Positions 1 through 64,000 of a DNA stretch of 64,000 bases are shown piece by piece. Both the position numbers and the translations under genes were made by a program. The DNA is taken from assembly GCF_021631985.1 (NCBI RefSeq), contig NZ_CP070225.1:8928001-8992000 (forward strand). Direction: 5' to 3'. Within the stretch, counting starts at the first letter, position 1; each line of letters opens with the position of its first letter. The notes beneath the pieces were generated by a model. The model was not told the origin of the DNA. It saw nothing but the letters and a program-made list of their open reading frames with translations, and made no database searches. The DNA comes from Sandaracinus amylolyticus. Its GTDB lineage: Bacteria > Myxococcota_A > Polyangia > Polyangiales > Sandaracinaceae.

Positions 1-1500
1 CGGGGTCGACGTCATGAACACCGCGGTGCCGGGGACCCGCGCGTACTTGCGGGTGTCGAGATCGACGAGCAGCGCGTCGAGCGGCTTCGAGCGACCGCGG
101 AGGAACTCGGCGACGCGATCGCGACCGCGCTTCCAGGTCGTCATCACCGCGAGCAGCACGCCCGCGACCACCAGCGGGATCCACCCGCCGGTCTGCAGCT
201 TCTCGACGTTCGCGACGAAGAACGCGAGGTCGACGATCAACATCCCGCCGCACACGAGCACCGCGCGCGGCGTGCCCCACCACCGCTTCACCACCGTGAA
301 GAAGAGCAGCGTGGTGATGGTCATCGTGCCCGTCACCGCGATGCCGTACGCAGCGGCCATGTTCGACGAGCTCTGGAACACGAGGACGATCACGATGCAC
401 GCGATCATCAACAAGCGGTTGATCTCGGGGACGTAGATCTGTCCCTCGGCCTCGCTCGAGGTGTGGCGCACCTCCATGCGCGGCAGATAGCCGAGCTGGA
501 TCGCCTGCCGCGTCAGCGAGAACGCGCCCGAGATCAGCGCCTGCGACGCGATCACCGTCGCCGCGGTCGCGAGGAGCACGAGCGGCACGCGGAGCGCGGG
601 CCCGACCAGGCGGAAGAAGGGCGCCTCGATCGCGCTCGGGTCGTCGAGCAGCAGCGCGCCCTGTCCGAAGTAGTTGAGCAGCAGCGCGGGGAACGCGAGC
701 GCGACCCACGCGCTCATGATCGGCTTGCGCCCGAAGTGCCCCATGTCGGCGTAGAGCGCCTCGCCGCCGGTGATGCAGAGCACGACGCTGCCCAGCACCC
801 AGAACCCGCTGCCGTGGCCCGAGAGCAGGAACGCGATCGCGTGGTGGGGCGAGACCGCGGCGAGGATCGAGGGGTGCCCCACGATGTGCACCGCGCCCGC
901 GGCGCCGATCACGACGAACCACAGCGCGACCACCGGCCCGAACACCGCGCCGACCTTCGCGGTGCCGCGGCTCTGCTGCAGGAAGAGCAGCACGAGGATG
1001 ACGATCGAGATCGGGACGACGTAGGGGCGCAGCACGTGCCCGACGCCCTCGACGTTCTCGATGCCCTCGACCGCCGAGACCACGGAGATCGCGGGGGTGA
1101 GCATGCCGTCGGCGTAGAGCAGCGCCGCGCCGAAGAGGCCCGCGAGCACGAGCCATCCGGTGTGCTTGCTGCCGGCCGGCACGATCAGCGCGAGCAGCGC
1201 GAGGATGCCGCCCTCGCCGTGGTTGTCGGCGCGGGTGACGAAGACCAGGTACTTCACCACGACGACCAGCGTCAGCGCCCAGAAGAAGAGCGAGAGGATG
1301 CCGAGCACGTTCGCCTCGGTCGGCGCGATGCCGTACGACGCGTGGAACGACTCGCGCATCGCGTAGAGCGGCGAGGTGCCGATGTCTCCGTAGACGACGC
1401 CGAGGGCGGCGATCGCGAGCTTGAGCACGTTGGCCTGCGGGCCGTGCGGCGCGGGCTGCACGTCCGCCCGTTCCGCGCTGGTCTCGCTCGCGATCGACAT
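1..1500 (-). CDS. kup: KUP-family potassium uptake transporter, C-terminus cut by window edge
   Basis: Inner-membrane K+ uptake protein of the HAK/KUP/KT family, thought to act as a K+/H+ symporter. The ATG at 1500 opens a frame that runs off the left edge after 500 codons; family members are usually 600-700 residues, so the cytoplasmic tail is missing. The family's first membrane segment is plain at residues 37-46 (YGDIGTSPLY), followed by a long series of hydrophobic helices and motifs such as GGEALYADMGHFG. It diverges from the KdpD/KdpE-like pair starting at 1605, with about 100 bp between, so the pair may sense K+ or turgor and regulate it; that link is inference. Confidence 0.95.
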   Translation of the reverse strand, partial: MSIASETSAERADVQPAPHGPQANVLKLAIAALGVVYGDIGTSPLYAMRESFHASYGIAPTEANVLGILSLFFWALTLVVVVKYLVFVTRADNHGEGGILALLALIVPAGSKHTGWLVLAGLFGAALLYADGMLTPAISVVSAVEGIENVEGVGHVLRPYVVPISIVILVLLFLQQSRGTAKVGAVFGPVVALWFVVIGAAGAVHIVGHPSILAAVSPHHAIAFLLSGHGSGFWVLGSVVLCITGGEALYADMGHFGRKPIMSAWVALAFPALLLNYFGQGALLLDDPSAIEAPFFRLVGPALRVPLVLLATAATVIASQALISGAFSLTRQAIQLGYLPRMEVRHTSSEAEGQIYVPEINRLLMIACIVIVLVFQSSSNMAAAYGIAVTGTMTITTLLFFTVVKRWWGTPRAVLVCGGMLIVDLAFFVANVEKLQTGGWIPLVVAGVLLAVMTTWKRGRDRVAEFLRGRSKPLDALLVDLDTRKYARVPGTAVFMTSTP

Positions 1501-1551
1501 CGGGCGCGCAGCCTAGTGCTCGCCGCAGGACGCGCCTTGATGCGTTCTTAG

Positions 1552-1567
1552 CGCCGTTTCGACGGCG
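1552..1567 (+). other. Small hairpin with TTCG loop in the kup/sensor-kinase intergenic region
   Basis: CGCCGT and ACGGCG form a perfect 6-bp stem around a TTCG loop. It would fold in the 5' leader of either divergent transcript. Position and stable loop are seen; any function is unknown and chance is possible in such GC-rich DNA. Confidence 0.3.
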
Positions 1568-1604
1568 ATTTAGCGGCGCGCGAGGGAGGATCCGCGCGGC
1601 GAGC

Positions 1605-1865
1605 ATGCACGGAGGTCCGTACCGCACGCGCGCTCCGGGCGCGCGGGAGCCCACGACGCTCGATCGCGAAGCGCTGGTCGTGCTCGCGGTCGCGCTGATC
1701 GGGTTCTCGATCCCGCTGGTCGCGGTCGTGCTGGGCGTCGCGGTGTCCGGCCCGGTGCTCGGGATCGCGCTCGTCGCGCTGATCGTGATCGTGCGGCTCG
1801 GAGTGGCGACGCTGCGCGAGGCACGCGTGACACGCGCGTCGCGGCGAAGAACGCTAGGGGAATGA
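1605..1865 (+). CDS. Small membrane protein leading the two-component operon
   Basis: An 86-residue protein with a basic, Arg-rich N-terminus, two adjacent hydrophobic stretches (about residues 24-46 and 47-66) and a basic tail, so probably a two-helix inner-membrane protein. No family recognised. Its stop overlaps the start of the histidine kinase by the 4-bp ATGA arrangement, which supports it being translated. It could be an accessory to the sensor or simply a leader peptide gene. The start is the first ATG; a purine-rich GGGAGGA lies somewhat far upstream. Confidence 0.6.
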   Translation: MHGGPYRTRAPGAREPTTLDREALVVLAVALIGFSIPLVAVVLGVAVSGPVLGIALVALIVIVRLGVATLREARVTRASRRRTLGE

Positions 1866-3211
1866 AGCGCGGAGCGAGGGACTACCTCGGCGCGGTGGGC
1901 GCGGTGGCGATCGCGGTCGCGATGGGCACCGCGATCGCGCCCTACGTCGATCTCGCCGACCTCGCGATGCTGCACCTCGCGGCGATCGCGGTGGTGGGCA
2001 CGCTGCTGGGCCGCGGGCCGGCGCTGCTCGCGTCGATCCTCGCGGTCGCGACCCTCGACTTCTTCTTCGTCCCGCCGCTGCACACGTTCGCGGTCGAGCA
2101 CCTGCGCCACGCGATCACGTTCGTCGTGCTCTTCGGCGCGGGGCTGCTGATCAGCACGCTCGCGAGCCGCCTGCGCGATCAGTCGGCGGAGGCGCGGGCG
2201 CTCTACGCGCTGAGCCGCGCGCTCGCGGGCGCCGACGATCGCGACGCGGTGCGCGCGGTGGTCGCGGAGCACGCGAGCGCGGTGCTCGACGGCGACGCGT
2301 CGCTGGTGCCGGCCGGTGCGGACGTGCCGGAGGGAGCGCTCGGCGTGCCGGTGGTGGTGGGCGGGCGCGTCGAGGCGACGTTGAGCGTGCGCGGGACGAG
2401 CGACGTGCGGGCGCGCGCCGAGTCGCTGGCCGCGACGATCGCGCTCGCGCTCGAGCGCGTGCTGCTCGCGGACGAGGCGCATCGCGCGCAGCTCCGCGCG
2501 CAGACCGAGGAGATGCGGAGCTCGCTGCTGAGCTGCGTCTCGCACGATCTGCGCACGCCGATCGCGACGATCACCGGCGCCGCGACGGCGCTGCTCGGGC
2601 CCGAGACGTCGCTCTCCGCCGACGCGAAGAGCGAGATGGCGACGATGATCCGCGACGAGGCGTCGCGGCTCGAGCGGCTGGTGACGAAGCTGCTCGACAT
2701 GACGCGCGTGGAGTCGGGCGCGCTCGAGGTGCGGCGCGAGTGGGTGCCGGTCGACGAGCTCGTCGCCGCGGCGCTGACGCGGCTCGATGCGCGGCTCGCG
2801 GCGCATCGCGTCGAGGTGGATCTGCCCGCCGAGGTCGTGCTGGTGCCGGTCGATCCGGTGCTCGTGGAGCAGGCGCTGGTGAACCTGCTCGAGAACGCGG
2901 CGAAGTACACGCCGCCGGGCGCGCGCATCGCGGTGCGGGCGCGTCGCGCGAGCGACTCGGTGGTGATGGAGGTCGAGGACGACGGGCCGGGCATCCCGCC
3001 GGGCGCGGAGTCGCTGGTGTTCGAGAAGTTCTGGCGCGGCGATCCGAGCTCCGACGGAGCGGGGCTGGGCCTCGCGATCTGTCGCGGGATCGTGAGGGCG
3101 CACGGAGGGACGATCGTGGCGTCGCGCGCGAGCAGCGGGGGTGCGTCGTTCCGCGTCGAGCTGCCCTGCCCCGAGGGCGCGCCCGCGCTGCCCGAGGAGC
3201 TCGCGGCGTGA
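1862..3211 (+). CDS. KdpD-like sensor histidine kinase (DUF4118, HisKA, HATPase)
   Basis: Inner-membrane sensor kinase of 449 residues. Residues about 8-110 form the four-helix KdpD-type membrane domain (DUF4118). A linker follows, then the H-box SHDLRTP with phospho-acceptor His near residue 228, the N-box (NLLENAAKYTP), and glycine boxes DDGPGIPPG and GAGLGLAIC. It lacks the N-terminal KdpD and universal-stress domains of full KdpD, so it corresponds only to the C-terminal half. It is coupled at both ends by overlaps: ATGA with the small membrane protein, GTGA with the response regulator. No kdpFABC genes lie nearby; the divergent kup is the obvious candidate target. Confidence 0.92.
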   Translation: MKRGARDYLGAVGAVAIAVAMGTAIAPYVDLADLAMLHLAAIAVVGTLLGRGPALLASILAVATLDFFFVPPLHTFAVEHLRHAITFVVLFGAGLLISTLASRLRDQSAEARALYALSRALAGADDRDAVRAVVAEHASAVLDGDASLVPAGADVPEGALGVPVVVGGRVEATLSVRGTSDVRARAESLAATIALALERVLLADEAHRAQLRAQTEEMRSSLLSCVSHDLRTPIATITGAATALLGPETSLSADAKSEMATMIRDEASRLERLVTKLLDMTRVESGALEVRREWVPVDELVAAALTRLDARLAAHRVEVDLPAEVVLVPVDPVLVEQALVNLLENAAKYTPPGARIAVRARRASDSVVMEVEDDGPGIPPGAESLVFEKFWRGDPSSDGAGLGLAICRGIVRAHGGTIVASRASSGGASFRVELPCPEGAPALPEELAA

Positions 3212-3897
3212 AGGGCGCGCGCATCCTGGTGGTCGAGGACGAGCCGTCGATGCGGCGGATGTTGCGGGCGACGCTCGCGAGCCACGGCTACGACGCGGTC
3301 GAGGCGCGCAATGCCGCGGAAGGGCTCGCGCTCACGCGCGCGCAGCGGCCCGAGGTCGTGCTGCTCGATCTCGGTCTGCCCGATCGCGACGGGCTCGAGC
3401 TGATGCGCGAGCTGCGGAGCTGGGCGACGGCGCCGATCATCGTGATCTCGGCGCGAGGGCGCGAGCAGGACAAGGTCGCGGCGCTCGACGAGGGCGCCGA
3501 CGACTACCTGACGAAGCCGTTCGGCACCGCCGAGCTGCTCGCGCGGGTGAGGGTCGCGCTGCGGCACGCGGCGGAGCGCGACGCGACGTCGGACTCGCTG
3601 ATCGAGGTGGGGCCGATCACGATCGATCGCGCGCGACACGAGGTGCGGCGCAGCGGCGCGCTGGTGCACCTGACGCCGATCGAGCATCGACTGCTGGTCG
3701 CGCTCGCGCGGAGCGCGGGACGGGTGCTGACGCACCGCCAGCTCTTGCTCGAGGTGTGGGGCCCGGACGCGGCGACGCAGACCCACTACCTGCGCGTCTA
3801 CATGACGCATCTGCGCCGGAAGCTGGAGACCGATCCCGCGCGCCCGCAGTGGCTCTTGAACGAGCCGGGCGTGGGCTATCGCATGCGCGAGGCGTGA
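3208..3897 (+). CDS. OmpR/KdpE-type response regulator
   Basis: Cytoplasmic DNA-binding response regulator of 229 residues. The receiver domain is residues 1-120, with acidic residues near 10-11, phospho-acceptor Asp54 (VVLLDLGLPD), and the conserved Lys in DDYLTKPFG. A winged-helix OmpR-type output domain follows (about 130-227; TPIEHRLLVALA, HYLRVYMTHLRRKLE). The GTG start overlaps the kinase stop (GTGA), so the two are translationally coupled and surely a cognate pair. The stop abuts the convergent CAP-protein stop, together making the palindrome TGATCA. Resemblance to KdpE is by context and general similarity. Confidence 0.93.
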   Translation: MKGARILVVEDEPSMRRMLRATLASHGYDAVEARNAAEGLALTRAQRPEVVLLDLGLPDRDGLELMRELRSWATAPIIVISARGREQDKVAALDEGADDYLTKPFGTAELLARVRVALRHAAERDATSDSLIEVGPITIDRARHEVRRSGALVHLTPIEHRLLVALARSAGRVLTHRQLLLEVWGPDAATQTHYLRVYMTHLRRKLETDPARPQWLLNEPGVGYRMREA

Positions 3898-4458
3898 TCA
3901 GCGGCAGGACGTGGGGAGCACGTTCTCGTCGAAGTGGCCCTGCACGTTGCCCGGCGGGTCGTAGTTGCAGACCCAGACGTCCATGCCGTTGCAGGTGGTG
4001 GTGCCGCAGCCGACGCGCGCGGTGCCGCGCCACACGAGCTGGGTGAAGTGGCCGGTCTGCATGGAGAAGCGACCGTTGCGGAAGCGATAACGCTCGCGCT
4101 CGCGGTGCCACATGTCGACGACGGCCTGGGGCGAGAGGGTGCCGGTGGTGCCCGCGGCGAGGTTCTCGCCGTAAGGGGTGCGGTTGTGCTCGAACGCGCA
4201 GCCGCGGCGCGCGAGATCGTCGGCCCACGACTGCGCGGTGCGCGCGAGCTCGTCGGACCACGAGAGCGGCGCGGCGCAGTGCTCGGCGCGTCGCGTGTTG
4301 TGAGCGTCGAGGACGGCGCGGAGGCGCGGATCGGAGGGCGCGTCGCTCGCGGTGGTGTCGCCGCCGGGCGCGATGGTCGGAGAGGTGGAGCGGGTGGTCG
4401 CGGTGTGTTGCGCGCAGGCGGTGAGGAGGAAGGCGAGGACGAGGAGGGAGCGGCGCAT
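3898..4458 (-). CDS. CAP/SCP-domain lipoprotein
   Basis: Secreted protein of the CAP superfamily (cysteine-rich secretory, antigen 5, PR-1), 186 residues. The ATG at 4458 gives a short signal peptide ending in a lipobox LLTAC. The domain shows the expected order: HNTRR, then WSDELARTAQSWADDLA, GENLAAG, and the signature GHFTQLVWRGTARVGCG, which includes the His and Glu-type residues of the CAP cavity. Bacterial CAP proteins are extracytoplasmic and mostly of unknown substrate. Upstream in-frame starts exist but would spoil the signal peptide. It is convergent with the response-regulator gene. Confidence 0.9.
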   Translation of the reverse strand: MRRSLLVLAFLLTACAQHTATTRSTSPTIAPGGDTTASDAPSDPRLRAVLDAHNTRRAEHCAAPLSWSDELARTAQSWADDLARRGCAFEHNRTPYGENLAAGTTGTLSPQAVVDMWHRERERYRFRNGRFSMQTGHFTQLVWRGTARVGCGTTTCNGMDVWVCNYDPPGNVQGHFDENVLPTSCR

Positions 4459-4582
4459 GAGGAGAGGGTAGAACGTCGGCGGAGAGGGTGTGCTCGACGG
4501 ATGGGCAGGGTTGCCGAGCACGCGCAGGTGGCACGTGGACGAGCACGCGGGACGAGCACGAGCACGGTGCGGCTCGCGAGCG

Positions 4583-5854
4583 TCAGTCGTAGATGCGCGC
4601 GCCGAGGAACACCGTGATCGCGCTGCTGCCCCACTCGCTCTGGGGGATGCCGGCGATGGGCGCGGTGCCGAAGGGGACCGAGCCGTTGAGCAGCAGCGTG
4701 AGCATGTCGCTCGCGATCCAGGTGAACGACGTGAGGACCATGCCCGAGCCGTCGACCGGGCTCTGCAGCCACGAGGTGCCCACCGCGAGCTCGTCGGTGA
4801 GCTCGGTGTTGAGCGCGAGCGCGATCGCGTGGCGACCGAGGATCTGGGAGTCGCCGCGGAGGAAGCGCGCTTGGAACGCGGGGTCGGCGAGGATGTCGGG
4901 GCGGGCGCCGATGTCTTCGATGCCGAAGCCCGAGTAGTGGTACTCGAGCGCGACGCGCAGGCCGCGCCACACGTCGATCACGTACGAGCCGCCGATCAGC
5001 GCCTTCATCACGACGCCGCGGGTGCCCGCGAGGCCGCCGTCGACGCCGCGGCCGTCGGTGCCGAAGAACGCGAGCTCGCCGTGCGCCTCGGCGTCGCCGA
5101 TCGTCGCGCTCAGTGCGCCGCCGACGAACGTGTCCTCGCCGCGACGCCCGACCAAGAGCTCGCCATCGACGTCGCCGACCGTCGCGCGGAGCCGACCGAT
5201 CAGCGACCAGCTCTCGAGCTCGCCGTTCTCGACGCTGCCGAACACCGCGATCAGATCGCCGGAGAGGGTGCTGATCTCGGGGATGCGCAGCTCGGCGTGC
5301 ACCGCGTCGACGCCGCGGCGCCACTCGCGATCGATCTCCGCGGGCGCGAAGGGCGCGAAGAGATCGACCGCGCTGAACATCACGCCGCGGCCGAGGCCGA
5401 TCGCCTGGCGTCCGACGGTGAGCTCGAGGAAGGGCAGGTGCACCGACACGAACGCGCGATCGAGCTCGTGGCGATGCGCGTACGAGGGCGCATCGTCGAC
5501 GATCGCCCAGTCGAGCGCGGCGAGGCGGAACGGGGGCGTCGCGGCCGAGGGGAGGAGGCCGAAGCCGATGCCGGTCGACGACGCGGCGAGCGCGCGGTGC
5601 TCGTACGCGACCTGCGCGCTGAGGTACTCGCCGAGTCGCGCGCCGAGCTCGAAGCGCAGTCGGAACAGCGCAGCGCCGCCGGGCTCTTCGTCGATGGTGG
5701 GATCGTCGGCGGGGAACGCGAGGAGCCAGCTGCCCTTGAGCGAGCTTCGCAGCACGAGGCGGAATTCGCCGTCGTCGCTCTCGAAGAGATCGCGCGCGTG
5801 CGCGGTCGTCGTGGTGAGCAGGATCGCGAGCGCGAGCGCCGCTGGGCCCCTCAT
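4583..5854 (-). CDS. Outer-membrane beta-barrel protein, last gene of the LolA/FtsX operon
   Basis: A 423-residue exported protein with a clear signal peptide (ending TTTAHA) and then alternating hydrophobic/aromatic stretches typical of a beta-barrel, for example LRFELGARLGEYLSAQVAYE and VALEYHYSGFG. It ends in an aromatic-containing strand, ARIYD. I cannot assign a named porin family. The ATG overlaps the TetR stop (ATGA) and the gene closes a six-gene chain of LolA-like protein, ABC transporter and regulator, which suggests it forms or supports the outer-membrane end of the same export or envelope-maintenance route. Confidence 0.75.
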   Translation of the reverse strand: MRGPAALALAILLTTTTAHARDLFESDDGEFRLVLRSSLKGSWLLAFPADDPTIDEEPGGAALFRLRFELGARLGEYLSAQVAYEHRALAASSTGIGFGLLPSAATPPFRLAALDWAIVDDAPSYAHRHELDRAFVSVHLPFLELTVGRQAIGLGRGVMFSAVDLFAPFAPAEIDREWRRGVDAVHAELRIPEISTLSGDLIAVFGSVENGELESWSLIGRLRATVGDVDGELLVGRRGEDTFVGGALSATIGDAEAHGELAFFGTDGRGVDGGLAGTRGVVMKALIGGSYVIDVWRGLRVALEYHYSGFGIEDIGARPDILADPAFQARFLRGDSQILGRHAIALALNTELTDELAVGTSWLQSPVDGSGMVLTSFTWIASDMLTLLLNGSVPFGTAPIAGIPQSEWGSSAITVFLGARIYD

Positions 5855-6516
5855 CGCTTTCGCTTCCCCGCGACGCCGAAGGTCAGCATCTCGGAGAGCG
5901 AGCGGACGAACGCGTCGAGCGAGCGCCCACTGCGCGTGCGCTCGTCCAGCAGCATGCCCGCCGAGAACCCGACGCCGATGATCACCTCGGCGCGCTCGCG
6001 CTTCTGCTCGTCGGTCAGCACGCCGGGCGCCGCGTCCTCGATGAGCTCCATCAGGAACTCCGCGCCCTCGGCCTGGCGCTGGGTGATCGCGTCCATGCCG
6101 ATGTCCTCGAGCGCCGCCCAGAGCTCGCTGTCGCCGGTCAGCATGCGCGCGACGAGCGGCATGTCGCGGCCGCTGGTGAACGTGATCTCGAGGTAGCGGA
6201 GCAGGCGCTCGCGCTTGGGGATCGATCCGTCGAAGAGCGGCTCGAGGCGCTTCATCAGACCGCGCTTCTCGAGCGCGATCGCGGCCTCGAGCAGCGCGCC
6301 CTTGTTGGGGAAGTAGAGGTAGACCGTGCCCTTCGCGACCTCGGCCTTGCGCGCGACGTCGTCGATGCTGGTCTTGCGATAACCCTGCGCGAGGAAGAGC
6401 TCGTGCGCGGCGCGCAGGATGCGGCGCCGCTTGCGCGCCTGGGGCGAGTCGTCGGCCTCGTCCCCGAGGTACTGGCGGAACCGGCTCTCGAGCACCTCCT
6501 TGGTCCACTTCGTCAT
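5851..6516 (-). CDS. TetR-family transcriptional regulator
   Basis: A 221-residue regulator. The N-terminal helix-turn-helix (about residues 28-75) carries the family pattern: RRRILRAAHELFLAQGYRKT, then DDVARKAEVAKGTVYLYFPNK. The C-terminal ligand-binding domain is all-helical and ends in a basic tail. It is the fifth gene of the operon running from 10442 to 4583 and overlaps both neighbours by ATGA, so it is most likely an autoregulatory repressor of the whole unit. The TGACC/GGTCA inverted repeat at 10468-10491 is a candidate binding site. Ligand unknown. Confidence 0.93.
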   Translation of the reverse strand: MTKWTKEVLESRFRQYLGDEADDSPQARKRRRILRAAHELFLAQGYRKTSIDDVARKAEVAKGTVYLYFPNKGALLEAAIALEKRGLMKRLEPLFDGSIPKRERLLRYLEITFTSGRDMPLVARMLTGDSELWAALEDIGMDAITQRQAEGAEFLMELIEDAAPGVLTDEQKRERAEVIIGVGFSAGMLLDERTRSGRSLDAFVRSLSEMLTFGVAGKRKR

Positions 6517-7217
6517 GCTGCGCTGGCTCGCTCTTTCGTCTCGTCCGACACGATGCGCCCGTCCTCCATGCTCACGATGCGCGTCGCGTGCGCGACGATG
6601 CGCGGATCGTGGGTGCTGAAGACGAACGTGGTGCCGTCTTCCTCGTGGAGGCGACGCATCAGCACCATGAGCTGCTCGGCGCTCTTGCCGTCGAGGTTCG
6701 CGGTGGGCTCGTCGGCGAGCACGAGCTTGGGGCGCGACGCGACGGCGCGCGCGACCGCGACGCGCTGCTGCTGTCCGCCGCTCATCTCGCTGGGGCGGCG
6801 GTTCGCGAGCTCGCCGAGCCCGAGCGAGAGCAGCACGTCGAGCGCACGCGTGCGGCGCTCGCGCGCGCCCATGCCCTGCAGCTCGAGAATCAGCTCGACG
6901 TTCTCGGCGGCGGTCAGCACCGGGACCAGGTTGTAGGCCTGGAACACGAAGCCCAGCGACGCGAGTCGCAGCTTCGCGCGCGCGGCCTTGCTCAGCGTGC
7001 CGAGCTTCTGCCCGAGCACCTCGAGCTCGCCGCGGGTCGGGCGATCGAGCGCGCCGAGCAGGTTGAGCAGCGTGGTCTTCCCGCTGCCGCTCGGGCCCAC
7101 GAGCGCCATGAAGTCGCGCTCGTGCACCTCGAGGTCCACGCCGCGAAGCGCGTGCACCTCGAGCGCGCCGGTGGTGAAGGTCTTGGTGACGTCGGTCGCA
7201 GTGGCGAGGAGGGTCAT
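6513..7217 (-). CDS. LolD/MacB-type ABC transporter ATPase
   Basis: A 234-residue cytoplasmic ATPase with Walker A GPSGSGKTT, the Q-loop region (FVFQAYNLVPVLTA), signature MSGGQQQR, Walker B LVLADEPTANLD and the H-loop STHD. This set is typical of the LolCDE/MacB/FtsE class that partners FtsX-fold permeases. The ATG at 7217 overlaps the preceding permease stop, and its own stop overlaps the TetR start. With two permeases and a LolA-like periplasmic protein next door, it probably powers lipoprotein or hydrophobic-substrate extraction from the inner membrane; the substrate is not shown. Confidence 0.94.
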   Translation of the reverse strand: MTLLATATDVTKTFTTGALEVHALRGVDLEVHERDFMALVGPSGSGKTTLLNLLGALDRPTRGELEVLGQKLGTLSKAARAKLRLASLGFVFQAYNLVPVLTAAENVELILELQGMGARERRTRALDVLLSLGLGELANRRPSEMSGGQQQRVAVARAVASRPKLVLADEPTANLDGKSAEQLMVLMRRLHEEDGTTFVFSTHDPRIVAHATRIVSMEDGRIVSDETKERASAA

Positions 7218-8452
7218 CGGTCGACTCGCAGTGCAGAGGCCGGGTCGGTGCGCGACGCGAACCAGGCGGGGTAGAGAGACGCGACGATCGTCGCGATCAG
7301 CGAGAGACAGAGCGCGGTGGGCACGAGCCACGCGCCGAACGCCGGGTGGTAGATCGGATCGATCAGCACGCCGCCGAACGCGAGCCCGTCGCGGCTGGGC
7401 ATCATCGACGAGAGATCGATTCCGTCTTCGGCCCAGCGATGGAGGATCGGGCCCGACCACGCGAGCGCGAGCAGCGCGCCGAGGGTGCCGAGGAGGAGCC
7501 CTTCGGTGACGACGACGCGCACCAGCGACACACCGCGCATGCCGATCGCGGCGAGCACCGCGAACTCCTTGCGCCGCTCGAGCACGCCGGTGAGCTGCGC
7601 GCTCGCGACGCCGAGGAGCACGACCAGCAGCACGATCCCGACCGCGACGTTGGTGAAGGCGCGACCGCTCTGCAGGCGCGCCCGGAATTCCGGGGAGATC
7701 TCGAGCCACGAGAGCACCTCGCTACCCTCGGGGGCGGCGATCGCGGCGCGCGTCGCTTCGAGCGTCGCGAGGTCGTCGAGCAGGATCGTGATCTCCGCGA
7801 TCCCTTCGCGCCCCGAGAGCCGCTCGACGTCGGCGATCGCGACGTGGGCGATCGACTGATCGATCGGGCGACTGCCGGTCTCGACGATGCCGACCACCAC
7901 GAGCAGCGCGCTCTGCATCTCGCCCTGATCGTCGACCACCGTGACGACGAGCTCGTCCTCGAGCCGTGCGCGGAGACGCTGCGCGATCGCGCGGCCGAGC
8001 ACGATCGCACCCTCTTCGCCGGGCGCGAGATAGCGTCCCTCGGCGACGCGCTGCACGTAGCGCAGCGCGCGCGGCTCGGTCTCCGGGTCGACGCCGGTGA
8101 GCGAGACGTGGGTGCTGCGGGTGCCGAGCCCGAGCAGGCCCGATGCGCGGGCGCGGGGCGTGGCGACCGCGACGCCCTCGGTCGCGCGGACGCGCGCGAG
8201 GAGGTCGGGATCGGCTGCGAGCCGCAGCGCGTCGTCGCGGCGCTGGTTCCATCCGCGCGGTGCGATGCGCAGGTGGCCGAGACCGCCGCCCGCGATCGCG
8301 CTCACGCTCATCGACTCCTGGCCGCCGACCCACGAGAGCGCGACGAGCCCGACGCCGACGCCGAACGCGAGACCGAAGATCGAGATCAGCGTGCGCCGCA
8401 GGTTCCGGCGCAGGCTGCGCAGCGCATAACGCGTGGCCGACGAGCGGATCAT
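7214..8452 (-). CDS. FtsX-type ABC transporter permease 1
   Basis: A 412-residue inner-membrane permease of the LolC/E-MacB fold. One transmembrane helix is near residues 18-43, followed by a large periplasmic domain (about 45-270), then three C-terminal helices near 285-400 separated by the RRKEFAVLAAIGM segment, typical for the cytoplasmic coupling region. It overlaps the ATPase and the second permease by ATGA. Two different permeases in one operon suggest a LolCE-like heterodimer rather than a MacB homodimer. Confidence 0.92.
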   Translation of the reverse strand: MIRSSATRYALRSLRRNLRRTLISIFGLAFGVGVGLVALSWVGGQESMSVSAIAGGGLGHLRIAPRGWNQRRDDALRLAADPDLLARVRATEGVAVATPRARASGLLGLGTRSTHVSLTGVDPETEPRALRYVQRVAEGRYLAPGEEGAIVLGRAIAQRLRARLEDELVVTVVDDQGEMQSALLVVVGIVETGSRPIDQSIAHVAIADVERLSGREGIAEITILLDDLATLEATRAAIAAPEGSEVLSWLEISPEFRARLQSGRAFTNVAVGIVLLVVLLGVASAQLTGVLERRKEFAVLAAIGMRGVSLVRVVVTEGLLLGTLGALLALAWSGPILHRWAEDGIDLSSMMPSRDGLAFGGVLIDPIYHPAFGAWLVPTALCLSLIATIVASLYPAWFASRTDPASALRVDR

Positions 8453-9684
8453 GAGCGCATCGCCTCCATCGGCTCGAGCCGAGCGGTGAAGAGCGCGGGC
8501 CAGAGCGCGGCGACGATCGACACGATCGTCACGCCGACGAAGCCCGGCACGTAGTCGCTCGGGTCGAGGTACGGGAAGAGGAACCCCGAGAAATTCACGC
8601 CGAACACCGCCATGTCGACCGACTCCTCGGCGCCCGGCGCGAGCGGGATCCCCACCGCGCCCTGCCACGCGACGAGCAGCCCGCCGAGCACGCTGCCGAT
8701 CGCCACGCCGAGCACGCCGAGCGCGACCGCCTCGGTGAGGATCATCCGCACGAGGCGCAGCGGCGTGGTGCCGAGCGAGAGCAACATGCCGAGCTCGCGC
8801 CGTCGCTCGAAGGTCGCCATGAGCATCGTGTTCGCGACGCCCGCCGCCGCGGCGACGAACACGATCAGCAGGACGAACGTGCCGAACACGTCGGCCTGGT
8901 CGAGGACCGCCGTCATCTCGGGCGCGAGCTGGCGCCACGGGAGCACCTCGAGCTCGTCCATCGTGGGCAGCGCCGCGATCGACGACGCGAGCAGGTCCGC
9001 GCCGTCGCCCGATCCCGTGCCGCGGATCGTGAGCTCGTGCGCCATGTCGGGCATCGCGAACGTCTCCTGCGCGGTCGCGAGCGGCATCACGATGCCGGTT
9101 CGGTTCACGAGATCGAAGGGCGTGTGGAGGACGCCGGCGACGGTCACGAGATCGTTGGCGAGCGATCCGTCGGCGCCCGAGCCGACGAGGGCGAGCTCGT
9201 CGCCGACCTCGATGCCGGCGTCGCGCGCGAGCAGCGATCCCACCAGCACGGTGCGCCCACGCGGACGGCGATCGTCGGGGAGGCCCGCGAGCAGACCGCC
9301 CTCGGCGGACTCCGCGTCGACGTCGACGCCGACGACGATCACCGCGTGTCCGTCGACGTCGCGCGCCGCGAGCGCCGGTGCGTAGACCCGCGCGTAGGCC
9401 TGGGCGACACCTTCGGTCGCGCGCAGCGCAGCGAGGCGCTCTTCGGCGCGATCGATGACGAGATCGGGCGCTTGCTCCTCGCGCCATCCGGGCGCGTGCA
9501 CCTGCACGTGGCCCATCAGCGGGCCGGTGAGCGCGTCGATCGTCCAGTCGTTGCGCGCGTTGAGCAGCCCGAACGAGAGCAGCACCGCGCACTGCGCGAT
9601 CGCGATCGCCGCGAGCGTGAGCGCGGTGCGGCGCCGGCTGCGCCCGAGGTTGCGCCACGCGATGCGCGTCGTGGAGTCGATCAT
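8449..9684 (-). CDS. FtsX-type ABC transporter permease 2
   Basis: A 411-residue permease similar in layout to its neighbour. It has an N-terminal helix (residues 19-42), a periplasmic domain, then three helices from about residue 270, with the coupling motif ERRRELGMLLSLGT. It starts with an ATG overlapping the stop of the LolA-like gene (ATGA) and ends overlapping permease 1. The two permeases are only generally alike, consistent with the two halves of a LolCE-type heterodimer. Confidence 0.92.
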   Translation of the reverse strand: MIDSTTRIAWRNLGRSRRRTALTLAAIAIAQCAVLLSFGLLNARNDWTIDALTGPLMGHVQVHAPGWREEQAPDLVIDRAEERLAALRATEGVAQAYARVYAPALAARDVDGHAVIVVGVDVDAESAEGGLLAGLPDDRRPRGRTVLVGSLLARDAGIEVGDELALVGSGADGSLANDLVTVAGVLHTPFDLVNRTGIVMPLATAQETFAMPDMAHELTIRGTGSGDGADLLASSIAALPTMDELEVLPWRQLAPEMTAVLDQADVFGTFVLLIVFVAAAAGVANTMLMATFERRRELGMLLSLGTTPLRLVRMILTEAVALGVLGVAIGSVLGGLLVAWQGAVGIPLAPGAEESVDMAVFGVNFSGFLFPYLDPSDYVPGFVGVTIVSIVAALWPALFTARLEPMEAMRS

Positions 9685-10442
9685 CGGCGCTGCTCGAGCT
9701 GGGTGAGCGAGAACGTGCTCTCGGGCACCGGCGCGTCGAAGTCGATGTCGAGGTAGCGCATCTCGGTGCGATGGCCCTCGCGATCCTGGGGCTCGAGGAC
9801 CGTGCGGGTCGGGATGCGACGACCGTCGAGCTCGCGCACGTCCTCGAAGCGCATGACGCGCGCGAGCTGCATGCGGCGATCGAAGTGGCGCGCCTCGAGG
9901 GGGAGCGTTCCGTCCTCGCTCACCACGAACTCGATGCGTCGCCACAGCCCGACGACGCCGGGGCGCGCGTCGTAGCGGACGAGCCATCCGCGCGGCCGCT
10001 CGCTGCGACCGACGACCGTGCCGTCGAAGTCGGTGCGGTACGAGGTGGACTGGGTGAGATCGTCGTTCGTGAGATCGCTGCCCATCCAGCTCGAGAGCAT
10101 CATCGAGGGCGGCACGCGGATCGTGCGCGAGATGCGCGGCATGTAGTTCCAGAGGTTGCGATCGACGCGCAGCGTGGCGGTGCCCTCGTCGCGCGCCGGC
10201 GCTTCGATGACGACGAGCGCGCGATCGGTGCCGCGGGCCCAGCTGCGCATGCGCATGGTGCGGGTCTGGCGCGGCGTGACGATCGTGAGCTCGATGCGCG
10301 CGACGGTGCCGCTCGAGCGATAGAGCTCGTCGAGGCGGCGGGTGATCGTCGCGAGATCGGGCGCGGCGTCCTGGGCGTGCGTGGGCGCGATCGCCGCGAC
10401 GAAGAGCGCGAGCGGGAGCGCGAGCGCTGCGAAGGTTCGCAT
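9681..10442 (-). CDS. LolA-like periplasmic protein (outer membrane lipoprotein-sorting family)
   Basis: A 253-residue exported protein. The signal peptide ends near residue 23 (APTHAQ). The mature part matches the LolA-like family often annotated outer-membrane lipoprotein-sorting protein, with RTRTMRMRSWARGTDRALV, LWNYMPRISRTIRVPPSMM, SSWMGSDLTNDDL and the ending YLDIDFDAPVPESTFSLTQL. It is the first gene of the six-gene operon and is followed by the permeases with an ATGA overlap. In LolA-type systems such a protein shuttles a lipidic substrate across the periplasm. The strong RBS-like GAGGTGAG precedes the ATG at 10442. Confidence 0.9.
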   Translation of the reverse strand: MRTFAALALPLALFVAAIAPTHAQDAAPDLATITRRLDELYRSSGTVARIELTIVTPRQTRTMRMRSWARGTDRALVVIEAPARDEGTATLRVDRNLWNYMPRISRTIRVPPSMMLSSWMGSDLTNDDLTQSTSYRTDFDGTVVGRSERPRGWLVRYDARPGVVGLWRRIEFVVSEDGTLPLEARHFDRRMQLARVMRFEDVRELDGRRIPTRTVLEPQDREGHRTEMRYLDIDFDAPVPESTFSLTQLEQRR

Positions 10443-10467
10443 GGTCTCACCTCGTGAGTGGAACGAA

Positions 10468-10491
10468 TGACCAATTGCGCGTTTTCGGTCA
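10468..10491 (-). promoter_or_regulatory. Candidate TetR operator and promoter of the LolA/FtsX operon
   Basis: TGACC (10468-10472) and GGTCA (10487-10491) form inverted arms in one of the few AT-richer stretches of the window, about 26 bp upstream of the first operon gene. On the minus strand a TTGACG (10500-10495) directly upstream could serve as a -35 box; no convincing -10 was found. Dyads of this kind are common operators for TetR regulators, and the operon encodes one. Binding is inferred. Confidence 0.45.
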
Positions 10492-10545
10492 GTTCGTCAA
10501 GCGCGATGGTGGTGCGGTGACGGTGCGCGCGTAGGTGATCGGCTC

Positions 10546-11049
10546 GTGCACGCGCTCTACGTCGTCTCGGTCTGGCTCCACATCCTCGCGGCGATCACCT
10601 GGATCGGCGGGATGTTCTTCCTGGTGCTGGTGGTGGTGCCGTGGATGCGGCAGGGCGATCGGGCGAAGGGCGCGGCGTTCTTGCAGCAGACGGGCACGCG
10701 CTTCCGCAACGTCGGTTGGGCGTGCTTCGTGGTGCTGCTGGTGACGGGGATCTTCCAGCTCGCGATGCGCGGCGTGGAGCTCGGGGACCTGGTGGATCCG
10801 ACGTGGCTCGCGTCGCCGGTGGGCAGCGCGATCGCGCTGAAGATCGGGGTGTTCGCGATCGTGTTGGTGATCAGCGCGGTGCACGACTTCGTGCACGGTC
10901 CGCGCGCGACACGCGCAGTGCGTGAGGATCCGGGATCGCGCGAGGCCGAGCGGATGCGCCGGAGAGCGTCGATGCTGGGACGACTGAACGTCGTGCTCGC
11001 GATGGTGCTGGTGCTGCTCGGCGTGGTGATCGTGCGCGGATGGCCGTGA
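10546..11049 (+). CDS. CopD-like integral membrane protein
   Basis: A 167-residue membrane protein with about four transmembrane helices. The N-terminal helix SVWLHILAAITWIGGMFF carries the His and Trp-Ile-Gly-Gly pattern seen in the CopD/DUF4149 group of copper-resistance-D-like proteins, whose members are proposed to bind heme or copper. The third helix region contains ISAVHDFVHGP with two further His residues. Start is a GTG at 10546. It diverges from the LolA/FtsX operon and shares its roughly 100-bp promoter region. Function remains a family-level guess. Confidence 0.75.
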   Translation: MHALYVVSVWLHILAAITWIGGMFFLVLVVVPWMRQGDRAKGAAFLQQTGTRFRNVGWACFVVLLVTGIFQLAMRGVELGDLVDPTWLASPVGSAIALKIGVFAIVLVISAVHDFVHGPRATRAVREDPGSREAERMRRRASMLGRLNVVLAMVLVLLGVVIVRGWP

Positions 11050-11084
11050 AGGAATCCTCGGATTCGTGCGACGTTTGACCCTCC

Positions 11085-12269
11085 ATGCACCAGCCGAGCG
11101 CGACGTGGCCCAGGGTCTATCGCCCATCCACTCGCCAGCGCTTGTGGTACGGCACCATCTTCGCGGCCGGCGGCGTGATGGGGATCGGCCTTCCGATCGC
11201 CGCGATCCTCACGGGCCCAGCGTCCGTTCCGCTCGAGGCCGCGATGGTGGCGTTCTGCGTCTTCTTCACCGGGCTCAGCGCGTGGGGGCTCGTCACGCTC
11301 TGGCACGACCACGTCGTGCTGCACGCCGATGCGATCGCGTTCGTGCGTCTCGGCCGCGCGACCGTGCGTGTGCGCCGCGACGAGATCCTGGGCTTTCGTT
11401 TGCTCCCGGGGCCCACGCTCGTGTTCGAGCGGCACGAGGGCAAACCGGTGCGCATTTCCATGCTGTTCGGGGCGGACGCGACGCTCGAAGCGTGGTTCGC
11501 CTCGCTGCGCCACCTCGAGCGCGAGGAGTACGAGCGCGCCGAGGCGGTGCTGCTCGCGCTCGGTCCGACCCAGGTCGACTCGATGCGCGCGATGCAGAGC
11601 GCGCGTCGGATCGCGCGGGTGATCGACGTCGCCACCTTCGCCGCGGGCGCGTGGGGGATCTTCCATCCGTACCCGCGCGCGCTCGTTCTCGCGGTCCTCG
11701 CGGTCCTCCCCATCGTCGCGATGGGCGTGCTCGCGACCGGAGGCGGGAGGTACTCGCTGGACGATGGGCGGAACGATCCGAGAGCACGGCTCGTCATCCC
11801 CATGCTGATGCCCAGCGTGGTCCTCGGGCTACGCGCGCTCATCGACTTCACGACGATGGACGTCGGTGCGCTGATCGGTTGGGCCACGGCGTGCTGGGTC
11901 GGTCCCACTGTCCTCGTGGTGCTCCTCGATCCCGCCCTCCGCGCGCGCTGGTGGAAGCCGCTCCCCTTCGCGCTCCTCTTCATCGGCTACGCCGTGGCTG
12001 TGCCCGCGCACGCGAACATGATGCTGAGCTCGGGGCCCGCGACCACGACGCAGGTCGAGGTGCTCGACAAGCACGTATCGCGTGGTCAGGGCGGAGGACC
12101 GGAGCTGCGCCTCGCGGCGTGGGGCGAGCGCGACGAGGAGTCAGTGCGGGTGAATCGCGCGCTCTACGACGCGACCGAGGTCGGCGAGCGCGTGTGCATC
12201 GATCTCTACGACGGCGCGCTCGGCGCGCGCTGGTTCGTGGTGCGCGCCTGCGAGCTCACCCCGCCTTGA
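11085..12269 (+). CDS. Multi-pass membrane protein with PH-like cytoplasmic segment, function unknown
   Basis: A 394-residue protein I do not recognise. It has two hydrophobic helices near residues 24-46 and 50-72, then a soluble beta-rich stretch (HADAIAFVRLGRATVRVRRD, then LLPGPTLVFERHEGKPVR) that resembles the bacterial PH-like layout. More helices follow between about 165 and 310, and the C-terminal soluble domain ends in a VCIDLYDGALGARWFVVRAC pattern. It overlaps the convergent kinase gene by 14 bp at the 3' end. The start is the ATG at 11085; nothing suggests an enzymatic role. Confidence 0.7.
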   Translation: MHQPSATWPRVYRPSTRQRLWYGTIFAAGGVMGIGLPIAAILTGPASVPLEAAMVAFCVFFTGLSAWGLVTLWHDHVVLHADAIAFVRLGRATVRVRRDEILGFRLLPGPTLVFERHEGKPVRISMLFGADATLEAWFASLRHLEREEYERAEAVLLALGPTQVDSMRAMQSARRIARVIDVATFAAGAWGIFHPYPRALVLAVLAVLPIVAMGVLATGGGRYSLDDGRNDPRARLVIPMLMPSVVLGLRALIDFTTMDVGALIGWATACWVGPTVLVVLLDPALRARWWKPLPFALLFIGYAVAVPAHANMMLSSGPATTTQVEVLDKHVSRGQGGGPELRLAAWGERDEESVRVNRALYDATEVGERVCIDLYDGALGARWFVVRACELTPP

Positions 12270-15200
12270 GCTTCAGCGTCTCTCCACCCCCGAACATCCG
12301 CGGCTGCATCCGGAACCCCGGCGCGACCACGCGCAGCGCGCCGTCCTCGTCGGTCACGCCCTCGCCCACGAAGTACGAGCGCGCCTCGGGCGACACCATC
12401 CCGCGCAGCTCGCCGAGCCGCGCCCGCGCCGCCGCGCCGTACAGCGAATATCCGTGCAGGTCCGCCTGCACCGCGCAGTCCTCGAGCGACGCGCGCCCTC
12501 CGATCGAGTCTCCGCGCCGCAGCCGCACCGCCGCGTCCAACAGGCCGCCCCAGATCGGCCCGTAGGGCAGCGGATGTTTGCCCAGCTTGCGCGCGATCTT
12601 CGCGACGCGCCGCAGCCCGCTGGTGTCGCCGTGGTCGGCGCACGCGAGCCACAAGCGCCCTTCGAGCGCCTGCATCTCGGCGCCCCACGTGACCACCCAG
12701 CCGACCGACGTGCGCTGCACCCGCGCGAGCCGCGCGAGGTGCTCGCGCAGCTCGGGCACGCCCGCGCCGCGATGCAGGTCGATCTCGGCGTCGGCGCGCA
12801 CCCGATACCAGTCGTTGCCGCCCCAGCGACCGAGCGCGCTCTCGGACACCCGATCGAGCTCGAGCCGTGCCGCATCCGGTCCGTCCTGCAGCAACGGACC
12901 GAGGTTCGCGGCGAGCGTCGCCGTCGTCTCGAGATACACGTTGCCGCGCCACACCGCGTCGCGCCGCAGTCGCACCAGCTCGCGCCGCAGCGCATCGATG
13001 CGTCCGAGGTAGCGCTGGCACCCGAGCACGAACACGGCGACCTGCGACGCGTTCGCGACGCGCTGCTGCGGCTCCTCGCTCCAGATCGACTCGCCTTCGC
13101 GGAAGAGCGCGATCGCCGCCTGGAATCGCCCCGAGAAATAACAGCGGATCGCGTCGCCGATCCGCAGCCACGCGCGGTGCTCGATCGCGCTGTCGCCCTC
13201 GAAGAGCTGGTGCGCGAGCTGTGATGCGCGCATCGCGTGCTCGATCCCCGACGCGTCGAACGTCAGCGAGATCCCCGCCTCGCGGCACAAGCAGAGCCCG
13301 AGCATCGCGCGGTCGCGGGTGCGCAGCGCGAGCACGAGCGTGCGCGCGTGGAGCCACGTCGCGAGCAGCGGGTCGAGGATCGGCAGGTGCATGAACGCCG
13401 TCATGTAGAGACGGTGCTCGGCCGCGGAGCGCGCGGGCGCCGCGCCGTCGACGTGCGTGGGCAGGCCGAACATGCGCAGCCGCGTGCGGTGCCAGAGATA
13501 CGCGATCGCCGTGGCGATGCGCGAGCGCGGCACCGTGACGCCCACGTCGCGACACAGGCGTCGCAGCAGATCGAGCGCCTGGGTGACGTGGCCGCTGATC
13601 GAGAGCTGCTCGAGCGCGCGGGTGCGCAGCTCGAGCGCGCATCCGGCGTCGGTCGTCGCGTCCGCCGCGGCGAGGAAGCCCTGTGCCGCCTCGAGCGCGC
13701 CGCGCCCTGCGTTCGAGAGCGCGCCCGCGAGCGCGAGCCGCAGCCCGAGCTCGCGTGGACCGTCGTGACGACCGAGCTCGAGCGCGAACCGATAGAGCTC
13801 GGCCGCGCGATCGAACGCGAGCGTGCGCTCGGCGCGTCGCGCCGCGGCCTCCGCGGCCTGCGCCGCGCGCTCGCTGTGCCCCGCGGCCGCGAGGTGCCGC
13901 ACGAGCTCGAGCGTGCTGTCGTCGTCGCCCGCCACGCGCGAGAGCGCATCGGCGAGCGCGGCGTGCACGCTCGTCTTCGCCGGCTGGGTGAGCCCGGCCT
14001 CGACCGCCTCGCGGATGCGATCGTGCCAGGGCTCGAGGCGTCCTCCCTCGGCGCGCGCGCGCAGCAGCTGCGCGCCCACGAGGTCGTCGAGGGCCGTGGC
14101 ACAACGCGCCCGCGGCAGCCCCGCGGCAGCCTCGATCACCTCGCGCGAGAGCGGCACGCCGGCGACGCACACGAGCTCGAGCACCGAGCGCGCATCGTCG
14201 GCGAGGGAGCGCGCGCGCTCGCGGATCACGTCGTCGAGGCGCAGCGTGGCGTCGCGATCGCCGAGCCGATGCAGCAGCTGATGCAGGAACATCGGGTGAC
14301 CGCCGCTCTCGCGCACGATCTCGTCGAGCGCGCCGGCCTCCGCGCCCGCCTGCGAGAGCTCGCCCGCCAGCGCGCGCGTCTCGCTCTCGGTCAGTCGTCC
14401 GAGCGCGACCGTGGTCGACTGGAACGAGGGCGCGGTCTGGAAGGTCGTGGTCGTCTCGGTCGACAGCGCCTCGTTCGTCGGCAGCCCGCGCTGGGTGATC
14501 ACGAGCACGAGCGGAGGCGAGTCGGGGTGCGTCGCGAGATCGCCGAAGAGCAGATCGCTGTCGCGATCGGCCCAGTGCCAGTCGTCGATCGCGATGACGA
14601 TGGGCCCCTCGCGCGAGAGGTTGCGCAGGAGCTCGCGGAACGCGTCGAACGCCTCGCGGCGCATGCGCTCGGGGTTGCGGGTGTCGGGCGCTCCGTCGGT
14701 CGCGACGAGGTCCGCGATGCTCTCGACGCGCGCGAGCACCGGGAACACGCGCACCAGCGCGGGCACGCTCGGTGGCACGAGCCACCGCACCTGCGCGGTG
14801 CCGCGGGTCTCCTCGAGCCGCCGCAGGTGCCGCGTGAGCGCGTCGATCACGCCGTCCCACGCCTTGTAGGGCACGAGCTCGTTCGCGTAGCAGCGCCCGG
14901 TGAGCCGCACGACGTCGGCGTGCGCGTGCTGCACGTCCTCGAGGAAGCGCCGCACCAGCGCGCTCTTGCCGACGCCCGACTCGCCGACGACGCGCAGCAC
15001 GATCGGTCTTCCGCGCCGGCGATGTTGATCGAACGCGGTGCGCAGCACGCGCAGCTCGCTGTCGCGACCGACGAACGGCACCGACGCCGCGGGCTCGCGC
15101 AGCACCGCTTCGGTGACCGGGGTCCCCGCCACCCGCAGGATCGACGCGAGCTCGGGGCGCTCGGCGGGATCGGGCGCGAGCATCTCGACGACGAGCGCGT

Positions 15201-16077
15201 CGAGATCGGCGGGGCAGGGCACCATCGCCGAGGGCCACGGCGGCGCCTCCTCGGCCTTGCGGGCGAGCACGCGCACCGGTGGGCCGTCGAAGGGCACGAC
15301 GCCGGTGATCGCCTCGAAGAGCATCGCGCCGATCGAGTACCAGTCCGCCGCCGGGCCGACCGCTTCGCCGGTCGCCTGCTCGGGCGCCATGTACACGACC
15401 GTGCCCTCGATCGCGCGTCGCGTCGCGGTCGAGCCACCGAGGTGCGGGCGCGCGATGCCGAAGTCGATCAGCACGACGCGGCCCTCGGGCGTGACGAGCA
15501 CGTTCGACGGCTTGAGGTCGCGGTGCACGTGCCCTGCGGCGTGCAGCGCGGCGACGCCCGACGCGAGCTGACCGAGCGAGTGCCGGAGTCGGTGCTCGTC
15601 GTAGCCGCTCGGCGGCCGCGCCGTGGTGCGCGCGAGCGGATCGATCGAGCGGGTCGCGCTCGGTCGTGCGTCGTCGGCGAGCGGCGACTGCGACGAGTCG
15701 AGCTCGATGCGCAGCGTGTCGTCGGCCGAGGGCGTGCTCGGCGGGCGCGAGCGCGACGTGTGGCGGCCGCGGACCCACGTCAGCAGGTCGACGCCGTGCA
15801 CGCGCTCCATCGTGAAGAACCACTCGCCGGCTTCGCCGAAGAGCTCGCCGAGGCGCACGAGGTTCGGATGGCGCAGGTCCGCGAGCGTGCGGAACTCGCG
15901 CTTGAAGTGATAGACGCTCTGCGCGCTCGGCGCGTCGCGCATGACCTTCAGCGCGACGACCGTGCCCTGCTCGCGATCGTGGGCCTCGTAGACGATGCCC
16001 ATGCCGCCGCGGCCGAGCACGCCCGTGATCTCGAACCTGCCGCGCAGCAGATGGCCAGGCGCCAGTGAGAGATCCAC
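12256..16077 (-). CDS. Ser/Thr protein kinase fused to AAA ATPase and helical repeats (PknK-like)
   Basis: A 1273-residue cytoplasmic signalling protein. The kinase domain (about residues 12-305) has glycine loop GRGGMG, Lys in VVALKVM, catalytic HRDLKPSN, DFG in LIDFGIA, and MAPE. About 60 Ser/Thr/Pro/Arg-rich residues interrupt it after the hinge (around 107-165). Next is an ATPase module with Walker A GESGVGKSALV and a Walker B-like IVIAIDDWHWAD. The rest is helical, TPR-like repeats. This is the bacterial kinase-AAA-TPR architecture resembling PknK and common in myxobacteria. No dedicated output domain is seen. Confidence 0.95.
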   Translation of the reverse strand: MDLSLAPGHLLRGRFEITGVLGRGGMGIVYEAHDREQGTVVALKVMRDAPSAQSVYHFKREFRTLADLRHPNLVRLGELFGEAGEWFFTMERVHGVDLLTWVRGRHTSRSRPPSTPSADDTLRIELDSSQSPLADDARPSATRSIDPLARTTARPPSGYDEHRLRHSLGQLASGVAALHAAGHVHRDLKPSNVLVTPEGRVVLIDFGIARPHLGGSTATRRAIEGTVVYMAPEQATGEAVGPAADWYSIGAMLFEAITGVVPFDGPPVRVLARKAEEAPPWPSAMVPCPADLDALVVEMLAPDPAERPELASILRVAGTPVTEAVLREPAASVPFVGRDSELRVLRTAFDQHRRRGRPIVLRVVGESGVGKSALVRRFLEDVQHAHADVVRLTGRCYANELVPYKAWDGVIDALTRHLRRLEETRGTAQVRWLVPPSVPALVRVFPVLARVESIADLVATDGAPDTRNPERMRREAFDAFRELLRNLSREGPIVIAIDDWHWADRDSDLLFGDLATHPDSPPLVLVITQRGLPTNEALSTETTTTFQTAPSFQSTTVALGRLTESETRALAGELSQAGAEAGALDEIVRESGGHPMFLHQLLHRLGDRDATLRLDDVIRERARSLADDARSVLELVCVAGVPLSREVIEAAAGLPRARCATALDDLVGAQLLRARAEGGRLEPWHDRIREAVEAGLTQPAKTSVHAALADALSRVAGDDDSTLELVRHLAAAGHSERAAQAAEAAARRAERTLAFDRAAELYRFALELGRHDGPRELGLRLALAGALSNAGRGALEAAQGFLAAADATTDAGCALELRTRALEQLSISGHVTQALDLLRRLCRDVGVTVPRSRIATAIAYLWHRTRLRMFGLPTHVDGAAPARSAAEHRLYMTAFMHLPILDPLLATWLHARTLVLALRTRDRAMLGLCLCREAGISLTFDASGIEHAMRASQLAHQLFEGDSAIEHRAWLRIGDAIRCYFSGRFQAAIALFREGESIWSEEPQQRVANASQVAVFVLGCQRYLGRIDALRRELVRLRRDAVWRGNVYLETTATLAANLGPLLQDGPDAARLELDRVSESALGRWGGNDWYRVRADAEIDLHRGAGVPELREHLARLARVQRTSVGWVVTWGAEMQALEGRLWLACADHGDTSGLRRVAKIARKLGKHPLPYGPIWGGLLDAAVRLRRGDSIGGRASLEDCAVQADLHGYSLYGAAARARLGELRGMVSPEARSYFVGEGVTDEDGALRVVAPGFRMQPRMFGGGETLKLKAG

Positions 16078-16218
16078 AGCGGAGGATTGTAGTCGTTCTG
16101 CCCGTCGTTTCGTGCGCCGATCCTCACGTGCGTCGCGCGCTCACGAGAGGCGCGCGAGTCCCACACGCTGCATCACGAAGCTGCGCCCGCGCGCTCGCTT
16201 GGTGCATCCTCGCGCGCC

Positions 16219-16629
16219 ATGCGTGCCCATCTCGCTCCGTTCCTGTGCCTCGTCGCGCTCTCGCTCGTCGCCTGTGGAAACGACGACACCGAAGCCGACC
16301 GCGTCGGTGTCGCCGCCGAGTGCACCGTCGACGCCGACTGTCCGGTGATCGAGTGCGACGTCGAGCCGTGCCCGGTGCTCGCGTGCCTGACCCAGTTCGC
16401 CGGGGGCTACTGCGGCATCGCGGACTGCACCGCGGACATCGACTGCCCCGAGGGCTCGGCGTGCGTCGCCCACGACGACGGCCGCAACTACTGCTTCCGG
16501 CTCTGCGCGAACAAGCCGGAGTGCAACCTGCGCCGCTCGGTCGACGTCGAGGCGAACTGCTCGTCGAGCGTCGAGTTCGTCGAGCCGCAGACGCTGCGCG
16601 CGTGCGTCCCGCCCTCGTCGGGCATCTGA
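16219..16629 (+). CDS. Cys-rich small lipoprotein
   Basis: A 136-residue protein with a signal peptide ending in lipobox SLVAC (Cys19). The mature part has about fourteen Cys in spaced pairs (CTVDADCPVIECDVEPC, CTADIDCPEGSACV, CANKPECN), a disulfide-rich pattern like the Dickkopf/EGF-type modules of myxobacterial surface proteins. Function unknown. Only 4 bp separate it from the next gene, so it probably heads a three-gene unit with the two membrane proteins downstream. Confidence 0.75.
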   Translation: MRAHLAPFLCLVALSLVACGNDDTEADRVGVAAECTVDADCPVIECDVEPCPVLACLTQFAGGYCGIADCTADIDCPEGSACVAHDDGRNYCFRLCANKPECNLRRSVDVEANCSSSVEFVEPQTLRACVPPSSGI

Positions 16630-16633
16630 TCGC

Positions 16634-17083
16634 GTGGATCCGCGCGAGCGCGCGTTCGTGATCGTGCTCTCGATCGTCGTGCTCGGCGCGACGCTCTCGC
16701 CGCTCCTGCGTCATCCCGACGAGGACTCGTTCCCGCTCAGCACGTACCCGATGTTCTCGCACGCACGGCCGCGCGAGCTGGTGATGGTGCACGCGCTCGG
16801 GCTCGACGACGCGGGCGCGCGCACGCCGCTGCCGCCGATGATCAGCGCGGCGAACCGCGAGGTGCTGCAGTCGATGGCGACGCTGCAGCACGCGGTGCGT
16901 GGAGGCCGGGCGCGCGCGCAGTGCGAGGAGATCGCGGCGCGCGTCGCGGCCGACGATGGGCTCGATCACGTGGTGGGCGTCGAGATCGCGACCGACACGT
17001 TCGACGTCGTCGCGTACTTCGAGGAGGACCGCACCGAGCCGCTCGCGCGCGACGTGCACGTGTCGTGTCGGGTGCCGCGATGA
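16634..17083 (+). CDS. Single-helix membrane-anchored protein paired with HTTM-like gene
   Basis: A 149-residue protein starting with GTG. Residues 8-26 form one membrane helix, followed by a short conserved-looking segment (LSTYPMFSHARP) and a soluble periplasmic or extracytoplasmic domain. I do not know a function. It overlaps the downstream HTTM-like gene by ATGA, so the two are translationally coupled and likely act together. The SxYPMFS segment recalls small proteins found beside HTTM or DoxX-type genes; that resemblance is a recollection, not a search. Confidence 0.65.
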   Translation: MDPRERAFVIVLSIVVLGATLSPLLRHPDEDSFPLSTYPMFSHARPRELVMVHALGLDDAGARTPLPPMISAANREVLQSMATLQHAVRGGRARAQCEEIAARVAADDGLDHVVGVEIATDTFDVVAYFEEDRTEPLARDVHVSCRVPR

Positions 17084-17952
17084 CGTGGTTTCCGCAGACT
17101 CCGGCGCTGCGCCTCGCGACGCTGCGCGTGCTCGTCGGCGGCTACGGGCTCGTCTACCTGCTGGTGCGGCTGCCGCACTTGCTGAGCTACGCGCTCGACG
17201 ATCTCGGACGCTTCGCGCCAGTCGGCATCGTGTCGCTCGCGCCGGCGCCCACGCTGCCCTGGCTCTATCGCGCGCTCGTCGCGTTGCTGATCCCGACCAG
17301 CATCGCGTTCGTGCTCGGCGTGCGGCATCGCGTGCTCGCGCCGCTGCACGCCGCGCTGCTGCTCTGGGTGCTCACGTACTCGAACAGCTGGGGGAAGATC
17401 CTCCACACCGACAACCTCTTCGTGATGCACGTGATCGTGCTCGCGCTCGCGCCCGCGTCGGACGCGTTCTCGATCGACGCGCGTGGTCGCGCGCCGGTCG
17501 CCGATCACCCGCGCTACGGCTGGGCGCCGCGGTTGATGGTCGCGGTCGCGGCGGCGACCTATCTGCTCGCGGGGATCGCGAAGCTGCGGAACAACGGGCT
17601 CGACTTCGCGATGGGCGAGACGCTGCGCAACTTCGTGGCGTTCGACAACGTGCGCAAGATCGAGCTCGGCTCGGCGTACTCGCCGCTCGGCGCGGTGCTG
17701 GTGCCCTACGTCGGGCTCTTCTCGTTGCTCGCGTGGGGCAGCCTCGCGCTCGAGCTCGGCGCGCCGCTCGCGCTGCATCCGCGCATCGGACGCGCGTGGG
17801 CGATCGGCATGTGGGGCTTCCACGTCGGCGTGCTCGCGCTGATGGCGATCGGGTTCGTGTACCCGCTGAGCTTCATCGCGTTCGCGCCGCTCTTCGAGGT
17901 CGAGCGCATCTGGCGCGCGAGGCCGCTGCGACGATTCGCGATCACTGGATGA
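17080..17952 (+). CDS. HTTM-like multi-pass membrane protein (vitamin K carboxylase-related fold)
   Basis: A 290-residue integral membrane protein with six or seven hydrophobic helices. The order and spacing of helices and motifs (RVLVGGYGLVYLLVRLPHLL, LTYSNSWGKILHTDNLFVMH, YLLAGIAKLRNNGLDF, MWGFHVGVLALM) match bacterial HTTM (horizontally transferred transmembrane) proteins, related to gamma-carboxylase. Whether it retains any epoxidase or carboxylase activity cannot be judged here. The ATG overlaps the preceding gene's stop. Its 3' end overlaps the convergent secreted-protein gene by 11 bp. Confidence 0.8.
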   Translation: MTWFPQTPALRLATLRVLVGGYGLVYLLVRLPHLLSYALDDLGRFAPVGIVSLAPAPTLPWLYRALVALLIPTSIAFVLGVRHRVLAPLHAALLLWVLTYSNSWGKILHTDNLFVMHVIVLALAPASDAFSIDARGRAPVADHPRYGWAPRLMVAVAAATYLLAGIAKLRNNGLDFAMGETLRNFVAFDNVRKIELGSAYSPLGAVLVPYVGLFSLLAWGSLALELGAPLALHPRIGRAWAIGMWGFHVGVLALMAIGFVYPLSFIAFAPLFEVERIWRARPLRRFAITG

Positions 17953-18934
17953 CGACGCCGGCGCGCGCGCCGAAGAAGAAGCCGCCGAGCAGCTCGTCGT
18001 AGTCGCTCGGGAATTCGTAGCCCGGGGGCTGATCGACGAAGTACGAGACCGGCGTGAGCGCGCCGCCGAGCTCGAGATCGACGGCGATCGCGAGCGTCGC
18101 CGGCACGACGAACACCAGCGAGCGCACGAAGCCCCCGAGGTAGCCGTGCAGCGTGCCCGAGAGGATCTCGTTGAACGCACCGCGCGTGTACGAGACGAGC
18201 TGCTCGAGCGTGGCGCGCGCACCGACGTCGATCTCGAGCCAGTCGTCGCCGCCGAAGAGCACGAACGCGCTCAGCGTGCCGCGCACGACGAGCATGTCGT
18301 AGTGCCACTGCGTCCCGCCCTCGATGCCCGCGCCGATCTCGGCGCCGAGCCCGAGGGTGCCGCCGCGCGCGACCTGCAGCGCGAGATCGAGCCCGCCGAG
18401 CGTCGCCGGCGTGTCGGGCACCTGACGGAACGACGCGAGCCCGACGAAACGAACGCGCAGCGGAGGCTCGGGCGCGGCCTCGATCACCGCGGGCGCCGGC
18501 GCGGGCGCAGGCGCGGGCGCGGGCGCGGGCACGGGCTCGGTGGTGACGACGACCGGCGCCGGCTCCTCGACGCGCCCTTCGATCGTCGCGAGCCACTCCG
18601 CGATCCACAGCGCCGCGATGCGCGCCCGGCTCGACGAGGGAAAGCCCGCCATCGCGAGCTCCGCGGGCCCACGCAGGGTCGCGCCCTCGCCATCGAGCAC
18701 GCGCGCCGACCACACCTCGGCCTCGCAGTCCGCGATCACCACCTCGACGCGCAGCGGCGCCGCGCCCTCGGGCACCAGCTGCCACGACGCGCCGAGCTCG
18801 AGCGCGAGCGCGCCTGCCACCGCGCCCTCCGCGCCGGCGCATCCCTCGACCCGCACGCTCACCTCGCGCGCCGACACGCTCGAGGCCGTGCAGGTGATCG
18901 CGCTCGCGATCACCGCCGCGATCCACCGCGTCAT
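17942..18934 (-). CDS. Exported protein with Pro-Ala linker, last gene of the sigma/FecR-like operon
   Basis: A 330-residue protein with signal peptide (cleavage near VSA-RE). An N-terminal domain (to about 120) holds two Cys and ends in IAALWIAEWLA. A PAPAPAPA linker follows, then a C-terminal region rich in Gly and alternating hydrophobics, probably an outer-membrane barrel (GLGAEIGAGIEGG, FVRSLVFVVPATLAIAVDLE, FFFGARAGVVI). The ATG at 18934 overlaps the FecR-like stop by one base (TGATG). As third gene after an ECF sigma factor and a FecR-like protein it is a candidate sensor or target at the cell surface. No named family recognised. Confidence 0.7.
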   Translation of the reverse strand: MTRWIAAVIASAITCTASSVSAREVSVRVEGCAGAEGAVAGALALELGASWQLVPEGAAPLRVEVVIADCEAEVWSARVLDGEGATLRGPAELAMAGFPSSSRARIAALWIAEWLATIEGRVEEPAPVVVTTEPVPAPAPAPAPAPAPAVIEAAPEPPLRVRFVGLASFRQVPDTPATLGGLDLALQVARGGTLGLGAEIGAGIEGGTQWHYDMLVVRGTLSAFVLFGGDDWLEIDVGARATLEQLVSYTRGAFNEILSGTLHGYLGGFVRSLVFVVPATLAIAVDLELGGALTPVSYFVDQPPGYEFPSDYDELLGGFFFGARAGVVIQ

Positions 18935-19995
18935 CACGGGCCGATCGCGCGCGACACCGACGCGCGCCACGCGCCGTTCGGATATGCGCGCAGATACTCT
19001 TCGGCCGCGCGCAGCGCGCCTTCGCGATCGCCGCTGCGCGCGAGCGCATCGACGAGACGCGCCTTCGCGGTCTCTTCGAGCGCGGGAGGGAGCCCGGCCG
19101 CGATCGCACGGCGCAGATCGACCACCGCTTCCGCGGCGCGCCCGTGATCGAGCAAGAGCCGCCCGCGCGTCAGGCTCGCGATCGCCGCGCGGCGATCACC
19201 CTCGCGCTGCGCCGCGATCGCGAGGTGCTCGAGCGCTTCGTCGATGCGCCCGGCGCGACGCGCTTCGTCGGCTCGCTCGAGCAGGGTATCGATGTCCTCG
19301 ACCGGCACGCGCGGCACGCGGCGCTGCGCCGGCTCGGCCGCCGCGACCTCGGGCTCCGGCTCCGCCGGCGTCGCTTCGACCTCGCGCACCGGCGCCGCCG
19401 TCGCGACGTGGATCGACTCGCCCGCGCCCAGCGAGCGCACCCGATCGGGCACCGACTCGCCGCGCACCAGCACCCGGCCGCGCGCGACCTGCACCCGCAC
19501 TCCGTCTTCCGCGCGATCGACCTCGAACGACGTCCCCACGACCTCGACGGTCACCACGCCCGCCTCGATCGTCCAGCGCCTCGGCCCGCCGGGACGCACG
19601 TCGAAGCGCGCGCGCCCCTCGCGCAGGAGCAGCGAGAACCGCTCTCCCGAGTTCTCGAGCGGCTCGAGCGATGCACCGGGCGCGATCGCGATCACCGATC
19701 CGTCGTCCAGCGCGACCGACGCACCGGTCACGCCCGCCGCGCGCATCGCCTCGTCGATCGGCGCGCCCTGCGTCGCGAGCGGCCCGGGTCGCGACGGCGA
19801 GACCTCGCGCGGGATCATCACGACGAGCACCGCCGCCGCCGCTGCGAGCACCACACCGCCTGCGATCGCGCGCCGTCGTCGCGTCGTGTCCTGCGCGTAC
19901 GTGCGATCCGCGATCGCGCGCCACCCTCGCGCGAGCCGCGCCTCGTCGACCGGCACCTCGAGCGTCTCGCCGAGCTGCGTCTTGCGCTCGCTCAT
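18934..19995 (-). CDS. FecR-like anti-sigma/sensor protein with TPR tail
   Basis: A 353-residue membrane protein. A short cytoplasmic N-terminus (about 40 residues) precedes one transmembrane helix (about 44-62). The periplasmic FecR domain (about 85-190) shows GSVIAIAPGASLEPL, FSLLLREGRARFDV and EVVGTSFEV. The tail is helical, TPR-like repeats up to residue 353. FecR-type proteins hold or activate their partner ECF sigma factor in response to outer-membrane signals. It follows the sigma factor with an ATGA overlap. The cytoplasmic part is short, so anti-sigma function rests on context. Confidence 0.85.
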   Translation of the reverse strand: MSERKTQLGETLEVPVDEARLARGWRAIADRTYAQDTTRRRRAIAGGVVLAAAAAVLVVMIPREVSPSRPGPLATQGAPIDEAMRAAGVTGASVALDDGSVIAIAPGASLEPLENSGERFSLLLREGRARFDVRPGGPRRWTIEAGVVTVEVVGTSFEVDRAEDGVRVQVARGRVLVRGESVPDRVRSLGAGESIHVATAAPVREVEATPAEPEPEVAAAEPAQRRVPRVPVEDIDTLLERADEARRAGRIDEALEHLAIAAQREGDRRAAIASLTRGRLLLDHGRAAEAVVDLRRAIAAGLPPALEETAKARLVDALARSGDREGALRAAEEYLRAYPNGAWRASVSRAIGP

Positions 19996-20639
19996 GCCTC
20001 GTCCCCCCTCGAGATCGACGCGCCGATGCGCGCCTGGATCTCCTCGTCCGCCGCCACGATCCGCCGCTTCACCGTCGCGAGCGACGCGCCCACCGCGTCC
20101 GCGATCTCCTGCAGCGGCCAGCCCTCGACCCGCCGCAGCGTCCACGCGATGCGCGCATCGGCCGGCATCGCGCGCAGCACGTTCGAGATGCGCGCGAGCT
20201 CCGCGCGCTCCTCGGGGCCCACCGAGTCCGACGCGAGCTGATCGAAGCTCACCTCTTCGTCTCCCCGATCGAGCCCCAGTCGCTTCAACAACCCTCGTCG
20301 TCGCAACCTCGAACGGGCGAGGTTCGCCGCGATGCGCGCCACCCACGCGCCGAACGACGCGGGATCGCGCAGCGTCGCGAGGCTGCGCAGCGCCTTCACG
20401 AACGCGTCCTGCACCACGTCGTCGACCTCGGCGGTGCGCCCGAGCAGCAGCGTGGCGACGCGGATCACGTCGGGCGCGTGACGACGATAGAGCGCCTCAC
20501 CGGCCCATCGATCTCCGGCGATCGCCCGCGCGACCAGCGCCGCGTCGTCTCCGCCGCGCGAGGGGAGCGGCGTCACGACCGCGCCGCCGTCGGACGTGCG
20601 ACGCTCCGCCGGAGCTCGAGGGGTGTGCGACGCTCGCAT
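19992..20639 (-). CDS. ECF RNA polymerase sigma factor
   Basis: A 215-residue sigma-70-family factor. Region 2 (about 30-110) includes LYRRHAPDVIRVATLLLG, VDDVVQDAFVKALRS and GAWVARIAANLARSRLRRR. Region 4 (about 145-200) includes MPADARIAWTLRRVEGWPLQEIADAVGASLATVKRR. Regions 1 and 3 are absent, as in the ECF group. It leads an operon with the FecR-like protein and an exported protein, the usual surface-signalling set. The first residues before about 22 are weakly supported and the true start could be slightly downstream. Confidence 0.92.
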   Translation of the reverse strand: MRASHTPRAPAERRTSDGGAVVTPLPSRGGDDAALVARAIAGDRWAGEALYRRHAPDVIRVATLLLGRTAEVDDVVQDAFVKALRSLATLRDPASFGAWVARIAANLARSRLRRRGLLKRLGLDRGDEEVSFDQLASDSVGPEERAELARISNVLRAMPADARIAWTLRRVEGWPLQEIADAVGASLATVKRRIVAADEEIQARIGASISRGDEA

Positions 20640-20763
20640 CGTGGGTCCGACGCTCGAGCGGACGAGAACGGCTCACGCGAAAAAAGATCGAGCCGAAGCG
20701 CGAGCCCGGTGCGTCGAGCCGTCAACGTCCGCCAGAGGACGGGAAAGGGCAACCCTTCTCGCC

Positions 20764-22302
20764 ATGAGAGCCGTCGATCTGCTTCGCTTCTTCTTCGCCG
20801 CGGCCGCGCTCGCCGCGCCCTTCGCCGGATGTGACGGCGGGCCGAGCCTCGAGGAGCTCAACCGCGTGACCGCGGTGCGCGACCCCAGCGTCGACGACAC
20901 CGCGCCCGACGCGCCGTTCCGCCCCGGTCAGCGCCGCGACGTGGGAGACGCGGACGCGACGTTCGACGCCGAGGGCTGGAACGAGTTCATGAGCGCGGTG
21001 ACGATGCCCGGCGATCTCGACGGCGACGGCATCGGCGATCTCGTCGTGTGGGGCGAGCTCCCGAACCCGCCCGACATCGTGCCCTGCCACATGGGGTGCC
21101 CCGGCTTCTCGCAGCTCGCGATCCGCATCATCTACGGCTCCACCACGCTCGGCGCCGACGGAACGCTTCGCACCGACGCGGAGCTGCTGAGCTGGCACGT
21201 CAACGGGCTGCGCATGTCGGTCGACGCGGCGGGCGACGTGAACGGCGACGGGCTCGCCGATCTCGTCGTCGGCGTGGGCACGTCGATCGACGACGTGCAG
21301 GGCAACGCGTTCGTGATCCTCGGCGGACCGCGCCTGCGCGGCACCCACGACGTGCGCGACGTGGGCCTCCTCCTGCGCGAGAACGGATCGACGCACTTCG
21401 ATCAGGTCGCAGGGCTCGGCGACGTCGACGGCGACGGGCGCGACGACTTCGCGGTCGGCGCGACGCAGTGGCCCAGCGCCGAGGATCCGCGCGGCCGTCT
21501 CTACGTGTACTACGGCGCCGATGGCGAGCCCGATCGTCGCAGCGAGGACGATGCGAGCGCCGCGATCACGAGCGAAGGCGCGACGCGCTTCGGCATCGCG
21601 CAGGCCGCGGGCGACGTGAACGGCGACGGACGCGGGGACTTCCTGGTGCGCGAGGAGGACGAGCTCGGCGCGGTGATCGCGACGACGTGGCTCGTGCTCG
21701 GGCGTGCCGAGCGCTTCGCGGGCGACGTCGACGTGGCGAGCATCGGCACGCGCATCGACGCCAGCGTGGTGCGCGGGCTCGGCGATCTCGACGGCGACGG
21801 GATCGACGATCTCGGCGCGACCGCCGACGAGGGCGCGCGCGACGGATTCGTGCTCTGGGGCCGCCCCGAGTGGCCCGAGTCGATCGTCCCGAGCGAGGCC
21901 GACACGTGGATCGATCGCGGCGAGGACACGCGCGCGAGCGGGACCGCAGCGCGACAGGTGCTGCCCGCGGGCGACGTCGACGACGACGGCCACCCCGACT
22001 TCTTCTATGCCGATCCCGGCTACGGGCCCGAAGGCGTGTCGCGCGGTGCGGCGTACCTCTTCCGCGGTGCGCTCGCGCGGGCGAGCGGCGGACATCCGCT
22101 CTCCGAGGCGACCGCGTTCCTCGGGCAGGACTGGCACGCGGAGAACGAGCCCGACACGCGGCGCGGCTACGACTCGATCGGGCGCTCGATCGCGTCGGGC
22201 TCCGACGTGAACGGCGACGGCATCGACGATCTCGTGCTCGCGGCGACGAGCGCGCCCGACGGTGGTCGCGGCTATCTCTGGCTCGGGCGGAGGGACGAGT
22301 GA
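20764..22302 (+). CDS. FG-GAP repeat lipoprotein
   Basis: A 512-residue secreted protein. The signal peptide ends with lipobox PFAGC. Seven FG-GAP/integrin-alpha-like repeats follow, each with a calcium-binding loop of the type GDLDGDGIGDLVV, GDVNGDGLADLVV or GDVDGDGRDDFAV; the penultimate one, GDVDDDGHPDFFY, is divergent. Such repeats fold as a beta-propeller that binds Ca2+, usually at the cell surface. The next lipoprotein starts within its stop codon (GTGA). No catalytic domain seen. The ATG at 20764 was chosen because it begins the signal peptide. Confidence 0.9.
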   Translation: MRAVDLLRFFFAAAALAAPFAGCDGGPSLEELNRVTAVRDPSVDDTAPDAPFRPGQRRDVGDADATFDAEGWNEFMSAVTMPGDLDGDGIGDLVVWGELPNPPDIVPCHMGCPGFSQLAIRIIYGSTTLGADGTLRTDAELLSWHVNGLRMSVDAAGDVNGDGLADLVVGVGTSIDDVQGNAFVILGGPRLRGTHDVRDVGLLLRENGSTHFDQVAGLGDVDGDGRDDFAVGATQWPSAEDPRGRLYVYYGADGEPDRRSEDDASAAITSEGATRFGIAQAAGDVNGDGRGDFLVREEDELGAVIATTWLVLGRAERFAGDVDVASIGTRIDASVVRGLGDLDGDGIDDLGATADEGARDGFVLWGRPEWPESIVPSEADTWIDRGEDTRASGTAARQVLPAGDVDDDGHPDFFYADPGYGPEGVSRGAAYLFRGALARASGGHPLSEATAFLGQDWHAENEPDTRRGYDSIGRSIASGSDVNGDGIDDLVLAATSAPDGGRGYLWLGRRDE

Positions 22303-22574
22303 TTCGCGCGCTCGTGATCGCGCTCGCGCTCTTCGTCGCTGCGTGCGCCGAGAGCCATCGGCGCGGGGACGAGGAGCTCGACGCGATGATCGCCGACGCC
22401 GACGCGAGCACGCTCGATGCGGGCGGGCGCGATGCGGGCGTGCGCGGCGACGCCGGGCCTGGACCGCGCTGCGGGCCCAACCGCTGCCGCGGCGGCGAGA
22501 TCTGCTGCCACGCCGAGTGCGGCATCTGCGCGTTCGAGGACGAGTGCGCCGACATCGTGTGCGGCGTGCGCTGA
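22299..22574 (+). CDS. Small Cys-rich lipoprotein coupled to the FG-GAP gene
   Basis: A 91-residue protein starting with GTG inside the upstream stop (GTGA overlap). The signal peptide ends in lipobox FVAAC. An Asp/Ala/Gly linker (DADASTLDAGGRDAGVRGDAG) is followed by a compact Cys cluster with pattern CGPNRCRGGEICCHAECGIC and four more Cys. This linker-plus-knot layout is common for myxobacterial surface lipoproteins. No function known; coupling suggests it accompanies the FG-GAP protein. Confidence 0.75.
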   Translation: MIRALVIALALFVAACAESHRRGDEELDAMIADADASTLDAGGRDAGVRGDAGPGPRCGPNRCRGGEICCHAECGICAFEDECADIVCGVR

Positions 22575-22685
22575 TTTCGAGCCCGCGTTTCCACCGCACA
22601 GTCACACGACAGGTGTCCGTCATGAGCGGTTCCCTGCTACGGTCGTCCGCTTCCGGATTCCCGGATGCTTCAGGGGAGCAAGCGC

Positions 22686-25241
22686 ATGCGGTGGTCGTCT
22701 CGATTCGTGTGGATGTCGGTCGTGCTCGCGACGTTCGTCGTGGTCCCAGGTTGCGGCGACGACGATGTGATGGACGTCGCCGACGCGGGGCGCGACGCGG
22801 GCCGTGGCGACGCCGGTCGTGACGCGTCGACGCCGGTCGATGCCGGCAGCGACGACGCGCAGGTCGAGGACGACGCGCAGGTCGAGGACGACGCGCAGGT
22901 CGACGACGACGCGAGCGTGATGGAGGACGGCGGCATGCCCGACGGCTGCACGCCGATCGAGTGCGACGTCGAGGCGTGCGGCACGATCGACGACGGCTGC
23001 GGTGGCACCGCGGACTGCGGCGGCTGCGCGGCGCCCGACACCTGCGTCGACAACGTGTGCACGTGCGTCCCGCAGACGCAGGAAGCGGCGTGCGGGACGC
23101 GCGAGTGCGGAGCCGCGCCGAACGGCTGCGGGACCAACTACGACTGCGGCACCTGCGACGGCGGTGAGACCTGCAACGCGAGCGGCACGTGCGAGTGCGT
23201 GCCGGTGACGCAGGAGGTCGCGTGCGGCGCGCGCGAGTGCGGGACCGCGCCGAACGGCTGCGGGACCAACTACGACTGCGGCACCTGCGGCAGCGGTGAG
23301 ACCTGCAACACGACGACCGGCATGTGCGACTGCGTGCCGGTGACGCAGGAAGTGGCGTGCGGGACGCGCGAGTGCGGGACCGCGCCGAACGGCTGCGGGA
23401 CCAACTACGACTGCGGCACCTGCGAGAGCGGCGAGACCTGCAACGAGACGACCGGCGTGTGCGGGTGCGTGCCGGTGACGCAGGAAGCGGCGTGCGGCGC
23501 GCGCGAGTGCGGGACGGCGCCGAACGGCTGCGGCACCAACTACGTCTGCGGCACCTGCGACGGCAGTGAGGCGTGCAACACGACGACCGGCGTGTGCGAG
23601 TGCGCGCCGGTCCCGCAGGACGTCGCGTGCGCGGGCCGCACGTGCGGCACTGCGTCGAACGGCTGCGGCACCGACTACACGTGCGGCGCGTGCCCGAGCG
23701 GCGAGTCGTGCACCGAGACGTTCCAGTGCGCGCTGCCCAGCGTCGGCTGGTGCAAGCTGCAGTGGCCGCCCACCGCGACGTACGCCGAGGGCGGCAGCGT
23801 GACGGTCTACGGCCACGTCTACGTGCAGAGCCTCACCGATGGCTCGACCAGCACCGACACCGATCCCCGCTTGCTCGCCGCCGTCGGCTACGGCCCGGAC
23901 GGCACGCAGCCGAGCACCGCGAGCTGGACGTGGACCAGCGCGACCGCGAACCCCGGCTGGACCGGCGGCAGCACGCCGAACAACGACGAGTACCAGGCCG
24001 ACCTCGCCGCGCCGGCGGGCACGTGGGACTACGCGTATCGCTTCAGCAGCGACGGCGGCGCGACGTGGGTCTACTGCGACGGAGACGTCGAGGGCTCCTC
24101 CGACGGCTACGAGCTCGATCAGGCCGGCGCGCTCACCGTGACGGCATCGATCGCAGCGCCCTCGATCACGAGCGTGAGCCACGCCGCGCTCGCCCACGGC
24201 GCGCGCATCACGATCACCGGCACCGCGCTCGGGACGCTCACCGACGTGTCGATCGACGGCGTGATGCAGATGGTCGAGTCGACGAGCGACACGAGCGTCG
24301 TGATCCGCGTCGTCGACACGACGCCGATCGGCACCGGCCGCGCGCTCACCGTGACCGCGCCGAACGGCAGCGACACCGAGAACGTCACCGTCGTGCACCT
24401 CGTGATCAACGAGGTCGACAGCGATCAGGCCAGCACCGACACCGCCGAGTTCGTCGAGGTCACGACCGGCGTCGCCGCGCCGGTCGATCTCGGCGGCTAT
24501 CACTTGGTGTTCTTCAACGGCGGCGACACGAACGACCCCTCGTACCTCTCCGTCGCGCTCACCACGACCGACGCGGCGGGCTACCTGGTGGCTGGCAACA
24601 CTGCCGTCGACCCCGACGTCGTGATCGCGGGCAACTCGATCCAGAACGGCCCGGACGCGCTGGCGATCGTGCAGTCGAACTCGGCCATCGCGAACGGCAC
24701 CGCGGCGAGCTCGTCGTCGCTGCTCGTGATCGACGCGCTCGCCTACGCCGCCAACGCGACCGGCGACGCGTCGGTGATCGCCGCGCTCTTCGGCACCGGA
24801 CCGCAGGCGGTGAACGCGAACGAAGCCGGCGGCGGCTCGCTCAACACGCACTCGGTCCAGCGCTGTGGCGCGGCGCGCCGCGACGGGCGTTCGTTCCCGA
24901 TCGCAGCGGTGCCCACGCCGGGCGCGGCGAACTCGTGCGCGGCGTTCACGCAGGCCGAGCTGCAGGCTCGCTTCGAGACGCAGTGCGCGTCGTGCCACGG
25001 CGCGAACGGCGATTTCGCGGTCGGCAGTGACTTCACGGCAGCGACCATCGGTGTCCCGTCGATGGAGCTGCCGACGATGTCGCGCATCACCGCGGGCGAT
25101 CACCTGCAGAGCTACCTCTGGCACAAGCTGAACGGCAGCCATCTCACCGTCGGGGGCTCCGGCGTGCGGATGCCGTCGGGCGGGACGGCGTGGAACGCGA
25201 CCGACCTCTACCGTCTCGCGCAGTACATCGATAGTCTCTGA
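22686..25241 (+). CDS. Multidomain lipoprotein: Cys-rich repeats, IPT, lamin-tail and cytochrome c
   Basis: An 851-residue surface lipoprotein (lipobox VVPGC, Cys23). After an Asp-rich linker come six Cys-rich units, five nearly identical, each with CGTxECGxAPNGCGTNYxCGxC. A beta-rich domain (about 355-480; WCKLQWPPTATY) follows, then an IPT/TIG-like domain (about 490-570) and a lamin-tail-like domain (about 575-750; INEVDS, AEFVEV, GGYHLVFF). The C-terminal cytochrome c-like domain has heme motif CASCH (Cys767, Cys770, His771) and a plausible distal Met829 in RMPSGG. An alternative ATG lies 21 bp upstream. Electron transfer at the cell surface is inference. Confidence 0.88.
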   Translation: MRWSSRFVWMSVVLATFVVVPGCGDDDVMDVADAGRDAGRGDAGRDASTPVDAGSDDAQVEDDAQVEDDAQVDDDASVMEDGGMPDGCTPIECDVEACGTIDDGCGGTADCGGCAAPDTCVDNVCTCVPQTQEAACGTRECGAAPNGCGTNYDCGTCDGGETCNASGTCECVPVTQEVACGARECGTAPNGCGTNYDCGTCGSGETCNTTTGMCDCVPVTQEVACGTRECGTAPNGCGTNYDCGTCESGETCNETTGVCGCVPVTQEAACGARECGTAPNGCGTNYVCGTCDGSEACNTTTGVCECAPVPQDVACAGRTCGTASNGCGTDYTCGACPSGESCTETFQCALPSVGWCKLQWPPTATYAEGGSVTVYGHVYVQSLTDGSTSTDTDPRLLAAVGYGPDGTQPSTASWTWTSATANPGWTGGSTPNNDEYQADLAAPAGTWDYAYRFSSDGGATWVYCDGDVEGSSDGYELDQAGALTVTASIAAPSITSVSHAALAHGARITITGTALGTLTDVSIDGVMQMVESTSDTSVVIRVVDTTPIGTGRALTVTAPNGSDTENVTVVHLVINEVDSDQASTDTAEFVEVTTGVAAPVDLGGYHLVFFNGGDTNDPSYLSVALTTTDAAGYLVAGNTAVDPDVVIAGNSIQNGPDALAIVQSNSAIANGTAASSSSLLVIDALAYAANATGDASVIAALFGTGPQAVNANEAGGGSLNTHSVQRCGAARRDGRSFPIAAVPTPGAANSCAAFTQAELQARFETQCASCHGANGDFAVGSDFTAATIGVPSMELPTMSRITAGDHLQSYLWHKLNGSHLTVGGSGVRMPSGGTAWNATDLYRLAQYIDSL
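23064..23735 (+). repeat. Tandem 132-135 bp coding repeats in the multidomain lipoprotein
   Basis: Unit starts at 23064, 23196, 23331, 23466 and 23601 are spaced 132, 135, 135 and 135 bp. Units two to four are nearly identical in DNA, pointing to recent duplication or ongoing gene conversion; the last is more diverged. A weaker related unit precedes them. Confidence 0.9.
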
Positions 25242-25245
25242 CCCG

Positions 25246-25713
25246 GTGCCGGGTGCGCTCGACGTTTACGACCTGATCCGCGCCGTGGTGGCGATCACGA
25301 TCGCCGCCGCGGCCGCGGCGCACGAAGGGCGCACCCGCACCATCCCGAGCTCGCTCTCGCTCCCACCGATCGCGCTCGGCTTCGCGCTCGCCGTCGTCGA
25401 CGGTCGGGTCCGCGCGACGATCGGTGGGCTCGTGCTCTCCGGCTTCGCCGCGCTCGTGCTCTCCGGCACGCGCATCCTCGCGGGCGGTGGCATCGGGCTC
25501 GTCGTCGCGCTCGGCGCGTGCCTCGGCCTCGCGCCCGCGCTCTACGCGTGGATCGCGGCGGTGATCATCACGCTCGTGGTGAGAGGCCTGCACGCGAGCG
25601 AGTATCCCGACGCCGCGGACGCCGGGCGTCCGACCTTGCTCGCGAGCCGCATCGCGCTGGTCGCGATCACGATCGGCGCCGCGATCGATCTCGCGCTGCA
25701 GGCCGCCGCGTAG
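25246..25713 (+). CDS. Prepilin-peptidase-like membrane protein lacking catalytic Asp
   Basis: A 155-residue integral membrane protein with four or five helices and GTG start, 4 bp after the upstream gene. The layout and the segment RTIPSSLSLPPIALGFALAV match the A24 (type IV prepilin peptidase/CpaA) family, where an Asp precedes a similar R-x-IPN motif. Here the Asp position falls at His26-Glu27. The second catalytic motif, normally GxGD-x-K, reads AGGGIGLVVALG, without Asp. Both catalytic acids therefore seem lost, so it is probably not an active peptidase. A remote or chance resemblance is possible. Confidence 0.65.
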   Translation: MPGALDVYDLIRAVVAITIAAAAAAHEGRTRTIPSSLSLPPIALGFALAVVDGRVRATIGGLVLSGFAALVLSGTRILAGGGIGLVVALGACLGLAPALYAWIAAVIITLVVRGLHASEYPDAADAGRPTLLASRIALVAITIGAAIDLALQAAA

Positions 25714-25754
25714 CCGTTGCGGTCGGCCGAGAGCGGCCCCAAGGTGCGCGGTCC

Positions 25755-27089
25755 GTGCGACCCACACTGCGCGATCTGCTCGTCCTCGCGTGGCCCCTCG
25801 TCGTCTCGCGCGCGACCCAGACCATCGTCGGCCTCGCCGACGCGCTGATGGTCGCGCACCTCGGCGCGGGCGCGCTCGCCGCGACCACCGCCGGCGCGAA
25901 CAACGCGTTCCTCGTGCTCATCCTGCCGATGGGCTGCGTCTTCATCGTGCAGAGCTTCGCGTCGCAGCTCTTCGGCAAGGGCGACGTCGGCGGCGCGCGT
26001 CGCTTCGCGCTCTACGGCCTGGCGATCGCGCTCGTCACCCAGATCGTCGCGATGCTCGCGGTGCCCGCGATCGATCCCGTGCTCTCGCTCTTCTCGTACG
26101 AGACCGACGTGCGCCACGCGATGTCGGGCTATCTCGTCTATCGCCTGCTCTCCGCGGGCGCGGCGATCGGCATCGAAGCGCTCGGCGCGTACTACGGCGG
26201 CGTCGGCCGCACGCGCGTCCCGATGATCGCGAACGTGGTGCTGATGCTGCTGAACGTCGGCTCCAACTGGGTGCTGATCGACGGCCATCTCGGCGCGCCC
26301 GCGCTCGGCGTCGAGGGCGCCGCGATCGCGAGCTCGATCGCGACGGTGATCGCGTTCGCCGGCTTGCTCGCGTACTTCCTCCGCGAAGGCGCGCTCTCGC
26401 GCCCGCGCCCCGACGAATTCGCGCGCACGCTGCGCTTCGGCCTGCCCTCGGGGCTCAACTGGTTCTTCGAGTTCTTCGCGTTCAACCTCTTCGTCAACGT
26501 CGTCGTCGCGGGCCTCGGCACCGAGGTGCTCGCCGCGCTGATGGCGGTCATGCAGATCAACGCGGTCTCGTTCATGCCCGCGTTCGCGCTCGGCAGCTCG
26601 GGCGCGATCCTCGTCGGCCAGTCGATCGGCCGCGACGATCGCGACGACGTGCCACGCATCGTGCGCATGACGTTCGGCACCACCGCGACGTGGCAGGGCC
26701 TCGTCGGCCTCGTGTACCTCCTGGTGCCCGCGCTGATCTTCGCGCCGTTCGCGAGCGATCCCGCGTCGCGCGACGCGCTCGTCGAGGTCGGCGTGCGCAT
26801 GCTGATGCTCTCGACGTGCTGGCAGCTCTTCGACGCGGCAGCGACGGTGCTCGCCGAGACCCTGCGCGCCGCCGGCGACACGGTGTGGCCGCTGGGCGCG
26901 CGCCTCGTCCTCGCATGGCTGGTGTTCGTCCCCGGCAGCTGGCTCGGCGTGCGAGCTCTCGAGGGCGGCGACGTCGCCGCGATGCTGTGCCTGACGGCCT
27001 ATCTCGCCCTGCTCGCGCTCCTGCTCTACGTCCGATTCCGCAGCGGCAAGTGGCGCACCCTCGAGATCACCGAGCCCGAAGTGGCCTGA
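25755..27089 (+). CDS. MATE-family multidrug/metabolite exporter
   Basis: A 444-residue, twelve-helix inner-membrane transporter. The family's N-terminal pattern is present (LAWPLVVSRATQTIVGLADALMV split over helix 1, then AATTAGANNAFLV), as are the internal repeat and the second-half signature (INAVSFMPAFALGSSGAILVGQ). MATE proteins export cationic drugs or metabolites using Na+ or H+ gradients. The GTG at 25755 was chosen as the only start near the beginning of the homologous region. It sits 42 bp after the prepilin-peptidase-like gene; no functional tie is evident. Confidence 0.93.
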   Translation: MRPTLRDLLVLAWPLVVSRATQTIVGLADALMVAHLGAGALAATTAGANNAFLVLILPMGCVFIVQSFASQLFGKGDVGGARRFALYGLAIALVTQIVAMLAVPAIDPVLSLFSYETDVRHAMSGYLVYRLLSAGAAIGIEALGAYYGGVGRTRVPMIANVVLMLLNVGSNWVLIDGHLGAPALGVEGAAIASSIATVIAFAGLLAYFLREGALSRPRPDEFARTLRFGLPSGLNWFFEFFAFNLFVNVVVAGLGTEVLAALMAVMQINAVSFMPAFALGSSGAILVGQSIGRDDRDDVPRIVRMTFGTTATWQGLVGLVYLLVPALIFAPFASDPASRDALVEVGVRMLMLSTCWQLFDAAATVLAETLRAAGDTVWPLGARLVLAWLVFVPGSWLGVRALEGGDVAAMLCLTAYLALLALLLYVRFRSGKWRTLEITEPEVA

Positions 27090-27184
27090 CGCCTTCGAAC
27101 CCACCGCAACGCGGGCTCGCGACATCTCGCGCTCTCAGCCCAGAACAAGCGCGGCGTTCACCCTCCCGCGCGCGGCCTCGGCCC

Positions 27185-27367
27185 TCACGACCAACGGCGA
27201 TATCGCTCGTAGTACTGGATCGTCGACAGCGTTCCGGTGAACCACTCGCCCGCGAGCTCCGCCGGCACCGCGCTCCGCGGCGTGTCCGGCGCGTCGTCGT
27301 TGCGACACCCACCGATCGCCATCGCTGCGAGGACCGCCATCACGAAGATGCGAACGTGCTCGTCCAT
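27185..27367 (-). CDS. Very short lipoprotein, probably truncated remnant
   Basis: A 60-residue protein with a lipobox (AAMAIGGC, Cys21), a short linker, and AELAGEWFTGTLSTIQYYERY before a stop. The GEW-x-x-G-x-L/S-x-x-x-YY pattern resembles the first strands of longer lipocalin-like myxobacterial lipoproteins, so the gene looks cut off right after the first strands. Neither of the other two frames downstream offers an obvious continuation, so truncation is more likely than one frameshift. It could also be a genuine small lipoprotein. Confidence 0.5.
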   Translation of the reverse strand: MDEHVRIFVMAVLAAMAIGGCRNDDAPDTPRSAVPAELAGEWFTGTLSTIQYYERYRRWS

Positions 27368-27453
27368 GTTTCCCTCTCTCGGCGTCGTGCGATGCCGTCG
27401 CTCGCACGCGACGCCGAGTGATTGGCTCGGAGCGCGTCAGTCCGTCAGTGCAG

Positions 27454-27481
27454 GGAATCTTGTCTATTTCCTAAGAATTCC
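27454..27481 (+). promoter_or_regulatory. AT-rich imperfect inverted repeat upstream of the OsmC gene
   Basis: GGAATCTT (27454-27461) pairs with AAGAATTCC (27473-27481) with one bulged base, in a stretch much poorer in GC than its surroundings and about 90 bp upstream of the OsmC start. It may be a promoter or operator of the OsmC-family gene. No clear -35/-10 pair seen. Confidence 0.3.
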
Positions 27482-27569
27482 TGCCTCCCTCGATCGTGTC
27501 GATGGCTCCCATCGGATCGTCCGATGATCGTTGACGCTCGTCGTGTCTCCGCTCCAGAGTGGGAGCGCG

Positions 27570-28028
27570 ATGCACGATTTTCCGCTCAAGCTCACGTGGC
27601 AGGGCACCACCGCGGGTCCCGCCGAGCACACACGCAACGCGGTCGCGAGCACCGGGCAGAAGCCCGACATCCCGGTGAGCGCGGGCGGCGCCTACCTCGG
27701 TGACGACACGCGCTGGAACCCCGAGGATCTCTTCGGCGCGTCGCTCGCGACGTGTCACATGCTCACGTTCCTCGCGCTCGCGAAGAAGGTGAAGATCGAC
27801 GTGCGGCGCTACGAGGACAACGTCTCGGTGCGCATCGAGGCCGTCGAGGGCGTCACGCGCGTGACCCGCGTCCTCCTCGCGCCGACGATCACGATCGCGC
27901 CCGGCAGCGACGCCGAGAAGGCGCGCGTGATGTTCGAGAAGGCGCACAAGTACTGCTTCATCGCGAACAGCACGACGGCCGAGGTCGTGATGGAGCCGAC
28001 GGTCGTCGTCGAGGGCGGCTTCACCTGA
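27570..28028 (+). CDS. OsmC/Ohr-family thiol peroxidase
   Basis: A 152-residue cytoplasmic protein of the OsmC family. The two conserved cysteines are present in context: FGASLATCHMLTFLAL (first Cys, in the central helix) and AHKYCFIANS (second Cys), plus the DTRWNPEDLF motif. The family reduces organic hydroperoxides with a reactive Cys pair. The ATG at 27570 with upstream GGGAGCG gives the normal N-terminus; a TTG further upstream would add 13 unlikely residues. It ends 3 bp before the convergent gene's stop. Confidence 0.93.
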   Translation: MHDFPLKLTWQGTTAGPAEHTRNAVASTGQKPDIPVSAGGAYLGDDTRWNPEDLFGASLATCHMLTFLALAKKVKIDVRRYEDNVSVRIEAVEGVTRVTRVLLAPTITIAPGSDAEKARVMFEKAHKYCFIANSTTAEVVMEPTVVVEGGFT

Positions 28029-28031
28029 CGA

Positions 28032-29729
28032 TCACTGGGGATCGAGGCGCCGCAGCCCGACGATCCGATACTCGTTCGGCCCCGTCTGATAGAGATGGAC
28101 GCTCGCTGCGCCCGTCGTCTCGCGGCCCGGCGTGGACGCGACCACGTCGATCACGAGGTACGGCGGCGGCCGCGGCGCTCCCACGGGCGTCACGTCGAGA
28201 TCGGGCAGGAGCGCGCACACGTGCTCGTCGGTGCGTCGCTGCTCGACCTCCACCGCGGGACCGCCGTACGGCCAGTCGAGCCACGCGCTCGCGCGGTGTC
28301 GGCGATCCCACGCGTCGCGGATCTCCGACTCCACCGCGAGATCGCGCATGCACAGCCACGAGCGCTCGCCCTCGGCCACGACCTGCGGGAACGCCAGCGG
28401 CGACAGGCGCGTCAGGTAGCGCTCGAGGATCTTTCGCTGCCGCCCGCGCAGGATGCGCTCGAGATCGCGCGCGACGCTCGGCTCCGAGAACATCCCGGTC
28501 GCGATCAACGCGCGCAGCTGCTCGTCGTGGAACTGGCTGATGATGCGCGCCATCCACGCCATGTCCCGCTCGGTGCGCCGCTCGAACCCGGGGTTCGGAT
28601 ATCCATTGCGCCAGTCGTCGGGATGGAAGTCCTCGACGTTGTAATACGTGAAGACGGGATGCGGCCTGTCCGACGCATCTTCTCGATAGGGTCGCTCGAG
28701 CAGGCCCAGCGTCAGCAGATCGACGCCGATGTGCTCGAGATCGGCGTAGTGCGAGTGTCCGAATCGGCGCGTCAGCTCGTCGGAGCGCTCCCAGATCAGC
28801 CCGAACGAGTCACCGACGTCGAGGATGTAGTGCCGCACGTATCCGCGTGACTCGTCGTCACCGGCCGCGACCCATGCGTCGAAGTTGTTCTCCGCGCGCG
28901 AGTCGATGTGATTGAGCCACGCGGAGAGCACGTACATGCCGCGTATCTCGCGCCGGTGCTGGTGCTCGACGACGTCGTTGGGATCGTCGTCGCGACGCCC
29001 GTCGAAGCGCCAGCCGCCGAGCACGTCGCCGTCGACGTAGCGGCTCAGGCTCCCGCGCAGCCGGCCATCGGGCATGCGCAGCGCCGCGCCCATGACCTCG
29101 TCGAGATCGGCCTGGGTCATCGGCTGATCGCTGTGACCGTTCCGCATCGTGCCCGGCGCGATCTCGAACACGTCGGGGGTGAACGTCACGACTCGATTGC
29201 ACGGCGTCGAATAGCCCACTGCGTGGAAGATGCGCGTCGCGATCGAGTCCGCCGCAGTCGTGAGCTCGGGGACGCGGATATCCGTCTTGAACAGATATCG
29301 CTGTCCCTCGACCTCGATCACGAATCCCGGCGTCGTGCCCTGCGCCTTGTGCTCGACGATCGTCCACGGCGTCGGCGGGATCTCCTGCTCCCCGCACGCG
29401 CCCTGCGAGAGCTCCTCGAGCGACACCGGTCGCAGTCCGATCCGGTTCTCGAACCAGCTCGAGCTCGGCACCTCGTCGACCGAATTGACGTTGATCGCCT
29501 CGCGCGTCTCTTCGTACTCCCAGAGCTCCGCGAGCTGCCGGAACGTGGTGTTGTCGACACCGTCCCAGATCCACGAGTTGTACTGCTCCTCGGGCTTCGG
29601 CCCGAAGACGATGCGATCGTCGTCGATCCACATCGGATCACGCAGCGGAAAGCGATGCGTGTGCGTGGTGGCGCAGCCGGAGAGCGCGAGCGCGGCGAGC
29701 GCGACGCGCCCGAACGACCTGGCGAGCAT
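28032..29729 (-). CDS. Lipoprotein with possible divergent protein-kinase-like fold
   Basis: A 565-residue lipoprotein (lipobox LALSGC). No family recognised with certainty. Several segments follow kinase-fold order: GFVIEVEGQRYLFKTD with Lys148, PELTTAADSIATRIFHAVGY, an HxD-like LNHIDSRAENNF (Asp276, Asn281/282), and LDVGDSFG (Asp304). This recalls HipA/CotH-type or Fam20-like kinases. If right, it would act outside the cytoplasm, where ATP supply is a problem. The ATG at 29729 has AGGA at good spacing; an upstream ATG at 29747 would overlap the barrel gene's stop. It follows the Omp85-like gene closely, so they are likely co-transcribed. Confidence 0.7.
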   Translation of the reverse strand: MLARSFGRVALAALALSGCATTHTHRFPLRDPMWIDDDRIVFGPKPEEQYNSWIWDGVDNTTFRQLAELWEYEETREAINVNSVDEVPSSSWFENRIGLRPVSLEELSQGACGEQEIPPTPWTIVEHKAQGTTPGFVIEVEGQRYLFKTDIRVPELTTAADSIATRIFHAVGYSTPCNRVVTFTPDVFEIAPGTMRNGHSDQPMTQADLDEVMGAALRMPDGRLRGSLSRYVDGDVLGGWRFDGRRDDDPNDVVEHQHRREIRGMYVLSAWLNHIDSRAENNFDAWVAAGDDESRGYVRHYILDVGDSFGLIWERSDELTRRFGHSHYADLEHIGVDLLTLGLLERPYREDASDRPHPVFTYYNVEDFHPDDWRNGYPNPGFERRTERDMAWMARIISQFHDEQLRALIATGMFSEPSVARDLERILRGRQRKILERYLTRLSPLAFPQVVAEGERSWLCMRDLAVESEIRDAWDRRHRASAWLDWPYGGPAVEVEQRRTDEHVCALLPDLDVTPVGAPRPPPYLVIDVVASTPGRETTGAASVHLYQTGPNEYRIVGLRRLDPQ

Positions 29730-29736
29730 GGGGGTC

Positions 29737-31269
29737 CTAGAGCGCATCCCTCGCTCCGATCTCGATGCGGAACGAGTCGATGTTCGCCCCGCGCTCGAAC
29801 GTCTCGGTCGCGAACCCGAAATTGAACGTGAAGGGCGCCTCGATGACGGGAAAGCGCGGCTTCAGCTCGAGCCCGAACGTGAGCCGCAACAGCTCGACGT
29901 CGAAGTCCTCGAAGTAGCGCCCGAACGCATTCGCAGTGCCGAAGTACAGACGTGAATCGAGGAACGCCCAGATCGGCCACTCGTAGTGCATCAACAGACC
30001 GACGGCGCTGTAGCCCTGGATGTCACCGGCGCGATATCCGGGGAGGAGCCCTCGACTGCCACCCAGCTCGACCAGCTCGGTGAACGGGACGTTCGAGTCG
30101 TCGAGCGGCGAGATCAGGTGCGCCTCGCCGGTGATGCCGATCACGCGATGGCCGCCGAGCACGTCCGCCGCGAGCGTGCCGCTCCCGCCCCAGCTCACCC
30201 AGCGATCGAGCTCGGGGAGCCCACCGAACGCGCCGTGGATGCCCGCGTGCGCCGCGATGCGCGCGCCTCCCTCGGGCGGTGCGCGCGGTGTGCGCGTGTC
30301 GAGATCGACGATCATCTCGGTCGAGACCGTCTCGTACCCGGTCAGATATCCGTAGGGCACCAATTGCCCCGTCTCCATCTGACGCTCGAGCACCGACGGA
30401 TCGTCGCCCCACGAGTTGTCGAAGAACTCGATGCTCCGATAGCGCATCTCGAATTGGAGGTCGCTGCTCTGCCAGTATCGAACCGAGCTCCAGAGCACCG
30501 GCTCGTATCGGACCGCGCCATATCGAGCGCGCGGGCCATCGGTCGCGTTGGGGCCGATGCCGCCGAACACGTAGTCGGGTCGCTCGCGCGCGAGGAACCG
30601 CGCGCCGACGTACGAGTCCTGGGCGACCTCGATGCGATCCGCGATCGTGCCGCTCAGCCAGTCGTTGCCGCCGTACACGCCGTGGATCGAGATGTGGTTG
30701 TGGTCGAAGAGGAAGTCGTCCCACGACCCGTAGATGCCGATGCTCGGTTGGAACCCGAACTCGTAGAGGAACGTCGGCATCAGCGTGATCTCGTTGTTCG
30801 GACCGAACCGGAAGAAGCTGACGAGACGCTCGATGATCTTGTGCCGCTCGAGCTCGGTGAGCGCCCATCCGATCGGGCGTCGCAGCACGTACTCCGAGAC
30901 GAGATAGAGCGGGCTCGTCAGCACGCGCGCGGTCCACAGGAACACGTCCCCCGCGTCGTCGCCTCGCTCGGGGAGCCCGTCGTAATCGGGCACGGGGCGA
31001 TCCGGCGGGCGTGTGCCCCGCGGTGCCTCGTGATCGCCCTCGTCGTCGTCCTCCTCTTCCTCGTCGTCGTCCTCGTGGGACTCCTCGGCGACCACCTCGG
31101 TCAGCGCCTCGGGCGGCGCGACCTCGGGCCCGATGTCGGGAGGCCCGTCGGCCCGCGCGCCGCTCACCGGCGACGACAGCGCGAGCAGCGCTCCGAGCGC
31201 GAGCGACACCACCGCGCGTGCCCGCTGCGGACGTGGAGCGCCGAGGCCGTTCGAGGCTGTCCGGTGCAC
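29737..31269 (-). CDS. Omp85/BamA-like outer-membrane beta-barrel protein
   Basis: A 510-residue exported protein with GTG start and a long basic n-region before the signal helix; a later GTG may be the true start. An acidic stretch of nearly continuous Asp/Glu (around residues 60-80) follows cleavage. The remainder reads as amphipathic beta-strands, with GGSRGLLPGYRAGDIQGYS resembling the conserved loop-six region of Omp85-type (BamA/TamA/bacterial surface antigen) barrels. POTRA domains are not obvious, so it may be a short barrel-only member. It lies upstream of the kinase-like lipoprotein on the same strand. Confidence 0.72.
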   Translation of the reverse strand: MHRTASNGLGAPRPQRARAVVSLALGALLALSSPVSGARADGPPDIGPEVAPPEALTEVVAEESHEDDDEEEEDDDEGDHEAPRGTRPPDRPVPDYDGLPERGDDAGDVFLWTARVLTSPLYLVSEYVLRRPIGWALTELERHKIIERLVSFFRFGPNNEITLMPTFLYEFGFQPSIGIYGSWDDFLFDHNHISIHGVYGGNDWLSGTIADRIEVAQDSYVGARFLARERPDYVFGGIGPNATDGPRARYGAVRYEPVLWSSVRYWQSSDLQFEMRYRSIEFFDNSWGDDPSVLERQMETGQLVPYGYLTGYETVSTEMIVDLDTRTPRAPPEGGARIAAHAGIHGAFGGLPELDRWVSWGGSGTLAADVLGGHRVIGITGEAHLISPLDDSNVPFTELVELGGSRGLLPGYRAGDIQGYSAVGLLMHYEWPIWAFLDSRLYFGTANAFGRYFEDFDVELLRLTFGLELKPRFPVIEAPFTFNFGFATETFERGANIDSFRIEIGARDAL

Positions 31270-31562
31270 TGCAGCCCGAAGTCAGCAACGCGCTTGCCAG
31301 CGGAGGCGCGCCCGGTCGGCGACGCGGGCGCGGCGACGACCGAGGCCGAACGCGCAGCTCGACCGCACATCGGGTGCATCACGTCACGCCTCGTGGATGG
31401 GACCCACATCGCGCAGACGACCGGACGGGCAGGGCCTACACGCGCCGTCGACCGGCTGGGGGCCTTGCGAATGGGACGATCTCCGCCGTTGCTCCGTCGT
31501 GTTTCCACTACCCTCGGCCGCGTCTCCCGGAGAGGAGTCGTCTCGAGTCGAGAGGAGTCGTG

Positions 31563-32486
31563 GTGCGCCGCAGTTGGGTGCTTTGTTCGATCGTCGTTCT
31601 TTCGTCGTTCCCGCTCCGCGCCCACGCGGACGAGCCCGCGCCGAGCGCCGTCGCTCCGCCGCTGCCGTCGGTCGAGGAGGCCACGCGGCCTCCGATGCGC
31701 GAGCTCGGCGTCGTCGAGGCCACGGTCTCCAGTGTCGTCAGCGCCGGTGTCCTCGCCGCGACGTTCCTCCCGACCCCCGAGCACGAGACCCCGCAGTGGC
31801 GTGGCGGGATCCTGTTCGACGACGCGGTCCGCGACGCGTTCCATCTGCGCTCGCCGAGCGATCGCCAGCTCGCGTCGACCGCCTCCGATGCGCTGGTGGG
31901 CACGCTGGTGCTCGCGCCCGTCCTCGTCGACGCGGTGCTCATGGCGGGGCTCGTGCGCGGCGATCCCGAGCTGATGGGCCGCATGCTCCTGATGAACCTC
32001 CAGGCCCACGCGGTCTCGTTCGGCCTCACCACGATCTTCAAGAAGCTCGTGGGCCGCGAGCGTCCGAACGCGCGCGCGTGTCGTGAAGATCCCGAGCGCC
32101 AGAGCAGCGATCCGCTCTGCGAGTCGCCGCCCGATCCCAACGCGAGCTTCTTCAGCGGCCACACGTCGCTCGCGTTCACGAGCGCCGCGCTGATGTGCGT
32201 GCAGCACTCGGAGATCGGGCTCTTCGGCCAGGAGGGCGATGCCGTGATGTGCGCGACCGGTCTCGCGCTCGCGACGAGCGTCGGCCTGCTGCGCATCGCC
32301 GCCGACAAGCACTACGCGAGCGACGTGCTCGTCGGCGCGCTCGTGGGCGCGCTCTCGGGATGGCTCGTGCCGTGGCTGCTCCACTTCGACGTGGCCGACA
32401 CCGTGGGCATCGACGGCGCATCGGCGACGATCGCGCCGATGGTCGACGAGCAGCAGATCGGCATCCAGCTCTTCGGCGTCTTCTAG
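31563..32486 (+). CDS. PAP2-family phosphatase with signal peptide
   Basis: A 307-residue protein. A signal peptide (residues 1-23, ending HADE) leads into several helices with the three PAP2 motifs in order: KKLVGRERPNA, FFSGHTSLAF, and RIAADKHYASDVLVGALVG. Such enzymes dephosphorylate lipid phosphates (phosphatidate, undecaprenyl-PP) at the membrane's outer face. GTG at 31563 has AGAGGAG six bases upstream; GTG at 31560 is an alternative. Its TAG stop overlaps the convergent mannosidase stop in the palindrome CTAG. Confidence 0.92.
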   Translation: MRRSWVLCSIVVLSSFPLRAHADEPAPSAVAPPLPSVEEATRPPMRELGVVEATVSSVVSAGVLAATFLPTPEHETPQWRGGILFDDAVRDAFHLRSPSDRQLASTASDALVGTLVLAPVLVDAVLMAGLVRGDPELMGRMLLMNLQAHAVSFGLTTIFKKLVGRERPNARACREDPERQSSDPLCESPPDPNASFFSGHTSLAFTSAALMCVQHSEIGLFGQEGDAVMCATGLALATSVGLLRIAADKHYASDVLVGALVGALSGWLVPWLLHFDVADTVGIDGASATIAPMVDEQQIGIQLFGVF

Positions 32487-34894
32487 AAGAGGACTCGCAC
32501 GCTGGTGATCGCACGATCCACCGCGACCCGCGCCGCGCCGTCCTCCACGACGAGCGGCGCGAGGTCGCGCTCCCGCGCGTCGCACCGGCGGGCCTCGCGG
32601 ATCGCCCGTCGCGCGCAGCGAACGCGCACGTCGAGCCGCTCACCGGGGCGATAGCTGCGCAGCCGCACGACATGGCCCTCGCCGCGGCTCGCGACCTTGA
32701 TGGCGCTGACCAGCACGTCGACGTGATCGGTCGTGATCACCTCGCTCGCGATCGCATCGAGATCGATCGAGCTCGGCGCCGTGAGCCCTGCGCGCAGCGA
32801 TCGCCGCACCTCACGCGGCAGGTGGTGCGCGCGATGATCGCCCGCGCCGGTGAGCCACACCGCGTACTCGACTCCGTCCTCGGCCGTGCCGATGCCCGAC
32901 GCCGGATGGGCCGGCAGCGGGATGACGCCGAACGCCTTCTCGAGCGGCGCGTGGCGCAGCACCACCCACTCCACGACGCCGGGCCGCGAGAGCCCCACGC
33001 ATGCGGGCCCTCCGAGGAACACCGCGAGCCCGAAGCCCGAAGGATCCTCGAGGTGCGCGAACGAGCGCGCGGGCCAGAACGTCGGGTCGTAGAGCTTCTG
33101 CAACGGGCGCGTCACCACGCCTCCAGGCACGTTCATCGCGAGCGTCCGCGCCGACGACCTCATCGGGAAGCGACACGTGATCGTGCGGTGCCCGGCCGCG
33201 GTGCCGTCGACGTGCAGTCGCACGATCGGCGAGCCCCCGCCGAGCCACATCCAGCGCACGACCTCCTCGCCGCACAGGCGCGATCGCACCTTCACCTCGA
33301 GCACGCCCTCCGCCTCGCGCACCTCGATGCGCGCCGGACGATCGCTGGTGCGCTCGATCTCGCGGAATCGCCCGCCGAGATACTCGTGTCCCATGCGCCA
33401 CAGACCGCCGGAGTCCGCATACGCGACGAGATCGTTGCCGAAGCCCGACAGGCGCTCTCCGGTGCCGTCTCGATAGCTCGTGAGACAACCGCCCGAGGCC
33501 TCGCTGACCCGCGCCGAATAGTGCTCGGTGCGCACGTCGAGCACGCCATCGCGGAGCTGCCACTCGAGCGTCGCCGGGGTGCGTTGCCGCGTCTCGGGCA
33601 CGTCGATCCGCGCACGTGCGAGCAGTCCGTCCGCCAGCGACTCGGCGCGCCGGAGCCAGGGCAGCTGCTCGCGCAGATAGACGCGCTCGGGCGAGGTGCC
33701 GGTGACGAGATCGTGGTGATTCGTCAGTGCGACGAGATTCCACGCCTCGCCCAGAGCGGCATCGCGCGGCGCAGGATCTCGATCGGGATCGAACGAGAGC
33801 TTCTCCGCCAGCACGAGCTTGCGCGCGATGCGGTTCGACAGCCGCTTCACGTTCGGGCGCGATGCATAGAACCCCATCCAGTACGGGTTCGGATCGAGCT
33901 CGAGCACCGGCAGTCGATCTCGATGGCAGTCGACGAGATCGAGATAGTCGTCCATTCCCGCGCTCACGACCCACGTGCCGGTCTCGCCGAAGTGCGTTCG
34001 ATCGTGACGATCGAGCAGCTCGACGAGGTGCTCGATGGGACCATTGAAGTCGCAGCCGATCGGACAGAACAGATAGGGAGTCCGCGACAGAGGCGCGAGC
34101 TGCCTCACCAGCCCGGCGATGCGCGACGCGATGTGACGTCCCGTCCGCCACGGCACCCCGAGCGTCATTCCCATCCATCGGATCACGCCGAGGTGCGCGA
34201 GCATGTCGCCCTGGAAATACGTGAATGCGTTCCAGTGACAGAGCACCTCGGATCCGTCGGGCGCGCGCCACACGAAGTCCTGCGTGCGCAGCTCCTTCTC
34301 CAGCAGGTGCGCGCTCGATCCTCGCAGCGGATACGAGGAGGGGAGTCGCAGATCCGCGCCCACGAAGTACATCCCGTCGATCCGCGTGAGCGCGGTGCGA
34401 TCGAACCCGAGCGCGGCGAGCATCGCGGGCAGCGCGGGCGAGCACCCGAAATCGTCGGGCAGATACGCGAGCCGCGGCTCCACCTCGAATCCGTGCGCTC
34501 GCAGCCACTCTTGGCCGAGCAGGTAATCGCGGAGGATCGACTCCGTCGCAGGGATCACCGTGTCCGGTGTCGTGATGCCGGTCCCCGTGAGCTGGAGTCG
34601 CCGCTCCGCGACCAGCTGGCGCAAGAGATCGCGCTGGTCGGGACGCCTATCCCAATAGAGCCTCAGGAAGAAGATCGCTTCGAGCGAGTAGACGCGCCTC
34701 GGCTCGTGCACGAGCTCGCGCAGGACCTCGTCGAGGATCCGCTCGATCCGGCGCTCGTAGTACTCCTCCGACGTGAACAGCCAGTTGGGATCCCAGTGGC
34801 TGCTCTCGCCGAGGACGAGCACGTGCCGCGCGTCGTCGGGGATGCCGAGGCGGCGTCGCAGCGCACGCTCTCGCTCGCTCGCGCTCGAAGGCAT
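32483..34894 (-). CDS. Glycoside hydrolase family 38 alpha-mannosidase-like enzyme
   Basis: An 803-residue enzyme without obvious signal peptide. The GH38 landmarks are present: zinc-binding SHWDPNW (His33, Asp35), nucleophile region YLPDDFGCSPALP, and the second zinc His pair in NHHDLVTGTSP. The C-terminal half is beta-rich, as in class II mannosidases. Expected reaction is hydrolysis of terminal alpha-mannosides. The ATG at 34894 was chosen; an earlier start would add about 20 residues. It is divergent from the glycosyltransferase at 35002 and convergent with the PAP2 gene. Confidence 0.9.
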   Translation of the reverse strand: MPSSASERERALRRRLGIPDDARHVLVLGESSHWDPNWLFTSEEYYERRIERILDEVLRELVHEPRRVYSLEAIFFLRLYWDRRPDQRDLLRQLVAERRLQLTGTGITTPDTVIPATESILRDYLLGQEWLRAHGFEVEPRLAYLPDDFGCSPALPAMLAALGFDRTALTRIDGMYFVGADLRLPSSYPLRGSSAHLLEKELRTQDFVWRAPDGSEVLCHWNAFTYFQGDMLAHLGVIRWMGMTLGVPWRTGRHIASRIAGLVRQLAPLSRTPYLFCPIGCDFNGPIEHLVELLDRHDRTHFGETGTWVVSAGMDDYLDLVDCHRDRLPVLELDPNPYWMGFYASRPNVKRLSNRIARKLVLAEKLSFDPDRDPAPRDAALGEAWNLVALTNHHDLVTGTSPERVYLREQLPWLRRAESLADGLLARARIDVPETRQRTPATLEWQLRDGVLDVRTEHYSARVSEASGGCLTSYRDGTGERLSGFGNDLVAYADSGGLWRMGHEYLGGRFREIERTSDRPARIEVREAEGVLEVKVRSRLCGEEVVRWMWLGGGSPIVRLHVDGTAAGHRTITCRFPMRSSARTLAMNVPGGVVTRPLQKLYDPTFWPARSFAHLEDPSGFGLAVFLGGPACVGLSRPGVVEWVVLRHAPLEKAFGVIPLPAHPASGIGTAEDGVEYAVWLTGAGDHRAHHLPREVRRSLRAGLTAPSSIDLDAIASEVITTDHVDVLVSAIKVASRGEGHVVRLRSYRPGERLDVRVRCARRAIREARRCDARERDLAPLVVEDGAARVAVDRAITSVRVLF

Positions 34895-35001
34895 CACGCT
34901 CGGTGTAGACCCGGATCGGACGAGCGCGAGTGACGTCGCACGACGACACACCATCCCGAGCAGGGATGGCTCCGCACGTGCAGAGACCGCGCGGAGATCC
35001 G

Positions 35002-36195
35002 ATGCTGATCGCCATCGCCATCGCCAGCCTGCTCGCGTCGGCCCTCATGTTCACGATCCTCTCGGGCGCGCTCGACGCGCTCGATGCGGACGTTCCGCCG
35101 CGCGTGTCGCTCGAGCCCATGACCGTGATCCGCCCGGTGCGCGGGCTCGATCCAGGCCTCGAGGAGAACGCACGCGCCGCGCTGCGCGTCCGCTACTCCG
35201 CGGAGCTCGAGACGATCTTCGTCGTCGACGACGCGCAGGAGGCCGCGCTGCCGGTGCTCGAGCGCGCGATCCACGCCGAGGGCTCGAGCGCGCGCATCGT
35301 GATCGCGGGCCCGCCTCCGCCCGGTCGCACCGGCAAGCTGCACGCGATGATCGCGGGGCTCCGCGCCGCGCGTGCTCGCACGCCGCTCGTGTGCTTCGCG
35401 GACTCCGACACCCGCCCGAGCGAAGGTGTGCTCGAAGATCTCGCGAGCATCGTCATCGCGTCGCCCGACGTCGGCGCGGCGTTCGCGCGCGCGATCGGCA
35501 CCCGCGCCCCGCGAACCCTCGGCGACGTCGGCTATGGCCTCATGCTCGACGGCATCTACGGGCCCCAGGCTGCGCTCGCGAGCCGGAAGATCCGGATGCT
35601 GCCGTTCGTGATGGGCCAGACGATGGTGGTGCGCCGCAGCGCGCTCGACGCGTGTGGCGGGCTCGAGGGCAGCTACGGACAGCTCGTCGACGACATGAAC
35701 ATCGGCGCGCGCCTCGCCGCGGCGGGCTACCGCAACGTGCTGTCGCGTAGCCCGATCGCGATCGTCCAGGAGGGCATGCCCGCCGGTGATCTCGGCGGCA
35801 CGGCGCTGCGATGGATGGTGTTCGCGCGCACCGGGATCCCGTTCTGGCCGTACTCGGTGCCCGCGGCGGTGTGGGTCGCGTCGTACTTGCTCGGGATCGC
35901 GGGCGCGCTCGTGTCGATCGCGGTCCGCGACGTCGCGGCGCTCGCGCTCTTCGCGACGACGAGCCTGTCGGTGGTGGTCTCGCTCGAGCTGCTGCGGCGT
36001 CGCCAAGGCGGCGCACCGCTGCCGCGCTCGCTGTGGTGGGCACCGTTCGCGTGCCTCGCGATGGTCCCGTGGTGGTTCGCGCGCGCGCGCTTCACGAAGA
36101 CGATCGTCTGGCGCGGGCGCAGCTACGAGCTCGACGGGGACGGCCGCCTCGGCGCGCTCGAGCGGGGCCCCGCCCGCGTGCCTCAGATGCCGTAG
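35002..36195 (+). CDS. Ceramide glucosyltransferase-like GT2/GT21 glycosyltransferase
   Basis: A 397-residue membrane glycosyltransferase. One N-terminal helix is followed by the GT-A catalytic domain: MTVIRPVRGLDPGLEEN, KLHAMIAGL, the metal-binding FADSDTRPS, acceptor-loop QLVDDMNIG, and an RWMVFAR resembling the (Q/R)xxRW box. Two to three C-terminal helices complete it. This arrangement matches UGCG/HpnI-type enzymes that glycosylate ceramide or hopanoid-like lipids. ATG 35002 has GGAG seven bases upstream; earlier starts (GTG 34930, ATG 34966) lack a good RBS. A lipid acceptor is inferred. Confidence 0.88.
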   Translation: MLIAIAIASLLASALMFTILSGALDALDADVPPRVSLEPMTVIRPVRGLDPGLEENARAALRVRYSAELETIFVVDDAQEAALPVLERAIHAEGSSARIVIAGPPPPGRTGKLHAMIAGLRAARARTPLVCFADSDTRPSEGVLEDLASIVIASPDVGAAFARAIGTRAPRTLGDVGYGLMLDGIYGPQAALASRKIRMLPFVMGQTMVVRRSALDACGGLEGSYGQLVDDMNIGARLAAAGYRNVLSRSPIAIVQEGMPAGDLGGTALRWMVFARTGIPFWPYSVPAAVWVASYLLGIAGALVSIAVRDVAALALFATTSLSVVVSLELLRRRQGGAPLPRSLWWAPFACLAMVPWWFARARFTKTIVWRGRSYELDGDGRLGALERGPARVPQMP

Positions 36196-36659
36196 CGCAT
36201 CGTGACCGGCACCGTGAGCACGCCGCCGACGTACTCGAACGACGCCGAGTCGAACGAGGGCGGGCCGAGCGTGCCGCGCGCATCGCGGGAGAAGCCGTAG
36301 CCCTCCGACGGGATGCCGAGGAAGCCGGTGTCGAAGTGCCCGTCGTTGTCCTCGTCGTGCATCACGCCGATCGCGTAGCGACCGGGCGGGACGTTCTCGA
36401 GGCGACAGCGCGAGACACGATCGACGACCGGCCCGTTGCACGTCGCGACCTCGCGCCCGGAGTGCGTCCACGTCGACTGCGAGCCGTAGAGGCCCGCGCT
36501 CGCGACGCCGCGGTCGTTGCGCAGCCCGCGCATCACGACGACGATCGCCGGAGCCTCCTCTTGCTCGCGACGCGACTGCCCGGAGGTGGACGCAGGGACG
36601 ATCGCGATGGCGGCGCACGCCGCGCCGATCGCCGACGAGACCCACGTGATGCGGTGCAT
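36183..36659 (-). CDS. DUF2141-domain exported protein
   Basis: A 158-residue exported protein. The signal peptide (about 1-27) precedes a DUF2141 domain with the family's signature run HDEDNDGHFDTGFLGIPSEG followed by YGFS, ARG and GPPSFDSASF. Its Asp-rich loop suggests calcium binding. Three Cys-linked segments (ATCNGPVV, SRCRLENVPPG) support an extracytoplasmic location. The role is unknown; relatives are often near carotenoid or glycosyl genes. Its 3' end overlaps the convergent glycosyltransferase by 13 bp. Confidence 0.88.
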   Translation of the reverse strand: MHRITWVSSAIGAACAAIAIVPASTSGQSRREQEEAPAIVVVMRGLRNDRGVASAGLYGSQSTWTHSGREVATCNGPVVDRVSRCRLENVPPGRYAIGVMHDEDNDGHFDTGFLGIPSEGYGFSRDARGTLGPPSFDSASFEYVGGVLTVPVTMRYGI

Positions 36660-36865
36660 GGGCGCTGATGTAGGGCCGCACCCGCTCGAGATCGCGCGAG
36701 CCGATGTTTCGACGTCGTCGCGAGCGAGACGAGTCCGCACGGCGCGGTGGCCAGCGCCCTGGCCGGCGCGTCGGGCCATTCGGTCACGACACCGCGCGTT
36801 CGACGCAACCACAGCAGAACCTTGGGACGAGGCGGCACGGCACAACGGTTGCGACGCACTGCGTC

Positions 36866-38761
36866 ATGCTCGACCGACAGAACGCTGCCCGGCTCGCGCT
36901 ACCGCTCGTGCTCACCGGCTGCGCTGCGAGCGCGGACCCATCGCTCGAGGCCGCGAGCAAGCCCGAGGACGGACCCACCGTCGTGGTGCCCGAGTCGCCT
37001 GCGACCGCGTTCCACGAGAGCGCGGCGCGCCCGACGTTCGGCGCGTCCCTCGACACCCACCTCGACGCGCTGCGCTTCGAAGGCCGCGCGCGCGATCGAG
37101 ACTGGCCGCGCGAGCGCCCGAGCGACGACGAGCTCGTCGCCGCGCTCACCGCCTACGATCGCGCCTTCCACGGCTGGGCCCCGAGCGCGGGCTTCGCGAC
37201 GCTGCGCCCGCTGACGCGCGCATCGTGCGAGACCGGCGCGTGGGACCGCGCGTACTACGACGCGCTCGGCCCGGCGATGCGCGCGTTCACCGACCGTCGT
37301 GACGGCGCCGCGCGCAACGCGATCGACGACGACGGCGACGGCCACATCGACGAGTGCGACGATCTCGACGGTGCCGACGCGACCTGGGTGAGCCGCGCAT
37401 GGGCGTCGGCGCGCGCGCTCGAGCCCGCACCGCTCGAGGCGGTCGAGGTGGACGGCGTGCGCTTCGAGCCGCGCGACGTGCGCGCGCTGCTCGCGGTGAT
37501 GCACGGCGAGCCGCAGGCGCTGGTGATCGGCGATCGCTGCACGCTCGATCGCCCGGCGCGCCGCGAGCGCGGTTGCGGCGCGATCAACGCGGGCGCGTTC
37601 CATCTGCTGCTGGGGAACGTGATCGGCGCGCGCGAGCGCGTGCTCGCGATCGAGCGCGAGGACGGAGCGAGCGCGGTGATCGACGGCTATCGCGTGGTGC
37701 TGCGGCTCGAGCGGGGCGAGGCCGAGGTGCTGCGCCTGCTCGGCGGTCGCGCGAGCACGCTGCGCCCGCACCGCTGGGTGGAGCTCGTGGTCGACGCCGA
37801 CGTCGACGCGGGCGTGGAGCGCCATCACTACCTCGTCGCGCTCGACGCGCGCGGGCACGTGATCGGCGGCGAGTGGATCGCGGACGGTGCGCGCCCCGCG
37901 TGGGCGTGGCTGCCGATCGCCGCGGCATCGAGCGCGCCGGTGCGTGCGTCGGACGTGCGCGCCCTGCTGCGCGAGGCGCGCCCCGACCTGCGCGCGCGTC
38001 GCGTCGTCGAGCTCTCGCGCGTGGTCGATCGGCTGGTGCCCGACTGGCCCGAGCCCGGCGTGTCCTCGGCGATCGAGGTGCGCGAGCACGGGATCGCGGA
38101 GCGCGCGACGGTGCACGTCGAGCTGCTGCACGAGGCGCTCGAGGACGTGCAGGTCGTGCTCCATCGCGGGCTCGATCGCGTGGTGCTCTTCGATCGCAAT
38201 CCGCGCGGCGGCGACGAGGGCTGGCTCTGGGCGTCGTTCACCGTCGATGAGGTCGCGGGCGACGACGCGTACGGGCAGTGGGAGCTCTTCGTGGTCGACC
38301 GCGAGGGCGGTGCGATCGGGCACCTGCTGCGCTGGGGCCTCGAGCTCGAGGTGCACGATCCCTCGCGCGCCAGCACGGCGTCCGAGGACGCGCAGCCGGC
38401 TCGCTTCGTGCGCACCTACACGACGGTCGGCGCGCCGATCGAGCTGCCCGACGCGCTCGCCGAGGGCGTCGCGAGCACGATCTCGGTGCACGACGACGTG
38501 ACCATCGAGCGCGCGATCGTGCACGCCCGCGTGACCCATCCCTACCGCGGTGATCTGCGGGTCGTGCTCGAGCACGACGGCTTCGAGCGCGTGCTCCACG
38601 ATCGCACCGGCGCCGGCGCCGACGATCTCGCGATCGAGCTCGACGCGCCCGAGCTCGTGGGGATGCGCGCGGGCGGCGAGTGGACCCTGCGGGTCGACGA
38701 TCTCGCCGCCGGTGACGCCGGCCGGCTCGAAGGTTGGGCGCTCGAGCTCGTCGGACGTTGA
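36866..38761 (+). CDS. Transglutaminase-elicitor-like lipoprotein with two P-domains, catalytic Cys apparently lost
   Basis: A 631-residue lipoprotein (lipobox VLTGC). The middle part aligns with the transglutaminase-elicitor family: APLEAVEVDGVRFEPRDVRA with LLAVMHG, GDRC, and GAINAGAFHLLLGNVIG. Where family members have a CHGWAPAA active-site motif, this protein has SRAWASARA, putting Ser176 in place of Cys. A calcium-like loop (DDDGDGHIDECDD) lies just before. The last 240 residues form two beta-sandwiches of the proprotein-convertase P/Homo-B type (about 392-500 and 520-631), usually binding modules. It is probably a non-enzymatic surface binding protein. Confidence 0.75.
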   Translation: MLDRQNAARLALPLVLTGCAASADPSLEAASKPEDGPTVVVPESPATAFHESAARPTFGASLDTHLDALRFEGRARDRDWPRERPSDDELVAALTAYDRAFHGWAPSAGFATLRPLTRASCETGAWDRAYYDALGPAMRAFTDRRDGAARNAIDDDGDGHIDECDDLDGADATWVSRAWASARALEPAPLEAVEVDGVRFEPRDVRALLAVMHGEPQALVIGDRCTLDRPARRERGCGAINAGAFHLLLGNVIGARERVLAIEREDGASAVIDGYRVVLRLERGEAEVLRLLGGRASTLRPHRWVELVVDADVDAGVERHHYLVALDARGHVIGGEWIADGARPAWAWLPIAAASSAPVRASDVRALLREARPDLRARRVVELSRVVDRLVPDWPEPGVSSAIEVREHGIAERATVHVELLHEALEDVQVVLHRGLDRVVLFDRNPRGGDEGWLWASFTVDEVAGDDAYGQWELFVVDREGGAIGHLLRWGLELEVHDPSRASTASEDAQPARFVRTYTTVGAPIELPDALAEGVASTISVHDDVTIERAIVHARVTHPYRGDLRVVLEHDGFERVLHDRTGAGADDLAIELDAPELVGMRAGGEWTLRVDDLAAGDAGRLEGWALELVGR

Positions 38762-38774
38762 TAGGCTCGGGCGC

Positions 38775-39209
38775 GTGCGTCGCTCGCCCCTCGCCCTCGT
38801 CGCGCTGCTCTTCGTCGGTTGCCCCGAGCCCGAGCCGGTCGCGCCGGTCTTCCCGGCCGACTACGCATCGACGTTCCTCGAGGTGCGCGACTGCCGGCGC
38901 AGCCCCGAGCACGAGCTCGCGTTCATCCGCGTGCTCGCGAGCCCCGACGCCGCGGGCGTCTACACGTCGCGCACCGGGAGCTTCCCGGTCGGCGCGGTGA
39001 TCGTGAAGGAGGAGCACGCGAGCGAGGGCTGCGACGATCCCATCGGCTGGACCGCGATGCGCCGCGAGGACGGCGATGCGTGGCGATGGCAGGAGGTCGC
39101 GCCGGATCGCGTGGTGATCGAGGACGGCGCGATCGCGCGCTGCGCGGGATGCCACGCGCGCTGCGTCGCGCCGGATCACGGGTTCGAGCAGACCTGCGCG
39201 GAGCCGTGA
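38775..39209 (+). CDS. Cytochrome P460-like lipoprotein
   Basis: A 144-residue lipoprotein starting with GTG (lipobox LFVGC). The mature protein follows the cytochrome P460 family: Y-x-S-TFLEVRDCRRS, FPVGAVIVKEEHASEGCDD, GWTAMRREDGDAWRWQEV, and the c-type heme motif CAGCH (Cys123, Cys126, His127). P460 cytochromes oxidise hydroxylamine or act in electron transfer; the characteristic cross-linking Lys cannot be assigned safely here. It follows the P-domain protein by 13 bp. Confidence 0.85.
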   Translation: MRRSPLALVALLFVGCPEPEPVAPVFPADYASTFLEVRDCRRSPEHELAFIRVLASPDAAGVYTSRTGSFPVGAVIVKEEHASEGCDDPIGWTAMRREDGDAWRWQEVAPDRVVIEDGAIARCAGCHARCVAPDHGFEQTCAEP

Positions 39210-39215
39210 ACGGCG

Positions 39216-39248
39216 GGTGGAGATCCGATCGACGATCGGATCTCCACC
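39216..39248 (+). terminator. Bidirectional hairpin, 15-bp perfect stem
   Basis: GGTGGAGATCCGATC (39216-39230) and its exact complement at 39234-39248 enclose the loop GAC. It lies 6 bp after the P460 stop and 10 bp before the convergent Cys-rich gene's stop, the usual place for a shared terminator. There is no T-run. Confidence 0.75.
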
Positions 39249-39258
39249 TCGCGCGACG

Positions 39259-39882
39259 TCACGGCGTGGCGGGCGCCGCCGCCTCGGCGGCCGGACGGGC
39301 GCGACGCGCGGCCGGCGCTTCCGCGCGCGCCGGACGGGCCGGGCGCGGCCAGCTCGCGCGCGCCGGGCACTCGAAGCCCTCGGGGCAGGCGATCGGCGCG
39401 CTCGAGCCCGCCGGACAGAACGAGCCCTCGGGGCACTCCTCGGGCGCCGCGGCGTTCGCCGCGCAGAACTGACCCGCGGGGCAGGCGCGCGGACGCGAGG
39501 TGCGCGCCGGGCACGACGAGCCGGCGGGGCAGGCGATCGGCTGCGCGGTGCGGCCGACGCAGAAGCTGCCCTCGGGGCACGCCGCCGCCTCCGCCGCGCC
39601 GGGGGCGCAGTACTGGCCGGGGCGTGCCGTGCAGGCCGGGGCCTCGGCCGGTGCGGTCGCGGTCGCCGTCGCGCCACCCGTCGCTGCGGTGCCGCCCGCA
39701 CCTCCTGCCGCCGTGCCGCCGGCCGCGGCGCCGCCCGCCCGCGCACCGCCGGCCGCGCCGCCGCCGCGCGCGCCGCTCGTCGTGGTCGTGGTCGTCGTGG
39801 TCGTCGTGCCTTGCGCGCTCACGAGCGCCGGCGCGAGGAGGAGAGAGCACGCGAGGATGGCCGTGAAAATGGTGTTTCGCAT
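39259..39882 (-). CDS. Secreted low-complexity protein with C(P)EGSFC-type Cys repeats
   Basis: A 207-residue exported protein. The signal peptide ends near LVSAQ, followed by a run of ten Thr, a Gly/Ala-rich stretch with GGA repeats, then four or more short Cys repeats of the type CPEGSFCPAGSSAPIA and CPAGQFCAANAA. These resemble the ephrin-receptor-like GCC2/GCC3 repeats. The C-terminus is Pro/Ala/Arg-rich. Probably a structural or surface protein. The true start is the ATG at 39882; twelve residues upstream are not part of a signal peptide. Confidence 0.75.
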   Translation of the reverse strand: MRNTIFTAILACSLLLAPALVSAQGTTTTTTTTTTSGARGGGAAGGARAGGAAAGGTAAGGAGGTAATGGATATATAPAEAPACTARPGQYCAPGAAEAAACPEGSFCVGRTAQPIACPAGSSCPARTSRPRACPAGQFCAANAAAPEECPEGSFCPAGSSAPIACPEGFECPARASWPRPARPARAEAPAARRARPAAEAAAPATP

Positions 39883-40094
39883 GCGGCCGAGACTAAGCAC
39901 CAACCGTGGCGAGATCACACGTCCCTAAACGGGGAGCGGGGCGCCAGCGCCCGTCCGAGCTCGAAAACCGCGCAGAAATGCGCCGATCGCGTCGGCCACT
40001 CACATGGTGGGTACCAGTCGTAGGACCGGCGCAGGTCGTGGGCGCGGCGGGCGTGCGCGACCCGATGCCACGGCGAGGCAGCCGCGCGACGCCC

Positions 40095-40397
40095 TCACGC
40101 GAGCTCGAACGTCGTGCAGGTCGCGGCGGCCTCGTCCTCGTCGAAGTCGACCTCGATCGAGCGCGCCTCGCACTCGAGCTCGCGGTTGTACTTGCAGATC
40201 GCGACCTTGCAGGCGCCGACGCCCGCCGCCTCGACCTCGCCGTCGGTGTGGCGCTGCGAGAGCGTGAACGTGTCGCAGCCGGGATGGACCCCGTCGCCGA
40301 CGGTGATCGCCTTGGCGTGGCAGGCACCCCGGACGTTGTAGGCGCAGCGATCGACGCTGCAGGCGGAGACGTCGGGCATCTCGATCGTGAACTTCAT
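40095..40397 (-). CDS. DUF1540-domain protein
   Basis: A 100-residue soluble protein made of two DUF1540 units, each with four Cys: residues about 7-42 (CSVDRCAYNVRGACHAKAI to CDTF) and about 60-95 (CKVAICKYNRELECEARSI to CTTF). The spacing suggests two metal-binding or disulfide knots. No signal peptide, so cytoplasmic and probably metal-binding. A strong GGAGG lies five bases before the ATG at 40397. DUF1540 is best known from Clostridia and related bacteria; function unknown. Confidence 0.88.
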   Translation of the reverse strand: MKFTIEMPDVSACSVDRCAYNVRGACHAKAITVGDGVHPGCDTFTLSQRHTDGEVEAAGVGACKVAICKYNRELECEARSIEVDFDEDEAAATCTTFELA

Positions 40398-40558
40398 CGC
40401 GACCTCCGGTCCCGGCGGAGCAGTCGCCGTGCCGCGCGGTCCGGCCGTTCGCGAGCATCTCCTGCGTGTTTCCGCCGTGGAACTTCGACCGCCGCGGTGT
40501 CCCGATCGGCCATCGCCCACGGGCGATCCCTCGCGCTCGGTGCTACGCCGCGCGCCCG

Positions 40559-41281
40559 ATGACCTCCCGCGTGCTCACCCTGGTCCTCGGCGGAACCCTC
40601 CTCGGCGCGTGCGCCACCGGCTCCGGTGGCGTCCCGACGGTCGCGCCGCAGACAGGCGTCGACGCGGGGGCCACCCAGACACCTCCACCGGCGATCGACG
40701 CGAGCGCGTCCGACACGAGCCCCACCGGCGACGCGGGCACGATCGACCCGACGCCGTTCGACGCGGGCACGATCGACCCGGGGCCGATCGACGCCGGCAC
40801 CCCGGTCACGCCGGTCGACTCCGGCACCGACGCGGGCCCGCCTCCGACGCCCGACGCCGGCCCTCCGCCGCGCCCGTGCACGCCGCTCCCGACGACCGGC
40901 ACGATCACGATCGACGGCAGCACGAGCGGCGCCGCGACGTGGCAGCGCCCGAATGCCGCCGTCAGCTGCCCGGCGACCACCCGCGCGAGCGGCGCGATCC
41001 CCTACGCCGAGCACGTGCTCTGCAACCAGGGCGCAGCCGGCACCTTCGAGCTCGTCGTCGACAGCGGCGCCGACGCCTACCTCGTCGTGTACGACGGCGA
41101 CAGCATGCCGAGCGATCCGCTCGCGTGCCGCGACGGCGACGACGACAGCGCCGATCCGCTCCTGCCGCTTCCCCTGGTGGGCGGCCTCGCGGTGCCGGCC
41201 GGCGGGCGCGTCCTGGTGGTGGTCACCGGCTACGGCGCCAGCGATTACGGCCCGTATTCGCTCTACGTCTCGCGCGAGTAG
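40559..41281 (+). CDS. Lipoprotein with Asp-Ala-Gly linker and C-terminal beta domain
   Basis: A 240-residue lipoprotein (lipobox LLGAC). About 80 residues of linker with repeats such as DAGTIDP and DAGPPP precede a compact C-terminal domain (about 105-240) with CPATTRASG, ELVVDSGADAYLVVYDG and ACRDGDDDSADP. The domain recalls the pre-peptidase C-terminal type beta-sandwich. Enzymatic residues are not seen. The start is the ATG giving the signal peptide. Confidence 0.7.
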   Translation: MTSRVLTLVLGGTLLGACATGSGGVPTVAPQTGVDAGATQTPPPAIDASASDTSPTGDAGTIDPTPFDAGTIDPGPIDAGTPVTPVDSGTDAGPPPTPDAGPPPRPCTPLPTTGTITIDGSTSGAATWQRPNAAVSCPATTRASGAIPYAEHVLCNQGAAGTFELVVDSGADAYLVVYDGDSMPSDPLACRDGDDDSADPLLPLPLVGGLAVPAGGRVLVVVTGYGASDYGPYSLYVSRE

Positions 41282-41375
41282 CCTCCTCGAGATTTCCCCA
41301 TCGCGCGGGGAGGTCGCTGTATAGTCGCAGCGTACCTCTCTCGTCAGAGGGGAACATCTCAGGGGGGCAGAGGGG

Positions 41376-42230
41376 ATGCGATCAATCCGGTCGTGGTGGG
41401 TCGCGGCGTGGCTCGCGATGGGCGCCGCGTCGGCGGGTGTCGGGATCGACGTGCACGTCGCGCACGCGCAGGAGTCGACCGACGATCAGGCGCGCCGTCA
41501 CTTCCGGCTCGGACAGGCGCACTACGAGAACGGCAGCTTCCTCGAGGCGGCGCGCGAATTCGAGCAGGCCTATCAGCTCTCGCAGCGCCCCCAGCTCCTC
41601 TACAACGTGTACGTCGCGTACCGCGACGCCGGCGATCTGGTCCGCTCGCGCGACGCGCTGCGCGAGTACCTCACGCGTGTGCCCGACGCGGAGAACGCGG
41701 CGATGCTGCGCGCGCGCCTCGAGTCGCTCGATCGCATGGTCGAGCAGCAGGGCACGACCGCGACGCCGGCCGAGACGACGCCGACCGAGACCACGCCCAG
41801 CGAGACCACCCCGGCCGAGACGCCCGCCGAGACCACGCCGGTCGAGAGCGCGCCGAGCACGCCTCCGCCGTCGAGCGGCGGGCTCTCGCCGTTCCCCTTC
41901 GTCGTCGCGGGCGTCGGTGCCGCGATGATGATCGGCGGCGCGATCACCGGCGCGATGGCGCTGAGCTCGCAGGACACGCTCGACTCGACGTGCCCCGATC
42001 GCGCGTGCCCGCCGGGCTACGACTTCGAGTCCGAGGCGAACGACGGGCGCACCCTCGCGCTCACCACCGACGTGCTGCTCATCGGCGGCGGCGTGGTGCT
42101 GGCGGGCGGCATCGTGTGGCTGGTGATCGATCTCGTCTCGGGCGGCTCGCCGTCGTCGAGCGAGCAGCCTCCCGTCACTGCGATGTGCGGCCCCGACGGA
42201 TGCAGCGTCGCCGCGCACCTGGAGCTCTGA
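41376..42230 (+). CDS. TPR-containing exported protein
   Basis: A 284-residue protein. The signal peptide (1-30, ending VAHAQ) precedes a tetratricopeptide region (about 33-120) with RRHFRLGQAHYENGSFLEAA, REFEQAYQLS and YVAYRDAGDLVRSRDAL. A Thr/Pro/Glu repeat linker (about 124-165) and two membrane helices follow (about 170-190 and 225-245), and the protein ends in a small Cys-containing tail. This design is frequent in Polyangiales, in proteins annotated as TPR membrane proteins. It precedes the InlB-repeat lipoprotein by 29 bp and may be co-transcribed. Confidence 0.85.
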   Translation: MRSIRSWWVAAWLAMGAASAGVGIDVHVAHAQESTDDQARRHFRLGQAHYENGSFLEAAREFEQAYQLSQRPQLLYNVYVAYRDAGDLVRSRDALREYLTRVPDAENAAMLRARLESLDRMVEQQGTTATPAETTPTETTPSETTPAETPAETTPVESAPSTPPPSSGGLSPFPFVVAGVGAAMMIGGAITGAMALSSQDTLDSTCPDRACPPGYDFESEANDGRTLALTTDVLLIGGGVVLAGGIVWLVIDLVSGGSPSSSEQPPVTAMCGPDGCSVAAHLEL

Positions 42231-42259
42231 ACGTGACTTCGCTTCCGGGGGGTGGATCG

Positions 42260-45200
42260 ATGAAGAGGCTCTTCGTCGCGCTGGTCGCGCTCGCGCTCGC
42301 AGCGCCTGGTTGCTCGCTGTCGACGAATTTCGACGGCTACTTCACGGCAGGCCAGGACGGCGGCGCCGATGGAGGCCAGCGCGACGACGACGCGCGCGTG
42401 CCGATGGACGCCGAGCCCGACGACGCGGCGGCCGACGACGCGAGCACCGATGGATCGCTCGATGGGCCGAGCGGCAACGTGCTGACGATCGCGTTCGACG
42501 GCGAGGGCGCGGGCACCGTCACCAGCAGCGACGGGATGATCGACTGCGGCGACACCTGCAGCGCGAGCTACGAGCCCGACACGGTCGTGACGCTCACGGT
42601 CACGCCCGACGAGAACAGCACGTTCGTCGGCTGGACCGACGAGAGCTGCGACGACGCCTCGCTCACGTGCGCGGTCACGATGGACATGGCGCGCGCGATC
42701 ACGGTGCGCCTCGACATCCGTCAGGTGACCGTGTCGGTCACGGTCTCGGGCGACGGCTCGGGCTCGGTGACGTCGTCGGACGGCGCGATCACCTGCGACG
42801 GCGGCGCGACCTCGACCTGCTCCGGCACCTACGCCGCGGGCACGATGCTCACGTTCACCGCGACGCCGACCGGCACCTCGGTGTTCGCGGGATGGTCGGG
42901 CGGTGGCTGCACCGGCACCGCGCCGTGCGCGATCACGCTCACCGAGGACGTGACGATCGGCGCGGCGTTCGATCGTGATCGTCGCTCGCTCAACGTGACG
43001 GTCGCGGGCACCGGCAGCGGCGGCGTGACCTCGTCGCCGGGCGGGATCGACTGCGGCATCGACTGCTCGGAGTCGTACACTGCGGGCACGATGGTCACGC
43101 TCAGCGCGACGCCGAGCTCCGACTCGACGTTCGCGGGATGGATGGGCGCGTGCACCGGGACCGGCGCGTGCACCGTGACGATGAGCGACGCGCGCACCGT
43201 GACCGCGACGTTCACGCTGCGTCGCTACACGCTCACGATCCAGCGCGGAGGCAACGGCGCGGGCAGCGTGTTCTCGACGAGCCCTGCGGCGCTGATCAAC
43301 TGCGGATCGACGTGCTCGGCGATGCGCGATCACGGCGACGTCGTGGCGCTGCAGGCGACCGAAGCGGTGGGCTCGACGTTCTCCGGATGGTCGGGCGGCG
43401 GGTGCGATCCGACGACCCCGGTGTGCTTCGTCAGCCTCACGTCGGACACGACGATCACCGCGAATTTCACCCTCGATCGCCACACCGTGAGCGTCGCGTA
43501 CGCAGCCGACGACGGCACCGGCACCGTCACCTCGGCGCCCTCGGGGATCAGCTGCACGACCGGCGGCAGCACCGGGTGCCTCGCGAGCTTCGACTACAAC
43601 ACGTCGGTCACGCTCACCGCGTCGCCGAGCGTCGGATCGTCGTTCGTGCAGTGGTCGGGCGCGTGTGCGGGCACGAGCACGACCTGCACGGTGACCGCGA
43701 ACACCGATCGCAGCGTGACCGCGCAGATGCACCGCAATCGCTACACGGTGAGCGTGAGCAAGAGCGGCGGCGGCACCGGCAGCGTGAGCGGATCGGGCAT
43801 CGACTGCGGCGGCACGTGCAGCACGCAGATCGCGCACGGTGACTCGGTGTCGCTCGTCGCGATGCCCTCGCCGGGATCGACCTTCGCGGGGTGGGGCGGC
43901 GCGTGCGCGAGCGCGGGCTCGTCGGCGACGTGCACGGTGCCGATCACCGAGGCCGAGAGCGTCAGCGCCACGTTCACGCTCGGCACGAACGTGCTGACGG
44001 TCACGCGCGTCGGCAGCGGGACCGTGACCTCGAGCCCGAGCGGCATCGACTGCGGCACGACGTGCGGCTCGAGCTTCACGACCGGACAGACGATCACGCT
44101 CACCGCGACGCCGGCCACCGGCTACACGTTCAGCGGATGGAGCAGCGGGCCGTGCACCGGCACCGGCACCTGCACCGTCACGATGGGCACCACCGCGATC
44201 GGCGTGACCGCGACGTTCGCGCCGATCCGCCACACGCTGACGGTGAGCCGCAGCGGCACCGGAACCGGCACCGTCACGTCGATGCCGAGCGGGATCACGT
44301 GCCCGCCGACCGCGAGCTGCAGCGCGCAGTTCGACCACGGCACGATGGTCACGCTCACCGCGGCGGCGAGCACGGGCTCGACGTTCAGCGGCTGGAGCGG
44401 CGCGCCGACCGGCACGTGCACCGGCACGGGGCCGTGCACCGTCACGATGGATCAGGCGCGCACGATCGGCGCGGCGTTCACGCTCAACACGTACCGCCTC
44501 GACGTGGTGCGCGAGGGCGGCGGTGGAGGCACGGTCACGTCGAATCCGACCGGCATCAGCTGCGGCTCCGACTGCGACCAGACGTACAGCCACGGCACCG
44601 CGATCACGCTGACCGCCGCGCCGGCGACGGGCAGCAACTTCGCGGGATGGACCGGCGCGACCGGCTGCGGCGCGTCGACGAGCTGCGTGGTGACGTTGAG
44701 CGCGGCGACCACGGTGCGCGCGCGCTTCGAGCTCAACCGCTACACGCTCTCGGTGACGCGCGCGGGCTCGGGCACCGTCGTCGCGAGCGACTCGAGCATC
44801 AACTGCGGCGCCAACTGCAGCGCGATGTACGACCACGGCGCGAGCGTGACGCTGAGCGCGACTCCGTCGACCGGCTATCGCTTCGCGGGATGGAGCGGCG
44901 CGACGTGCAGCGGGACCGGGAGCTGCGTGGTCTCGATGACGTCCGCGCAGAACGTGACCGCGACCTTCATCCAGCAGGTCACGCTGACGGTGCGGCCCTC
45001 GGCGGAGGTCGGCGGGCGCGATCCCGTGGTGACCTCGGACGTCGGCAACATCCGCTGCTTCGCGAACGGCTCGACCGGCGGATGCAGCGACACCTTCGAC
45101 GCGGGCACGACGGTGCGCCTCACCGCGGGCACGCCGGCGTGGGCGGTGTTCGACGGATGGGGCATCACGGGCTGTGGTCTCGGCAACGTCTGCGCGATCA

Positions 45201-46279
45201 CGCTGAGCGCGAGCACGACGGTGAATCCCGGGTTCACCCAGCTCGGCAACGTCGTGTTCGTCACGAGCGCGACGTACGCGGGTGACCTCGGTGGGCCGGA
45301 GCGGGCCGACGACATCTGCCAGGAGCACGCGCGCACCGCGGGGCTCCCGCCGAGCCTCTATCGCGCGTGGCTCTCGACGTCGTCGCAGTCCGCGCAGGAT
45401 CGCGGCATCGACGGCATCGACGGGTACGTGCGACCGGATGGCCTGCCGGTCGCGTACATCGCGAAGGAGCTGGTCACCGGAGGGCTGCGCCATCCGATCG
45501 GTCTCGACGAGATGGGCGTGCCGGTGCCGGTGCCCGCGCTCGCGTGGACCGGCACGCTGCACGACGGCTCGATCGCGGCGGAGAACTGCGACAACTGGTT
45601 CTCGGCGCGCACCACGTCGACCGCGGTCGTCGGTCACGTCGAGCGCGGCGGCGGCGAGTGGACCGCGGCGCTGCGCGGAGTGGACGGAATCGACTGCAGC
45701 GTGCCGCGCCGTCTCTACTGCTTCGGGCTCGACCGCTCGTATCCGGCGCGCATGCCGCTGCCGGTGGCGAACGCGGGCTACGCGTTCGTCAGCATGCGGA
45801 CGTTCACCGGGAGCGCGACCGTCGCGGCGATGGACTCGGCGTGCCAGATGGAGGCGAGCACGGCGGGCTTCGGCGGCAACTACGTCGCGTTCGTGTCGAC
45901 GCCGACGCAGTCGGCGGGCGCGCGCATCACGTACGCCGGGCCGTTCTATCGCCCCGATGGTTGGCTGGTCGGCGGGCGCCCGCAGCTCGTGGGCGCGACG
46001 GGTCGTCTGGCGACGATGATGAACCAGCTCGCGAACGGCGATCCCCACGCGAACCAGCCGGGATGGATGCCGGCGATGGCGTGGACGGGCCACGCGAACG
46101 GGAGCCCGAACGGCGTGGCCAACGGGATGCAGACGTGCTCGGGCTGGACCGCGGCGGGCGCGACGTCGACCGGGCGGCGCGGCGTGCCCGCGGGCACGGC
46201 GTGGAACCGATGGGGAGAAGCCGAGACGCTCGGGATGTGCTCGCAGGCGTTTCCGGTTTACTGCGTTCGGCAGAACTGA
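42260..46279 (+). CDS. Giant InlB-type repeat lipoprotein with two C-terminal lectin-like domains
   Basis: A 1339-residue surface lipoprotein (lipobox LAAPGC, Cys18). An Asp/Ala linker leads into eleven divergent InlB B-type repeats of about 75-85 residues (residues about 75-995). Each repeat follows the pattern GTVTSxPxGIxCG, CS, G-x-VTLTATPxxGSTFxGWSG, CTVTM, VTATF. Two domains of about 170 residues follow, each beginning with V-x-V/SM-x-T-x-x-G and containing LAWTG or MAWTG, resembling the DUF1554/endostatin-type fold. Probably a long stalk with a ligand-binding tip. Preceded by GGGGGG at short range. Adhesive or predatory use is inference. Confidence 0.9.
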   Translation: MKRLFVALVALALAAPGCSLSTNFDGYFTAGQDGGADGGQRDDDARVPMDAEPDDAAADDASTDGSLDGPSGNVLTIAFDGEGAGTVTSSDGMIDCGDTCSASYEPDTVVTLTVTPDENSTFVGWTDESCDDASLTCAVTMDMARAITVRLDIRQVTVSVTVSGDGSGSVTSSDGAITCDGGATSTCSGTYAAGTMLTFTATPTGTSVFAGWSGGGCTGTAPCAITLTEDVTIGAAFDRDRRSLNVTVAGTGSGGVTSSPGGIDCGIDCSESYTAGTMVTLSATPSSDSTFAGWMGACTGTGACTVTMSDARTVTATFTLRRYTLTIQRGGNGAGSVFSTSPAALINCGSTCSAMRDHGDVVALQATEAVGSTFSGWSGGGCDPTTPVCFVSLTSDTTITANFTLDRHTVSVAYAADDGTGTVTSAPSGISCTTGGSTGCLASFDYNTSVTLTASPSVGSSFVQWSGACAGTSTTCTVTANTDRSVTAQMHRNRYTVSVSKSGGGTGSVSGSGIDCGGTCSTQIAHGDSVSLVAMPSPGSTFAGWGGACASAGSSATCTVPITEAESVSATFTLGTNVLTVTRVGSGTVTSSPSGIDCGTTCGSSFTTGQTITLTATPATGYTFSGWSSGPCTGTGTCTVTMGTTAIGVTATFAPIRHTLTVSRSGTGTGTVTSMPSGITCPPTASCSAQFDHGTMVTLTAAASTGSTFSGWSGAPTGTCTGTGPCTVTMDQARTIGAAFTLNTYRLDVVREGGGGGTVTSNPTGISCGSDCDQTYSHGTAITLTAAPATGSNFAGWTGATGCGASTSCVVTLSAATTVRARFELNRYTLSVTRAGSGTVVASDSSINCGANCSAMYDHGASVTLSATPSTGYRFAGWSGATCSGTGSCVVSMTSAQNVTATFIQQVTLTVRPSAEVGGRDPVVTSDVGNIRCFANGSTGGCSDTFDAGTTVRLTAGTPAWAVFDGWGITGCGLGNVCAITLSASTTVNPGFTQLGNVVFVTSATYAGDLGGPERADDICQEHARTAGLPPSLYRAWLSTSSQSAQDRGIDGIDGYVRPDGLPVAYIAKELVTGGLRHPIGLDEMGVPVPVPALAWTGTLHDGSIAAENCDNWFSARTTSTAVVGHVERGGGEWTAALRGVDGIDCSVPRRLYCFGLDRSYPARMPLPVANAGYAFVSMRTFTGSATVAAMDSACQMEASTAGFGGNYVAFVSTPTQSAGARITYAGPFYRPDGWLVGGRPQLVGATGRLATMMNQLANGDPHANQPGWMPAMAWTGHANGSPNGVANGMQTCSGWTAAGATSTGRRGVPAGTAWNRWGEAETLGMCSQAFPVYCVRQN

Positions 46280-46292
46280 GAGGGGCATGTGA

Positions 46293-46521
46293 TGGCGTCG
46301 GCGTGATGGCGTCGGCGTCAGGCGTGGGCGTCAGCATCGGCGTCAGGCGTCGGCGTCAGCATCGGCGTCGGCGTCCGCGTCAGCGTCGGCGTCGGCGTCA
46401 GCGTCAGCGTCGGCATCAGCGTCAGCGTCGGCATCTGCGTCAGCGTCGGCATCAGCGTCGGCGTCGGCATCGGCATCGGCGTCGGCGTCGGCGTCGGCGT
46501 CAGCATCACGCGTCGGCGTCG
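46293..46521. repeat. Imperfect hexanucleotide tract (GTCRGC type), left copy
   Basis: About 230 bp of GTCGGC, GTCAGC and ATCGGC units in loose tandem. On the minus strand it reads as Asp-Ala dipeptides without a stop. No plausible gene start feeds it. It faces the complementary tract at 47207-47529 in inverted orientation, with the S23-type gene between. Not a CRISPR: units are 6 bp and there are no spacers. Confidence 0.9.
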
Positions 46522-46826
46522 GTCCCAGGTGCCAGCGGAGAGAGAGGCCGCGTTGACGCTCGCCCGATTCGCTCCGGCTCGTCTCCGCTTCGCTTCGACC
46601 TCGCGGCCGAACGTCTCGAACGGTGGCCGGGGTGGCCCGCTCGGGCTTCTCGAGCATGCCGGCGTGCTCGACCGCGTCGACGATGACCGCTTCGCGGTCA
46701 CCCGTGCTCGCCTCCTCCGCTTCGCTCCGTGCGGCTCCGCGCGGGCGCTTCGCGTCGTTGACCCGGTCTGCGCGCGCCGGCGGGTGGGGCGGGTGCCCTC
46801 GAGTTGGGGGCGCAACGGAGGACACG
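46522..46826. other. Non-coding stretch between left repeat tract and the four-helix-bundle gene
   Basis: About 300 bp with no gene I can support. It contains a 7-bp hairpin, TGACCGC/GCGGTCA (46684-46700, loop TTC), and near-repeats of CCGCTTCGCT. It presumably holds the promoter and leader of the downstream gene. A minus-strand open frame crosses it but continues into the Asp-Ala tract and lacks gene-like features. Confidence 0.5.
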
Positions 46827-47144
46827 ATGCTGAAGCTCACGGAGAACGCGATCGGATGCTGCCGCGATGTCGGTCGGATCGCGAAGCTGGTCGCGAAGCA
46901 CGATCGCTCGCTCGCGGATCAGCTGCGACGCGCGATGGCGTCGGTCGCGCTGAACGCGGCCGAAGGCACGGGCGCGCATGATGGCAACGGGCGAATGCGG
47001 TTCCGGATCGCGCTCGGTAGCGCGCGCGAGGTCGACGTCGCGCTGCGCGTCGCGGAGGCGTTCGGGTACGTCGAAGCGCTCGATGTCGAGCTGATGAAGC
47101 GGCTCGACGGGATCTGCGCGGCGCTCTGGAAGGTGGCGCGATGA
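46827..47144 (+). CDS. Four-helix-bundle protein (S23/IVP family)
   Basis: A 105-residue all-helical protein with the family's pattern: [38 protein letters not shown] and a closing helix ending ALWKVAR. The family is named for ORFs inside 23S rRNA intervening sequences and includes the pentameric Avd accessory protein of diversity-generating retroelements, but no reverse transcriptase or rRNA is near. ATG 46827 has GGAGG six bases upstream. It is flanked on both sides by inverted hexanucleotide tracts. Nucleic-acid binding through its basic surface is plausible but not shown. Confidence 0.9.
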
Positions 47145-47206
47145 ACGATGCGCGAGGTGGCCGGGCGCGAGCTCGGCCGCCTCGGGTGTTGGCGTGAGCG
47201 TCGACG

Positions 47207-47481
47207 TCGGCGCACGCAGATGCGGACGCGGACATCGATGCCGATAAGACGCGGACGCGGACGCGGATGCGGATGCGGATGCCGACGCGGACGCTGACGC
47301 TGACGCGGACGCCGTCGCTGATGCCGACGCTGACGCTGATGCCGACGCTGACGCTGACGCTGATGCCGACGCTGACGCTGATGCCGACGCTGACGCGGAC
47401 GCCGTCGCGGATGCCGACGCTGATGCTGATGCTGATGCCGACGCTGACGCAGACGCTGACGCTGATGCCGATGCCGAAGCC
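47207..47481. repeat. Imperfect hexanucleotide tract (GCYGAC type), right copy
   Basis: About 275 bp of GCGGAC, GCTGAC, GCTGAT and GCCGAC units, the reverse complement of the left tract's units. In the plus frame starting at 47248 it reads as an unbroken Asp-Ala run that continues through the Ser-Asp block and stops at 47547, about 99 codons with no start codon. Upstream of it an in-frame TAA (47245) closes the frame. No gene seen from 47145 to 47534. Confidence 0.9.
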
Positions 47482-47529
47482 GACTCGGACTCGGACTCGG
47501 ACTCGGACTCGGACTCGGACTCGGACTCG
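47482..47529. repeat. Perfect microsatellite, eight GACTCG units
   Basis: Eight uninterrupted GACTCG copies (48 bp) end 5 bp before the ATG of the MerR gene. A perfect array of this length next to the decayed tract suggests recent expansion. Copy number could change by slippage and alter spacing of promoter or RBS elements of the MerR/VIT-VWA operon. Confidence 0.95.
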
Positions 47530-47534
47530 GACAA

Positions 47535-47975
47535 ATGCGACACTTGAAAGCGACACTAGTGCGTGTCACCTTCTCGTTCGTGCTCGACGACGAGGCGATC
47601 TACGGCATCGACGAGCTCGCGGATCGCGCGGGGGTGTCTCGTCGTACCGTGCGGTACTACGTGCAGCGCGGGTTGCTCGAAGCGCCCACTGGAGTGGGGC
47701 GCGGCAAGCACTACACCGAGGCGCACCTCGCGCGGCTGGTGCGCATCCGCGAGCTGCAGGAGCAGGGCGTCGCGCTCGCCGACATCGGTGCGCGCCTCGA
47801 GGGTCCGATCGCGCGCGTCGAGGAACGTGACACTCCGGTGCAGAGCACCTGGACGCGGGTGGTGCTCGGACCGGACGTCGAGCTGATGGTCCGCGGGCGA
47901 CGCCTCGACGAGACGCAGGTGCACGAGCTGATGGCCGCGATCGATCGCGTGCTGGGGAAGGGGGACGAGCGATGA
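47535..47975 (+). CDS. MerR-family transcriptional regulator
   Basis: A 146-residue regulator. The MerR winged helix-turn-helix (about residues 20-90) reads [49 protein letters not shown]. The C-terminal part is short and lacks the Cys set of metal-sensing MerR proteins. ATG 47535 is used here; a GTG at 47559 is an alternative and would leave the dyad GACAC-N6-GTGTC (47552-47567) astride the start as a possible autoregulatory site. The stop overlaps the VIT/VWA gene's start (ATGA), so the two form an operon. Confidence 0.9.
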
Positions 47976-50287
47976 TCACCGAGCAACCGAAGGTGGGTCT
48001 GATCGCGAACGGCGCCGCGGTGCCGCTCGAGGGCGTGCGCGTCGACGCGATGCTGCGCGGCGCGTGCCTCGAGGTGCAGGTGACGCAGCGCTTCCGCAAC
48101 GCGGAGAAGGTGCCGGTCGAGGCGGTCTACGTCTTCCCGATGGAGGAAGGCGCCGCGGTGTGCGGGTTCGCCGCGAAGGTCGGCGACACGATCGTGCGCG
48201 GCCGCGTCGAGGAGCGCGAGAAGGCGTTCGCGACCTACGACGACGCGATGATGGAGGGCCACGGCGCGTTCCTGCTCGATCAGGAGCGGCCCGACGTGTT
48301 CACCGCGTCGGTCGGCAACCTGCGCCCGGGCGAGACGGTCGAGCTGCAGATCCGCTACGTCGCGATGGCGCGGCGCGAGGGCGATGCGCTGCGGGTGTCG
48401 ATCCCGACGACCGTCTCGCCGCGCTACGTGCCCGCGCCGAGCACGCCCGAGATCGGTCAGCCCGAAGGTGAGCGGGTGAACCCCGATCGCTGGCCGAGCG
48501 TACCCTACGGGCTCGCGCTCGCGCTCGACGTGGAGCTCGGCGCCGCGCTCGCGGGCGTGGAGTCGCCGAGCCATCCGGTCCGCACCCAGCTGCGCGACGG
48601 CGGTGCGCGCATCGAGCTCGCACAGGACGACGTCGCGCTCGATCGCGACGTGATCGTGCTGGTCACGCCGCGCGAGCGCGCGACGCCGATCGCGATGGTC
48701 GCGCGCGAGGACGATGGTCGTCGCGTCGCGATGATCACGTTCCTGCCCGACCTGCAGGCGAGCGACGAAGGGCACGAGGTGATCTTCCTGCTCGACTGCT
48801 CGGGCTCGATGGGCGGTGACTCGATCGCGCAGGCCAAGCGCGCGCTGCAGCTCTGCGTGCGCGCGCTCGGTGCGCGCGATCGCTTCGACGTGGTGCGCTT
48901 CGGATCGAGCTACGAGGCGTTCTGGGGCACCTCGCGCGCGTTCGACGATCGCTCGCTCGAGGAGGCGACCAAGCGCATCGCGACGATCGACGCGAACCTC
49001 GGAGGCACCGAGATCCTCGCGCCGCTGCGGGCGATCCTCGCGCGCCCCGCGGTGCCCGGGCTCGCGCGGCGCGTGCTGCTGCTCACCGACGGACAGGTCT
49101 CGAACGAGGCGGAGGTGATCGCGCTCGCGAAGGAGCACGCCGCGTCGGCGCGCGTGTTCGCGTTCGGCATCGGCGCGGGCGCGAGCGAGCATCTCGTGCG
49201 CGGGGTCGCGCGTGCGTCGCGCGGTGCGGCGGAGATGATCGCGCCGGGCGAGCGCATCGAGCCCAAGGTGATGCGCACGTTCGCGCGGGTGCGCACTCCG
49301 TCGCTCGACGACGTTCGGGTCGAGTGGGGCGCGTTGCGCGTCGAGCAGGCTCCTACGCGCACGCCGCCGGTGTTCGCGGGCGATGCGCTCACGGTGCTCG
49401 GGCGCATCGAGGGCGGTGGCAGCGGCGAGGTCGCGCTGGTCGCGGGGACGCAGCGATGGACGACGACGATCGATCTCGAGCGTGCGGGCGCGGGAGGGCC
49501 GATCCCGGTGCTCTGGGCGCGCGAGCGCATCCGCGAGCTCGAGGACGGAACGGTGCAGCGGCGCGGCTCGGCGCAGCGCCGCGAGGAGAGCGAGGATCGC
49601 AAGCGGCGCGAGATCGTCGATCTCGGCGTGCGCTACGGGCTGATGTCGAGCGCGACGAGCTACGTGGCGGTCGAGGAGCGCGCGCCGGACGCGCGGGTGA
49701 GCGAGCCCGCGCAGCTGCGTCGGATCCCGGTCGCGCTGACGAGCGGGTGGGGTGGGCTCTCGACGCGCGCCGGCGCGGTGGCGGGCGCCGCGATGCCGAT
49801 GATGGCGCCCGGGGCGATGCCGGCGCCGATGGCCCCGCCGCCCGCGCCGCGCGCGATGGCGAGCATGGGCGCGCCGCGTGCCGAGAGCGCGAAGCGGGCG
49901 AAGGGCGGCGGGTTCCTCGGTCGGGTGAGTGACGCGCTCTTCGGTCGTGGCGACGAAGGGTCGACGATGGACTTCATGGAGGCCGAGGAGCGCGCGACCG
50001 AGAGCGCGGATCGCGTGTTCGAGCTGCTGATGACCCAGAAGGCCGACGGCAGCTTCGTGCGCTCGCCGGTGCTCGAGGCGTGGCTCGGCGCGGCGCGCGT
50101 CGCGAAGCTCGACGCGGCGATCCGCGCGCACGGCGACCCGATCGCGACCACGGCGGTGGTGATCGCGCTGCTCGAGCTCGAGGCGCGCGACCGCGAGAGC
50201 GAGTGGCGCCCCGCGATCACCAAGGCGAAGTCGTGGCTCGCGGCGAAGAGCGCGACCGTCGACGCCGCGGCGATCGTGCGCGCCTGA
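47972..50287 (+). CDS. VIT and von Willebrand factor A domain protein
   Basis: A 771-residue protein without signal peptide. An N-terminal VIT domain (about 1-130; VTQRFRNAEKVPVEAVYVFP, VGNLRPGETVELQIRYV) is followed by a VWA domain (about 265-440) with an intact MIDAS start (FLLDCSGSMGG), GGTEI and LLTDGQ. The C-terminal half has beta segments, a Met/Ala/Pro-rich linker (about 605-640) and a helical tail. VIT-VWA proteins are metal-dependent protein-binding modules, seen in inter-alpha-trypsin inhibitor and many bacteria. It is coupled to the MerR gene, which presumably controls it. Confidence 0.93.
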   Translation: MITEQPKVGLIANGAAVPLEGVRVDAMLRGACLEVQVTQRFRNAEKVPVEAVYVFPMEEGAAVCGFAAKVGDTIVRGRVEEREKAFATYDDAMMEGHGAFLLDQERPDVFTASVGNLRPGETVELQIRYVAMARREGDALRVSIPTTVSPRYVPAPSTPEIGQPEGERVNPDRWPSVPYGLALALDVELGAALAGVESPSHPVRTQLRDGGARIELAQDDVALDRDVIVLVTPRERATPIAMVAREDDGRRVAMITFLPDLQASDEGHEVIFLLDCSGSMGGDSIAQAKRALQLCVRALGARDRFDVVRFGSSYEAFWGTSRAFDDRSLEEATKRIATIDANLGGTEILAPLRAILARPAVPGLARRVLLLTDGQVSNEAEVIALAKEHAASARVFAFGIGAGASEHLVRGVARASRGAAEMIAPGERIEPKVMRTFARVRTPSLDDVRVEWGALRVEQAPTRTPPVFAGDALTVLGRIEGGGSGEVALVAGTQRWTTTIDLERAGAGGPIPVLWARERIRELEDGTVQRRGSAQRREESEDRKRREIVDLGVRYGLMSSATSYVAVEERAPDARVSEPAQLRRIPVALTSGWGGLSTRAGAVAGAAMPMMAPGAMPAPMAPPPAPRAMASMGAPRAESAKRAKGGGFLGRVSDALFGRGDEGSTMDFMEAEERATESADRVFELLMTQKADGSFVRSPVLEAWLGAARVAKLDAAIRAHGDPIATTAVVIALLELEARDRESEWRPAITKAKSWLAAKSATVDAAAIVRA

Positions 50288-50294
50288 AAGACCT

Positions 50295-50327
50295 CTTGGG
50301 AGAGCAGGAGCTTCCTGCTCTCCCAAG
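50295..50327 (+). terminator. Bidirectional hairpin terminator, 14-bp perfect stem
   Basis: CTTGGGAGAGCAGG (50295-50308), loop AGCTT, then the exact complement (50314-50327). It sits between the convergent stops of the VIT/VWA gene (50287) and the esterase gene (50337), the expected place for a shared terminator. No long T-run follows. Confidence 0.85.
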
Positions 50328-50336
50328 CGCTTCCCC

Positions 50337-51248
50337 TCACTCGTCGAGCGATTCGAAGAACGACCAGATCGCGTCCGGCGCCCACGACGGCACGGTGTGC
50401 GCGCCCGGGTGGGTGCAGAACACGACCGGATAGCCGTCGTCGCAGCCCTCGAACGAGACGCATCCGTTCGCATCCATCGGGCCCGTCTCGTCGCATCCGT
50501 CGCGACCGCGCCAGTACTCGCGCGTGCGGATGCCGAGGAGATCGTAGTCGACGAGATCGTCGGCCGCGCCGTGCACGATGAACGCCGCGACCTGTCCGGC
50601 GCAGCGCCCACCGCGCGGCGGTCCGCCCGACATCGGGCCGATCGCGCGGATCACGTCGCCGCGATGACAGCCGAGCGAGCTCGTCATGAACGCGCCGTAG
50701 CTGAAGCCGAGCGCCAGCTCGCGCGCGCGATCGACGCAGAGCTCGCCCTCGAGCTGCGCGCGGATCGTGTCGAAGAGCTCGACGTCCGCGCCCTCGACCG
50801 AGAGGTCCCAGCCGTTCGCGCCGAGCGTCGGGTGCACGCCGTGCGGGTACACGAGGATCGCCTCGCCGCCCGCGAGCTGCTCGAAGCGCAGCGCCGACTG
50901 GAAATTCTCCGCGCTGTCCCCGAGCCCGTGGAACGCGAACACGAGCGCGTGGGGGACGCTCGGGTCGTAGTTGTCGGGCAGCACCAGGCGATAGCGGCGC
51001 TCGACGCCACGCACCGTGAGCGTGCGATCGACGACGCCCTGCTCCGACGTCGGCGTGCCGCAGCCCGCGGTCATGCCGGTCGGGTGCACGAAGGGCGGCG
51101 GTCGAGCCGCGTCGATCGGCATCGCGCCGGCGTCGGGTGGATCGGTCGCGGCGTCGGTCTCGGTGATCGCGGCGCCGTCGCAGCCCCACGCGGTCACGCC
51201 GATCGCGAGGATCGCCATGCCGCGGCGAAGGAAGCACGCAGAAGTCAT
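50337..51248 (-). CDS. PHB-depolymerase/feruloyl-esterase-like secreted hydrolase
   Basis: A 303-residue secreted or lipid-anchored alpha/beta hydrolase (signal peptide, lipobox-like TAWGC). After an Asp/Ala linker the catalytic domain has the LpqC/PHB-depolymerase features: VFAFHGLGDS (oxyanion hole), nucleophile GFSYG, Asp in VHGAADDLVD, and His in GAHTVPSW. Several Cys pairs (CTHPGAH, GCVSFEGCDD) suggest disulfides. Substrates of this family are short polyesters or feruloyl esters; which one applies is unknown. Divergent from the ECF operon at 51377. Confidence 0.9.
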   Translation of the reverse strand: MTSACFLRRGMAILAIGVTAWGCDGAAITETDAATDPPDAGAMPIDAARPPPFVHPTGMTAGCGTPTSEQGVVDRTLTVRGVERRYRLVLPDNYDPSVPHALVFAFHGLGDSAENFQSALRFEQLAGGEAILVYPHGVHPTLGANGWDLSVEGADVELFDTIRAQLEGELCVDRARELALGFSYGAFMTSSLGCHRGDVIRAIGPMSGGPPRGGRCAGQVAAFIVHGAADDLVDYDLLGIRTREYWRGRDGCDETGPMDANGCVSFEGCDDGYPVVFCTHPGAHTVPSWAPDAIWSFFESLDE

Positions 51249-51376
51249 GGCGTGGCCCTCTACCAAACGGTCGGGAGCATCCGCAAGCGTCCCCCAGGTG
51301 GGAAGATCGATGCGCCGGCTGTCATACGCGGGATGGTCTCGAGCCCACTCAGGCGCGTCGAAACGGAGAACGCGGC

Positions 51377-52102
51377 ATGGCTCGGACGCTCCTCGTGATG
51401 TGCCTGTGGCTCGGTGCGTGTGCGCACGACGAGCCCTCGGCCGCGGCCCTCGCGCCGAGCCGGGAGCTCGTGGTGCGCACCACGCTCGAGGTGCGCGAGG
51501 TGCGGGCTGCGAGCGAGGCGATCCGCGAGATCGTCGCGCGCGAGGGCGCACACCTCGAGCGGGCCCGCGAGGAGGGCACGCGCGGCGCGAGCTACGAGAT
51601 CCGGGTCGCGCCGCACGCGCTCGCAGGGCTGCGGACCGCGCTCGGGACGCTCGGCGAGATCGTGAGCGGCGAGGAGACCAGCGCCGATCTGAGCGCGGTG
51701 ATCGCCGACGGCGACGCGCGCCTCCGCGCCGCGCGCGCGAGGGAGCAGCGCCTGCTCGAGCTGCTCGCGGATCGCACCAGCGCGCTCTCCGACGTCCTCG
51801 CGGTCGAGGCCGAGCTCGCCCGAGCGCGGGAGTCGATCGAGACCCTCGAGGCTGCGCACCGCGCGCTCCACGATCGCGTGTCGCTCGCGCGCGTAGCGCT
51901 CGAAGTGCGCGCCCGATCCGGGTCGTTCCTCGATCGTCCGGTCGAGCGCCTGCACGCGGCGGCGACGCTCGGGGTGCGCGGTGTCGCGACGCTCGGGCTC
52001 GGCATCGCGATGCTCGCGCTCCTGCTCGGGCCGAGCGTCGCGTTGATCGGGGGGCTCGGCGCCCTCGGATCGCGCGTCGCACGACGGCGTCGTGCGCGAT
52101 GA
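51377..52102 (+). CDS. DUF4349 lipoprotein
   Basis: A 241-residue lipoprotein (lipobox WLGAC). The DUF4349 layout is present: a beta-alpha segment (ELVVRTTLEVREVRAASEAI), a second beta block, then a long coiled coil (about 105-185; ARLRAARAREQRLLELLADR, VEAELARARESIETLEAAHR). A C-terminal membrane helix (about 200-230) and a short basic tail follow. Relatives are envelope proteins of unknown role. Its stop overlaps the sigma factor start (ATGA), so it leads the four-gene operon. Confidence 0.88.
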   Translation: MARTLLVMCLWLGACAHDEPSAAALAPSRELVVRTTLEVREVRAASEAIREIVAREGAHLERAREEGTRGASYEIRVAPHALAGLRTALGTLGEIVSGEETSADLSAVIADGDARLRAARAREQRLLELLADRTSALSDVLAVEAELARARESIETLEAAHRALHDRVSLARVALEVRARSGSFLDRPVERLHAAATLGVRGVATLGLGIAMLALLLGPSVALIGGLGALGSRVARRRRAR

Positions 52103-52677
52103 TGCTCGCGGACCGACTCGCGATGACGATCGACGACGAGCCCGCGAGCACCCGCGACACGACGTCGCCGGTCTCGCTGCGCACCGAGCTCGAGACGCTG
52201 CATCCATCGTCGTTCGCGTGGGCGATGACCTGCTGCGACCGGGTGCGCGCCGAAGCGGAGGACGTGCTGCAGAGCGCGTACGCAAAGGTGATCGCCGGCG
52301 AGGCGCGCTTCGACGGCCGCGCGCGCTTCCGCACCTGGCTCTTCGGCGTGATCCGCATCACGGCGCGCGAGCATCGCCGGCGCAGCGTGCTGCGCGCGCT
52401 CGGGCTCTCGCGTCTTCGCGCCGAGCCGGTGCACACGAGCACGCCGAGCGGTGAGGAGCTGACCGAGGCGAGCCTGCGCGCGCGTGCGCTCGTCGAGGCG
52501 CTCGCTGCGCTCTCGGAGCGGCAGCGCGAAGTGCTGCACCTGGTGTTCTACGAGGACCTCACGGTGCGCGAGGCAGCCGACGTGATGGGCGTGTCGAGCG
52601 GCACCGCGAGCCTCCACTACGACCGTGGCAAGCAGCGGCTCGCCGAGCTGCTCCGACGACGAGGGATCGAGCCGTGA
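52099..52677 (+). CDS. ECF RNA polymerase sigma factor
   Basis: A 192-residue sigma-70-family factor. Region 2 (about 35-105) contains VRAEAEDVLQSAYAKVIAGE and ARFRTWLFGVIRITAREHRRR. Region 4 (about 135-190) contains LSERQREVLHLVFYEDLTVR and EAADVMGVSSGTASLHYDRGKQ split over the helix-turn-helix. It overlaps the DUF4349 gene by ATGA and the downstream single-helix protein by GTGA. A second ATG one codon later is possible. This is the second ECF locus of the window. Confidence 0.93.
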   Translation: MMLADRLAMTIDDEPASTRDTTSPVSLRTELETLHPSSFAWAMTCCDRVRAEAEDVLQSAYAKVIAGEARFDGRARFRTWLFGVIRITAREHRRRSVLRALGLSRLRAEPVHTSTPSGEELTEASLRARALVEALAALSERQREVLHLVFYEDLTVREAADVMGVSSGTASLHYDRGKQRLAELLRRRGIEP

Positions 52678-52973
52678 GCGAGCGAGACGAGATCGAGAAG
52701 AGCTTCGCCGCGTTGCGCGCCGAGGACGCGCGGCGCGCGCCGGGCTTCGACGTGACGTGGGACGCGGCGCGTGCTCGTGCTGCGCGACTCCCGCGGCGCG
52801 GAGCGGTGATCGCGAGCGGGCTCGCGCTCGCGGCCGCGGCGATCGTGGTGATCGTCGCGATGCGCGACGGGCCGCGGATCGAGCCGCTCGCGGTGTCGAT
52901 CGAGGACCCTGCGCCGCTCGCGTTCCTGCGCGAGCGGCCGCGCGGCAGCGTGTTCCGGGAGGACCGACGATGA
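52674..52973 (+). CDS. Single-helix anti-sigma-like membrane protein
   Basis: A 99-residue protein with GTG start overlapping the sigma factor stop. Residues 1-42 are a charged cytoplasmic domain (EIEKSFAALRAEDARRAPGF, then DVTWDAARARAARLPRR), residues 43-62 a membrane helix, the rest a short periplasmic tail ending in basic residues. Position, size and topology fit an anti-sigma factor for the upstream ECF factor. No zinc-binding HxxxCxxC motif is present, so it would be an atypical one. Confidence 0.75.
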   Translation: MSERDEIEKSFAALRAEDARRAPGFDVTWDAARARAARLPRRGAVIASGLALAAAAIVVIVAMRDGPRIEPLAVSIEDPAPLAFLRERPRGSVFREDRR

Positions 52974-53419
52974 CGAAGCGAATCGTGAGCGTGGCGATCT
53001 CGATCGCGCTCGTCGTGGGCGGATGCGCGGCGCAGAGCGCGCCGGAGCACGAGGCGCCGGAGCGCGAGACGACGAGCGGGGATCGCGAGCGCATCGAGGA
53101 CGCGCTCGTGTCGCTGGAGTCGATCGTCGATCACCAGGACGCGCTGGGGCTCGACGACGCGCAGCGCGAGGCGATGCGGGCGGAGACGCAGCGCGCGCAG
53201 CAGGAGCTCGTCGATCTCGAGTGGCGCCTCGGACGCGCGCGCGAAGCGCTCGCGCGGACGCTCGCGCCCGCACCGGTCGACGAGGAGGCGGCGATCGCCG
53301 CGGCACGCGAGGTCGCAGCGATCGAGGGCGAGATCGAGGTCGTGCACATGCGGATGCGCGTGCGACTGGGCAATGCGCTGCGCGCGCCGCAGCGCGAGGT
53401 GCTGGATCGGCTGCGCTGA
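52970..53419 (+). CDS. Coiled-coil lipoprotein, Spy/CnrX-like candidate
   Basis: A 149-residue lipoprotein (lipobox VVGGC). The mature protein is almost wholly helical and charged (DRERIEDALVSLESIVDHQD, QREAMRAETQRAQQELVDLE, EIEVVHMRMRVRLGNALR), with the size and LxxxQ/Rxx-rich hairpin layout of CpxP/Spy/ZraP/CnrX periplasmic proteins. It is fourth in the operon and overlaps the anti-sigma-like gene by ATGA. As in cnrYXH, it could be the periplasmic sensor for the sigma factor; metal-binding His are few, so metal sensing is doubtful. Confidence 0.7.
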   Translation: MTKRIVSVAISIALVVGGCAAQSAPEHEAPERETTSGDRERIEDALVSLESIVDHQDALGLDDAQREAMRAETQRAQQELVDLEWRLGRAREALARTLAPAPVDEEAAIAAAREVAAIEGEIEVVHMRMRVRLGNALRAPQREVLDRLR

Positions 53420-53427
53420 ACGTGCGC

Positions 53428-53460
53428 GAGCGCGGGCGGCGTGCTCGCCGTCCCGCGCTC
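53428..53460 (+). terminator. Bidirectional hairpin terminator candidate
   Basis: GAGCGCGGG-CGGCG pairs with CGCCG-T-CCCGCGCTC around the loop TGCT, with one bulged base. It lies between the convergent stops at 53419 and 53481. No T-run; a chance GC hairpin cannot be excluded. Confidence 0.6.
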
Positions 53461-53480
53461 GTCGTGATCGATTCGCGCGC

Positions 53481-53924
53481 TCAGAAGCCGGCTCCGCCGG
53501 TGCCTCCCGTCGTTCCGGTGGTGCCGCCGGTCGTGCCCGGGGCCATCACGTCCTCCTCGTCCTGCTGCTGCATGCCCGGCTCGTCGCCGAACGTCCCGCC
53601 CGGCGTTCCGGTGCCGGGCTGCAGGCCCTCGGAGCCGCTGGGCTCGCCCATCGTTCCGGTCTCGCCTTCGTACGTTCCGGTCGTGCCCTCGGGCTGCATC
53701 GGCGCGGCGCCGCTCGGCTGCTCGTACGCTTCGGGCTTCGCCTCGGGCTCGGTCTCCCACGTGCTCGGCTGCTGCTGCTGCTCGGGCTCGGTCGTGGGCT
53801 GGGTCGCGGGCGGCTCCTCGTAGGTCTCGCCGCGCCGCTCGCATCCCGCGGCCACGCCGGGCACCACGAGCGCCGTCACGATCAGCACGCCCCACCACTG
53901 CTTCTTCTTCGTCTCGTTCTGCAT
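53481..53924 (-). CDS. Low-complexity acidic lipoprotein
   Basis: A 147-residue protein with a basic start (MQNETKKKQWW), one hydrophobic stretch and a Cys in the context VAAGC that may be a lipobox. The rest is unstructured: Pro/Glu/Gln/Thr/Gly-rich, with PATQPTTEPEQQQQP and a Gly/Thr tail (TTGGTTGTTGGTGGAGF). No domain recognised. It may extend through the envelope as a flexible spacer. It is followed downstream by the hairpin shared with the ECF operon. Confidence 0.65.
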   Translation of the reverse strand: MQNETKKKQWWGVLIVTALVVPGVAAGCERRGETYEEPPATQPTTEPEQQQQPSTWETEPEAKPEAYEQPSGAAPMQPEGTTGTYEGETGTMGEPSGSEGLQPGTGTPGGTFGDEPGMQQQDEEDVMAPGTTGGTTGTTGGTGGAGF

Positions 53925-53978
53925 GTCGATTCTCGCTCCGTGGCCCGCCTGTCGGGCAAGAGCCACGCCGCGGCGCGC

Positions 53979-54386
53979 TCAGTCGATCCTGCGGCGCAGC
54001 ACCACGAGATGGCTCGGCTCGGTGCCGACGTGCTGGCGCTCCGCGGTCACCACGATCTCGACCGGATCGAGCGGCGCACGCGTCTCGAGATCGCCGTACT
54101 CGATGTCCGACTGATAACGCAGGAACCCGACGAACTGCGGCGCGCCGCCGCTCGGGATCATCCACACGCCGTAGCGCGAGAAGTCTTCGCCGAGCGACTG
54201 CGGCGCCGGGAGATCCGAGACCTGCACGTCGACGTCGCGGTGCGTGCCCTCACGCTCCACGTCGATCTCCGCCTTCGCCGCGGGCACGCGCTCCGTGCCT
54301 TCCGCGTGCACCTCCATCGGGGTCGTGCCGCACGCCGCGACGCCGAGCACGCAGGGGATCGCAAGCAGCAGTGTTCGTCCTCGCAC
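53979..54386 (-). CDS. Small lipoprotein of unknown function
   Basis: A 135-residue lipoprotein (lipobox GVAAC, Cys19). The mature region is mostly beta: KAEIDVEREGTHRDVDVQV, FSRYGVWMIPSGGAPQFVGF, LRYQSDIEYGDLET, PVEIVVTAERQ. The VWMIPSGGAPQ-x-x-GFLRY pattern suggests a periplasmic beta-sandwich, perhaps related to anti-sigma or zinc-finger-free sensor domains; I do not know the family. It precedes the low-complexity lipoprotein on the same strand. Confidence 0.7.
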   Translation of the reverse strand: MRGRTLLLAIPCVLGVAACGTTPMEVHAEGTERVPAAKAEIDVEREGTHRDVDVQVSDLPAPQSLGEDFSRYGVWMIPSGGAPQFVGFLRYQSDIEYGDLETRAPLDPVEIVVTAERQHVGTEPSHLVVLRRRID

Positions 54387-54542
54387 GCGTCACTCTCCTT
54401 CTGGTCGCGATGTCGGCGCGCCTGCGATCACCGTCAACGTGTGCTCGCGCGCCGCACGTGGCGTTCGGCGACCTCGTGCGCGTCGTCCGGGGCGCGCGAT
54501 CTCGCACTGCTGCGATTCGACGCCGCGCTATCCTCGCGCGCC

Positions 54543-55217
54543 GTGAGCCCTCGAGCCCTCGCCACCGTCGCGCTCGTGAGCGGTGCGCTCTTCGTCGCCG
54601 GCGTCGTGATCGACTCGCACGCGCTCCGGATGCTCACCAAGCCGCTGCCGGTGATCGCGATCGCGCTCTGGATCGTGCGCGCCGCGCCGCCGAGCGCGTA
54701 CCGGCGCGCGATCGTGCTCGGCCTCGGCGCATCGCTCGCGGGCGACGTGCTGCTCGAGCTCGCGTCGGGGATCCCTGCGCTCGCGAGCTCGCTCTTCATC
54801 GCGGGGCTGCTCGCGTTCCTCGTCGCGCACGTGCTCTACGTCCGCGCGTACACGAGCGACACCCGCGCGCTGCACCCGATGCGCGCGCTGCCCGCCTACG
54901 CCTACGGCGCGTTGATGCTCGTCGCGCTGTGGCCCGGGGTCGGCGGCATGGCCCTGCCGGTGACGCTCTACACGCTCGTGATCTGCACGATGTTGTGGCG
55001 CGCCGCGGCGCGCGTCGGGCACGTCGACGCGACCAGCGCGCGCCTCGCGCTGACCGGCGCGATCGTCTTCGCGCTGAGCGACTCGATGATCGCGCTCGGA
55101 CGCTTCGGCACGCACCTGGTGCCCGAGACGGTGCGCACCGGCTGGCCGCTCCGCGTCGCGATCATCACGACCTACTGGCTCGGCCAGTGGGCGATCGCCG
55201 CGTCGGCGAAGCGTTAA
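54543..55217 (+). CDS. YhhN-family membrane protein (lysoplasmalogenase-like)
   Basis: A 224-residue protein of seven or eight helices. Family landmarks are KPLPVIAIALWIV near the N-terminus, GLGASLAGDVLLEL (conserved Asp), LFIAGLLAFLVAHVLYV (conserved His) and GAIVFALSDSMIAL. Eukaryotic TMEM86 members hydrolyse the vinyl-ether bond of lysoplasmalogens; myxobacteria do make plasmalogen-like ether lipids, so the role is plausible here. Start is a GTG at 54543. Its TAA stop overlaps the convergent gene's stop (TTAA). Confidence 0.9.
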   Translation: MSPRALATVALVSGALFVAGVVIDSHALRMLTKPLPVIAIALWIVRAAPPSAYRRAIVLGLGASLAGDVLLELASGIPALASSLFIAGLLAFLVAHVLYVRAYTSDTRALHPMRALPAYAYGALMLVALWPGVGGMALPVTLYTLVICTMLWRAAARVGHVDATSARLALTGAIVFALSDSMIALGRFGTHLVPETVRTGWPLRVAIITTYWLGQWAIAASAKR

Positions 55218-55942
55218 CGCTCGACGGGCACCGACCACCCGGCGCGGGCGTCGCGATGGATCGCGCGCACCCGCTCCTCGAGGGTCGCGCCGCGCGCGCG
55301 CTTCCACCCGAGCCGTCGCATCGCGTGCGCGACCTGGAGCGGCCACACCCGCGGGGATGCCCAGAGCTCGAGCACCGGGAACACCACGACCCCGGTGATC
55401 GCGAGCGCGACGAGGCGCGCCATCGACGTGCGTGCCCAGAGCTCGCGCACCGTCCCGAACGACGCGTCGTTCGACCACGGTGGTGGCACCGGCTCGAACA
55501 CGTGCGAGAGCGTCTGCAGCCACACCGCGCCGAACGCGATCACGATCGCGCCGCTCACCGCGTGCGCGCCCAGCACCTCGCGCAGCCCGTGCGCCGCGAG
55601 CACCGCGAGCGCGAGCAGCGGCGCCATCACCAGCGCCCACGCGCCGTGCACCGCGACGTAGAACGCGAGCGCGATCGCCGCGCCCGCGATCGCTCCGTCG
55701 ATCTCGGCGTGCCCGCCGCGCGTCGCGAGCTGCACCGTGATCTCGGCGCAGAGCGCGAGCAGCGCGACGTTGACGATCGGCGTGCACAGGGCGTGGCCCC
55801 AGCGCGCGATCGCGCGGGTGTGGAACACCTCGTAGAGCTCGGTCTGCAGCTCTCCGTCGAGCACGCGCGTGTGCGCCGCTGGGACGATCAGCACGTCGTG
55901 GATCCACGCTCGAGCGCACCGCCAAGCTGCCGCGGATCCCAT
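55214..55942 (-). CDS. DUF962/Mpo1-like membrane protein
   Basis: A 242-residue protein with four or five helices. The N-terminal segment LQTELYEVFHTRAIARWGHA followed by LCTPIVNVALLAL resembles the Mpo1/DUF962 family, in which a conserved His lies before the first helix; those proteins act in fatty-acid alpha-oxidation in yeast. Another His-containing loop (TLSHVFEPVPPPW) fits this family. The C-terminus is basic and soluble. The ATG at 55942 is preferred over an upstream start that would add 48 unlike residues. Assignment is tentative. Confidence 0.65.
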   Translation of the reverse strand: MGSAAAWRCARAWIHDVLIVPAAHTRVLDGELQTELYEVFHTRAIARWGHALCTPIVNVALLALCAEITVQLATRGGHAEIDGAIAGAAIALAFYVAVHGAWALVMAPLLALAVLAAHGLREVLGAHAVSGAIVIAFGAVWLQTLSHVFEPVPPPWSNDASFGTVRELWARTSMARLVALAITGVVVFPVLELWASPRVWPLQVAHAMRRLGWKRARGATLEERVRAIHRDARAGWSVPVER

Positions 55943-56134
55943 GTCCAGGAGCCTACGCAGCGAATGGTTGCAAACGCAACCATCCCTCGGGGGAGACGCG
56001 CTCGAGCCGTCACGCCCGTGGCGCGCGCCCTCAGTCCAGCTGGAGTGCTCGTTGGCGGAGGGCGCGCACGGCAGCGTGCGGCGCACGCGGACGGGAGGGC
56101 CTTCCGCCGGCGAGCCGATCTTTTCGACACGCGC

Positions 56135-56383
56135 TCAGGCGCCCGAGAGGTTCGTCGGCAGTCGGGGCCGCAACATCATCACTGCGAGCACCACGAGCAC
56201 GGCCATGAACAGCATGCCCGCGCCCATCGCCGTGAAGAGCGGCACGATGCCGGTTCGCATCGTCTCCGCGAGCTCTTCGCCCGGGCTCATCGGCGCCGGC
56301 GTCTCCTGCGCATGCGCAGGGAGCGCGAAGAGGAGCCACGCGGCGAGAGCCGCCCATCCCGATCGAGACGACGCTCGGTCCAT
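56135..56383 (-). CDS. Small exported membrane protein
   Basis: An 82-residue protein with a signal peptide ending PAHAQ, a short acidic segment (PMSPGEELAETM) and a single C-terminal hydrophobic helix (about 48-70), ending RPRLPTNLSGA. GGAGG lies five bases before the ATG at 56383, supporting real translation. No family recognised. Divergent from the BPI-like gene at 56493. Confidence 0.7.
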   Translation of the reverse strand: MDRASSRSGWAALAAWLLFALPAHAQETPAPMSPGEELAETMRTGIVPLFTAMGAGMLFMAVLVVLAVMMLRPRLPTNLSGA

Positions 56384-56492
56384 GTCGTCCTCCTTCCACG
56401 CCAGCGAAGAGCACCGCGCGTGCCCAGCTCGCGCGTGCCGTGGCATCGGGCCTCGTGCGTGGCGCGATGGGACCCGGGTACCATCCGGCGCG

Positions 56493-58454
56493 ATGTACCG
56501 TTCGAGCTGCTTCACCTGGTCTCTGATCTCGTTCTCCTTCTTCCTCGTCGCGTGTGGCTCCGACGATCCCGCGCCGAGCGATGCCGCGATCGCCGACGCC
56601 GGCACCGATGCGCTCGTGATCCCCGACGCGGGCGGCGATCCGCTCGCGATCGCGTGCGTCGCGCCGGCGCACGGCGAGATGGTGCTGGGCAGCACCGGCG
56701 ACCCGATCCGGTTCGTCGCGGCGCTCGGCGATCCCACCGCGGTCGCGTCGGTGCGCATCGAGGGCGAGGCGGTCACGCCCGACGCGTTCGGGCTCGTGTC
56801 GCGCGATCTCGTCGCGCGCGAGGGCATCCAGAGCGTCGAGATCGCGATCACGCTCGAGGACGGCACCGAGCGCACCGAGCTCTGCAGCTTCGCGGTCGCG
56901 CCGCGCTACGCCGAAGCGAGCGAAGCGCTCGAGGGCACGGTGCTGCTGCAGCTCGGCACCGAGGCGATCCGCGGCGAGGGGGGCACCAGCCCCGACGCGA
57001 CGTCGCTCACCGACGTCGTGCGCACCGCGTCGAGCACGAGCGTCGCGGCGCGAGGCTTCGCGATCGGTCTGCCCGCGGGCCCGCAGACGCCTCCTTCGTG
57101 CGAGCCGGAGTGCCCCTCGGCGCACGTCACCCGCATCACCTACTCGGCCTCGCGCATCGTCGGCGACCCGATGCTCTCGATCAGCACCGGCGACACCGGG
57201 AGCATCCTGATCAACGGCGTCGTGCCGCGCATCGAGCTCGACGTGGCGGTCGACGCGATGGTCGCGTTCGAGGTGCCGGTCTCCGCGACCGGCACGGTCT
57301 CGATCGTCGACGTGATGGTGTACGCGGAGCTCGAGATCACCGAGGTCGGCGGCGAGCTCGCGCTCGTCACGGTGCGCTCCGATCTCTACGGCGGAGGCGT
57401 CAGCGCGTCGCTCACCGGGATCGCCGACGAGATGCAGCGCCTCGACGCGCAATACGCGACCGAGCAAGAGGTGGAGCGCGGCGACGCGCTCTCGATCCGT
57501 GCCGAGCTCGCGGGCGGTCTCGCCGACGCGGTGGGGACGCTGATCGACGAGGTGGTCGGCGCCGCCGCGCCCGAGGGACCGAGCACGCGCGTGCTCCCCT
57601 CGATCACATCGGGCACGAGCGCGCCGATCGAGATCGAGACCGTCGTGCGCGCGAGCCAGGTGAGCCCCGACTCGCTCGTGCTGCGCGTCGCGACGCGCTA
57701 CGACGCGCCGGGCCGTGGCGGCGGTGGTGGAGCGCCGACGCGCACGAGCCGCGGCGCGCCGATCTACGCGCTCGCGAGCGTCGCGCCGATCGAGACCGAG
57801 ACCCCCGCAGCGATCGCGGTCTCGAGCGCGGTGCTCTCGCAGGCGCTGCACGCGCACTGGCTCGCGGGTGGGCTCGAGGGCGTCGTCGCGCCGGACATGG
57901 TGGTCGCGCCGGACATGGTCGTGGCGCCGGACATGGTCGTCGCACCGGACATGGTCGTCGCCCCCGACATGATCCGGTTCACCTCGGCGCTCCCGGTGAT
58001 CGCGCGGCTCGGCGACGCGGGCGCGCTCTCGATCGGAGCGAGCTTCGAGGCGACGTTCGCGGGCCCCGCGCCCTACGGCGAGTCGACGACGGTGCGCGTC
58101 TCGGCGATCGCGGACGCGCGCCTCACCGGCACCGGCGCCGATCCCACCGTCGTCGTGGATCGACTGAGCGAGCTGCGGGTGTCGGTGCCCGCGGGCACGA
58201 GCGAGAGCGATCGCCGCACGCTGCGCAGCTATGCGGCGATCCTCGCGCATCACCTCGCGACGTTCGCGACGGGCGACGCGATGCCCGCGTTGCCCTTCGT
58301 CGGTCTGGTGGTCCCCGAGACGATCACGATCGACGGTGCGTCGGTCGCGACCGGCTTCGCCGCGGGCACGCGCTTGTCGGTGTCGGACGCCGACGTGTCG
58401 CTCGTGGGATCGCAGTTCCAGATCGCGGGCGACCTCGTCGCGATCACACCCTGA
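56493..58454 (+). CDS. BPI-like lipoprotein with five VVAPDM repeats
   Basis: A 653-residue lipoprotein (lipobox FLVAC). After a short Asp/Ala linker it is beta-rich throughout. Segments such as ITYSASRIVGDPMLSI, AVSSAVLSQALHAHWLAGGL and the ending with VVPETITIDGASVATGF and SVSDADVSLVGSQFQIAGD recall bacterial BPI/LBP-type lipid-binding proteins; this is a soft resemblance. Residues 464-493 are five VVAPDM hexapeptides inserted in a loop. Its TGA stop abuts the convergent hydrolase stop (TGATCA). Confidence 0.75.
   Translation: MYRSSCFTWSLISFSFFLVACGSDDPAPSDAAIADAGTDALVIPDAGGDPLAIACVAPAHGEMVLGSTGDPIRFVAALGDPTAVASVRIEGEAVTPDAFGLVSRDLVAREGIQSVEIAITLEDGTERTELCSFAVAPRYAEASEALEGTVLLQLGTEAIRGEGGTSPDATSLTDVVRTASSTSVAARGFAIGLPAGPQTPPSCEPECPSAHVTRITYSASRIVGDPMLSISTGDTGSILINGVVPRIELDVAVDAMVAFEVPVSATGTVSIVDVMVYAELEITEVGGELALVTVRSDLYGGGVSASLTGIADEMQRLDAQYATEQEVERGDALSIRAELAGGLADAVGTLIDEVVGAAAPEGPSTRVLPSITSGTSAPIEIETVVRASQVSPDSLVLRVATRYDAPGRGGGGGAPTRTSRGAPIYALASVAPIETETPAAIAVSSAVLSQALHAHWLAGGLEGVVAPDMVVAPDMVVAPDMVVAPDMVVAPDMIRFTSALPVIARLGDAGALSIGASFEATFAGPAPYGESTTVRVSAIADARLTGTGADPTVVVDRLSELRVSVPAGTSESDRRTLRSYAAILAHHLATFATGDAMPALPFVGLVVPETITIDGASVATGFAAGTRLSVSDADVSLVGSQFQIAGDLVAITP
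57882..57971 (+). repeat. Five 18-bp tandem coding repeats (VVAPDM)
   Basis: Five in-frame 18-bp units encode the identical hexapeptide VVAPDM. The units differ at five positions, and every difference is at a third codon position and silent, so the peptide has been conserved while the DNA drifted. Confidence 0.95.
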
Positions 58455-59195
58455 TCACCGCGACAGGAACGTCGCCGCGCGCGCCTCGAATTCCGGGCGA
58501 TCGTCGCCGAAGATCGCGCCGTGCCCGGCTTCGGGGCGGATCCACAGCGCGCCGCGCGGGATCGCCTCGTACATCTCGAGCGAGAGCGAGACCGAATAGA
58601 GCGGGTCGCGATCGCCCTGCACGATCAGCGTGCGCGCCTCGATGCGCGCGAGGTCGTCGCGCGTGAAGCACAGATCGTCGTGGCTCTCCGCGAAGTCCGC
58701 GGGCGTGCGCCAGAGCGCGCGGATCCGATCGTCGTCGTGGTGTCGCTCCCGCATCACGCGCCACTCCTCGTCGCTGCGCGGCGCGCTCGCGAACGCGCGC
58801 AGGATCGGTCGCGCCTGATCGGGGAAGCGCGGCGTCGCGCTGACGATCACCATCGCCGCCACGCGCGCGGGCTGCATCGTCGCGGCGTGCAGCAGGACGT
58901 TGCCGCCGAAGCTGAGGCCGATCGCGCGGAACGTCGCGACGTCGATCGCGTCGAGCAGCGCGAGCAGATCCTCGGCGCAGCGTCGATGCGTGAGCGGCCA
59001 CTCGTCGTTGCGGGTGGCTCCGTGCCCGCGCAGGTCGGGGACGATCAGGCGCCATCGTGTCGCGAGTGCGTCGAGGTCGAGCGCGTGGCGCCAGTCGCCG
59101 CCTGCACCGGTGAAGCCGTGCAGGAGCACGAGCGGCTCGCCCTCGCCGCGATCCTCGTAGTGCATGTCGATCCCGTTCACGTGAGTCGTGGTCAT
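58455..59195 (-). CDS. Alpha/beta hydrolase
   Basis: A 246-residue cytoplasmic alpha/beta-hydrolase. Landmarks are VLLHGFTGAGGDWRH (oxyanion region), VPDLRGHGATRND, nucleophile elbow GLSFGGNVLLH (Ser in GLSFG), acid in VQGDRDPLYS, and catalytic His in EAGHGAIFG. It fits the esterase/haloperoxidase-like branch; substrate unknown. The ATG at 59195 begins the domain; an upstream frame extension lacks a signal. Adjacent to the BPI-like gene's stop. Confidence 0.92.
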   Translation of the reverse strand: MTTTHVNGIDMHYEDRGEGEPLVLLHGFTGAGGDWRHALDLDALATRWRLIVPDLRGHGATRNDEWPLTHRRCAEDLLALLDAIDVATFRAIGLSFGGNVLLHAATMQPARVAAMVIVSATPRFPDQARPILRAFASAPRSDEEWRVMRERHHDDDRIRALWRTPADFAESHDDLCFTRDDLARIEARTLIVQGDRDPLYSVSLSLEMYEAIPRGALWIRPEAGHGAIFGDDRPEFEARAATFLSR

Positions 59196-59283
59196 GGCCG
59201 GATCCTGAGGAATTTCCGGGGGTCGTTGACAGCTGGGAAGGTGTTCCGGCAGGGTGCAGAGCCCGACACGACGAGCGCGACGC

Positions 59284-59799
59284 GTGCCCTCGAACCTCTC
59301 CCGCGTCCTCCTCTTCGTCGTGCTCTTGCTGGGCTGCGCCCCCGCGACGTTCGACTCGGGCGTCGCGCCCGACAAGCCCTACGGCGACGTCACGTTCGAC
59401 GAGGCGCTCGCGATCTGCGAGGCCGAGGCGGCGTTCCTCGAGCAGCAGCTCCCCGCGCGCGAGCGTGTGGAGCTGCAGTGCGCGCTCACCGCGCTCGCGA
59501 CGACCATCGACTCGGGCGACTGCGAGACGGCGCGCGGGGCCTGCATCGCGGTGACACCGGTGGTCGAGATCGATCGCTGCGCGCCGGCGCTCCCGCCGCC
59601 CACGAGCTGTCGCGTGACGGTCGGCGACTACGAGGCGTGCATCAGCTGGCGCATCCGCCAGGACGCGCGCCTGCACGCGTTCGCGACCTGCGGCGTGCTC
59701 GACGACGTGACCCAGCGCGAGACGCTCGACGAGATCCAGAGCGAGCCCGAAGCCGCAGCGTGCGCGCGGATGCGCCGCGACTGCCCCGCGCTCCTCTGA
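59284..59799 (+). CDS. Cys-containing lipoprotein of unknown function
   Basis: A 171-residue lipoprotein starting with GTG (signal VPSNLSRVLLFVVLLLGC). The mature part is mostly helical with ten Cys: DEALAICEAEAAFLEQQLPA, ELQCALTALATTIDSGDCET, CIAVTPVVEIDRC, YEACISWRIRQ, and CARMRRDCPALL at the end. This looks like a small disulfide-stabilised helical domain. A GTG ten codons upstream is a weaker start. Followed directly by the hairpin at 59806. Confidence 0.72.
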   Translation: MPSNLSRVLLFVVLLLGCAPATFDSGVAPDKPYGDVTFDEALAICEAEAAFLEQQLPARERVELQCALTALATTIDSGDCETARGACIAVTPVVEIDRCAPALPPPTSCRVTVGDYEACISWRIRQDARLHAFATCGVLDDVTQRETLDEIQSEPEAAACARMRRDCPALL

Positions 59800-59805
59800 G
59801 TTTTC

Positions 59806-59831
59806 GGAAGGGGTCATGGATGACCCCTTCC
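59806..59831 (+). terminator. Hairpin terminator, 11-bp perfect stem
   Basis: GGAAGGGGTCA (59806-59816), loop TGGA, then its exact complement (59821-59831), 6 bp after the lipoprotein stop. A TTTT precedes the stem, so it could also work for the opposite strand. Two GGGGCCCC-containing segments further downstream (about 59854-59896) may form more structure. Confidence 0.75.
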
Positions 59832-60048
59832 CCCGCCCGGCGAAGCCGGATCGGGGCCCCCATCCCTGAACGCTGCGCGCGGGGCCCCAGCCCCGCTTGC
59901 TCGTGCTCGCGAGCGCGCCACTCGATGACAGACACGTGTGCGCGAATCAGCGCGCTGGTGCGCCAGCTCCCGACTCCCGATCGTGCGATTTGCGATTCGG
60001 GACGTCCGGGACGATATGGCTCCGATTCAGGGGTGGAATTGGGCACAT

Positions 60049-60582
60049 ATGTCGGAGCATCAGCGCGCAGTCACGTCGGTGTCGCGTCTTCGTCTGACCT
60101 CGGTCCCGGTGGTGCTGATCGTCGACGATCACGTCGACACCGCCGAGATGTTCGCGGAGTACCTACGTCTCATCGGCGCGCGCTCGATCGTCACGTCGAG
60201 CGTCGCCCAGGCCGAGGCCTTGCTCGCGATGCTGCAGGTCGACGCCGTGGTGACCGACTACGCGATGCCAGGGGAGGACGGGCTCAGCCTCGTCCGCAAG
60301 ATCCGCGCGTCCGAGGCGTGCAACGCGCTGCCGGTGGTGATGGTCTCGGCCCATGACCGCGATGGCAACGTCGCCGAAGGCGCGCGCGCGCTGGGCGCGG
60401 ACTTCGTCGCGAAGCCGGTCGACGGCGATCACCTGATCGACGTCGTGCGCGCCGCGCTCGCCGAGGAGACGCGCCGCCGCGCCCAGCGCGATACCGATCC
60501 CGCGCCCGAGCATCTCCCCGCGCCGCGCGAGCTGATCGAGCTCCTGCCCGACGACTGGAAGCGCGACCCACGGCGCGAGTGA
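60049..60582 (+). CDS. Stand-alone response regulator (CheY-like receiver)
   Basis: A 177-residue protein. The receiver domain (about 19-140) shows the acidic pair in VLIVDDHVDTAEMF, phospho-acceptor in DAVVTDYAMPGEDG, Thr/Ser region VVMVSAHD and Lys in DFVAKPVDGD. The C-terminal 40 residues are polar and end in DDWKRDPRRE; there is no output domain. Likely a single-domain regulator served by a kinase elsewhere. The ATG at 60049 is chosen; another at 60016 is possible. Confidence 0.9.
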   Translation: MSEHQRAVTSVSRLRLTSVPVVLIVDDHVDTAEMFAEYLRLIGARSIVTSSVAQAEALLAMLQVDAVVTDYAMPGEDGLSLVRKIRASEACNALPVVMVSAHDRDGNVAEGARALGADFVAKPVDGDHLIDVVRAALAEETRRRAQRDTDPAPEHLPAPRELIELLPDDWKRDPRRE

Positions 60583-60584
60583 GC

Positions 60585-61544
60585 TCAGAGCCCGGAGCAG
60601 CCGCGGTCGAGCGCGATCTCACCGAATCGTTGTTCCCAACATCCCGGCGCGGGCGCCTGCGCGCCCGGCGTCAGCGGCGACCATCCGAGCCCGAAGGGCG
60701 TGCCTGCCGTGCTCGCGTAGAAGCGCATCGGGTAGTTGTGGCGATGTCGATAGTCGAACGCGCCGTGCGGCGGTGCGAGCGCGATCTCGACGAGCTCGCC
60801 GAGCCCGAGCGGCTGGCTCGTGTAGCGAGCGCCGACCATCGCGACGTAGTTCTCGACGAACGTGCGACCCGCGCCCCAGCCGAGCGGCAACGCGGGCAGG
60901 AGCTCGGCGAGGTGCATCTGCGATCCCGTCACCCACACGAGCGGCGCGTCGGGCGCGTCGAAGAGCGTGAGCTGCGCGGGCGCATGCTCCATCGCGACCG
61001 CGGCCTCGCTCGCCACGCGCCCGCCGTAGCTGTGCCCGAGCAGGTGCACTTGTCCGCCCTGCGCCTCGAACTCGGGCGCCGTCGCCGCTTCGATCGCGCG
61101 CGCGAGCCGACGGCCGTGCGGCCTCACGTGCGCCGCTGCATCGCGCTGCGCGAGCGGGAAGCGTCCGGTCGCCGCGTCGTCGAGCCAGCTGTACGCGACG
61201 ACGATCGTGTGTGGATCGTGGGCCACCAGCGTGCGCGCGAGATCGCGCATCCACGGCTCGAACTGGCGTCCTCGCGCGTCGATCGCGTCCCACGCGAGCA
61301 GGCCCGGCGCGTTGCGCACCGCGCGGCCCCAGCCCGGCGCCCAGCCGTGCACGATCACGCGCAGATGGCTCGGCGGCACCGATCCCGGCGCGACCGTGAC
61401 GAAGCGCGCGCCGTCCCATCGACCGAGGCGCGCCACCGGCTGCAGCGTCGACGACGGATCGCCCTCGAGCGGCGCGCTGCGCGGAGGTGGGAGCACACAT
61501 CCCAGCGCGAGGAGCGCACACCCGACGACGATCGCGCGACGCAT
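60585..61544 (-). CDS. Alpha/beta-hydrolase lipoprotein (lipase-like)
   Basis: A 319-residue lipoprotein (lipobox ALGC). The lipase-type fold is marked by VIVHGWAPGWGRAVRN (oxyanion loop), HTIVVAYSWLDDAA, nucleophile elbow LLGHSYGGRVASEAAV, acid candidates in LTLFDAPDAPLVW and a late His-rich stretch (FDYRHRHNYPMRFY) that may hold the catalytic His. The last Cys residues may form a disulfide. The extracytoplasmic location suggests action on lipids or esters outside the cell. Its stop lies 2 bp after the response-regulator stop, converging. Confidence 0.88.
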   Translation of the reverse strand: MRRAIVVGCALLALGCVLPPPRSAPLEGDPSSTLQPVARLGRWDGARFVTVAPGSVPPSHLRVIVHGWAPGWGRAVRNAPGLLAWDAIDARGRQFEPWMRDLARTLVAHDPHTIVVAYSWLDDAATGRFPLAQRDAAAHVRPHGRRLARAIEAATAPEFEAQGGQVHLLGHSYGGRVASEAAVAMEHAPAQLTLFDAPDAPLVWVTGSQMHLAELLPALPLGWGAGRTFVENYVAMVGARYTSQPLGLGELVEIALAPPHGAFDYRHRHNYPMRFYASTAGTPFGLGWSPLTPGAQAPAPGCWEQRFGEIALDRGCSGL

Positions 61545-61592
61545 GCACCTCTCTTGAGCGTGTGCGGCGCACGCCGCAAGAGGAGCGCGCCT

Positions 61593-64000: not shown

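Follow-up and report, generated by a model that had tools for sequence, protein, structure and literature searches.

The protein encoded by one open reading frame in the analysed window, a 64,000-nucleotide stretch of the Sandaracinus amylolyticus genome (10.96 Mb, two contigs), probably ends in a single-heme cytochrome c domain carried by a long modular stalk, as judged from its sequence. The protein is conserved and real; the set of similar Myxococcota proteins to which it belongs is large and, as to function, unexplored. We consider it likely, though well short of certain, that it functions as a lipid-anchored monoheme c-type cytochrome, with the stalk-held heme domain acting as a tethered electron carrier.

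Domain architecture of the lipoprotein

The reading frame has 95% GC at its third codon positions. An earlier note on this DNA had described a lipid-anchored protein joining Cys-rich units, IPT, lamin-tail and cytochrome c domains. The domain search that it had proposed recovered all of these modules, the IPT domain as IPT-like, and added a beta-sandwich (residues ~352-490) that had been overlooked. When the whole 851-residue protein was scanned, nothing matched in NCBIfam, and in Pfam the lamin-tail domain (LTD) was the sole match reported. Because the cytochrome domain was missed in this full-length scan, fragment scans were needed. The resulting layout is as follows.

22686-25241, + strand: intact open reading frame, 851 residues encoded
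22686..22754, + strand: signal peptide and lipobox, residues 1-23 (WMSVVLATFVVVPGC, then GDDD), predicted lipidation at Cys23
22755..22946, + strand: Asp/Ala/Gly-rich acidic low-complexity linker, residues 24-87, seen in the sequence
22947..23732, + strand: six Cys-rich units, residues 88-349
23739..24155, + strand: beta-sandwich domain with Ig-like fold (modelled), residues 352-490
24159..24365, + strand: IPT/TIG-like domain, residues 492-560
24396..24935, + strand: lamin-tail (LTD) domain, residues 571 to ~750, assigned by homology
24942..25238, + strand: probable C-terminal cytochrome c domain, residues 753-851
24984..24998, + strand: heme attachment motif CASCH, residues 767-771
25170..25172, + strand: Met829, predicted distal heme ligand

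Cys23 is preceded by VVVPG, a plausible lipobox that is kept in the orthologue of a congener. Together with the hydropathy score, this motif points to a lipoprotein signal peptide and thus agrees with the lipid anchor proposed earlier, lipidation being predicted. The protein contains 55 cysteines and one CXXCH only.

The C-terminal domain is a probable cytochrome c

Scanned as a fragment, residues 753-851 scored above the Pfam cut-offs for both Cytochrome_CBB3 (PF13442, 29.3 bits, cut-off 27) and Cytochrom_C (PF00034, 26.4 bits, cut-off 21.3). In all 37 domains that were aligned, C767, C770 and H771 are matched by C, C and H. Met829 is Met in 35 of them, and both exceptions trace to one poorly aligned domain seen at two overlapping loci; Met793 and Met798 are not conserved. 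Met829 is thus the sole conserved Met able to serve, which favours its predicted role as distal ligand, as the earlier note had suggested. That note had also placed CASCH at the far C-terminus of a lipoprotein, which the profile scores and the 37-domain alignment bear out, and the residue numbers it gave were correct. In a second alignment, comprising 19 relatives, Met829, S809, L811, K814 and P830 are invariant, and the profile built from it finds solved cytochromes, with FoxE as best match (E 2e-4). An AlphaFold model of residues 745-851, computed from the single sequence without relatives, reached a pLDDT of 36; the heme pocket is therefore deduced from homology and not from the model.

In having CXXCH, a distal Met and scores over the curated cut-offs, the domain resembles the Class I monoheme c-type cytochromes (PF13442, PF00034), but differs from these in sitting as a head at the C-terminus of a long lipoprotein with several domains. 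The planctomycete cytochrome C family PSCyt1 (PF07635) was matched by 8 of the 19 aligned relatives, but was absent among the matches of the window's own domain up to E 10.

Modules of the stalk

The Cys-rich array consists of one diverged 39-residue unit (residues 88-126) followed by five units of 44-45 residues (127-170, 171-215, 216-260, 261-305 and 306-349). Units 2-5 share 76-89% protein identity with each other, whereas their identity to unit 6 is 50-62%. Accordingly, the description as nearly identical units fits the four middle ones. The array matched no Pfam family in the fragment scan and had no match in the PDB.

The beta-sandwich is common to Myxococcota and Bacteroidota proteins (relatives L033-L042), where it sometimes adjoins lamin-tail domains; L033 (59% identical), a short lipoprotein, has no other recognisable domain. 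AlphaFold modelling with 14 sequences gave a pLDDT of 89.3, and the model suggests an Ig-like sandwich. In a fold search with this model, GlgE N-terminal domains ranked first (Z 9.5), and immunoglobulin domains reached Z ~8. We drew no functional conclusion from this search, as having an Ig-like fold in common says nothing about function. The beta-sandwich profile had no match among PDB sequences and the window's domain matched no Pfam family; two of the 14 members gave chance-level matches only. The fold search returned Ig-like sandwiches only. A carbohydrate-binding label was considered for the domain and not adopted.

The two remaining stalk modules scored below their cut-offs in the fragment scan. 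The IPT/TIG profile (PF01833) reached 18.3 bits against a cut-off of 20.9 (E 0.002), and residues 492-560 are therefore called IPT-like only. The LTD profile (PF00932) reached 27.6 bits against a cut-off of 34.3 (E 4e-6); residues 571-685 align with residues 206-332 of L150 (E 5e-6), a region where LTD passes the cut-off, and the lamin-tail label thus rests on homology to this confirmed LTD. Pairings of IPT and LTD are also present without a cytochrome, in L150 and L155-L157.

Conservation and gene neighbourhood

A congener (G001) encodes a full-length orthologue that is 76% identical and has the same neighbours on both sides, which excludes a chance origin of the feature. The C-terminal domain, whose absence from close homologues would have spoken against the earlier note, is present in this orthologue and is in fact the part most alike in the two proteins (87% identity), followed by the IPT-like domain (85%), the Cys array (79%), the sandwich (78%) and the lamin-tail domain (53%). 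Relative to this orthologue, dN/dS is below 1 throughout, with dS uncertain owing to the high GC content. No orthologue was found in a third genome of the genus, a draft assembly. The following genes flank the reading frame and also adjoin the orthologue.

20764..22302, + strand: FG-GAP repeat lipoprotein (Pfam), start estimated
22299..22574, + strand: small Cys-rich lipoprotein, start estimated, 4-base overlap with the FG-GAP gene
25246..25713, + strand: membrane protein with weak similarity to type IV leader peptidases (PF01478, 17.8 bits, cut-off 26.5), 4 bases past the stop codon

Among the genes adjoining the reading frame there is no redox enzyme, no carbohydrate enzyme and no signalling partner.

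A recurring design with interchangeable stalks

The source genome contains ~18 domains of the cytochrome family at E <1e-3; the paralogous domains are mostly C-terminal on lipoproteins, several of them behind Cys-rich arrays. Searching the order yielded 58 genomes with a match to the cytochrome domain, and among plasmid records there was a single match, which covered just the cytochrome part. We collected 62 proteins, a sample that is not random because loci L116-L130 were fetched for their long frames. In this set, the cytochrome domain ends 15 residues or fewer from the stop in 58 proteins, and a lipobox is present in at least 50. The segment between anchor and head varies among relatives: in some it is no more than a few residues, in others it consists of STIG1-like repeats (L119, L128), Cys-rich repeats of another kind (L130), FN3 repeats (L123) or the modules found in the window's protein, whose 731-residue spacer is the longest in the set. 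Its exact domain order was found in two species only, the source and the congener. The domain order had been called unusual, which is right for this exact order but not for the underlying plan, as a lipobox, a variable stalk and a terminal cytochrome are common in the phylum.

Close parallels to the long-stalked form are L148 and L149, from the same phylum but outside this class. Like the window's protein, they have a long stalk with lamin-tail domains and end in a cytochrome, here with the motif CAGCH; they also share its beta-sandwich, which the profile found at E 4e-17 and 2e-14, respectively, with no hits in a reversed-sequence control; L148 also has a lipobox-like motif, and the N-terminus of L149 is cut by the end of the fetched stretch. 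Unlike the window's protein, they have four LTDs, a Gly-rich linker and other Cys-rich units, with no IPT match. This composition indicates that lamin-tail, sandwich and cytochrome were brought together in distant lineages, and the fact that they recur so far apart in the phylum suggests that they act together. At the other extreme, the same order contains stand-alone lipoprotein cytochromes (L045, L049, L051-L053, L055) of 160-200 residues, which have a lipobox and a 32-50% identical domain but no stalk modules.

Further arrangements were seen in passing. At ~4500-5600 of L089 (G000:C1:9166464, minus strand), a second lipoprotein of the source genome has Cys-rich segments, a cytochrome domain with CTGCH in its middle and a C-terminal FN3-like segment. 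Each of the lipoprotein-like frames L152 and L153 contains two cytochrome domains and at least 12 copies of the repeat DNDxDGxxDCADxDC.

Among proteins already described, the nearest analogues are the modular cytochromes of Cellvibrio and Teredinibacter, together with the planctomycete-specific cytochromes found in the PVC phyla (PMC8981238, PMC10916295, PMC5615132). Cbp2D and Cbp2E of Cellvibrio and TERTU_2913 and TERTU_3803 of Teredinibacter, whose cytochrome domains are of the X183 type, resemble the window's protein by description: they are secreted, large and modular, and their small c-type domain with a His/Met pair adjoins modules that bind or whose role is unknown (PMC8981238, PMC10916295, PMC12542752). 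The Cellvibrio and Teredinibacter proteins carry CBM, YceI-like or X122 modules, unlike the protein studied here. In the PVC phyla, large protein families without known function combine a cytochrome domain with other modules (PMC5615132); apart from lacking a PSCyt1 match, the window's protein has no planctomycete-specific domains.

Proposed function and alternative readings

As a tethered electron carrier, the protein would be exported via its lipoprotein signal and probably be held in the membrane through Cys23. The Cys-rich units, beta-sandwich, IPT-like and lamin-tail domains would form a ~730-residue stalk that sets reach and binding, with the heme domain at its far end. C767 and C770 would bind the heme covalently, His771 and Met829 would be its axial ligands, and the head would pass single electrons between a membrane or periplasmic donor and a partner located at the cell envelope or close to it. 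The analysis shows the order of the domains, the cytochrome homology, the conservation of the ligands and of the protein in two species, the recurrence of the design and the presence of cytochrome c assembly proteins in the genome; lipidation, heme loading, electron transfer, membrane face and partner are inferred. Counted against this reading, the model of the cytochrome domain is of low confidence, no redox enzyme adjoins the gene, and one heme alone cannot carry electrons across a membrane. In contrast to MtrCAB-type extracellular electron transfer, the window's protein has a single CXXCH, and no match to the MtrB porin (PF11854) was found in the source genome, which makes a classical outer-membrane conduit unlikely. 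Electron exchange at the outer surface, as the earlier note had envisaged, is possible from the sequence, though the genome appears to lack an MtrB-type porin to support it. The literature searched for surface cytochromes of myxobacteria and for cytochromes of Sandaracinus offered nothing pertinent.

Several other readings were weighed against the carrier. Given 55 cysteines in the protein, CASCH might be a chance or relic motif that binds no heme; the Pfam cytochrome scores over cut-off, the retention of heme motif and Met across the family and the zero hits of the reversed-sequence control make this extremely improbable. If heme is bound, it might instead serve as a sensor or as a fold stabiliser on an adhesin, in line with the adhesin-like module composition. 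We regard such a role as very doubtful, since no signalling partner gene adjoins, electron carriers typically show such a conserved His/Met pair, and small stand-alone members of the family have no other module at all; for the heme-sensing adhesin of the earlier note in particular, nothing in our analysis speaks. A further reading keeps electron transfer but turns the protein toward the periplasm, as an ordinary tethered carrier between membrane complexes whose long stalk spans this compartment. Tethered monoheme cytochromes are common in the periplasm, heme attachment occurs at the outer side of the inner membrane, and short-stalk family members measure just 160-200 residues. Yet a ~730-residue stalk exceeds the need of such a carrier, and lamin-tail, Cys-rich and Ig-like modules are presumably more usual in secreted or surface proteins, so that we deem a periplasmic orientation unlikely.

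Finally, the protein could assist polysaccharide oxidation in the manner of Cbp2D, the beta-sandwich binding a glycan and the cytochrome feeding an extracellular oxidative enzyme. The GlgE N-terminal domain is the best structural match of the sandwich (Z 9.5), the Cbp2D cytochrome domain is able to reduce an LPMO (PMC8981238), and the genome contains one LPMO_10-like frame (L158, G000:C1:5699979-5700404; 28.8 bits, cut-off 23), for which reason a Cbp2D-like role was kept under consideration. However, immunoglobulin domains align nearly as well (Z ~8) and the Ig-like fold shows no function, the LPMO_10 frame is distant from the gene with no carbohydrate enzyme adjoining, and in Teredinibacter, cytochrome domains of a similar kind failed to drive the organism's LPMO (PMC10916295). 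We thus rate such a helper function as decidedly unlikely, and retain the tethered electron carrier as preferred reading. If it is heme-loaded and surface-exposed, the family would provide genome-wide, long-reach single-electron carriers in bacteria not known for metal respiration.

Heme-motif spacing and maturation

Across 49 distinct domains of the family, the number of residues between the CH pair and the nearest Cys preceding it is 2 (21 domains), 4 (16), 5 (5), 1 (3), 3 (2) or 7 (2), and the MP motif is kept in all 49. This range from CXCH to CX7CH inside one cytochrome family includes loci L048, L054, L056, L061, L068, L070, L095, L097 and L109. Elsewhere, CX3CH and CX4CH have been counted as heme motifs (PMC10734462); no use of CX5CH as heme motif was found in the literature searched. 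The source genome encodes three Cytochrom_C_asm proteins, one of them a CcmF-like frame of 945 residues, and ResB was not found in it, which is consistent with system I maturation. The varied motif spacing within one family would represent a natural test of the tolerance of cytochrome c assembly. More speculatively, and as a tentative proposal that we would not yet call likely, the Myxococcota may hold a large undescribed class of surface tip-heme lipoproteins for contact electron exchange, with the monoheme domain nearly always last, interchangeable stalks of <20 to >700 residues, and one maturation system loading motifs from CXCH to CX7CH.

Of note, a lipoprotein paralogue with a CX4CH motif (CSFASCH) is located at ~4400-7841 of L134 (G000:C1:9223400-9226840), with dnaK directly on one side and, on the other, a CcmF-like gene whose end is CcmH-like by fusion; the paralogue lies directly upstream of this CcmF-like frame.
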